Source of the DNA: Deltaproteobacteria bacterium GWA2_54_12
GTDB lineage: Bacteria; Desulfobacterota; GWC2-55-46
Assembly (NCBI GenBank): GCA_001795535.1
Contig: MGPK01000032.1
Location: forward strand, 42,874 to 77,053
DNA length: 34,180 nucleotides
Direction of reading: 5' to 3'
The position numbers and the translations under genes are program-made. Below, piece after piece: positions 1 through 34,180 of this stretch. How positions within the stretch are numbered: position 1 is the stretch's first letter; every line of letters begins with the position of its first letter. Under the pieces are notes generated by a model. The model was not told the origin of the DNA, ran no database searches, and saw nothing but the letters and a program-made list of their open reading frames with translations.

Positions 1-195
1 TCGGTCGCCCAAACGCCTAACATCGAATTCTTTGAAGTGCCTTCCAAACTACATAAGCCCATAAGCCAGGCCGCAGGCGTGGTCAGCTCATCAAAAGAGA
101 AAGACGGGGCGAGGGCGTTCATTAAATTCGTCAACGGCCCGAAAGGCGCTCCGATAATGAAAAAATACGGTTTTCTCCCGCCGGACGGCCGATAG
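1..195 (+). CDS. modA: Molybdate ABC transporter substrate-binding protein, C-terminal end (partial)
   Basis: An open frame runs from the first base to a TAG at 193-195 and encodes the last 64 residues of a protein cut by the window edge. The tail carries a run like GARAFIKFVNGPKG followed by a KKYGF segment, which is the usual end of periplasmic molybdate-binding ModA proteins (the 'A..F..f..sp.a..i...yGF' closing pattern). The modB start codon follows the stop directly, so it is the first visible gene of a modABC operon. The role is to bind molybdate or tungstate in the periplasm and deliver it to the ModB channel. The identification rests on this short tail plus its neighbours. Confidence 0.85.
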   Translation, partial: SVAQTPNIEFFEVPSKLHKPISQAAGVVSSSKEKDGARAFIKFVNGPKGAPIMKKYGFLPPDGR

Positions 196-849
196 ATGGA
201 TTTGTTCCCCCTTTTCCTTACAATCAAGGTCTCTTTTTTTGCGACTGTCTTGACTATCGCGATAGGGCTCACGCTTGCCTGGGTCATGGCAAAAAGGGAC
301 TTCTGGGGCAAAGGGCTCCTCGATGTGATCATCATGCAGCCGCTCGTGATACCGCCTACGGTCCTTGGCTATTACCTGCTCGCGCTTTTCGGCAGGTCCG
401 GCTGGCTGGGAGGCGTTCTTGATTCTCTGGGGATCGAGATAGTCTTTACCTGGAAAGGCGCTGTCGTCGCGGCCTTCATATCTTCCCTCCCGCTTTTCGT
501 CAAGCCCGCGAGGGCGGCCCTGGAAGGCGTTGGCGCGGACCTCGAGAACGCTGCAAGACTCCTCGGCAAGACAGAGTGGCAGGTCATAAGGACGATAACC
601 CTGCCGCTCGCGTGGAGGGGCATACTCGCAGGCGCGGTCATGGCCTTCGCGAGGGCGACCGGCGAGTTCGGCGCGACTCTCATGGTGGCGGGGAACATCC
701 CCGGAGTCACGCAGACGCTGCCGATTGCCATCTATGACGCCGTGCAGTCGGGCGACAGCGGGGCCGCCAACCTCCTTGTACTCATAATAACGCTCTTTTC
801 CTTCTCGGTACTTTTTGCCGCCGGGAAGATAGGCCGCGGAAGGCTTTAA
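196..849 (+). CDS. modB: Molybdate ABC transporter permease ModB
   Basis: This is a 217-residue integral membrane protein, a normal length for ModB, with about five or six hydrophobic segments. The cytoplasmic EAA loop that contacts the ATPase is visible at about residues 115-150 (ENAARLLGKTEWQVIRTITLP, then a conserved RATGEFGATLMVAGN stretch typical of molybdate and sulfate permeases). Its ATG follows the modA stop without a gap, so translation is probably coupled. It forms the inner-membrane channel for molybdate. The downstream partner modC is separated from it by 160 bp filled by a palindromic repeat, which is unusual for this operon. Confidence 0.95.
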   Translation: MDLFPLFLTIKVSFFATVLTIAIGLTLAWVMAKRDFWGKGLLDVIIMQPLVIPPTVLGYYLLALFGRSGWLGGVLDSLGIEIVFTWKGAVVAAFISSLPLFVKPARAALEGVGADLENAARLLGKTEWQVIRTITLPLAWRGILAGAVMAFARATGEFGATLMVAGNIPGVTQTLPIAIYDAVQSGDSGAANLLVLIITLFSFSVLFAAGKIGRGRL

Positions 850-972
850 CAGGCTGCCTCAAAAAGTCCATCTGCGTTGTTGGCTTCAAAGCGAGTAATT
901 GCTGCGTACAGAAGAGTACGCCTCATTCCTAACTCTTCGCAGTCCCGCAATTGGAGCTTTTGGAGCAGCCTG
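850..972. repeat. Palindromic element A, copy 1 (between modB and modC)
   Basis: An imperfect palindrome of about 123 bp. The ends are CAGGCTGC and GCAGCCTG, followed inward by an A-rich/T-rich pair and an inner hairpin around GCGTAC..GTACGC, then the core GTACGCCTCATTCCT. The same layout recurs at 6312-6434, 30798-30921 and 32414-32535. It fills almost all the space between modB and modC. Confidence 0.88.
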
Positions 973-1009
973 AACAAAACGGAGTTTAGCAATTTGCTGA
1001 ATAGTCGCC

Positions 1010-2095
1010 ATGCTTGAGATATCCCTTAAAAAACAGCTCGAAGACTTTGAAGTCGGCGTGAATCTCAGCCTCGACGAGGAACTACTCGTGCTTTTCGGCC
1101 CGTCCGGGGCCGGAAAGACAATGATACTGAAGATGATTTCAGGCATAGTCAAGCCGGATGACGGCAGGGTCGTATCCGGCGGCGAGGTCCTTTTCGACTC
1201 TTCAAGCGGCGTCAATGTCCCGGTCAGGAAGAGGAAGGTCGGGTACCTCTTTCAGGACTACGCTCTTTTCCCGCACATGACGGTCGAGGAGAATATAGCC
1301 TACGGCATAGAAGGCCCGAAAGCGTCCGCCGGAAAAAAGGTCAGCGAACTCCTTGGGCTCATGCGCCTTGCGGGCCTTGAAAAAAGATTTCCGCACGAGC
1401 TTTCAGGAGGGCAGAAGCAGAGGACTGCCCTTGCCAGGACGCTTGCCGCGGAGCCGAGGGTGCTCCTTCTGGACGAGCCGTTTTCCGCGCTCGACTACCA
1501 GGTAAGGGAAAAGCTCAGGGCAGACCTCCTCAACATACACAGGGTATACCCCATAACCACTGTCCTCGTGACCCACGACCTCGAAGAAGCGTTCATGCTC
1601 GGGAAAAAGATAGCCGTCATCAACAACGGCTCAATTGAGCAGTCCGGCACCAGGGAGGATGTCTTCTACAGGCCTAAAACCCGTAATGTGGCGAGGTTCA
1701 TGGGAGTAAGGAATATCTTTGCGGGTGCTGTCTCCGGGCTGGAAGATTCGAATATTTTGATAGATACTCCAGATATAGGCGTCATAAAGGCGCCCAGGCC
1801 GCCGGGGTTTCAATTCAGCCCGGGACAGGAAGTGTCATTCTGCATAAGGCCAGAAGAGATACTCGTCATAAGGCCCGACAGGGTACTGGGCAAGGTCCAG
1901 GACAACATACTCGAATGCGACATAACGGGGGCCATCGGCAAGGGCTCGACCCACATACTTTATCTGGAGACAGGGCATGGCAGGACGCCATTGAAAGTGG
2001 AACTTCCAAACTTTGTCGTGCGCAAACTTGAACTTGCGGTAGGAAGACAAGTCAAGGTATCATTAAAGAAAGAGAACATCTGGGTCATTGCCTGA
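1010..2095 (+). CDS. modC: Molybdate ABC transporter ATP-binding protein ModC
   Basis: A 361-residue ABC ATPase that powers molybdate uptake. The Walker A GPSGAGKT lies at residues 30-37, the signature LSGGQKQR starts at 131, the Walker B LLLDEP has its Asp and Glu at 155-156, and the switch His is H189 in VTHD. The C-terminal third (about 290-360) fits a TOBE/molybdate-binding domain, which in this family senses the substrate. The length matches ModC. The chosen ATG gives the usual N-terminus, but I see no good Shine-Dalgarno sequence upstream: the bases before it are AT-rich sequence flanking repeat A. It presumably works with the adjacent modA and modB. Confidence 0.93.
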   Translation: MLEISLKKQLEDFEVGVNLSLDEELLVLFGPSGAGKTMILKMISGIVKPDDGRVVSGGEVLFDSSSGVNVPVRKRKVGYLFQDYALFPHMTVEENIAYGIEGPKASAGKKVSELLGLMRLAGLEKRFPHELSGGQKQRTALARTLAAEPRVLLLDEPFSALDYQVREKLRADLLNIHRVYPITTVLVTHDLEEAFMLGKKIAVINNGSIEQSGTREDVFYRPKTRNVARFMGVRNIFAGAVSGLEDSNILIDTPDIGVIKAPRPPGFQFSPGQEVSFCIRPEEILVIRPDRVLGKVQDNILECDITGAIGKGSTHILYLETGHGRTPLKVELPNFVVRKLELAVGRQVKVSLKKENIWVIA

Positions 2096-2116
2096 TTTAT
2101 TCAAACAGGAGGTTTA

Positions 2117-3094
2117 ATGGCCGTCCACAATCATTCCGAACACGATCATTCCATACACGAGGAGAGCGCCCTTAGCCGGGACCTCGACCTGAAGGTCAAA
2201 AGAAGGCTCCTTGTATCCATATTCCTTACGGGGGTCATCTTCCTCGCCGAGCTCATAGGCGGCCTCTATACCAACAGTCTTGCCCTCCTCAGCGATGCTG
2301 CCCATGTCTTCATGGATGTCTTCGCGCTTACGCTCAGCTTTTTCGCGATATACATAGCCGAGATGCCGCCAACCGAGAAAAGGACTTATGGCCTCCACAG
2401 GGTCGAAGTCTTTGTGTCGTTCATAAACAGCTTTGTCCTCCTCCTATTAACCGCCTTTATCTTCTACAAGGGCGCGGTCAGGTTCTTCTCCCCGGAGCCG
2501 GTTGAGAGCGTGGGCGTGCTGCTGGTGGCAACCATAGGCCTTGTCGTGAACCTCATGGTGGCCAGGTGGCTCCACCACTTCGCCGTAAGCGACCTTAATG
2601 TAAAGAGCGCCTTCATACATGTCGTAGGTGACGCTGCCGCTTCGGTCGGCGTCATCATCAGCGCCGTCATAATATATTATACCGGCTGGTTTCAGGCAGA
2701 CCCGCTCATAAGCATGCTCATCTGCGTCATAATAGTGTTCGGGGCGGTAAAGATTATCCGCGAGTCCTCGCACATACTCCTTGAGGGGGTGCCCAGGGAG
2801 ATAGACCTGGGCAGGGTAAAGGCGGTCATACTGGCGCCGGAGGGGGTATCGAGCGTCCACAGCCTTCATGTGTGGTCCATCTGCCACAATGTGTTCGCCC
2901 TTTCGGCCCACATCGACATAATACCTACCCAGAGGTGGAGGATGGGCGAGATATTCGGGGAGATAAACGAGGTGCTCGCCCATGACTACCATATATTCTA
3001 TACGACTCTTCAAGCCGAGTGTTCCGGGTGCAACCCGAACGATACTTTCGGCAGGATCGCCCATAAAGAGAGGGGCCACGGACATCTTCACTGA
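2117..3094 (+). CDS. Cation diffusion facilitator family transporter (ZitB/CzcD-like)
   Basis: A 325-residue inner-membrane proton/metal antiporter of the CDF family, which exports Zn2+ and related ions from the cytoplasm. The N-terminus is His-rich (HNHSEHDHSIH). Six membrane segments can be traced. The intramembrane metal site is visible as H63xxxD67 in segment 2 (within DAAHVFMD) and H168xxxD172 in segment 5 (HVVGDAAASVGV); two HxxxD pairs are the pattern of zinc-selective members. The cytoplasmic C-terminal domain ends in CSGC and a HGHLH tail, likely extra metal ligands. A strong AGGAGG at 2107-2112 precedes the ATG. It follows modC by 21 bp and could be read through from the mod operon. 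Confidence 0.93.
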   Translation: MAVHNHSEHDHSIHEESALSRDLDLKVKRRLLVSIFLTGVIFLAELIGGLYTNSLALLSDAAHVFMDVFALTLSFFAIYIAEMPPTEKRTYGLHRVEVFVSFINSFVLLLLTAFIFYKGAVRFFSPEPVESVGVLLVATIGLVVNLMVARWLHHFAVSDLNVKSAFIHVVGDAAASVGVIISAVIIYYTGWFQADPLISMLICVIIVFGAVKIIRESSHILLEGVPREIDLGRVKAVILAPEGVSSVHSLHVWSICHNVFALSAHIDIIPTQRWRMGEIFGEINEVLAHDYHIFYTTLQAECSGCNPNDTFGRIAHKERGHGHLH

Positions 3095-3150
3095 GCCGCT
3101 TATGATATACTTTGTCTGTACCCGTTAATAAACGGATAAGGGGGATTCAC

Positions 3151-5619
3151 ATGCCGAAAATAAATCCTTTGCCTCCAGAAGAGCTGAGCTGGAGATGCGG
3201 CCCCGAGAGGTTCTCGTTCGCCACCACAAACGAGGTTGCCTCCCTTTCGGAGATAATCGGCCAGGACAGGGCCCTGCGTTCCATAGAATTCGGGCTCGGC
3301 ATAACGAACCATAATTACAATATCTTCGTCCTTGGGGAGACCGGGGTCGGCAAGGAGACCACAGTCAGGGACATAGTCGAGAGGAAGGCAAAGGGAGAAC
3401 CCGTGCCTGACGACTGGTGCTATGTCTTCAACTTCGATGACGCCGACGCTCCGACGGCCATAAACCTGCCGCCTGGCAGGGGGTCGGAGTTCGCCGGCGA
3501 CATGGACGATCTCATCGACTCCCTCAGGCGCGACATTCCCAAGGTATTCGAGTCAAAGGACTACGAGAAGCACAGGGACGAGATTCTGGAAGGCCAGCAG
3601 GAGAGGACAAGGGGCCTTTTTTTCAGGCTTGAGCAGAAGGCCATTGAAAAGGGGCTCATCCTCAAAAAGACCGTAAGCGGGCTGGCTGTCGTCCCGGCCA
3701 AGAACGGCAAGCCCATGAGCCAGGAAGAGTTCGAAGCGCTCCCGGCCGCGAGGCGCTCCGAGATCGAGCAGGACCTTCTTGTCATGCAGGATAAGCTCTC
3801 GGATGCGATCCGCGAGGCAAGGGCCATTGAAAAGGAGACCAAGGACAGGATAAACGCCCTGGACAGGGAGGTCGTGCAGTATGTCGTTAACCCGGCCGTG
3901 AACGAGCTTTTGGACAAGTTCAAGGAGTTCAAGGGCGTAATCGAGTACCTGTACAAGGTAAGGGAAAATATCCTCGACAACATCGATGACTTCAGGCCCA
4001 AAGAAGAAGTACCGCTTGCCATCGGCGGCATAAGGCTCCAGAAGCAGGAGCCTACCTTTGAGCGCTACAAAGTCAACCTCATTATTAATAACAAAGACTC
4101 CGAAGGCGCGCCGGTAATCTTCGAGCCCAACCCGACCTACTCTAACCTCTTCGGCAGGATAGAGTTCAGGGTTCAGCTCGGAGTGGCCACGACCGATTTC
4201 ACTATGATAAAGGCCGGGAGCGTGCACAAGGCCAACGGCGGGTACCTCGTGGTGAACGCCATGGATATCCTGCGCAACATATTTGTCTATGACTCCCTCA
4301 AAAGGATGATAAAGAACAGGGAGGCCAGGATAGAAGACCCGTGGGAGCAGTACAGGATAATCTCCTCCACCACGCTGAAGCCTTCGCCCATACCGGTCAA
4401 CATAAAGCTCGTCATAATGGGCGAGCCGTTCATATACTACCTCCTTTACAACCAGGACACCGAGTACAGGAAAATATTCAAGGTCAAGGCCGACTTCGAC
4501 ACTGTCATGCCCAGGAACGATCAGAGCATAGAGAAGTACGCCCACTTCGTCGCCACGCGGTGCAGGGAGGAGAACCTGCTCCCATTTGACAGGACAGGCG
4601 TCAGCAGGGTCATAGAGCTCGGGGTAAGGCTCGCCGGGGACAAGGACAAGCTCTCGGCGAGGTTCAACGACATATCGAACATCATAGTGGAGGCAAGCTA
4701 CTGGGCAGGAGTTGAAGGCTCGAAGATCGTTTCCGCGGCCCATGTAGAGCGGGCCGACAATGAGCGGGTCTACAGGAACTCGAAAATATCCGAAAAGCTC
4801 AGGGATTACATAAAAGAGGACACCATACTGATAACGACCGAAGGCAGGGCCGTTGGGCAGGTGAACGGGCTGGCGATACTCGACCCGGGCGACTACGCAT
4901 TCGGCAAGCCGTCCCGCGTGACCGCGAGGGTGTACATGGGGGACGCCGGGGTTGTGAACATCGAGCGGGAAGTGAAGATGAGCGGCAGGATACACAACAA
5001 GGCGCTCATGATATTCACGAGCTTTTTAGGCGAGCGCTTCGCGAGGAAGTTCCCGCTTACGCTTTCGGCAACCATAACCTTCGAGCAGCTTTACGAAGAG
5101 ATAGAGGGCGACAGCGCAACCTGCACTGAAATATACGCCCTGTACTCCGCCGTGACTGGCGTGCCATTAGACCAGGGCTTCGCGGTCACAGGCTCAATGA
5201 ACCAGGCTGGAGAAGTCCAGCCCATAGGCGGCGTGAACGAGAAGATAGAGGGCTTTTTCGACACCTGCAAGGCAAAAGGGCTTACCGGAGTCCAGGGTGT
5301 CATCATCCCGAAAAGGAATGTCAGAAACCTCATGCTCAAGCGGGAGGTGATAGACGCCGTGATAGATGGCAAGTTCGCCATCTATCCCATCGAGCATGTA
5401 GATGAGGGGCTTGAGATACTCACGGGCATGGAGGTTGGCTTAAGGGACTCTTCGGGCAGCTTCCCAGAGGGGACGCTCAATTACCTTGTCGAAAACAGGC
5501 TCTCCGAGCTTGCCAGGGGGTTGAAAGAGTTCGGCAAACCGGCGGTTGATGCCAGGCGCCTCCCCAGCGATGGAACGGACCAGGCCGCGAAACAAGGCGG
5601 CGGGAAGGGAAAAGAATAG
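3151..5619 (+). CDS. Lon-related ATP-dependent serine protease (LonB/YcbZ-like, AAA_32 type)
   Basis: An 822-residue cytoplasmic protease of the S16 family without the classical Lon N-terminal domain. A P-loop GETGVGKET is at residues 62-70; the position after the Lys is Glu, not Ser/Thr. A long helical, charged region (about 130-300) interrupts the ATPase part, as in the COG1067 group. The C-terminal proteolytic domain has the Ser-Lys dyad: S655 in GDSATC and K698 in GGVNEK, 43 residues apart, the spacing of S679/K722 in E. coli Lon. The ATG at 3151 was chosen over an in-frame TTG at 3112 because AAGGGGG lies 7 bases upstream and the product then starts like its relatives. queE follows after 3 bp. 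Confidence 0.9.
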   Translation: MPKINPLPPEELSWRCGPERFSFATTNEVASLSEIIGQDRALRSIEFGLGITNHNYNIFVLGETGVGKETTVRDIVERKAKGEPVPDDWCYVFNFDDADAPTAINLPPGRGSEFAGDMDDLIDSLRRDIPKVFESKDYEKHRDEILEGQQERTRGLFFRLEQKAIEKGLILKKTVSGLAVVPAKNGKPMSQEEFEALPAARRSEIEQDLLVMQDKLSDAIREARAIEKETKDRINALDREVVQYVVNPAVNELLDKFKEFKGVIEYLYKVRENILDNIDDFRPKEEVPLAIGGIRLQKQEPTFERYKVNLIINNKDSEGAPVIFEPNPTYSNLFGRIEFRVQLGVATTDFTMIKAGSVHKANGGYLVVNAMDILRNIFVYDSLKRMIKNREARIEDPWEQYRIISSTTLKPSPIPVNIKLVIMGEPFIYYLLYNQDTEYRKIFKVKADFDTVMPRNDQSIEKYAHFVATRCREENLLPFDRTGVSRVIELGVRLAGDKDKLSARFNDISNIIVEASYWAGVEGSKIVSAAHVERADNERVYRNSKISEKLRDYIKEDTILITTEGRAVGQVNGLAILDPGDYAFGKPSRVTARVYMGDAGVVNIEREVKMSGRIHNKALMIFTSFLGERFARKFPLTLSATITFEQLYEEIEGDSATCTEIYALYSAVTGVPLDQGFAVTGSMNQAGEVQPIGGVNEKIEGFFDTCKAKGLTGVQGVIIPKRNVRNLMLKREVIDAVIDGKFAIYPIEHVDEGLEILTGMEVGLRDSSGSFPEGTLNYLVENRLSELARGLKEFGKPAVDARRLPSDGTDQAAKQGGGKGKE

Positions 5620-5622
5620 CCG

Positions 5623-6261
5623 ATGATAGTATACGAGATATTCAAGAGCATACAGGGCGAGTCTACTTACGCCGGACTGCCGTGCGTTTTCGTAAGGCTT
5701 GCCGGGTGCAACCTGAGCTGTTCATGGTGCGACACGCCTTACGCCAGGGTGCCTGACGAGGCCATTGAAATGACGATAGCGGAGGTGATCGAAGAGGTGG
5801 GCGGCTACAACTGTCCTTTAGTCGAGATAACCGGGGGCGAGCCGCTTATGCAGGAAGAGGCCTGTTTGCTCGCCGTCGCCCTCGCTGACAGAGGCTACCG
5901 CGTGCTTGTCGAGACGAACGGTTCGATCTGCCTCTCGGGTCTTGACCCGAGGGTCGTAAAGATAGTCGATGTTAAATGTCCTTCGAGCGGACATGCCGGG
6001 TCGTTCCTACTTGAGAACCTCAAACACATATCCCCGGAGGACGAGGTGAAGTTCGTCATCGGCGGCAGGGAAGACTACGACTCGGCCATACGGTTCATGG
6101 AGGAGTTTTTGCGTGGCAGGACAGAAAAGGTGCTGTTCGCTCCGGTTCGGCCGCAGCTGAGCCCCAGGGAGCTTTCCGAGTGGATATTAAAGGACGCTCT
6201 CAAGGTGAGGCTACAGCTACAGCTTCATACCTATATCTGGCCCGACGAGAAGGGCAGGTAG
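5623..6261 (+). CDS. queE: 7-carboxy-7-deazaguanine synthase (radical SAM)
   Basis: A 212-residue radical SAM enzyme that converts 6-carboxy-tetrahydropterin to 7-carboxy-7-deazaguanine, a step in making queuosine and other deazapurines. The N-terminus FKSIQGES is characteristic. The cluster ligands are C29, C33 and C36 (CNLSCSWC), and the SAM-binding GGEP motif follows in ITGGEPLMQ. The length is typical of the compact QueE type. The gene begins 3 bp after the stop of the Lon-related protease, so the two are probably co-transcribed; no other queuosine genes lie in the window. Confidence 0.95.
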   Translation: MIVYEIFKSIQGESTYAGLPCVFVRLAGCNLSCSWCDTPYARVPDEAIEMTIAEVIEEVGGYNCPLVEITGGEPLMQEEACLLAVALADRGYRVLVETNGSICLSGLDPRVVKIVDVKCPSSGHAGSFLLENLKHISPEDEVKFVIGGREDYDSAIRFMEEFLRGRTEKVLFAPVRPQLSPRELSEWILKDALKVRLQLQLHTYIWPDEKGR

Positions 6262-6311
6262 GGCTTTACTTGTAGTGCTTTACTTTCGTGCCCCTGAATT
6301 GTAAAATCCTT

Positions 6312-6434
6312 CGGGTTGTTGAAAAAATCCCATCTGCATTGTCGTCATTGTCGCGCGTAATTGCGGCGTACAAAAAAGTACGCCTCATTCCTCGCTCCTC
6401 GACTCCTCGCATCTGGAACTTTTTGAACAACCCG
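6312..6434. repeat. Palindromic element A, copy 2 (between queE and ccsA)
   Basis: The same element as at 850-972, but its ends are CGGGTTGTT and AACAACCCG, a perfect 9-bp inverted pair. Compared with copies 1 and 3, both arms have changed in a matched way. The inner hairpin is GCGTAC-aaaaaa-GTACGC followed by the shared core CTCATTCCTCG. Confidence 0.88.
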
Positions 6435-6475
6435 CATTAAGCAACAATACTAACCGGAGATAGAATTCGATAGAG

Positions 6476-7258
6476 ATGAAGCCTTATCTTTTCGCCGCCG
6501 CCGCGCTTTACTGCCTTGGCCTTTTTACGGTAATCGCGTATCACGCGTCAAAGTCCAAACCCCTTGAGAAGGCTTCCCGCTGGCTGCTTGTGCTCGGGCT
6601 ACTGGCCCACACGGGCGGGCTTGTCCAGAGGGTCCTTTCGACCGGGCACGCGCCAATGGCCTCGATGTACGAGACCCTTGTCTTTTTCAGTTGGACCACG
6701 GTGCTGGTGAGCGCCATAGTCATCTTCAGGTATTCTGAAAGAGAGACCGAACTCGTCACTTTGCCCGTATCAATCCTGGCAATCGCTTTTGCCCTGCTGA
6801 ACGAAAAGCCCGGCGGGCCGCTTACGCTGATCCTGCGCACCCGCTGGTTTGAAACGCATGTCACGGCTTCGTTCGCGGGCTACGCCCTGTTCACGCTCGC
6901 ATTCGCGGGCGCGCTCGTATACCTCATAAAAAAGTGGAGAGGACGGGAAGAGGATGAACTCAGGAAGTTTCAGGAGATAGCCGGAAAGAGCATACTCTGG
7001 GGATTTTTCTTCTTCTCGGCCGCGATGTTCGCCGGGGCCGTATGGGCTTACCTCGCGTGGGGCGCCTACTGGCTCTGGGAACCCAAGGTCATCTGGTCAT
7101 TCATAGTCTGGTTCTACTTCGCCGGGGCCATGCACGCGTGGTATGTAAAACAGTGGCGTGGCACCGGGCTGGCGATAGCCACCATAATCGGCTTCTTCGT
7201 GGTCCTGTTCACTTATTTAGGCGTTTCCCTTTTAATGAAAAGCAGCCATAGTTTCTGA
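6476..7258 (+). CDS. ccsA: Cytochrome c biogenesis protein CcsA/ResC (system II haem handling)
   Basis: A 260-residue polytopic membrane protein with about eight hydrophobic segments. The tryptophan-rich haem-handling (WWD) motif is at about residues 190-206 (WGAYWLWEPKVIW). Conserved histidines flank it: candidates are H45, H128 (WFETH) and the one in GAMHAWYV. It carries haem across the inner membrane for attachment to exported c-type cytochromes, normally with a ResB/Ccs1 partner that is not in this window. An in-frame stop just upstream fixes ATG 6476 as the first possible ATG. The nearest GGAG is about 17 bases upstream, which is too far for a normal ribosome site. Confidence 0.9.
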   Translation: MKPYLFAAAALYCLGLFTVIAYHASKSKPLEKASRWLLVLGLLAHTGGLVQRVLSTGHAPMASMYETLVFFSWTTVLVSAIVIFRYSERETELVTLPVSILAIAFALLNEKPGGPLTLILRTRWFETHVTASFAGYALFTLAFAGALVYLIKKWRGREEDELRKFQEIAGKSILWGFFFFSAAMFAGAVWAYLAWGAYWLWEPKVIWSFIVWFYFAGAMHAWYVKQWRGTGLAIATIIGFFVVLFTYLGVSLLMKSSHSF

Positions 7259-7259
7259 T

Positions 7260-7410
7260 TGGGCGAAACTTTCTGTAGAAAGGTTTCCCCCATACCCCCT
7301 TCAAAGACTTTAAGTTCCTGATATGACCCCCATACGGGGATCATATCAGGAAGAACTATAAGTTTTTGGAGAGAGTTTGAGAGAACCTTTTTACAAAAAG
7401 GTTCTCTCAA
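7260..7410. repeat. Composite palindrome between convergent genes
   Basis: About 150 bp in which the two halves are imperfect inverted copies. The centre is CTGATATGACCCC..GGGGATCATATCAG (about 7318-7350). Each outer end has its own hairpin: GAAACTTTC/GAAAGGTTTC near 7265-7286 and a perfect 15-bp stem at 7378-7392/7395-7409. It separates ccsA (+) from the methyltransferase gene (-). It may help stop transcription from both sides, but there is no U-tract beyond the stems, so it is not a classical terminator. Confidence 0.75.
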
Positions 7411-7417
7411 AAAGATG

Positions 7418-8173
7418 CTACCGCTTCTTCCCCTTTACCCACCACATCACAGCTGACCTCTTGTGGAACTTGGCGAAAAGGATGCCCTTTCTTTTGACGA
7501 GCCTGTTCCCGAGGAATTCCCGGAGTTTTTTGTCGTGCTCTTCGGTCACTATGCCGATGTATTCCTTCCAGAACTCTATCGCTTCTTCCATGTCGCGGAA
7601 GGGCTGGTCAAAGTCGTACTCGATTATCTCGACATTCGCGAATATCCCCAGTGAGTGCAGGGCCGAGTAGGTCTTGAAGTAGTCGGCGCGCTCCCCGAAG
7701 GGCTTGTTGAAAAGAAGGGGGTAGAGTTCCCTGTAATAGAACTTGTCGCCCTGGGGGTCGGCGTTCTCGATTATGAATACGGCTTTTCTCGCGAGGCCGT
7801 CTATGCGTTTTATGTTCTTTTCAGGCTCGCTCAAGAGGGTCGGGACATTGGCGCACAGGAGCGCGTCATGCGCCTTGAGCTCTGCCTTGTCCCACTCAGA
7901 GACGACCGGCTTTATGCCCTTGAGCCCCTGTTTTTTGATGTCGTCGTTAAGGATGTTTATCATGGCCCCGGATGCGTCCAGGGCGGTGACGGTCTTTCCG
8001 GCTTTTGCCAGAGGAATGGCCAGAGAGCCGCACCCGGCACCGACATCCAGGAAGCTTTTGCAGTTTTGCGCCCTTGGCAGGATTACGGCCATGGCGGCCT
8101 GCGGAAAGCCCGAATACTCAAGCCCCCTCCTGTACCAGTCGGCCTTGAGCTTGTTCCAGAAACCCTTTTGCAT
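7418..8173 (-). CDS. Class I SAM-dependent methyltransferase
   Basis: A 251-residue cytoplasmic protein with a Rossmann-type SAM-binding fold. Motif I is FLDVGAGCGSLAIPLA at about residues 40-55 and the acidic residue after strand 2 is in VTALDAS. The substrate is not evident from sequence. The ATG at 8173 was preferred over an upstream in-frame start at 8200 because AGGAGG lies 10 bases before it (8184-8189, read on the minus strand). That ribosome site overlaps the stop codon of the AsmA-like gene, so the two are probably translationally coupled. It is the last gene of a minus-strand run with the DUF3047 and AsmA-like genes. Confidence 0.85.
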   Translation of the reverse strand: MQKGFWNKLKADWYRRGLEYSGFPQAAMAVILPRAQNCKSFLDVGAGCGSLAIPLAKAGKTVTALDASGAMINILNDDIKKQGLKGIKPVVSEWDKAELKAHDALLCANVPTLLSEPEKNIKRIDGLARKAVFIIENADPQGDKFYYRELYPLLFNKPFGERADYFKTYSALHSLGIFANVEIIEYDFDQPFRDMEEAIEFWKEYIGIVTEEHDKKLREFLGNRLVKRKGILFAKFHKRSAVMWWVKGKKR

Positions 8174-8187
8174 TTGTAGCCTTCCTC

Positions 8188-11100
8188 CTAATCGAACCAT
8201 TTGAACGGATTCAACAGCCGTTGCAGGATGCCCAGGACGCCTTTTTCTATGGTCTTCACCGGCAGCGGAGTAATATCCGGGTCGCTGAGCGGGCCTTCGA
8301 TGTCAAAGTAAAAACTCACGGTGCTCTCTTCCTTGCCGGTTATTATCCATCCGACAATCGGGATATTCGTGATGATCCTGTCTATCGTGACGAACGGGTG
8401 GAGCGCGAGGGTGAGGTCGATAGTGTTCTCCGGCATCTGGAGCCTGCCGATCGCGGACATGCGCAGGCTGTCGCTGTCGAACGCGAGGTCGCTCGTCGAG
8501 ATGGTGCCCCTGTTCATGGTGAATGTCCCTGTTATGTCCTTGTACGGAAGCCCGGTCGTGAAAAGCTCGTCCAGAGAGATTATGTTCACGAAGGAGAATA
8601 TGTCGGTGATGAACCCGAACTTCCAGAGCCTGCCGCCTTCCACGATGATTGTCGCGCTGCCATTGATCCGCCTGGCAAAAGGCGCTGCCCCCTTCATGCC
8701 TATTAGCTTTATCCTGCCGCTTGCGATGCCGCTCAGGAATTTGCGGGGGCTCTTGGCCCCTGTCAGCCGTTCGAACTGAAGCCCTTTGGCATTAAGGTCA
8801 GCGATGAACTGGCGCGGGTCGGTCTCAGCAAGGAATATGGATGCGTTGGCAGTGACCTTTCCACCGTCTATCTCGACGCTTGCCGGGCTGATCTCTATGG
8901 TGTCCTTATTGAGCAGCATGTCCGCCGACAGGGATTTGAACTGATGTTTCCAGAGGTCCCCTTCGCCGGCCCTTATTGTGCCGTTCCCGGTAACTGGCTT
9001 TCTTTTCTTCGGCTCCGGCTCAGCGGCCGCTTCGTCTTCCTGTTTTATTTCTTCAGGTTTCTTCTCCCGTTTTCTGGGCATCAGGTCTTCGGCGTGGAGC
9101 TTCGGGAAGTTGAGGTCGAACCGCACCGCCCTTTCAGCCATGTCGAGCATGTCGAGCCTGCCCTCAAGGATGGTGGAGCCAGTCTCGAGGCGCTCGATGA
9201 CCAGGCTGGCTTTGTTCCCGCCGAATTCGGCCGCAGCGTTTATGTTATGCACCGGGCTTCCTATGAGGCCGGTATCGAAGCTCCCGTCTTTTATCTTCAC
9301 GCTGCCGTCGTAGGAGGCGCTGTTCTGTCCGGGGCCTTTCGCGGTCTTTACTTTGAAAGACAGGACCCCTGAGGAGGCGTAATCGCTGTCGAGGTACGGA
9401 GATATCTCGTCGAGGTCATTGATGCGGAGCTGCTCTGATATGAGGGATACGCTGTAAACAGGGGCCCCGAGTGTCTTCGACCCGGAGCCTTCTACGACGG
9501 AGCCGCCGAAGGCGAGCCTGGCATTATCGATGCGCGCGTCCGAGCCCTTGAGGCCGCCTTCAGCCTCAGCCTTGAGCGCGAACCCCGGGGCCTTGTCCAG
9601 GTATTTGTCGATGAACACCCCGGCTTCTGTCGCGTCTAAAGAGGCCTTCGCGTGAAAGTCTTTTTTCCTGCCTTCAGCCGAAAGCGTGAACGGCACTGAG
9701 CCCTTTATATTGAGCTTCTCAGGCCCTTTACTTGTGGCCTTGCCGAGAGTTTCCGCAGTGAGAGCGCCTTCAGATTTGAAGCTGAAATACGGGTCAGCGC
9801 CTCTGTAGCCTTCTACAAGCCCTGTGAGCGCTATTGAAGATGAATCGGTCCTTGCCCTGGCTTCCCTGATTGTTACGCGCTCGTTGTTGAAAGCGACAGA
9901 GGCATCGAGCGAGTCAAACCCTATTGGCACGCCCTTGTAATAGGCAGACCCGTTCCTTAAGATGGTCTCTCCCGAGTACTTGAAGGGCTTGTCGCGCTTC
10001 AAAGAGCCAGACACGGCGGCCTTTACCGACGCGACCCCGACGGCGTCAAGGTTAGAGAGCCTCTCCTTGAGTGCGCCTTTTGTCCTGCTTTCAGCCAGGT
10101 CGAGGGTGTCTTCTATATCAATCGAGCCCTCTGCCTTGAGCTCGAACTGCCCGGTTTCCGAGAGGTTTTTTATCTGCCCGCTCAGATTGTCCAGTATCTG
10201 CCTGCTGTACCTCCCCGTAATATCCGAGAAGCTCAGAACCCTGTCCTTGTACGACAGGCCGCCCGATACATTCGTGAAGGGTGTCTTGAGGTCTTTATAC
10301 GCGAATGAAGCTCTGTTCACCGAGAGCGCGGCAGCCACCTGGGGGTTGTCCAGCAGGCCTGTGCCTTTCAGCTCCTTGAGCTTGCCCGCGAGCCTGAGCT
10401 CCTCAATGGTGACCGTTCCGCCAAGGGGCTTTATCGCTCGGACCTTTTCGGCAACGGCTGGCGACATCTTCCTTACAGGCAGCAGGGACAGGAACCTGGC
10501 GGCGTCCACCGGCGTGGTCGAGGCCTTGAGGTCCATGCTCTTGCCTTTCTTTGGCCCGGCAAGCCTCAATGAGCCTTTAGCGGTAAATCCGTCCATGTTG
10601 AGTACGATATCGTCCACGGCGAGGTCGAAAAGGCCCCTGGCCGTCTTGAGGGTCATGAAGCCCGAGCCGGACGGAGAGACCAGCGGCTTCTCCCAGGTCG
10701 AAGGGTACGATGCTTTGAGGCTCCGGTAGTCGAGCTTTGCCCTGGTTATGAGCGTCTTGTCGAATTTGTATGAGAGGTCCAGGTCGACCCTGCCTTCAAC
10801 GCGGGCGCCAGGCGGTCTTATGTAAGGGTTGAACGCCAGGAGGCTCAAGTCCTCTACGATGGCCTGTCCTTCTATGGCAGAGCCGTTGAGGAGGCCGTAG
10901 AGGGACACGGGAGTAGCGGGCTCGAGCTTGCCCGCGATGGTGAACGCAGTCCCTTTTTCAGAGAAAGTGGAAGAAGCGTTTATGCCAGTTATGTCGAACG
11001 AGGCGGTCTGCATGGGGAAGCGGTCTGTGAACGAGAAACGGCCGCCATCGAGGCGCAGGTAGTCCAACGATACTTTTTTATCTTCTTTGGGCGCTTTGGA

Positions 11101-11541
11101 AGGCTCTTCCTTTTCAGGTGGTTTTTCTTTTTTGAGGAACTCGCTGAGGTTGAGGGCGCCACCTCGGTCCCTTACCAGGAAGAGGGCCGGGTTCTGCGCC
11201 TCTATCGCTTCGAAAGAGGTCTTCCCGGAAAGCAGCGGCAGGAGCCTTACCCTGGCGTATACCCTGTCAGCTGAAAAAAGTTCTCCTTCTTTGTAGCGGG
11301 CCTCGACCTGAGACAGGGTAATTTCAGGGGAGGGGAGCACCTTTACGACGATGCGCCCGAGCTCGACATCTCCGTTGACGCGCGCTTCTATGGCGGATTC
11401 TATGCGGCCGTTGAAGCGGGACAGATCCAGCGGCATTGTCAGGAGGAAGGCGGCAGCGGAGACCGCAAGCACCGCGAGCGAGATTATCACCCACGGCAGG
11501 ATACGCCTTTTTTTTATTGTTTCGTTTGGCAAGGCTTGCAC
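8188..11541 (-). CDS. Large AsmA-like envelope protein
   Basis: An 1117-residue protein anchored by one N-terminal membrane segment (about residues 14-34, ILPWVIISLAVLAVSAAAFL), with the rest in the periplasm. The first 120 residues have the AsmA start (LSRFNGRIESAIEARVNGDVELGRI). The last 200 have the AsmA C-terminal pattern (GGRLWKFGFITDIFSFVN...ITGTFTMNRGTIS). Between them are long repeated beta-strand modules, as expected of the bridge-like lipid-transfer proteins of the AsmA/TamB/YhdP group. A Lys/Glu-rich linker near residues 835-865 breaks the pattern. The GTG at 11541 has only a weak ribosome site; a TTG at 11532 has AAGGG 8 bases upstream and may be the true start. Confidence 0.88.
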   Translation of the reverse strand: MQALPNETIKKRRILPWVIISLAVLAVSAAAFLLTMPLDLSRFNGRIESAIEARVNGDVELGRIVVKVLPSPEITLSQVEARYKEGELFSADRVYARVRLLPLLSGKTSFEAIEAQNPALFLVRDRGGALNLSEFLKKEKPPEKEEPSKAPKEDKKVSLDYLRLDGGRFSFTDRFPMQTASFDITGINASSTFSEKGTAFTIAGKLEPATPVSLYGLLNGSAIEGQAIVEDLSLLAFNPYIRPPGARVEGRVDLDLSYKFDKTLITRAKLDYRSLKASYPSTWEKPLVSPSGSGFMTLKTARGLFDLAVDDIVLNMDGFTAKGSLRLAGPKKGKSMDLKASTTPVDAARFLSLLPVRKMSPAVAEKVRAIKPLGGTVTIEELRLAGKLKELKGTGLLDNPQVAAALSVNRASFAYKDLKTPFTNVSGGLSYKDRVLSFSDITGRYSRQILDNLSGQIKNLSETGQFELKAEGSIDIEDTLDLAESRTKGALKERLSNLDAVGVASVKAAVSGSLKRDKPFKYSGETILRNGSAYYKGVPIGFDSLDASVAFNNERVTIREARARTDSSSIALTGLVEGYRGADPYFSFKSEGALTAETLGKATSKGPEKLNIKGSVPFTLSAEGRKKDFHAKASLDATEAGVFIDKYLDKAPGFALKAEAEGGLKGSDARIDNARLAFGGSVVEGSGSKTLGAPVYSVSLISEQLRINDLDEISPYLDSDYASSGVLSFKVKTAKGPGQNSASYDGSVKIKDGSFDTGLIGSPVHNINAAAEFGGNKASLVIERLETGSTILEGRLDMLDMAERAVRFDLNFPKLHAEDLMPRKREKKPEEIKQEDEAAAEPEPKKRKPVTGNGTIRAGEGDLWKHQFKSLSADMLLNKDTIEISPASVEIDGGKVTANASIFLAETDPRQFIADLNAKGLQFERLTGAKSPRKFLSGIASGRIKLIGMKGAAPFARRINGSATIIVEGGRLWKFGFITDIFSFVNIISLDELFTTGLPYKDITGTFTMNRGTISTSDLAFDSDSLRMSAIGRLQMPENTIDLTLALHPFVTIDRIITNIPIVGWIITGKEESTVSFYFDIEGPLSDPDITPLPVKTIEKGVLGILQRLLNPFKWFD

Positions 11542-11573
11542 CCTTGAGCGTGGCTTTCGGAAGGCCCAGGGCC

Positions 11574-12290
11574 CTATTTGGAGAAGTAAATGTCGCCTAT
11601 GAAGGATTCAGCGGCGCTGTCCGTGTCGTCAGAGTCTATCATTATGGACACGCTGCCCGCCTTCGGTGGTTCTTCCTTGAAAAGAGTCTTGTAGTCTTCG
11701 TAGACATTCCTTTTTTCCTGGAACCATTCCCCAAGCTCCGCCGGGCCGCTCCTCATGACGACATACTTCGTGTTTTTGGACTTCGTGCTGTGGAAAGCAT
11801 GTCCGGCCGGGGCGGACGAGTCCCAGATGTATCCGACGAGCCTGCTGTTGACGGACTCGGGCCATCTCGGGAAAACGACATAGACCTGCGCGGCCTGGTC
11901 GTCGGCTGATCTTTTGCGCACATCAGCGCCCTTGGGGATCTTCGTGACCTTCCAGCGCCAGTTGATGTAAGGGAATTCCTTTATGTCAAAAGCCATCTCC
12001 CTGTAAATGGCAGACGAGGTGTTAGCGCTTTTCAGGTGAACGGCATTGCCGAACTGCGTCTTCACGACGCTGATGTCGGCCTTGCCTTTCCATTCCTTTA
12101 CTTTCCAGCCCCTGGGCGCGCTCTCTCCAGCCGGGATGAGCGCCCTTATAATACCATCGGCGGCCCCTGCGCCTTTGAAGGCCACAAATAACAGAAGGAC
12201 GGCAAGGAGCGTCTTCAGAACAAGGCGGCTGAGGGGGCCACCAGGGCCATTGCCTCCCGCGTTTTCGCAGTGTTTAAGTATCGGTCGCAT
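11574..12290 (-). CDS. DUF3047 domain-containing exported protein
   Basis: A 238-residue protein with an N-terminal hydrophobic segment at about 23-43, preceded by a polar stretch, probably a signal sequence ending near GAGAADG. The mature part matches the DUF3047 pattern as I know it: INWRWKV, then DDQAAQVYVVFPRWP, a VGYIWDSS strand, an MRSGP segment and the closing MIDSDDTDSAAESFIGDIYF. Its function is unknown; the all-beta, acidic C-terminus suggests a periplasmic ligand- or sugar-binding fold, which is only inference. It lies 32 bp upstream of the AsmA-like gene on the same strand and is probably first in that operon. Confidence 0.8.
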   Translation of the reverse strand: MRPILKHCENAGGNGPGGPLSRLVLKTLLAVLLLFVAFKGAGAADGIIRALIPAGESAPRGWKVKEWKGKADISVVKTQFGNAVHLKSANTSSAIYREMAFDIKEFPYINWRWKVTKIPKGADVRKRSADDQAAQVYVVFPRWPESVNSRLVGYIWDSSAPAGHAFHSTKSKNTKYVVMRSGPAELGEWFQEKRNVYEDYKTLFKEEPPKAGSVSIMIDSDDTDSAAESFIGDIYFSK

Positions 12291-12373
12291 TTAAGTATTT
12301 TCGTTTATTGAAAGGGGTTTGCCAACTGAGTATATAGTAGAAAGCGGCCAGCCGCAAGGTAAATGGGGCGTTG

Positions 12374-13507
12374 TCACAGGCCCGGGATGAGCCTTTTGAG
12401 CCAGCCGTCCCTCACGGAGATTGCACCTTCCGGGCACATCTCCTGGCAGCAATAACACCTGATGCACTTATCATAGGTAATCTCTATCCTGCCGGTATTT
12501 TCCATTACCTCGGCCGGGCACACGCTTACGCATATCCCGCACAGGGTGCATTTTTTATCTTCTATATGGGGCCTGCCTGTAAGGGCCTTCCGGAGCGGCC
12601 TGTCTATGAACTTCGGAAGACGCTCCGTAAAATTCGGAGAACTGAGGGGAGGGAACCTGAAACCGGCTACTCTTACCCCTTCGACAGACTCCCCGAGCAC
12701 GCGTATATTCGAGGGCTCGGCATCAAACATGTCCATCAGGCGGGCGGCCTTCAGGAGAGGGACATCGTCAACGGACGCGCCGACAACCGCAGCCGCCGTC
12801 ATGTCGAGGGCGACCGGGCTTTCACCGGCGAATATCAACCCGACATGCCTTGGCTCGCCATTTCCCGGGCCGTTGCCCTCCATGGCGATCACCGCGTCCA
12901 TTATGGAAAGCCTGGGTGAGAGGAACTGGCAAAGGTCAAGCAGCATGGAGGCGAATGACTGACTCTGGACCCCGGCAGAAAGGTGCCACTGCGGCTTTAA
13001 TTTGCCGGGGACGCACCCGAACATGTTTTTGACCGCCATCGTGAGGTACATCTGCGCGTGCGTCTTGAGCTTCGGGACATTTATGATAGCCCCGCATTCG
13101 ACGGCCTCTCTTGCCACCTCGAGTTTTTTAAAGGTGCGCCCCTTCGGGTTGTCGGCAATAAGCAGTTCCTTGAGCTCTATGAGCTCGACTCCCATCTCAA
13201 GGCAAACGGCGAGGATGCCGCCCTTTTCAGCCGCCTTTCTGGCGCTGCCGAGCCCCGGGCTGTCGCCGACAACGGGGGCGGCCCCGGCATCTTTCAGGAG
13301 GGCGAGGACGGCCCTTACCACCTGAGGGTGGGTCGTCACCGCAGCTTCAGGTGGCTTCGCGGCGAGAAGGTTCGGCTTTACAAGCACGCGCTCTCCTCTT
13401 TTGACGAACCTGTCCATACCGCCCAAGAGGGAGACGGCGTCGGCTACGGCCTTCTGGACAGCCTCTTTTTCATAGGAGCCGCATTTTTTTATCGAGACGA
13501 TGTGCAT
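12374..13507 (-). CDS. DUF362 protein with C-terminal 4Fe-4S ferredoxin domain
   Basis: A 377-residue protein. Residues 1-300 are a DUF362 domain (RVLVKPNLL near the N-terminus, VVGDSPG, then INVPKLKTHAQMYLTMAVKNMFGCVPG). The C-terminal 70 residues hold two ferredoxin cluster motifs, CTLCGICVSVCP and CIRCYCCQEMCP. No signal peptide is seen, so it is probably cytoplasmic. DUF362 proteins of this type are common in anaerobes and are presumed redox proteins, but no reaction is established that I can name. The next gene upstream on the same strand, the REC-GGDEF regulator, ends 83 bp away. Confidence 0.88.
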   Translation of the reverse strand: MHIVSIKKCGSYEKEAVQKAVADAVSLLGGMDRFVKRGERVLVKPNLLAAKPPEAAVTTHPQVVRAVLALLKDAGAAPVVGDSPGLGSARKAAEKGGILAVCLEMGVELIELKELLIADNPKGRTFKKLEVAREAVECGAIINVPKLKTHAQMYLTMAVKNMFGCVPGKLKPQWHLSAGVQSQSFASMLLDLCQFLSPRLSIMDAVIAMEGNGPGNGEPRHVGLIFAGESPVALDMTAAAVVGASVDDVPLLKAARLMDMFDAEPSNIRVLGESVEGVRVAGFRFPPLSSPNFTERLPKFIDRPLRKALTGRPHIEDKKCTLCGICVSVCPAEVMENTGRIEITYDKCIRCYCCQEMCPEGAISVRDGWLKRLIPGL

Positions 13508-13590
13508 AGGGGAATATGTATCGGAGGCTTGGATTTATTACAGGAGGTATTATCGCATGGAGGAGGTCATTTTGCCAGAGGCGGGGAGTT

Positions 13591-14529
13591 TCAGGCGAGT
13601 TTCTTGCCGGGAGCGTATTCAAAGAGCGTGACCTTGTCCCGCCCCTTCGATTTGGATTCGTAAAGGGCCCTGTCAGCCGCCTTCACGAGGTCGTCAATGG
13701 AGGTGACATGCTCCTGCGGCCAGACCGCTACGCCTATGCTTACGGTTATATGGAGGCCCTGGGCAACGGCTGAAAAATCATGCTCCCGGACCAGTTTTCT
13801 GAACCGCTCGGCGGCGGCTGCCGCGCACTCGGAGCTGGTATTGAAAAGGCACATTATGAACTCTTCTCCGCCGAACCTGGCAAGCAGTTCGCCTTCTCTT
13901 TTGCAGGCCCTCAGCAACGCGCCAGCTCTTCTCAGGACCTCGTCTCCGGCCATGTGGCCGTAGGTGTCGTTTGTTTTCTTGAAGTGGTCGATGTCCATTA
14001 TGAGGCAGGCAATCATGAAGTTGTGACGCAGGCCCAGGGCCATCTGGGAGTGGGCGGACTCGAAAAAATGCCTCCTGTTGTTCAATCCGGTAAGCTCGTC
14101 CGTGACGGCAAGCTTCTCCAGGAGGGCGTTCTTTTCCTTGAGCTCCTCCATGAGGTTCCTGACCCTGAGGAGCGATTTCACCCTGGCGACAAGCTCTTCG
14201 TTCTCAAAGGGCTTCATCAGGAAGTCGCTGGCGCCGAGGTTGAAACCGGTAAGTTTTTTCTTTAATGAATCTTTCGAGCCGGAAAGCAGGATGATGGGGA
14301 CATCCCGGCCATCTTCCATGTTCCTGATGGTCGAGATGAAGCGGTAGCCGTTGATGCTCGGCATCTCGATGTCGGTGACGATAAAGCCCGGTTTTTCCTC
14401 GACAAAGGACTTTATGGCCGCCAGTCCGTCCTCAGCCTCGATAAAGACTTCGAACTGCCCCGCGAGGGCCTCCTTGATGGCGGTCCTTGCCTGGCGCGAG
14501 TCATCTACTAAAAGAACCTTCTCTTTCAT
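13591..14529 (-). CDS. Response regulator with GGDEF domain (diguanylate cyclase, PleD-like)
   Basis: A 312-residue two-domain regulator predicted to make cyclic di-GMP when phosphorylated. The receiver domain (1-120) has the acidic pair D9/D10, the phospho-acceptor D53 (VTDIEMP) and a conserved Lys in GSKDSLKKK. A short helical linker (about 120-145) leads to the cyclase domain (LTGLNNRRHF) with the active-site GGEEF at 220-224. The product-inhibition site, normally RxxD just before it, reads R211-E-G-E214. The ATG at 14529 starts directly at the receiver fold; an in-frame TTG at 14553 would add eight residues. A family B repeat lies upstream of it, before the tol cluster. Confidence 0.92.
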   Translation of the reverse strand: MKEKVLLVDDSRQARTAIKEALAGQFEVFIEAEDGLAAIKSFVEEKPGFIVTDIEMPSINGYRFISTIRNMEDGRDVPIILLSGSKDSLKKKLTGFNLGASDFLMKPFENEELVARVKSLLRVRNLMEELKEKNALLEKLAVTDELTGLNNRRHFFESAHSQMALGLRHNFMIACLIMDIDHFKKTNDTYGHMAGDEVLRRAGALLRACKREGELLARFGGEEFIMCLFNTSSECAAAAAERFRKLVREHDFSAVAQGLHITVSIGVAVWPQEHVTSIDDLVKAADRALYESKSKGRDKVTLFEYAPGKKLA

Positions 14530-14591
14530 AATTGTCCGGGGATTGGTTGTCAATCAATACTGTATCGGCGTTTCCCCGGGAAACTGAACGG

Positions 14592-14654
14592 AAAAATTGC
14601 TCTTTTTCCTGACCTCTGACTTCAAAAAAGATATCTAATTTTTTAGAGGGCAGC
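14592..14654. repeat. Palindromic element B, short copy (end of the tol cluster)
   Basis: It begins AAAAATTGCTCTTTTTCCTGA and ends with a mirrored TCAAAAAAGATATCTAATTTTT, then AGAGGGCAGC. The two halves are imperfect inverted copies. It abuts the cpoB stop codon. Related sequences are at 20222-20262, 23312-23402, 27907-28038 and 28111-28176. Every copy lies downstream of a gene. Confidence 0.8.
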
Positions 14655-15607
14655 TAATTCTGTTTTATCTGGCCGAGGCGTTTTTTAGCAATGGAAGCCT
14701 CGTTGCTTTTGGGGTACTTGTCCAGGACTTCCCGCAGGAGCACTTTCGCTTCGCGCATGCTTCCAAGCTTCTCAAAGGCGAAGCCCTGTTTCAGGAGGGA
14801 TGCCGGGGTCTTTTCGGCCCCGGGATATTTCTTTATGACTTTGTCGAACTCGAGTATCGCCATCTCCCAGTCGCCTTTGGCGTAATATATCTCGCCAAGC
14901 CAGTACTGGGCGTTGACCGCGAACTTGTGTTCCGGGTAGCTTGTGAGGAACTTCTGGAAGGTCATGGCCGCCTTGGAGTATTCCTTGGCGGTCGTCTCGC
15001 CGTACCCCTTCTGGTACAGGGCTTCAGGGTCGTCCTTGGCTTCCTTAGCCTGTGTTTTGAGGGCTTCGCTTGACGCTCTTGCTGAAGATACGCTCTTTTC
15101 GAGGGCCGAGGCCCTGCTCTCGAGCTCAGCCACGGTATCCTTTAAGGCAAGAAGCCTCTGGTCCTGGCCCTGTCCGGCGCTTTCGAGGAAGGCGAGCCTC
15201 TGCTGGCCTGAGGCGATAGCCGACTCTATGGAGGCGAGCTTGTCTTTGAGCGAGGCGGCGGCAACGCCGGTTTCCCTGATGGCGTTCTTTATGCTCTCCC
15301 TGTCGTTGCCGCCTTCCTCAACGGCGCCCTTTACAGAGGCTATTTCCTGGCCGAGCCTGTCTGTAGCGATGTTTGCCTCGGCAACTGACCTCTTTACGCT
15401 CTCCATATCCCTTTTAAGGGTCTCGATCCCGCCTGAGCCTTCGAGTTTTTCGACCCTGGCCTTAAGCGAGTCGTTCTCTTTCACGAGGGTTTCCACATTC
15501 GTGACCAGTTCTTCCTGTTCCTTGGTCATGATAGGGAAGCCCGGGCCGCAGCCTGAAAGAAGCAGGGCCGCCAGAGCGGTGGATATGAAGGCTGTTTTCA
15601 TCTTCAT
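14654..15607 (-). CDS. cpoB: Tol-Pal system protein CpoB/YbgF (TPR lipoprotein)
   Basis: A 317-residue envelope protein. It has a lipoprotein signal with lipobox LLLSGC (Cys at 20), then a long coiled-coil region (about 35-175), and a C-terminal TPR domain from about 190 (ALYQKGYGETTAKEYSKAA.., AQYWLGEIYYAKGDW.., ASLLKQGFAFEKLG..). In E. coli CpoB is soluble and links peptidoglycan synthesis to Tol-driven outer-membrane constriction; here the protein seems to be lipid-anchored and has a longer coiled coil. It starts 8 bp after pal, and AAGG precedes the ATG. It is the last gene of the tol cluster. Confidence 0.92.
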   Translation of the reverse strand: MKMKTAFISTALAALLLSGCGPGFPIMTKEQEELVTNVETLVKENDSLKARVEKLEGSGGIETLKRDMESVKRSVAEANIATDRLGQEIASVKGAVEEGGNDRESIKNAIRETGVAAASLKDKLASIESAIASGQQRLAFLESAGQGQDQRLLALKDTVAELESRASALEKSVSSARASSEALKTQAKEAKDDPEALYQKGYGETTAKEYSKAAMTFQKFLTSYPEHKFAVNAQYWLGEIYYAKGDWEMAILEFDKVIKKYPGAEKTPASLLKQGFAFEKLGSMREAKVLLREVLDKYPKSNEASIAKKRLGQIKQN

Positions 15608-15615
15608 CGGGTACC

Positions 15616-16230
15616 TTAGTTGGCTGTTATGACGAACTCGGCCCTTCTGTTCTTGGCCCAGGCTTCCTCGCCTTGACCATTGACAGCGGGTTTTTCCTCG
15701 CCGTAGCTCACTACGGCCAGCCTGCTGGCGCCGATGCCCATGTCCTCGAGGTACTTTCTTATGCTCCTGGCCCTCTTGTCGCCGAGCGCGACATTATAGT
15801 CGGTCTCGCCCCGCTCGTCCGCGTGTCCTTCGATACGGACCCTGATATCCGGGTTTATGCCCAGCCATTTTGCGTTCTTGGTAAGAAAGTCCATGTCCGA
15901 CTCCCTTACCGTGTACTTGTCGTAATCAAAATAGATGGTATAGAGGTGGCCTTTTTCAATGGCCTTCTGCGTCAAGTCCTCCGCAGAGCCCAGCGAAGCG
16001 TACTGCCCGCCGATCTTAGCGTCGGCGGTGTTCTTGATGTCCTCAGCCGTTACGACCTCGGATTTGATGCTCTCGTCAGGCACGGCGACTTCGGCCCCTC
16101 CAGTTGAAGGAGCCTGGGCGGCCGGAGCGGCCTCCGAGAAGTCCTCGGTTGCTATCCTTTTCTCGCAGCCCGTAGCCAGGGCGAGGCCCAGGAACAGGAC
16201 AGGGAAAAACATCAGAAGTTTTCTTTTCAT
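15616..16230 (-). CDS. pal: Peptidoglycan-associated lipoprotein Pal
   Basis: A 204-residue outer-membrane lipoprotein. The signal peptide ends in the lipobox LATGC (Cys22), followed by an Ala/Pro-rich linker. The OmpA-like domain (about 95-204) contains IYFDYDKY, the peptidoglycan-binding VRIEGHADERGETDYN, then the RARSIRKYLEDMG helix and the final NRRAEFVI. It tethers the outer membrane to peptidoglycan and binds TolB. An AGGAGG precedes the ATG by about 11 bases. It lies between tolB and cpoB in the usual order. Confidence 0.96.
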   Translation of the reverse strand: MKRKLLMFFPVLFLGLALATGCEKRIATEDFSEAAPAAQAPSTGGAEVAVPDESIKSEVVTAEDIKNTADAKIGGQYASLGSAEDLTQKAIEKGHLYTIYFDYDKYTVRESDMDFLTKNAKWLGINPDIRVRIEGHADERGETDYNVALGDKRARSIRKYLEDMGIGASRLAVVSYGEEKPAVNGQGEEAWAKNRRAEFVITAN

Positions 16231-16269
16231 TCAGGTCAGCCCTCCTTTGTTGACGACGCTTGGTGAGCG

Positions 16270-16294
16270 CGCTTTCCGTGTTTCGTGGAAAGCG
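16270..16294 (-). other. Hairpin in the pal leader
   Basis: A perfect 8-bp inverted repeat, CGCTTTCC and GGAAAGCG, with a 9-base loop, lies 40 bp upstream of the pal start in the 127-bp gap between tolB and pal. It has no U-tract. It could adjust mRNA stability so that pal is made in larger amounts than tolB, but this is inference. Confidence 0.4.
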
Positions 16295-16357
16295 GGTTGA
16301 TATAATATGCCTTTTTTTCAGGTTCCCGGACGGCCTTTAAGTCCGCCCGGGTGCGGC

Positions 16358-17677
16358 TCATCTCAAAAACGGGGACCAGGCCGGAGCCTTCTCCCCTTTT
16401 ATGCCGGTGTCGAGCTTCATTACGCCTGTGCCGTCCGAACGCATTATTTTCAGAGACCCGCCGCGCTCGGATGAACTGTATACTATGTATCTGCCGTCAG
16501 GCGACCACGACGGGTTCCTGTTGTCGCCTTCGAAGGTGAGCTGCGTAAGCCCTTCTCCGCCCGGCTTGACGACCCAGATGTTGAATCTTCCGCTATCGGA
16601 GCGGGCAAAGGCTATGTATCTGCCGTCAGGAGACCAGGATGGGCTGGAGTTGTACTTGCCCTTGAAGGTGATTCGTTTTGAATTCCCGGTAGATAAGTCT
16701 AGCACATGAATGTGCGGATTTCCAGCGGTATCAGAAACATAGGCGAGCCTCAAGCCGTCTGGAGACCATGACGGGGAAACATCTATGCCGTTGTTGTCGG
16801 TAAGTTTTTTGTACTCTTTTGACTGAAGGTCGAGGACAAAGAGCTCAGGGGAGCGCTCGGAGCTCAAGGTAAGGGCGACCCTGGAGCCGTCTGGCGAGTA
16901 CGCCCCGCCTATGTTGATGCCCGGTTTGGATGAAAGGGATTCGTCCTTTCCGGTCGTGAGGTCAAGCGAATACATGGCCGGGGTCCCCCTCTTGTAGGAG
17001 ACATAAAGCATCTTCTGGCCGTCTGGAGACCACTTGGGCGCGAGGTTTATCGACCTGTTCCTCGTGAGCTTCGTTGCGTTTTTCCCGTCGTAATCGGAAA
17101 CATATATTTCCTTGTTGCCGCCGCTGCCGGACACAAAGAGCAACTTCGAGGTGAAAACGCCCTTTTTGCCGGTCAACTCCCCGTAGACAGCGTCTGAAAA
17201 GAAGTGGATTATCCTCCTCGGGTTTTTAGCCGAGCCAGCGAACTTCTTGCCGGTGACTAACTTTTCCGTTACGCAGTCGAAAAACCTTATCTCGACCGTG
17301 AGCTTGTCGCCCTCAAGGAGAAAGCCGCCCTTTACCAGCGCGTCCGCGCCTATTGCCCGCCAGCTCTTGAAGTCGGTCTCTGATTCGGTGAGCCCGGACC
17401 TTAAAGGGTCTTCCAGGTTGGCCTTCGCGTCGATGACCTTGAAGAACCCGGAGAACCTGAGGTCAGTGACGATAGCGTCGTAAAGCTCTTTTTTTATCGA
17501 GTCGCTTAAGTTTTTATCTCGGGCCGGGGCCTGGCTGAGGTCGCGGAACTCCTGCACGGCAACCGGCAGGGCGCTTTGCGACGGGGCCGCCAGGTCGATA
17601 TAGACCTTGCCCCACGCCGGAGCCGAAAGTGCCGTGAATAATATTATCAGAAGGAATGGAATGAATTTCTTTGCCAA
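16358..17677 (-). CDS. tolB: Tol-Pal system beta-propeller protein TolB
   Basis: A 439-residue periplasmic protein with a cleavable signal (hydrophobic at about 6-22, ending SAPAWG). An N-terminal alpha/beta domain (30-170) is followed by a six-bladed propeller whose blades carry repeats such as PKWSPDGQ, PSWSPDGL, PSWSPDGR and PAWSP (about 215-439). It shuttles between Pal and the TolQRA motor. The start is TTG at 17677, supported by AAGGGA 5 bases upstream, which overlaps the tolA stop codon; translation of the two is probably coupled. The length is typical. Confidence 0.95.
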   Translation of the reverse strand: MAKKFIPFLLIILFTALSAPAWGKVYIDLAAPSQSALPVAVQEFRDLSQAPARDKNLSDSIKKELYDAIVTDLRFSGFFKVIDAKANLEDPLRSGLTESETDFKSWRAIGADALVKGGFLLEGDKLTVEIRFFDCVTEKLVTGKKFAGSAKNPRRIIHFFSDAVYGELTGKKGVFTSKLLFVSGSGGNKEIYVSDYDGKNATKLTRNRSINLAPKWSPDGQKMLYVSYKRGTPAMYSLDLTTGKDESLSSKPGINIGGAYSPDGSRVALTLSSERSPELFVLDLQSKEYKKLTDNNGIDVSPSWSPDGLRLAYVSDTAGNPHIHVLDLSTGNSKRITFKGKYNSSPSWSPDGRYIAFARSDSGRFNIWVVKPGGEGLTQLTFEGDNRNPSWSPDGRYIVYSSSERGGSLKIMRSDGTGVMKLDTGIKGEKAPAWSPFLR

Positions 17678-17686
17678 TTGTGTCCC

Positions 17687-18499
17687 TTATTGTGCGCAGC
17701 CCGGGCAGAACCTCAGGCCTGTTTCAAGGAAGCTCCCTTCCATGTCAACGGGAAGGGGCGGGAACGGCGCGGCTTTTTTTACGGCCTTCAACAGTGATGC
17801 GTCAAATGCCTTGTCGCCCGAGCTCTTTTCCACGGATACATCAAGGAGCTTGCCAGTGCGGGCTATTTTGACAGATACTATGATCTCAATGCTGTCGTTA
17901 ACGCCAATGGGGTATTGCCAGTTCTCATCTACATAACTCTTTATGACCCCGAAATAGGCCGGGTACTTTTTCTCAAGGTCTACTTTCGAAGCCCCGCTTG
18001 CCGGGTTTTGCGGCGCGGAAGTCTGCGGCTTCAAGGCTGGCGCTGCTTTTGGCGAAGCGGCCCTTGAGCCTATCTCTTCCCTGAGTTTTGATACGCGCGC
18101 ATCTCTTGACTGCCGCTCCGCTTCCATTTTCTTTTTAAGGTCGTCTATGGTTGAGGCTACCAGGGCCTCGTCCTTGCGGCGTTCGACCTTTTTCTCAAGC
18201 TTTTTAATCGTGTCGTCGACAGAGGGCTTCTCCTTGACCTTTATGGCCTCGGGAGAGACTTTAAGCGGCTCGGCCTTGAGTGCGGCCTTTGCAAGCGGCA
18301 CTGGCGGCGCTGGCTCTTCTTTTACAGCTTCGGCGATTGGTGCCGGGCCGGGCCGGGGGCCCTGGGCCACGAGGTCAACGGTGTATACCGGCGTTATGAA
18401 GACCCGGCTTGCACCGGAGGCGAACAGGAGCGCCACTGCCGCAAGGAGCGCTGCGTGCAGTATGATCGACCCGGCAAGCGTCTTGCCGAAGCCGTTCAT
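17687..18499 (-). CDS. tolA: TolA/TonB-family energy-transducing protein (TolA position)
   Basis: A protein of 270 residues with one membrane anchor near the N-terminus (LAGSIILHAALLAAVALLFAS). A Pro/Ala/Lys-rich region and a charged helical stretch (about 80-170, rich in Lys, Glu and Arg) follow. The C-terminal domain has the TonB/TolA signature (YPAYFGVIKSYVDENWQYP ... VKIARTGKLLDVSVEKSSG). Its place between tolR and tolB makes TolA the likely role: coupling proton-driven TolQR motion to the outer membrane. The final residues CPGCAQ include a CxxC not usual for the family. ATG 18499 has GAGG 7 bases upstream; a GTG at 18514 overlapping the tolR stop (GTGA) is an alternative. Confidence 0.9.
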   Translation of the reverse strand: MNGFGKTLAGSIILHAALLAAVALLFASGASRVFITPVYTVDLVAQGPRPGPAPIAEAVKEEPAPPVPLAKAALKAEPLKVSPEAIKVKEKPSVDDTIKKLEKKVERRKDEALVASTIDDLKKKMEAERQSRDARVSKLREEIGSRAASPKAAPALKPQTSAPQNPASGASKVDLEKKYPAYFGVIKSYVDENWQYPIGVNDSIEIIVSVKIARTGKLLDVSVEKSSGDKAFDASLLKAVKKAAPFPPLPVDMEGSFLETGLRFCPGCAQ

Positions 18500-18510
18500 G
18501 GAAGGGCCTC

Positions 18511-18924
18511 TCACCGGGCCTCTTCCGGCTCGGTCATCATGCCGACTTTTTTTATCCCGGCCTTCCTGATGTCTGCCATCGCCTCCACGACCGCGCCGTA
18601 CGGCACGGCTTTATCGGCCCTTAAAAGGACCATCTTGTCCTTATTGGCCGCGGCGATAGCTTCAAGTTTTTCCGCGAGTTCCTTGCGCTTGAACTGCCTG
18701 CCGTTCAGGTATACGCGCTTTGCCTTATCTATCGTGACGACGAGAGGCTCGTCCTGCGAGTTTATCGCCGTGGCCTCGACCTGAGGCAGGTTCACATCAA
18801 GGCCTTCCTGCATCATGGGGGCGGTGACCATGAAGATTATGAGGAGCACCAGCATCACATCCACCAGCGGCGTGACATTTATCTGGGACATGAGGACCCT
18901 TCCTTTGCGGCTGCCGGTCTCCAT
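18511..18924 (-). CDS. tolR: Biopolymer transport protein TolR/ExbD
   Basis: A 137-residue inner-membrane protein with one membrane segment (VTPLVDVMLVLLIIFMVTAP). It carries the functional Asp at residue 22, which corresponds to Asp23 of E. coli TolR and lines the proton path. The periplasmic part (about 45-137) is of normal length. It forms the ion-driven motor with TolQ and energises TolA. It starts 4 bp after tolQ and its stop meets the possible GTG start of tolA, so translation is tightly coupled. Confidence 0.95.
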   Translation of the reverse strand: METGSRKGRVLMSQINVTPLVDVMLVLLIIFMVTAPMMQEGLDVNLPQVEATAINSQDEPLVVTIDKAKRVYLNGRQFKRKELAEKLEAIAAANKDKMVLLRADKAVPYGAVVEAMADIRKAGIKKVGMMTEPEEAR

Positions 18925-18928
18925 GCCC

Positions 18929-19630
18929 TTATCCTTTTTTGCCTGCCTGTTTTTCTATGACATTCATGAGGTCCGAGGAGAAGTTGTTCATCTCGGTCGT
19001 GATGCGACCTATCCTCGTAAGTATATGATTATAACCCATGACGGCCGGTATTGCCGCAAGAAGGCCCATGGCTGTTGCCACAAGCGCCTCTGATATGCCG
19101 GGGGCCACGACCGCGAGGTTGGCGGAACCCTTAGCCCCGATGTCCCTGAAAGAGGTCATTATGCCCCAGACGGTGCCGAAAAGACCTATGAACGGGGCGG
19201 TGTTGCCTGTTGTGGCGAGAAAGCCCACGGCGTACTCTAACTTCGCTGTCTCGATGTCAGCGGCTTTTTTGATTATGCGCTGGAACCTGTCGAGGTCTTC
19301 GCGCTGGAGCCAGGGAGAGCCGCCGTCGGCGGACTTCATCTGGCTTGAGAGCTCGTTGTAGGCGGAGTTGAAGATAGCCGCAAGAGGCGTGTTGGTAAAA
19401 CTTTTGGAAGCAGCCTGGACCTGCGCGAACTGGCGTTTTTCCCAGAAGATGTCGTAGAAGGCCGTTGTCTCCTTTTCGATTTTCTTAAGGAGCAGGACCT
19501 TGTACGCTATTATGGCCCAGGAGAATACCGAGAACACAAGCAAGGCCAGGAGCACGAACTTGACCATCGGTCCCGCTCCCCAGACCATCTCCCAGAGCCC
19601 GGTTTTTGAAGAAATAGCCGGGATATCCAA
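18929..19630 (-). CDS. tolQ: TolQ/ExbB-type proton channel protein
   Basis: A 233-residue inner-membrane protein with three membrane segments, at about 24-46 (VKFVLLALLVFSVFSWAIIAY), 133-155 (FLATTGNTAPFIGLFGTVWGIM) and 170-200. The GNTAPFIGLFGTVWGI stretch is the family hallmark and carries the polar residues of the proton path. With TolR it forms the motor of the Tol system. The start is TTG at 19630, supported by GAGGAG 8 bases upstream. It is the first gene of the minus-strand tol cluster; ybgC, which precedes tolQ in many bacteria, is not in the window. Confidence 0.95.
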   Translation of the reverse strand: MDIPAISSKTGLWEMVWGAGPMVKFVLLALLVFSVFSWAIIAYKVLLLKKIEKETTAFYDIFWEKRQFAQVQAASKSFTNTPLAAIFNSAYNELSSQMKSADGGSPWLQREDLDRFQRIIKKAADIETAKLEYAVGFLATTGNTAPFIGLFGTVWGIMTSFRDIGAKGSANLAVVAPGISEALVATAMGLLAAIPAVMGYNHILTRIGRITTEMNNFSSDLMNVIEKQAGKKG

Positions 19631-19788
19631 AATCAGTTCTCCTCTTTTTTAAATTGCCGTGCGGGCAAGCCCTGAGGGCACAATATAGCCCATCGGGGGG
19701 GTGCGTTCCGTGACTTTTATCTGTTTGAAAAGTTTAATTAAAGGTAACATCATTGTACCCCTTAGTCAACCTCAACACGAAAAAATGT

Positions 19789-19817
19789 TTGCTTAAAAAG
19801 CCGCTTTGAAATAGAAT
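19789..19817 (+). promoter_or_regulatory. Possible sigma-70 promoter of crcB
   Basis: TTGCTT at 19789-19794 and TAGAAT at 19812-19817 are 17 bp apart, which places the start near 19824, about 28 bases before the crcB ATG. The -10 is good and the -35 is weak. The surrounding gap 19631-19851 separates divergent tolQ and crcB; I saw no fluoride riboswitch pattern in it. Confidence 0.4.
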
Positions 19818-19851
19818 ATCCACGCATAAATACACAGGTTTTCCAAGGCGC

Positions 19852-20223
19852 ATGAAACTAATCCTCCTGGCATCGGCCGGTGCAATCGGCACGCTCGCAA
19901 GGTATCTTCTCGGAGGCCTCGTCCAGAGGCTTTACGGCGGCTCCTTTCCGTGGGGCACTTTCGCGGTCAACATGACCGGGACATTCCTTTTCGGGCTGGT
20001 CTGGTCTCTGGCCGAAGACAGGCTCATAATCAGCGGAGAGGCGAGGGTCGTCATACTCGTCGGCTTCATGGGCGCGTTCACGACATTCTCGAGTTTGATG
20101 TTCGAGACCGGCGAGCTTATGCGCGACTCCCAGTGGGCCCTTGCCTTCGGCAATCTGGCTTTGCAGAATATTACGGGTATACTTTTTCTTTTCATAGGTT
20201 TTGCAATCGGCAGACTGATATAA
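19852..20223 (+). CDS. crcB: Fluoride channel Fluc/CrcB
   Basis: A 123-residue membrane protein with four hydrophobic segments, the standard size for a dual-topology Fluc channel that expels fluoride. The family marks are present: GTFAVNMTGTFLFG with N40 in the second segment, and GFMGAFTTFSSLMFE, whose Phe and Thr/Ser residues line the pore. An AAGG lies just before the ATG. A DUF190 gene follows 63 bp downstream on the same strand, a pairing known in other genomes. No second crcB copy is nearby, consistent with a homodimer. Confidence 0.95.
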   Translation: MKLILLASAGAIGTLARYLLGGLVQRLYGGSFPWGTFAVNMTGTFLFGLVWSLAEDRLIISGEARVVILVGFMGAFTTFSSLMFETGELMRDSQWALAFGNLALQNITGILFLFIGFAIGRLI

Positions 20224-20262
20224 AAATTGCTCTTTTTCCTGACCTTAAGTGTCAGGGCAGCC
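20222..20262. repeat. Palindromic element B, truncated copy (crcB to DUF190 gene)
   Basis: It starts exactly at the crcB stop with AAAAATTGCTCTTTTTCCTGAC, as in the copy at 14592, but after a 6-bp hairpin (CCTGAC at 20238-20243, GTCAGG at 20251-20256) it passes straight to GGCAGC. It looks like the left end of the element joined to its last bases. Confidence 0.65.
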
Positions 20263-20286
20263 TAAAGTCATAATAGGAGGCTTTCC

Positions 20287-20628
20287 ATGAAACTCCCGGA
20301 AGAATCAGATCTCCTCAGAATATTCGTCGGCGAAAGCGACAGGTTCGAGGGCCGCCCCCTTTACCAGGCCGTTGTAGAAGAGGCGCGCGGCAGGGGAATG
20401 GCAGGGGCGACCGTGCTCCGTGGCCTCATGGGTTTTGGGGCCACCAGCCGCCTGCATACCGTGAAGGTGCTGAGGATATCCGAAGACCTTCCGATGGTCG
20501 TGGAGATAGTGGACCGGCCTGAGCGCATTGAGGCCTTTCTCCCTGAGCTTGAGCGCATGGTCCCCGAAGGGCTCATAACAATCGAGAAAGTAAGGGTTAT
20601 CGCTTACAGGGGCAAAAGGGAGGGTTGA
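20287..20628 (+). CDS. DUF190 (PII-like) protein
   Basis: A 113-residue soluble protein of the DUF190 family, whose fold resembles PII signal proteins. Typical features are LLRIFVGESDRFEGRPLYQAVVEEARGRG near the start, then GATVLRGLMGFG, and VVEIVDRPERIEAFLPEL in the second half. AGGAGG lies 7 bases before the ATG. DUF190 genes often sit next to crcB, so a role in fluoride response or in tuning the channel is plausible; its ligand is not known to me. It is probably co-transcribed with crcB. Confidence 0.9.
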   Translation: MKLPEESDLLRIFVGESDRFEGRPLYQAVVEEARGRGMAGATVLRGLMGFGATSRLHTVKVLRISEDLPMVVEIVDRPERIEAFLPELERMVPEGLITIEKVRVIAYRGKREG

Positions 20629-20712
20629 GCGGCCCTTCAGCCGCAGAGCCAACCTTCTATCCAACCAAGTATTTACGAAGTATTTATTTTTTTAACTCTG
20701 CCTTGTTTTTTC

Positions 20713-20742
20713 TTGACACCGCACAACATGTTGTGGTTTACT
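20713..20742 (+). promoter_or_regulatory. Probable nrdJ promoter
   Basis: A consensus -35 TTGACA at 20713-20718 and a TTTACT -10 at 20737-20742 are separated by 18 bp, giving a start near 20749 and a leader of about 200 bases. The spacer is occupied by a perfect palindrome (see next entry). The rest of 20629-20949 is AT-rich leader with a 7-bp hairpin, ATATAGC/GCTATAT, at 20908-20929, just upstream of the ribosome site. Confidence 0.55.
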
Positions 20743-20767
20743 TACCCTCACAACACAATATAGACCA
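20722..20767 (+). promoter_or_regulatory. nrdJ: Pair of NrdR-like operator boxes upstream of nrdJ
   Basis: Box 1 is the perfect 14-bp palindrome CACAACATGTTGTG (20722-20735). Box 2 is ACACAATATAGACC (about 20753-20766), close to the known NrdR consensus acaCwATATwGtgt. Their centres are 31 bp apart, three helical turns, which is the usual arrangement for paired NrdR boxes. Box 1 lies between the -35 and -10 and box 2 lies just after the start site, both positions suited to repression. That NrdR acts here is inference from this pattern and from the downstream ribonucleotide reductase gene. Confidence 0.65.
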
Positions 20768-20949
20768 TTTCCTAATCAAATCAACAGGTTAGTTCCACAC
20801 GCCTTTTGCGCTTTTCTTTTTTTTAAAACGGGCTGGTGGGCGAGGTTTTTATTTGGGGCCGAAACTGTATTTATTAGATATTAAAAGCCGTATTTATTGA
20901 AATTATTATATAGCGCACTAAAGCTATATTAGAAGTAAAGGGGGGACGA

Positions 20950-23313
20950 ATGGACCAAGACATGTACAGCCGTTTACTTAAGGCGGAGCCAGCCAAAAAG
21001 ACACCTCAAAAGGCGCACGCCGAGACCATGCCCGCGATAGAGATAGCCGAGAACGGGCGCAGGGTTCTGGAAAAGCGTTACCTCAAGAGAGACGCCGAGG
21101 GAAAGACCCTCGAAACTATAGAAGAGATGTTCTGGCGCGTTGCCGCCAATATCGCCGAGGGCGACAGGAAGTTTGACAAGAACGCCGATGTCGAGGCTGT
21201 CGCCAGAGAGTTCTACGCGATGATGGCCGCCCTCGAGTTCATGCCCAACTCGCCGACACTCATGAACGCTGGTAGGGAATTGCAGCAGCTTTCAGCCTGT
21301 TTCGTCCTTCCGGTCGAGGACTCGATGGAGTCCATCTTCGAGGCCGTAAAGCACACCGCCCTCATCCACAAGTCTGGCGGCGGCACGGGTTTTTCGTTCT
21401 CCAGGCTCCGTCCTTCGGGAGATTCGGTTGGCTCCACCTCCGGCATATCCTCCGGCCCCATCTCCTTCATGACTGTATTTGACAGCGCGACCGAAGCGAT
21501 AAAGCAGGGCGGCACCAGAAGGGGCGCCAACATGGGCATCCTCCGCGTAGACCACCCTGATATCATGAACTTCATCACATGCAAGGAAGACAACACCAAG
21601 CTCAACAACTTCAATGTCTCGGTGAATATTACCGAAGACTTCATGAAGGCCGTCGAAGGGAACGAAGAGTACGACATAATAAGCCCCAGGGACAAAAATG
21701 TCGTCGGCACAAGGAACGCCAGGGAGGTCTTCGACAAGATAGTGAAGATGGCCTGGAGGAACGGCGAGCCCGGCATAATCTTCATAGACAAGATGAACGA
21801 GAACAACCCGACGCCCAATGTCGGCCAGATAGAGTCGACCAACCCGTGCGGCGAGCAGCCGCTCCTTCCGTACGAGTCCTGCAACCTGGGCTCCATCAAC
21901 CTGAGCCGCATGCTCACGAAGACCGGCGAAGGGTTTGAGATAGACTGGGCCAGGCTTGAGTCGACCGTCGGTAAGGCTGTCCATTTCCTCGACAATGTCA
22001 TCGAGATGAACAAGTACCCCATCGAGCAGATAGAAAAAGTTACGAAGTCGAACAGGAAGATAGGCCTCGGCGTCATGGGTTTCGCCGATATGCTTATTCG
22101 TCTCGGCATACCCTACAACTCTGACGAAGCGGTCGCGCTTGCCGAAGAGCTGATGTCCTTCATACAGAGAAAAGGCAGGGAGGCCACGAGGGAGCTGGCT
22201 GCCGACAGGGGAGGCTTCCCCAACTTCAAGGGCTCCATCTACGACGGCAATGGCGAGCCGGTCAGGAACGCTACCGTCACGACTATCGCCCCGACCGGGA
22301 CCATCTCCATCATCTCGGGCTGCTCTTCCGGCATCGAGCCTCTTTTCGCGCTGGCCTTCACCAGAAATGTCATGGAAGGCACCGAGCTTATCGAGGCCAA
22401 CCCGATATTCGAGGAGTACGCCAGGGAAAGGGGCTTTGACAGCCCGGAGATAATGAAGGAAGTAGCGAAAAAGGGCAGCCTGCACGATGTTGAGGGCATA
22501 CCGGATGACATAAGCCGGGTGTTCGTCACGGCGCACGACATATCCCCGGAGTGGCACATAAAGATGCAGGCAGCCTTCCAGAAGTACACGGACAACGCCG
22601 TGAGCAAGACCGTGAACTTCCCGCAGGAAGCCACCATCGAGGATGTCGCCTCGGTCTACATACTCGCGTACAAGCTCGGCTGCAAGGGCGTGACCGTCTA
22701 CAGGGACGGCTCAAGGGACGCGCAGGTGCTGAACATCGGCAGCGAAAAGGCAAAGGCGGCGGTAGAAGCCGTGCCAGCTCCGGTTGAGCACCCGGCTGTG
22801 CACAAGCCCAGGGAGCGGGGCGAAGTCGCTTTCGGCATCACCCGTAAGATGAAGACCGGCTGCGGCAACCTCTACATAACCATCAACGAAGACGAAGAGG
22901 GCCGCCCGTGCGAGATATTCACCCAGATAGGCAAGGCCGGCGGCTGCGTTTCCTCGCAGTGCGAGGCCATGGGCAGGATGACATCCCTTGCTCTGAGGAG
23001 CGGCGTTGAGGCCCAGGAGATAGTGACCCAGATGCGCGGCATAAGCTGCCATCTTCCGGTCGGCTTCGGCGCGGGTAAGGTCTCGTCCTGCGCGGACGCG
23101 ATGGCCCAGGCAATGGACTGGTATCTCGGGTACAAGCTGCAGACAGGCGGGGCCGCCATGACCGACATCAGCGCCCTTAGTAGCCTGCCCAAGCAATACA
23201 CCATGAGCCATGAGGTCTTGAAGCGCGGGGCCTGCCCTGACTGCGGCAGCGCTGTAGAGCACGCGGACGGGTGTCTCGTGTGCAGGGGCTGCGGTTACAG
23301 CGAGTGCGGCTAA
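20950..23313 (+). CDS. nrdJ: Vitamin B12-dependent (class II) ribonucleotide reductase
   Basis: A 787-residue cytoplasmic enzyme that reduces ribonucleotides to deoxyribonucleotides using adenosylcobalamin, so it needs no oxygen. The first active-site Cys is C117 (LSACFVLP); the radical-site loop NPCGEQ is at 298-303 with N298, C300 and E302. GGGTGFSFSRLRP and the TVYRDGSR stretch are also conserved. A TSCPD domain follows (about 636-700, TGCGNLYITINEDEEG). The C-terminus has a Cys-rich tail from CPDC at 762-765 to Cys786, expected to shuttle electrons and bind metal. I see no ATP-cone at the N-terminus. AAAGGGGGG precedes the ATG. Confidence 0.97.
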   Translation: MDQDMYSRLLKAEPAKKTPQKAHAETMPAIEIAENGRRVLEKRYLKRDAEGKTLETIEEMFWRVAANIAEGDRKFDKNADVEAVAREFYAMMAALEFMPNSPTLMNAGRELQQLSACFVLPVEDSMESIFEAVKHTALIHKSGGGTGFSFSRLRPSGDSVGSTSGISSGPISFMTVFDSATEAIKQGGTRRGANMGILRVDHPDIMNFITCKEDNTKLNNFNVSVNITEDFMKAVEGNEEYDIISPRDKNVVGTRNAREVFDKIVKMAWRNGEPGIIFIDKMNENNPTPNVGQIESTNPCGEQPLLPYESCNLGSINLSRMLTKTGEGFEIDWARLESTVGKAVHFLDNVIEMNKYPIEQIEKVTKSNRKIGLGVMGFADMLIRLGIPYNSDEAVALAEELMSFIQRKGREATRELAADRGGFPNFKGSIYDGNGEPVRNATVTTIAPTGTISIISGCSSGIEPLFALAFTRNVMEGTELIEANPIFEEYARERGFDSPEIMKEVAKKGSLHDVEGIPDDISRVFVTAHDISPEWHIKMQAAFQKYTDNAVSKTVNFPQEATIEDVASVYILAYKLGCKGVTVYRDGSRDAQVLNIGSEKAKAAVEAVPAPVEHPAVHKPRERGEVAFGITRKMKTGCGNLYITINEDEEGRPCEIFTQIGKAGGCVSSQCEAMGRMTSLALRSGVEAQEIVTQMRGISCHLPVGFGAGKVSSCADAMAQAMDWYLGYKLQTGGAAMTDISALSSLPKQYTMSHEVLKRGACPDCGSAVEHADGCLVCRGCGYSECG

Positions 23314-23402
23314 AAAATTGCTCTTTTTCCCGATCTCTTTGTTGGGCGGAAATGAAAATATTTCCACCCTGCCTCGACCTCGGAAAAAATAGCTGATTTT
23401 TG
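23312..23402. repeat. Palindromic element B copy (after nrdJ)
   Basis: It starts within the nrdJ stop codon with AAAAAATTGCTCTTTTTCCCGA, contains an inner GGCGGAAA/TTTCC arm pair, and ends with CCTCGGAAAAAATAGCTGATTTTT, an inverted copy of the start. Confidence 0.78.
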
Positions 23403-23405
23403 GGG

Positions 23406-23467
23406 GTAGGGTGGGCATCGCCCACCATTATGGAATGAGATTTTTTTGGCGGGCAGTGCCCGCCCTA
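23406..23467. repeat. Paired GC-rich hairpins (GGTGGGC/GGCGGGC)
   Basis: Two 7-bp hairpins, GGTGGGC-atc-GCCCACC (23410-23426) and GGCGGGC-agt-GCCCGCC (23448-23464), themselves form an outer imperfect palindrome (GTAGGG at one end, CCCTAC at the other). A related hairpin, TGGGC-acc-GCCCA, occurs at 24470-24482, just after the HEPN-like gene. Confidence 0.7.
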
Positions 23468-23490
23468 CAAGACTTGAAAGGGGAAACCTT

Positions 23491-23709
23491 TTGGACATAG
23501 AAATAGACTTTGAGTGCCGCGAGTGCGGGTGGGTGTTCGGGAGGAGTTTTCTGGCGCTTGAGCACGGCAAGGCTTTGAAATGCCCGTTCTGCGCCGGGGC
23601 GTCGGTCACCATAAGAAGCGAGACGGTAAGGGAAGAGGTGACGGAAACCGACCTTCCGGAGCCGTCTCTTGGCGAACGGCTGACGGTCATGAGCAAGATA
23701 AAGCTTTAG
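23491..23709 (+). CDS. Small zinc-ribbon protein
   Basis: A 72-residue protein that starts at TTG 23491, with AAAGGGG 7 bases upstream; an in-frame ATG at 23446 lies inside a repeat and is less likely. Two Cys pairs, CREC (residues 9-12) and CPFC about 25 residues later, form a probable zinc ribbon, and an acidic C-terminal tail follows (ETVREEVTETDLPEP). It looks like a short metal-binding or nucleic-acid-binding protein; I do not recognise a named family. It lies 177 bp after nrdJ and ends 14 bp before a strong terminator, so it may be the last gene of the nrdJ transcript. Confidence 0.7.
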   Translation: MDIEIDFECRECGWVFGRSFLALEHGKALKCPFCAGASVTIRSETVREEVTETDLPEPSLGERLTVMSKIKL

Positions 23710-23720
23710 GTTTGGAATAA

Positions 23721-23758
23721 AGGGGGGGCGTCCCGAAGGGACGCCCCCCTAAGTTTTT
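23721..23758 (+). terminator. Rho-independent terminator
   Basis: A 12-bp GC-rich stem (GGGGGGCGTCCC at 23723-23734, its complement at 23738-23749, loop GAA) is followed by TAAGTTTTT. It closes the nrdJ/zinc-ribbon transcript. Confidence 0.88.
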
Positions 23759-23783
23759 ATAATGTTCAGTGGTAGTTTTTTCA

Positions 23784-23820
23784 GTCATTGCGAGGAAGGG
23801 AACGACGATCTCCGCTCGCT
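23784..23820. repeat. Degenerate 'CATTGCGAGG' dispersed repeat
   Basis: The bases GTCATTGCGAGGAAGGGAAC, followed by GACGATCTC, resemble a short dispersed element that I recall from many environmental bacterial genomes (CATTGCGAGG..CGAAGCGACGAAGCAATCTC). It is degenerate, appears once, and lies between the terminator and the HEPN-like gene. Confidence 0.4.
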
Positions 23821-23879
23821 GTCGGGCTCGTTCGCGCTCAACCGCCCCGTTCTGAGGCTTACCAACACGGAGGAGGACC

Positions 23880-24464
23880 ATGTCCAACGAGAAGCTGGCC
23901 GGTTTGATAGTCGCCCTTGATCGCTTACCTGACAAGTTTCCGACACACAGACATGAGGGAGCCTTCTGGGAGAGTCTCGGTCGTGCGATTGCGACGTTTG
24001 GGTTTCTTGAGGAAATCTTACGTAAGGCGATCTTTGCATTTACCGCAATGCGACTATACAACGAATCGGAGATCCCGGAAGCCTACGATCAATGGCTCTC
24101 CAAATTGGAGCGTGCGCTTATAGACCAATTGAAGAATCTCATTGATGCCTACGGAAAGGCAGTGCGCGAGCATCCAGACGCTACAGTCGATAATCTCGAT
24201 GCTTTGCTGGACAAACTCCGAGAGGCCGCAAAAATACGGAACATTTTGTGCCACGCTTCATGGAGGTTACTGGACGCCAGCGGTGCTTCCCTTCCTTTCT
24301 TCGTAAACCGCCGGAAAGAGGTTGTCGATACTCCCGTAGATCGACAATTTATCGATCAGGTGCAGCGACACGTGGCCGAGCTGGCATGTGCAGTCATAAG
24401 CACCGTTACGCAAATGGGATGGCAGTTACCCGGATCAGCCGGTCCGGGTAAAGCGATCTGGTAG
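23880..24464 (+). CDS. Hypothetical protein with a HEPN-like RNxxxH motif
   Basis: A 194-residue, probably all-helical soluble protein that I do not recognise as a named family. Residues 38-55 (ATFGFLEEILRKAIF) and the R120-N-I-L-C-H125 motif after a long helix resemble HEPN domains, where Rx4-6H is the ribonuclease site; this is inference from a short motif. GGAGGAGG precedes the ATG. Codon use is unlike its neighbours: 12 of 14 Arg codons are CGN, whereas nearby genes mostly use AGG, and ATA is a minority Ile codon. It stands alone between dispersed repeats with no toxin, antitoxin or nuclease partner. Recent transfer is likely. Confidence 0.75.
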   Translation: MSNEKLAGLIVALDRLPDKFPTHRHEGAFWESLGRAIATFGFLEEILRKAIFAFTAMRLYNESEIPEAYDQWLSKLERALIDQLKNLIDAYGKAVREHPDATVDNLDALLDKLREAAKIRNILCHASWRLLDASGASLPFFVNRRKEVVDTPVDRQFIDQVQRHVAELACAVISTVTQMGWQLPGSAGPGKAIW

Positions 24465-24469
24465 CCGGA

Positions 24470-24522
24470 TGGGCACCGCCCACCATCATTTTTACCGGGT
24501 TCAGGTTTGTAACCTGAACCCG
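24470..24522. repeat. Hairpins downstream of the HEPN-like gene
   Basis: TGGGC-acc-GCCCA at 24470-24482 matches the hairpin at 23410. It is followed by a perfect 12-bp stem, CGGGTTCAGGTT (24496-24507), and its complement (24511-24522), with a 3-base loop. No U-tract follows. The remaining bases up to glmU (24523-24652) show nothing I can name. Confidence 0.65.
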
Positions 24523-24652
24523 AATATTCGGCGAAGGTATCGGGCTATGCCCAGTTCCCAATAAATCTTGCTCAATATCCCTGTTTTTATTCGTGATTTT
24601 CTACCAGCTTCTGTCAGGCCCCCACTTCCAAACCCCTTGACGAAACCCCCTG

Positions 24653-24658
24653 TATAAT
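24653..24658 (+). promoter_or_regulatory. Candidate -10 box of glmU
   Basis: A consensus TATAAT lies 15 bases before the glmU ATG, without a convincing -35 at the right distance. If used, the transcript would start about 8-10 bases before the ATG, nearly leaderless, which fits the absence of a Shine-Dalgarno sequence. Confidence 0.35.
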
Positions 24659-24673
24659 ATATTCTTTTAAGCT

Positions 24674-26077
24674 ATGAAGAATCTCGCAGCTGTTGTCCTT
24701 GCGGCAGGCAAGGGCACAAGGATGAAGTCGGAAAAACCAAAGGTACTCCACATCGTGGCCGGGAAGCCGATGCTCTTTTTCCCGGTAAACCTCCTCAAAA
24801 ACTCGGGCGCTGGAAAGATAGTCCTGGTCGTGGGCTTCGGCTCTGAAGCCGTCGTAGAGGCCTTCAAGGATTACGGCCTCTCGTTCGTCACGCAGGAAGA
24901 GCAGCTCGGCACGGGGCACGCTGTCTCGTGCGCCTTGAAAGAGCTTCGCGATTTCACGGGCGATGTCCTCGTGCTCTCCGGAGATGTTCCGCTTATAAGG
25001 GAAGAGACCGTAAAGGCCCTGCTCGACCTTCACCGGAAGGGCGCAAAGGCAAAGGCGGCCATCTCTCTTGTCACTACAGTCGTTGAAAACCCCAAAGGCT
25101 ACGGCAGGATAGTGCGGGACGCCGACGGGGAGATAATACGGATAGTCGAGGAAAAGGACTGCAGCCCTCTCCAGAGGAAGATTCAGGAAGTAAATACCGG
25201 CATATACCTTTTCTCCGCCAGCTTCCTTCATGCCAACATCAAAAAACTCGGCAAAGAGAACGCGCAGGGCGAATATTATCTGCCTGACCTCGTGCACCTG
25301 GCCGTTGGCGAAGGCTTGAGGGTCGATTCAATATCTACACTTGATGCCACCGAAGTCATGGGCGTAAACAACAGGGTCGAGCTTGCCATAGCCGGAGAGC
25401 ACATGAGGGCTCGCATTAACGAGGCGCTCATGGTCTCGGGTGTGACAATAATAGACCCACGGGCCACCTATGTTGATTTCGGCGTAGCAGTCGGGGTCGA
25501 TACCGTCATATACCCGGGCGTGCGTCTAACAGGGGCGACCGTCATAGGCGCGAAGTGCGTCATAGAGGAAGGCTCTGTAATAACCTCGTCGAAAGTGGGC
25601 GACGGCTCGGCGATAAAGAGCTATTCCGTCATAGAAGATTCAGAGGTTGGAAAAGAAAATGCCATAGGCCCGTTCGCGAGGCTAAGGCCCAAGACCATTC
25701 TTGCCGATAAGGTAAGGATTGGCAATTTTGTGGAAGTGAAGAAAAGCTCGCTTGGAAAAGGCAGCAAGGCCAACCACCTCACCTATCTGGGCGATTCGGT
25801 CATAGGAGAGGGCGTCAACATCGGGGCTGGCACCATCACCTGCAACTACGACGGCACGAACAAGTCGGTTACGACTATAGAGGACGGCGCGTTCATCGGG
25901 AGCGATTCCCAACTTATCGCCCCTGTCACCGTTGGCAAGGGCGCTTATGTCGGCTCTGGCACGACGGTCACGAAGAATGTCCCAGCCGGGTCGCTCGTCA
26001 TAACAAGAGCGCCTGAAAAGGTAATAGAGGGCTGGGCCGGAAGAAAGTTCAAAGGCAAAGGCAAGGAGAAGGAATAA
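24674..26077 (+). CDS. glmU: Bifunctional N-acetylglucosamine-1-P uridyltransferase / glucosamine-1-P acetyltransferase
   Basis: A 467-residue cytoplasmic enzyme that makes UDP-GlcNAc for peptidoglycan and lipopolysaccharide. The N-terminal half is the nucleotidyltransferase (LAAGKGTRMKSEKPK at 9-23, then QLGTGHAV and LVLSGDVPL). The C-terminal half is a left-handed beta-helix of hexapeptide repeats that ends in the acetyltransferase site (KKSSLGKGSKANHLTYLGD, NIGAGTITCNYDG). Length and layout are normal. glmS starts one base after its stop, so the two steps of the pathway are tightly linked. I see no ribosome-binding sequence before the ATG. Confidence 0.97.
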   Translation: MKNLAAVVLAAGKGTRMKSEKPKVLHIVAGKPMLFFPVNLLKNSGAGKIVLVVGFGSEAVVEAFKDYGLSFVTQEEQLGTGHAVSCALKELRDFTGDVLVLSGDVPLIREETVKALLDLHRKGAKAKAAISLVTTVVENPKGYGRIVRDADGEIIRIVEEKDCSPLQRKIQEVNTGIYLFSASFLHANIKKLGKENAQGEYYLPDLVHLAVGEGLRVDSISTLDATEVMGVNNRVELAIAGEHMRARINEALMVSGVTIIDPRATYVDFGVAVGVDTVIYPGVRLTGATVIGAKCVIEEGSVITSSKVGDGSAIKSYSVIEDSEVGKENAIGPFARLRPKTILADKVRIGNFVEVKKSSLGKGSKANHLTYLGDSVIGEGVNIGAGTITCNYDGTNKSVTTIEDGAFIGSDSQLIAPVTVGKGAYVGSGTTVTKNVPAGSLVITRAPEKVIEGWAGRKFKGKGKEKE

Positions 26078-26078
26078 T

Positions 26079-27899
26079 ATGTGCGGCATCGTAGCTTATG
26101 TTGGCCCGAAGGACACTGTAGGAGTCCTCGTCGACGGCCTTAAAAGGCTCGAGTACAGGGGCTATGACTCTTCAGGCATAGCCGTTTTCAAGGGCGACAA
26201 GATAGAGTTGAGAAGGAGCGTCGGCAAGCTCCATAAGCTGTGCACTGAGCTCGATAAAAAGCCGCTCGACGGCAACATAGGCATCGGGCACACCCGCTGG
26301 GCTACCCACGGCCGGCCTTCCGAGCAGAACGCGCACCCGCACATCGAAGGCGGCGTGGCGGTCGTGCATAACGGCATAATAGAGAACTACCTCGCCCTGA
26401 AAGAAGAGCTCATGGCAGAGGGCGCGAAGTTCAAGTCAGAGACAGACACCGAGATATTGAGCCACCTAATATGCAGGGAGATAAAAAAGGGCAGGTCCCT
26501 TGTCGAGGCGGTGAGGGCATCGGTAAAGCTCGTGAAGGGCACTTACGCGCTGGCGGCCATGTGCGAAAGCGAGCCGGACAGGATAGTGGGCGCGCGCATG
26601 GAATGCCCGCTGATACTCGGCATAGGCGACGGTGAATCAGTACTCTCGTCCGACATACCGGCCATACTCAATATCACCCGGAAGGCCCTGTTCCTCAAGG
26701 ACGGCGAGATGGTCACCATCACAAAACAAGGGGCCCAAGTCGAGACCTTTGAAGGCGTAAAGGTCGACAGAAGCCCGACTGTCGTCAACTGGTCGCCCAT
26801 CATGGCCGAGAAGAACGGCTACAGGCATTTCATGCTCAAGGAGATATTCGAGCAACCCAGGGCCATAACAGATACCTTCAGGGGGATTGTCACCGAAGAG
26901 ACAGGCGATGTCTTCTTAAATAAATTTGATATACCGCTCGAAGATATAAAGAGGATATACCTTGTGGCGTGCGGCACATCCTGGCACGCGGCCCTTGTCG
27001 GCAAGTTCCTCATAGAGGAATTTTTTCAGGTCCCGACCGAGGTCGACCTCGCGTCCGAGTTCCGCTACAGAAGTCCGCTGGTCGACAAGAACTGCCTCGT
27101 GATCTCCGTCTCCCAGTCAGGCGAGACCGCCGATACGCTCGCGGCTGTTAAAGAGTGCAAGAGGAAAGGCGCGCGCACCATATCGATATGCAACGTCATG
27201 GAGTCGAGCCTCACGAGGGAGACCGAATGGTCGTTCATGACGCACGCCGGGCCCGAGATTGGCGTGGCTTCGACAAAGGCCTTTACGACCCAGCTCACTG
27301 CCTTCTACCTGCTGGCCCTGTACATGGGAAGGCGTTCCGGCAGGGTGAGTACTGACGCGGCGGTGGCCCTCGTGCAGGAGCTTGTAAGGCTTCCCAAGAA
27401 GCTCGATCAGGTTTTGGAGCAGGCCCCCGCGATAGAGTCTCTCGCGAAGAAATATTTCCACCTCCGTGATTTCATCTATCTGGGAAGGGGCCTTAACTAC
27501 CCCATAGCTTTAGAGGGGGCCTTGAAGCTCAAGGAGATTTCCTACATACACGCCGAGGGCTATGCCGCTGGCGAGATGAAGCATGGCCCCATAGCTCTTA
27601 TTGACGAGAACATGCCGGTCGTGGCAATGGCCCCGCGTGATGCGAGCTACCCCAAGATGCTCGGGAACATGGAAGAGGTTAAGGCAAGGGGAGGCCGCCT
27701 CATAGCTATAGTTAATGACGGAGACACCGAGGCATGCCAGAAGGCAGACGACTTAATATGTGTGCCGGAGGCGTCTTCACACTTGATGCCGATCATCATG
27801 TCAGTGCCCTTGCAGCTGCTGGCCTACCATATCGCAGTGCTGAAGGGCACGGATGTGGACCAGCCGAGGAATCTGGCCAAGAGCGTTACTGTCGAATAG
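26079..27899 (+). CDS. glmS: Glutamine-fructose-6-phosphate aminotransferase (isomerizing)
   Basis: A 606-residue enzyme that forms glucosamine-6-phosphate from fructose-6-phosphate and glutamine. The start MCGIVAYVG exposes the catalytic Cys after Met removal. The glutaminase domain (about 1-240) contains GIGHTRWATHG and VVHNGIIENY. Two SIS sugar-isomerase domains follow (CGTSWHAALVG, SQSGETADT, ASTKAFTTQ), and the C-terminus ends in LAKSVTVE, as in the family. It is one base downstream of glmU, so translation is coupled. No glmS-type ribozyme is evident upstream, as expected for a gene inside an operon. Confidence 0.98.
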   Translation: MCGIVAYVGPKDTVGVLVDGLKRLEYRGYDSSGIAVFKGDKIELRRSVGKLHKLCTELDKKPLDGNIGIGHTRWATHGRPSEQNAHPHIEGGVAVVHNGIIENYLALKEELMAEGAKFKSETDTEILSHLICREIKKGRSLVEAVRASVKLVKGTYALAAMCESEPDRIVGARMECPLILGIGDGESVLSSDIPAILNITRKALFLKDGEMVTITKQGAQVETFEGVKVDRSPTVVNWSPIMAEKNGYRHFMLKEIFEQPRAITDTFRGIVTEETGDVFLNKFDIPLEDIKRIYLVACGTSWHAALVGKFLIEEFFQVPTEVDLASEFRYRSPLVDKNCLVISVSQSGETADTLAAVKECKRKGARTISICNVMESSLTRETEWSFMTHAGPEIGVASTKAFTTQLTAFYLLALYMGRRSGRVSTDAAVALVQELVRLPKKLDQVLEQAPAIESLAKKYFHLRDFIYLGRGLNYPIALEGALKLKEISYIHAEGYAAGEMKHGPIALIDENMPVVAMAPRDASYPKMLGNMEEVKARGGRLIAIVNDGDTEACQKADDLICVPEASSHLMPIIMSVPLQLLAYHIAVLKGTDVDQPRNLAKSVTVE

Positions 27900-27906
27900 C
27901 TATCTT

Positions 27907-28038
27907 TAAAAATTGCCATTTTTCCCGATATCTGTGTCAGGGCGGAAATAAAAATGCTCACATATTTTCATATATGCTGCGCTTTTTATTTCCGCCCTTC
28001 CTTGATCTCGGAAAAAATATCTAATTTTTAGAGGCAGC
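27907..28038. repeat. Palindromic element B, full-length copy (after glmS)
   Basis: The most complete copy, about 130 bp. An outer pair AAAAATTGCCATTTTTCCCGA / CTCGGAAAAAATATCTAATTTTT encloses a perfect 15-bp inner stem, GGGCGGAAATAAAAA (27940-27954) with its complement at 27983-27997, and a loop of 28 bases. It starts 8 bp after the glmS stop. Confidence 0.85.
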
Positions 28039-28110
28039 AATAATCCTTCCATCTCATCCTTATCATTTTTCCCAATTCCAAATGAATATATGCGCCCGTA
28101 CCTATTGTCC

Positions 28111-28188
28111 TATATGCTGCGCTTTTTATTTCCGCCCTTCCTTGACTTCAGAAAAAATAGCTGTTTTTTAGAAGCGGCAATAACAATC
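28111..28188. repeat. Second right half of element B (direct repeat)
   Basis: About 78 bp that closely repeat 27971-28047 (TATATGCTGCGCTTTTTATT to GGCAATAACAATCC), offset by 140 bp. Only the right half is present, so the inner stem cannot form within it. The gap 27900-28273 between glmS and plsY otherwise holds only the plsY promoter. Confidence 0.85.
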
Positions 28189-28207
28189 CCCTCCCAATCC
28201 TATTCAT

Positions 28208-28237
28208 TTGCCTAATCACATTTTCAGGTGATATAAT
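28208..28237 (+). promoter_or_regulatory. Probable sigma-70 promoter of plsY
   Basis: TTGCCT at 28208-28213 and a consensus TATAAT at 28232-28237 are separated by 18 bp. The expected start near 28244 leaves a 30-base leader before the chosen plsY ATG at 28274. Confidence 0.55.
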
Positions 28238-28273
28238 ACGCCGGTTTTATGAATTCATTTGGCAGGCGTATTT

Positions 28274-28879
28274 ATGGACCGCACGACCGTTTACATTGTT
28301 TTCATAATCGCGGCTTACCTTATCGGCTCGATACCGACAGGCATAGTCATCTCAAAGGTCATGGGCAAAGGCGACCCGAGAAAGTCCGGGAGCGGCAACA
28401 TCGGGGCAACGAATGTCGGGCGCACTTCAGGCAAGCTCGCCGGGATATTGACCCTTTTGGGAGATGTATTGAAGGGCGGCGTCCCGGTGTTCTTAGCTTT
28501 TCAGTTCTACCATGAAAGCCTTTTCGTAAGCCTCGTCGGGCTCGCGGCCTTTCTGGGCCATCTTTTCCCGGTCTATCTCGGCTTCAAGGGAGGCAAGGGG
28601 GTTGCGACAGGCCTGGGCGTCATGGTCGTAATCTGCCCGCTCGCGACACTATTGAGCGCGGTCGTATTCGTTGTCGTGGCGTATTTGAAGAGATATGTCT
28701 CTCTCGCCTCGATGATAGCGGCGGCCATGCTGCCGGTATTCATGTCTTTTTTCCCGAGAGGCAGGAATTATGTCGGCATGGGCGTTGTGGTGGCTGTTCT
28801 CATAATATGGAAGCACAAAGACAATATAAAGCGTCTCGTTGCGGGAACTGAAAACAGGATAGGCGGCAAGAAACAATAA
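28274..28879 (+). CDS. plsY: Acyl-phosphate glycerol-3-phosphate acyltransferase PlsY
   Basis: A 201-residue inner-membrane enzyme with five or more hydrophobic segments that transfers an acyl group from acyl-phosphate to glycerol-3-phosphate, the first step of phospholipid synthesis. The family motifs are clear: GSIPTGIVISK, GSGNIGATNVGR followed by LLGDVLKG, and the GHLFPVYLGFKGGKGVATG loop. The ATG at 28274 was chosen over an in-frame TTG at 28259, because the product then begins directly before the first membrane segment. No plsX is in the window. Confidence 0.95.
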   Translation: MDRTTVYIVFIIAAYLIGSIPTGIVISKVMGKGDPRKSGSGNIGATNVGRTSGKLAGILTLLGDVLKGGVPVFLAFQFYHESLFVSLVGLAAFLGHLFPVYLGFKGGKGVATGLGVMVVICPLATLLSAVVFVVVAYLKRYVSLASMIAAAMLPVFMSFFPRGRNYVGMGVVVAVLIIWKHKDNIKRLVAGTENRIGGKKQ

Positions 28880-28895
28880 TCCGCAAGGGTTGATA

Positions 28896-29054
28896 ATGCG
28901 TAAGGTGCATATATATCTATTAGGTGTGGCTTCCCTTGGGTTGGCGTATGAGCTTTTGAAAGCGGCGATCCCCAGCAAACCGCTCTTTTTTGCCATTGCT
29001 GTAATTTATTTAATTGTCCTCCGTTTAATCGCAGAGCGTTTTGGGCGGCAATAG
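28896..29054 (+). CDS. Small membrane protein (52 residues), hypothetical
   Basis: A short frame begins at ATG 28896, with AAGGG 6 bases upstream, and ends at TAG 29052-29054. The product has two hydrophobic stretches (YLLGVASLGLAYELL and PLFFAIAVIYLIVLRLIAERF) around a short Pro/Lys turn, and basic residues at both ends, so it could be a two-segment membrane hairpin. It starts 16 bp after plsY on the same strand and would be co-transcribed. I know no family for it. The good ribosome site and the membrane-like composition argue for a real gene; the size argues for caution. Confidence 0.55.
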   Translation: MRKVHIYLLGVASLGLAYELLKAAIPSKPLFFAIAVIYLIVLRLIAERFGRQ

Positions 29055-29063
29055 AGAAACCAA

Positions 29064-30074
29064 TCACGGCACATAACTTCCCCCATGCTCCACGATCTTC
29101 AACTCCACTCCCGAATCTTTTCTGTAAACCTCTTTCAATCGCCTGACCGGAAGGTCCAAAGGTTCATCCGATAGGTCGAATGTCCCCCAGTGTATTGGCA
29201 CGAACACTCGGGCCTTGAGCTCTTTGGCAGCCTTTAACGCCTCTTCCGGGTTCATGTGGTTTTCTTTCATGAACCAGCGCGGCTCATAGGCCCCTATAGG
29301 CCCGAAAAAGACATCAACCGGGCCGTACTTTTCGCCTATATCCCTGAAGCCGCTGAAATAGCCCGAATCTCCGACCCAATAGTATTTTTTCCCGTTTCGC
29401 TCAATAAGAAAGCTGCACCAGAGCATCCTGTTCCCGTCGGAAAGCATCCGCTTTGACCAGTGCTGGACAGGAAGAGAAGTTATCTTCACGCCGCCGTAAG
29501 AGTACTCTTCAGACCAGTCTACGGTGGCGTGCCGCGTTATGCCGAGAGAGTTGAAATAGCCCTTGTAGCCGGGCCCGGTCACGAAAAACGGGTCAAACCG
29601 CTCTTTGAGGAATTTTACGCTCTTCGTGTCCAGGTGGTCGTAATGGCCGTGGGAGATAAGCACGATATCGACCTTGGGGAGGCTTGTCGGGTCTATGGGC
29701 AGAGGGGTCTGTCTTTTTACGAGGAAGTTCACATCCCACAAGACAGGGTCTGTCATTATTACGAGGCCGCCCACGCGCATCAGCACGGTTGAGTGGCCCA
29801 GCCAGACAAACCAGTCGCCTTTTTGCTTTTCAAGGGCCTGAAAATCTGGCTTCTGGACGCGGAACTCCGGCTTTTTCTTTTTTTCTTCCTTGTACGGGTT
29901 GTCCGAGAACTTCCATTTGAGGAAATCGAAGAAAGAACGGCCTTCTTCGCCTAGCCAGGGGTTGTAGAACCTGCCGTCTTTATCGACCGGCGCTTTCCTC
30001 AATGCGGGCTCCTCAGCAAGGGCGCTAAACGGCGCGAGCAGGATTATTATAAGTATGAGGGCTCTCAGTGTCAT
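29064..30074 (-). CDS. Exported metallo-beta-lactamase-fold hydrolase (UlaG/NAPE-PLD-like)
   Basis: A 336-residue protein with a signal peptide (LILIIILLAPFSALA, cleavage near residue 20), so it is probably periplasmic. The fold marks are GHSTVLMRVGGLVIMTDPVL, the metal-binding HGHYDHLD (both zinc sites), a VGDSGYF strand with another metal-binding Asp, and the final VPIHWGTF with the last His ligand. This arrangement is that of the NAPE-phospholipase D / UlaG branch, for which a phospholipid or lactone substrate is known in some members; the substrate here is open. GGAG lies 5 bases before the ATG. Its neighbours give no clue. Confidence 0.88.
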   Translation of the reverse strand: MTLRALILIIILLAPFSALAEEPALRKAPVDKDGRFYNPWLGEEGRSFFDFLKWKFSDNPYKEEKKKKPEFRVQKPDFQALEKQKGDWFVWLGHSTVLMRVGGLVIMTDPVLWDVNFLVKRQTPLPIDPTSLPKVDIVLISHGHYDHLDTKSVKFLKERFDPFFVTGPGYKGYFNSLGITRHATVDWSEEYSYGGVKITSLPVQHWSKRMLSDGNRMLWCSFLIERNGKKYYWVGDSGYFSGFRDIGEKYGPVDVFFGPIGAYEPRWFMKENHMNPEEALKAAKELKARVFVPIHWGTFDLSDEPLDLPVRRLKEVYRKDSGVELKIVEHGGSYVP

Positions 30075-30168
30075 CGTAACTCCAATGAGTATAACAGAGT
30101 CGGCCTGTTGCTTGAAGCTTTTGACATGGAGGCAGGGTGGAGGAACAAGATATTACCCTCCCCTCTAT

Positions 30169-30189
30169 CCCCTCCCATCGAGGGAGGGG
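30169..30189. repeat. CCCCTCCC/GGGAGGGG hairpin
   Basis: A perfect 8-bp inverted repeat with a 5-base loop lies inside a longer pyrimidine/purine tract, between the divergent hydrolase and glnB genes. No U-tract follows, and both genes point away from it, so it is not a terminator for either. Confidence 0.6.
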
Positions 30190-30228
30190 AGGTTTAGATA
30201 GATAAAGTATGGATGATTCATCGGCTGA

Positions 30229-30245
30229 TGCGCGTTTTCTGTGCA
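30229..30245 (+). promoter_or_regulatory. Possible NtrC binding site upstream of glnB
   Basis: TGCGCGTTTTCTGTGCA matches 9 of the 12 defined positions of the NtrC dyad TGCACC-N5-GGTGCA. It lies about 115 bp upstream of the start expected from the sigma-54 promoter, within the normal range for an enhancer site. Confidence 0.45.
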
Positions 30246-30325
30246 GGCGTTTGGCTGGCTGCCTCTTTTTTAGGCTGAAAGGCCTGTCTTAGGGGCAAAA
30301 AAAGCTGTTTTTTTGAAGAAAAACA

Positions 30326-30341
30326 CGGCACGGTTATTGCT
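30326..30341 (+). promoter_or_regulatory. Sigma-54 promoter of glnB
   Basis: CGGCACGGTTATTGCT fits the RpoN consensus TGGCACG-N4-TTGCW at every defined position except the first base; the invariant GG (-24) and GC (-12) are present. The start should be near 30352, giving a leader of about 107 bases. It probably drives glnB and glnA together under nitrogen control. The rest of 30075-30458 shows no gene. Confidence 0.8.
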
Positions 30342-30392
30342 TTTGTATATTGGTCAAGCAAGCGGGCAAATTGGCCTGCCTTTAGGCTTTAA

Positions 30393-30797
<405 letters not shown>

Positions 30798-30921
30798 CAG
30801 GCTGCTGAAAAATGCCCATCTGCGTTGTCGTCTTCGGCGCGAGTTAATTGCGGCGTACTACAAAAGTACGCCTCATTCCTCGCGCCTCGACTCCTAGCAT
30901 CTGGACCTTTTTGAGCAGCCT
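30798..30921. repeat. Palindromic element A, copy 3 (between glnB and glnA)
   Basis: It begins at the base after the glnB stop. The ends are CAGGCTGCT and AGCAGCCT. The inner hairpin is perfect: GCGTACT (30853-30859), loop ACAAA, AGTACGC (30865-30871), followed by the core CTCATTCCTCG. Confidence 0.88.
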
Positions 30922-30994
30922 TAACTAAATTGGTTTTGTTTCAGCACTGCCAAGCAGTTATTCCATACCGGATACATAATAAGGAGGTTCTGTA

Positions 30995-32407
30995 ATGACG
31001 CCGAAGGATGTACTTAAGCTTTCACAGGAAAAGAACGCCAAGATGGTCGATTTCAAGTTCCTTGACTTCGTAGGCATCTGGCAGCACTTCTCAGTGCCGG
31101 TCAGCGAGCTCTCCGAGGACATCTTTGAGGAGGGTCTCGGTTTTGACGGCTCCAGCATCAGGGGCTGGCAGCCGATCCACGCCAGCGACATGCTCGTCAT
31201 GCCCGACCCGGCCACGGCCATAATGGACCCGTTCCACGAAACGCCTTCCCTGAGCATCATATGCAACATAGTCGACCCCATAACCAAGGAGCCCTACTCC
31301 AGGGACCCCAGGAACATCGCCATGAAGGCAGAGGCGTACCTGAAGTCCACCGGCATAGGCGATGTCGCCTACTTCGGCCCTGAGCCCGAGTTCTTCATAT
31401 TCGACGACATCAGGTACAGCCAGGGCGCCAACCACGGCTACTACCACATTGATTCCGTCGAAGGCGTCTGGAACACCGGCAGGGAAGAGGGCCCGAACCT
31501 CGGTTACAAGCCCAGGCACAAGGAAGGCTACTTCCCGGTGCCCCCGACCGACAGCCAGGAAGACATCCGCTCCGAGATGTGCATGGTCATGGAGAGCGTC
31601 GGCATACGCGTGGAAAGGCAGCACCACGAGGTCGCCACAGCCGGTCAGGCCGAGATAGACATGCGCTTCGACAGCCTCGTCAGGATGGGCGACAAGCTCA
31701 TGTGGTTCAAGTACATAGTGAAGAATGTCGCGAAGAGGTGGGGCAAGACCGTAACATTCATGCCCAAGCCCATCTTCGGCGACAACGGCAGCGGCATGCA
31801 TGTGCACCAGTCGATATGGAAGGCCGGAAAGCCCCTTTTCGCGGGCAACGAGTACGGCGGCATGAGCGAGATGGCCCTTTACTACATAGGCGGCATATTG
31901 AAGCACGCCAGGGCCCTGAACGCGTTCTGCAACCCCGGCACTAACTCCTACAGGCGTCTGGTCCCCGGCTATGAGGCCCCCATCAACCTGGCGTACTCCA
32001 GCAGGAACCGTTCGGCCTCGGTGAGGATACCGATGTACTCGCCTTCGCCCAAGTCCAAGAGGATAGAGGTGAGGTTCCCTGACCCGTCATGCAACGGCTA
32101 CCTGGCCTGCGCCGCCATGCTCATGGCCGGCCTGGACGGCATACAGAACAAGATACATCCGGGCGAGCCCCTTGACAAGGACATCTACGGGCTCGCGCCT
32201 GAAGAGCTCGCCAAGATACCTTCAGCCTGCGGTTCTCTTGAAGAGGCCCTCGACGCATTGAAGGCCGACCACGAGTTCCTCATGAAGGGAGATGTCTTCA
32301 CCCAGGATGTCATCGACACCTGGATAGAGTACAAGAAGAAAGCCGAGCTCGACCCCATCAGGCTCCGCCCGGTGCCGTATGAGTTCTTCCTGTACTACGA
32401 CTGCTAA
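30995..32407 (+). CDS. glnA: Glutamine synthetase type I
   Basis: A 470-residue GSI subunit (dodecamer) that makes glutamine from glutamate, ammonia and ATP. Characteristic segments are FDGSSIRGW near the start, the metal-binding [11 protein letters not shown], the ATP/glutamate region [29 protein letters not shown] and the NRSASVRIP loop. The adenylylation site, Tyr397 in E. coli, is Y398 here ([10 protein letters not shown]), so control by GlnE is likely. AGGAGG precedes the ATG. It is probably expressed from the sigma-54 promoter upstream of glnB. Confidence 0.98.
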
Positions 32408-32413
32408 GGCTTA

Positions 32414-32535
32414 CGGCTTCTTAATAAGCCCATCTGCGTCGTTGTCAGCGTAGCGCGTCAATGCGGCGTACAAAAAGAGTACGCCGCATTCCTTGCTCCT
32501 CGACGAGAAGCATCTGGAGCTTTTTAAGCAGCCTG
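32414..32535. repeat. Palindromic element A, copy 4 (after glnA)
   Basis: The left end is more diverged (CGGCTTCTTAATAAGCCC) and the right end is AAGCAGCCTG. The inner hairpin is the longest of the four, a perfect 10-bp stem TGCGGCGTAC (32462-32471) and GTACGCCGCA (32479-32488). In this copy the CTCATTCC core has become CGCATTCC, a change that keeps the longer stem paired. Confidence 0.85.
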
Positions 32536-32565
32536 AACAAGACAGGTTCTTTAGTAATCTTCTAA

Positions 32566-32607
32566 AATAAAAAGCCCCGCTGCCTTCCGGCAGCGGGGCT
32601 TTTTATT
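32566..32607. terminator. Bidirectional rho-independent terminator
   Basis: A perfect 19-bp inverted repeat (32566-32584 and 32589-32607, loop TTCC) has a GC core, AGCCCCGCTGCC, flanked by A-tracts on one side and T-tracts on the other. It can end both the glnA transcript (+) and the convergent gene at 32612-33100 (-). Confidence 0.95.
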
Positions 32608-32611
32608 ATCT

Positions 32612-33100
32612 TCAGTCGCGGTCGCGCCCGTGTTTTTTATGCTCTTTGTGTTCCCTGTGCTCGCGCTTGTGTTCCTTCCATTCGCGCCTGCTTTCCCAGT
32701 GTTTTTTCTCTTCCCATTCCTTCCAGTGCTTCTTGACATGGCCGGGAGGCATCCGTTCGAGGCCCGGAGGCAGGTCCCTGTAGCGGACAGGGAGACTTCT
32801 TAACGCCCTCGGCGTCTTATCGAAGCTTATTATTATCCACGGGCCGCCAAAGTCGTCCGCCCTGTACCATCTCCGCCCGTGCGACCTCCACCAGTGGCCC
32901 CTGTAGAAAAAGAGATCTTCGTCCAGGTCAGGGGCGATATAGACATAGGTCCCGGGGATGACGACTACCGCCGGAGGTGCGACTACCGCGATTTTGGGGA
33001 GGCCTATGCCGATATTTATGTTTACTTCCGCTTTTGCCGGAGATGCTGAAAGGGCCGCGAAAATGATCCCGGCTGCGAAAACTGGCAGATATCTTTTCAT
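32612..33100 (-). CDS. Exported protein with His/Lys-rich C-terminal tail, hypothetical
   Basis: A 162-residue protein with a clear signal peptide (MKRYLPVFAAGIIFAALSASPAKA, cut after about residue 24). A small beta-rich middle follows (VVIPGTYVYIAPDLDEDLFFYRGHWWRSHGRRWYRADDFGGPW), a pattern I recall from uncharacterised exported proteins of deltaproteobacteria. The last 50 residues are almost entirely charged, dominated by Lys, Glu, His and Arg (WKEHKREHREHKEHKK), and could bind metal or polyanions. The function is unknown. It ends 5 bp from the shared terminator. Confidence 0.75.
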   Translation of the reverse strand: MKRYLPVFAAGIIFAALSASPAKAEVNINIGIGLPKIAVVAPPAVVVIPGTYVYIAPDLDEDLFFYRGHWWRSHGRRWYRADDFGGPWIIISFDKTPRALRSLPVRYRDLPPGLERMPPGHVKKHWKEWEEKKHWESRREWKEHKREHREHKEHKKHGRDRD

Positions 33101-33182
33101 GGATAAGACTCCTCTTTGAGATTAGCTGAATCTACACCCGCAGGATTGGGAAGTATGTGACAAAAGGCACGCCAGCGGCGTA

Positions 33183-33210
33183 TTGACATGGGGCAGGGTT
33201 ACTATAGACT
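33183..33210 (+). promoter_or_regulatory. Possible promoter of the Cache-domain gene
   Basis: TTGACA at 33183-33188 and TAGACT at 33205-33210 are separated by 16 bp. The expected start near 33217 lies about 50 bases before the ATG at 33266. Confidence 0.4.
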
Positions 33211-33265
33211 CGGAATAGCCGGTTTTGCGACTTTTTCCCCTTACAAGCAAGGGAGAGATACCCTG

Positions 33266-34180
33266 ATGCCACCAATGCGCCGTTTTTCTCTTTTATATAA
33301 GGTCATTATAGCCTATCTGGTCATACTTTTGCCCGTATTCATCGTCATCAACCAGATATTCGAGAACGACAGGGCTGAGATGGAAAAGCTCCTCGTGTCC
33401 GAGCTCACGCAGACGGCGGACGAGAGGGAGGCCTATATCCTCATGTATTTGCAGATGAACAAGAACAGAATGCATGATTTCGCGAGCGACGGTTTCATAG
33501 TCGGAACCCTCGATCAAATGCAGGGTGAGCCCGCCGGGAGGGTGCTGAGCGAATACATGAGGAAATACAAGCTGCCGCTGGTCAATGAGATGTACCGGCT
33601 CAGCATCGTTACCGCCCCTGACGGAAAAGTACTGGCCTCTACAATTCCCGGCTGGGAGGGCGAAGACCTCTCGAAAGAAGATTTCTTCAGGAGCGGGCTC
33701 AAGGGCATCTCCGTGACCGAGGTAGTATCAAAGTTCGGCCCGGAAGTGGCGGTCTCGGCCCCGATACACAGCCGCCGTGATCCCGGAAAAGTCATAGGCG
33801 TTATAACCGGTTTTACCGAGCTTTCAAAATTCGGCCAGTTCTTTACCGGTGACTACATCAAGCGCCTCGGCGCACTGACCTACCGGGAGTGGGGCAGGTG
33901 GGGAACCTTTGAGATATATCTTGTGAACAAAGACAAGCTCATGCTCACGCAATCGAGGTTTATCCCTGACTCTGTGTTGAGAGTGAAGGTAGACACCTAT
34001 CCCGTCAGGGAGTGCTTGGAGCGCGGAAAAGAGGTGACGGGGCTATGGCCGGGCTACAGGGGCGAGATGGTCGTCAGCGCGTCCATGTGCATCCCCTCTC
34101 TCCGATGGACACTGATAGTCAAGGTCGATCAGCCTGAGGTCTTCGCCCCTATAGCAAGAAGCCAGAGGCACACCTTCGTG
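33266..34180 (+). CDS. Cache-domain membrane sensor, N-terminal part (cut by window end)
   Basis: An open frame of 305 codons runs without a stop to the window end. One membrane segment (about 13-28, VIIAYLVILLPVFIVI) is followed by about 270 residues that fit an extracytoplasmic dCache sensor: a long helix (NDRAEMEKLLVSELTQTADEREAYI), then YRLSIVTAPDGKVLAST, EDFFRSGLKG and APIHSRRDPGKVIGVITGFTEL, which is a PAS-like Cache strand order, and a second module ending CIPSLRWTLIVKVDQPEVFAPI. Such sensors feed a histidine kinase, GGDEF or chemoreceptor output; that part is beyond the window, so the class is open. An alternative ATG is at 33275. AGGGAG lies 10 bases before the first. Confidence 0.85.
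   Translation, partial: MPPMRRFSLLYKVIIAYLVILLPVFIVINQIFENDRAEMEKLLVSELTQTADEREAYILMYLQMNKNRMHDFASDGFIVGTLDQMQGEPAGRVLSEYMRKYKLPLVNEMYRLSIVTAPDGKVLASTIPGWEGEDLSKEDFFRSGLKGISVTEVVSKFGPEVAVSAPIHSRRDPGKVIGVITGFTELSKFGQFFTGDYIKRLGALTYREWGRWGTFEIYLVNKDKLMLTQSRFIPDSVLRVKVDTYPVRECLERGKEVTGLWPGYRGEMVVSASMCIPSLRWTLIVKVDQPEVFAPIARSQRHTFV

Follow-up and report, generated by a model that had tools for sequence, protein, structure and literature searches.

The window (the whole stretch of 34,180 nucleotides analyzed here) carries nrdJ together with the promoter features collected in Table 1. The nrdJ product scored 1234.9 bits against NF006417 in a profile search (cut-off 961) and contains the domains PF02867, PF00317, and PF12637 (TSCPD). 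No terminator-like hairpin was found in 20629-20960. Rfam returned no match across the window at the gathering threshold and none in 20600-21000 even at E values of up to 1, and an RNA element between the promoter and nrdJ was rejected on this basis. A short inverted repeat, ATATAGC ... GCTATAT, lies at 20908-20929, immediately 5′ of the ribosome-binding region of nrdJ; its right arm alone is kept in the two same-genus relatives compared.

Table 1. Genes and promoter features at the nrdJ locus, in window coordinates.
Feature	Position	Strand	Description
crcB-like gene	19852-20223	+	5′ of nrdJ; TIGR00494 72.4 bits, under the cut-off of 80.45
DUF190 gene	20287-20628	+	5′ of nrdJ, same strand
-35 hexamer, TTGACA	20713-20718	+	Direct reading; also before box 1 in relatives
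NrdR box 1, GCACAACATGTTGTGG	20721-20736	+	16-mer occupying the promoter spacer
Palindrome, CACAACATGTTGTG	20722-20735	+	14 bp, inside box 1
Extended -10, TGG + TTTACT	20734-20742	+	TGG doubles as the right arm of box 1
-10 hexamer, TTTACT	20737-20742	+	Direct reading
NrdR box 2, ACACAATATAGACCAT	20753-20768	+	Good left half; poor right half, with C in place of G at position 13
IHF-like site, AATCAACAGGTTA	20779-20791	+	WATCARnnnnTTR; roughly +30 to +42 relative to the inferred transcription start
Inferred IHF contact region	20764-20796	+	Published 33-mer consensus (PMC10380432) placed on the core; placement inferred
nrdJ	20950-23313	+	Adenosylcobalamin-dependent (class II) ribonucleotide reductase, 787 amino acids

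The initial annotation placed a palindrome exactly between TTGACA and the -10 of the nrdJ promoter, and direct reading bears this out. The spacer between the two hexamers is 18 bp long, and the final bases of box 1 (TGG, 20734-20736) stand at the position of an extended -10 motif. A scan for consensus promoters omitted the TTGACA/TTTACT promoter because the scan calls for an A that is missing from its -10; the same scan listed a weak alternative promoter at 20881-20909, nearer nrdJ.

We compared this arrangement with 24 promoters from 30 same-family genomes, 13 of 18 genomes from the rest of the order, 11 of 15 from other parts of the class, and 55 named loci at greater distance (103 rows). 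Six family genomes were left out of the family count: G021 was cut at a contig edge, G015 was found at a contig edge, and G003, G020, G024, and G028 have partial or short copies. A pair of NrdR boxes stands 5′ of nrdJ in all 24 family promoters, in 11 of the 13 from the order, in all 11 from the class, and, by the same rule, in 25 of the 55 more distant loci. Of the 32 rows without a pair, two are from the order (G038 and G043) and 30 are distant loci; these 30 include Geobacter loci where the boxes are weaker, as well as loci for which scarcely any or no upstream sequence is at hand.

Against the NrdR consensus ACACWATATATWGTGT, box 1 and box 2 each score 12 of 16. Among the 24 family promoters, 11 of the 16 columns of box 1 are invariant, C4 and G13 included; the right arm, TTGTGG, is invariant throughout, and the left arm is variable. 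By our own mapping, which relies on their 9-bp spacing, C4 and G13 would be the published NrdR contact pairs. The centre of box 1 in this genome, ACATGT, had been put forward as a possible lineage variant of the motif. We find that centres are mixed within the family (ATATGT in 10 promoters, ACATGT in seven, and ATATAT in seven) and even within the genus (ACATGT in two of three promoters and ATATGT in one). ACATGT is therefore ordinary variation with no lineage signature, and the idea of a lineage-specific centre was discarded.

The pattern CACNANATNTNGTG has a single exact match in the 2.08-Mb genome, at the nrdJ promoter. With one mismatch allowed, it matched in nine places versus 18 for a reversed control, and its near matches therefore carry no meaning. 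The sequence ACNAYATRTTGTGGT gave 23 matches in 22 of the 30 neighbourhood genomes (reversed control, 0), of which 20 lie at nrdJ promoters. The other three comprise one in G015 (at the contig edge, with the same layout), one in G012, 5′ of an ATPase gene, and one more. At L180 (G012:C5:73000-77000), an NrdR-type box pair follows TTGACA upstream of an AAA/SMC-like ATPase gene, whose product has weak matches to the defence-system proteins LmuB, Ppl, and AriA. The gene may serve defence and be controlled by dNTPs, or its promoter may have been borrowed.

The initial annotation also described a second NrdR-like box, centred 31 bp further on at three helical turns. The box is present, but its centre is 32 bp away, which leaves 16 bp between the two 16-mers and still amounts to about three helical turns. 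Short spacings of 15 to 16 bp are common between NrdR boxes (as described in PMC12051234). Overlooked until now were the unusual right half of box 2 and the IHF-like element beyond it. Box 2 keeps C4. At its position 13, which we map as the second contact base, 19 of the 24 family promoters have C, four have G, and one has T. Such positions matter in Streptomyces coelicolor: NrdR binding was 50-fold weaker when both contact pairs were inverted in one box and close to 60-fold weaker when one pair was inverted in each box, according to PMC9110341.

The genome has the matching regulator. Looking for nrdR, and for conservation of the palindrome upstream of nrdJ in relatives, had been proposed as checks on NrdR-type control. 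A stop-free nrdR is present at G000:C8:1480-1920 (TIGR00244, 209.6 bits; cut-off 124.65), and the box pair is conserved as described above. The nrdR product (Zn-ribbon plus ATP-cone) can be aligned with solved NrdR structures. It retains D15, R17, and RRRR at 26-29, all named as DNA contacts in PMC9110341, and has K in place of R12. Given the nrdR gene, the kept contact residues, the 16-bp spacing, the overlap with the polymerase site, and the conservation of the box pair, we consider the proposed NrdR control of nrdJ very probable and of a known kind. Overlap of an NrdR box with the polymerase site is itself an established mode (PMC9110341 and PMC12176259). It is very improbable that the 14-bp palindrome is some other symmetric operator. 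The deviating right half of box 2 and the ACATGT centre of box 1 would fit that idea, but the pair spacing, the contact C and G of box 1, the ribonucleotide reductase (RNR) target, and nrdR in the genome all speak against it, as does the same layout in relatives that have ATATAT centres. An FNR site was rejected separately, because the left half of the FNR palindrome is absent, by eye, from the upstream sequences inspected.

Much of this layout has precedents. According to PMC9110341, PMC12176259, and PMC12051234, S. coelicolor nrdRJ and Escherichia coli nrdHIEF, nrdDG, and nrdAB likewise have two boxes about three helical turns apart, at a 15-16 bp spacing and with conserved G-C contact pairs, that overlap the site of RNA polymerase or the transcription start. 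Pseudomonas aeruginosa nrdJ also has a class II promoter with two NrdR boxes and with box 1 over the -10, where reporter tests with a mutated box 2 support the function of that box (PMC4409342). An RNR promoter that has a box at its -10 and is under NrdR control is already known from that paper. A non-canonical second box is not unique either, as box 2 of E. coli nrdAB has a central AG (PMC12176259). Unlike in S. coelicolor and E. coli, however, box 2 of the nrdJ promoter studied here keeps mainly its left half and has an IHF-like site adjoining it.

This third element agrees with the IHF core consensus WATCARnnnnTTR, as given for E. coli in PMC8407004 and PMC10380432, at all nine specified positions. 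Counting matches at offsets of 56-61 from the start of box 1, we found the exact consensus in 15 of the 24 family promoters and at most one mismatch in 21. Dinucleotide shuffling of the 100 bp that follow box 2, repeated 300 times, gave corresponding means of 0.02 and 0.23 and maxima of 1 and 2. Reduced to one row per genus, the counts were eight of 13 (exact) and 12 of 13 (at most one mismatch). On the opposite strand, at the same offsets, at least eight of the nine positions matched in three of the 24 family rows. Flanking DNA (52% G+C, both strands) held 0 exact and 33 one-mismatch occurrences in 28,542 positions. On the upstream flank of the element, T stands in columns +47 and +48 (counted from box 1) of the 24 family promoters with 1.5 bits apiece, and columns +70 to +119 carry at most 0.6 bits each. 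The promoter of G015, at its contig edge and outside the 24, carries AATCAAAGACTTC. The distance from box 1 to the start of nrdJ varies from about 131 to 590 bp in 21 family loci, but the third element keeps a set distance from box 1 and therefore appears tied to the promoter, not to the gene start. We think that it is quite probably an IHF site.

Outside the family, the element becomes less regular. Exact matches at offsets 56-61 were found in two of 12 promoters from the rest of the order and in none of 11 from the rest of the class, and matches with at most one mismatch in eight of 12 and six of 11, respectively; G032 is absent from the order count (n = 12) because it has no anchor. In the rest of the class, T changes to A in the core, giving AAACAA with TT four bases later. 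One form of IHF site observed in E. coli is WAWCAACnnnTT (PMC8407004), which fits the A of the class-type core but not the G that mostly stands next to it. By a wider criterion (offsets 54-64, at least eight of nine positions), the site is missing from G010, G012, and G019 in the family, of which G012 and G019 have a one-base insertion in the core; from G032, G037, and G039 in the order; and from G048, G050, G053, G055, and G058 in the class. Nor was it found, at the same offsets, in the 25 more distant named loci that have the box pair, the scope to which absence in distant loci applies. On a tree of 72 NrdJ proteins (G060 and G061 were included only there, and G062, which has the pair, was left out), the site needs at least eight changes and is present only in rows of the window's own class.

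Among the genes that could supply IHF, three in the window's own genome belong to the DNABII family. One of them (G000:C68) reached 111.1 bits in the IHF alpha search and so missed the curated cut-off of 120.25, which was attained in seven of 97 genomes and not in 90; the best single-subunit matches of its product among solved structures are IHF alpha chains. We found no IHF beta in this genome, which is 79.6% complete (the best score, 70.9 bits, belongs to the alpha gene), and none above 100 bits in the same-genus genome G002, listed as 100% complete. IHF-beta-like proteins above 100 bits occur in 51 of the 59 genomes searched, 22 of them above the cut-off, and are present in the same-genus genomes G001 and G003. 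The IHF beta of G029 retains EIRGFGSF, matching the solved IHF chain 2iif. All five class members named above as lacking the site have IHF-beta genes too. The presence of IHF genes does not tell promoters that have the site from those that lack it and is therefore only permissive. An HU/IHF-family gene lies immediately 5′ of nrdR (L001:1031-1318).

The IHF-like site adjoins box 2. If the IHF 33-mer is placed on the core, it would span about 20764-20796, share the final 5 bp of box 2, and so cover box 2 position 13. In raw counts over the 71 of 103 rows that have the box pair, G stands at position 13 in six of 35 rows with the site and in 26 of 36 rows without it. On the tree, only five independent pairs on starred branches remain for this association, with a median P of 1 (range, 0.25 to 1). 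The link in the raw counts is thus gone after correction for kinship, and we dropped the correlation between the IHF site and loss of G13. A connection between the IHF-like site and the degraded box 2 is offered here as a suggestion.

Open-access full-text searches for IHF together with NrdR or RNR gave no title or abstract opening that places IHF at an NrdR operator; subscription papers lie mostly outside this coverage, and priority is accordingly uncertain. In PMC9110341, PMC12176259, and PMC12051234, NrdR is described as acting through its own two boxes, and the main text of each lacks the term IHF; so does PMC4409342, in which respect P. aeruginosa nrdJ differs from the promoter described here. 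Mentions of nrd in the text of PMC8407004 and PMC8682772 concern DnaA at nrdAB, and IHF appears in PMC5738425 within a reference to another promoter. Unlike the E. coli IHF sites that lie by DnaA boxes, the site predicted here adjoins the operator of a nucleotide-sensing repressor.

Other reductase genes were also examined for NrdR boxes. The same genome also encodes a class III reductase, nrdD (L200, G000:C63; 470.1 bits). Upstream of it, in the region of about 691-737 and 750-928 of L200, lie a candidate NrdR-like box pair next to a TTGACA, spaced by about 31 bp, and a cobalamin riboswitch (115.7 bits); nrdD looks like a backup enzyme for B12-off conditions beside the B12-dependent NrdJ. The gene was found in one of 30 genomes searched, the window's own, and transfer or contamination is therefore possible. 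Relatives have a second, tail-less NrdJ-like protein of about 580 amino acids, 56-60% identical within the family (for example, G002:C10:1022-2725 and G008:C1:2207284-2209002). In G002, G005, G008, G017, G023, and G026, its gene shares a contig with nrdJ and follows it at a distance of about 28-34 kb; in G012, the two are 118 kb apart. The three copies checked keep cysteines 117, 300, and 311, which we take to be the active-site cysteines, and lack the TSCPD/zinc tail. This paralogue was not found in the window's own genome, where the nrdJ contig ends 11 kb past nrdJ. We rejected these paralogues as NrdR targets, as 19 of 20 upstream regions have no promoter-anchored box (best box scores, 8-11) and the match at L147 is not box-like.

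The sequence itself, its position and conservation, the nrdR gene, and IHF subunit genes in the group were observed directly and suggest the following model, in which binding, bending, and the direction of any effect are predictions. A sigma-70-type promoter would drive nrdJ, with box 1 forming its spacer and extended -10 and box 2 positioned just beyond the inferred start of transcription. By analogy with other bacteria, a rise in dATP would load the NrdR tetramer with ATP and dATP and bring it onto both boxes, kinking the DNA and excluding RNA polymerase; kinks of nearly 90 degrees at each box are described in PMC9110341. An IHF heterodimer on the WATCARnnnnTTR site would bend the DNA beside, and partly over, box 2. 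In E. coli, IHF bends DNA sharply, and the A/T elements surrounding its core matter (PMC8407004 and PMC10380432). At this promoter IHF would most likely serve as architecture: pre-bent DNA would offset the weak right half of box 2, and repression would need NrdR plus IHF. That NrdR control and an IHF site coexist at this promoter, leaving aside the direction of any effect, we judge to be somewhat probable. Should IHF bind there, we lean slightly toward its helping rather than opposing NrdR.

The opposite effect would follow if IHF, by covering the right half of box 2, blocked closure of the NrdR tetramer and raised nrdJ expression, which would also tie dNTP supply to IHF occupancy. The 5-bp overlap of the placed 33-mer (PMC10380432) with box 2, position 13 included, is compatible with such competition, and PMC8407004 reports a change in E. 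coli IHF occupancy at about the time of replication initiation; however, box 1 is strong and conserved, and we regard opposition as unlikely. It is similarly doubtful that this is an ordinary NrdR promoter whose third element is the site of another regulator or an early RNA element of the 5′ untranslated region. In favour of this alternative, the consensus is short and is degenerate in the rest of the class, the element lies within the region inferred to be transcribed, IHF genes occur without the site, and IHF beta was not found in the window's genome. Against it stand the exact consensus in 15 of 24 promoters versus none in the flanking DNA, a spacing that is constant to box 1 and not to the gene, and the lack of any Rfam match in 20600-21000, even at relaxed E values.

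Returning to the model in which IHF assists NrdR, its widest form is that, across the clade carrying the IHF-like site (records mostly labelled Deltaproteobacteria), NrdR has ceded half of its second operator to IHF, giving a joint NrdR-IHF switch on a B12-dependent reductase that couples dNTP supply to IHF occupancy. We put this forward tentatively, as a possibility that falls short of an even chance. The promoters with and without the site form a natural set in which the function of box 2 can be probed. If a conserved DNA-bending site does stand by a degraded box 2, a nucleoid protein would share the operator of NrdR, and such a shared operator would offer a straightforward and testable means for chromosome architecture to adjust dNTP supply.
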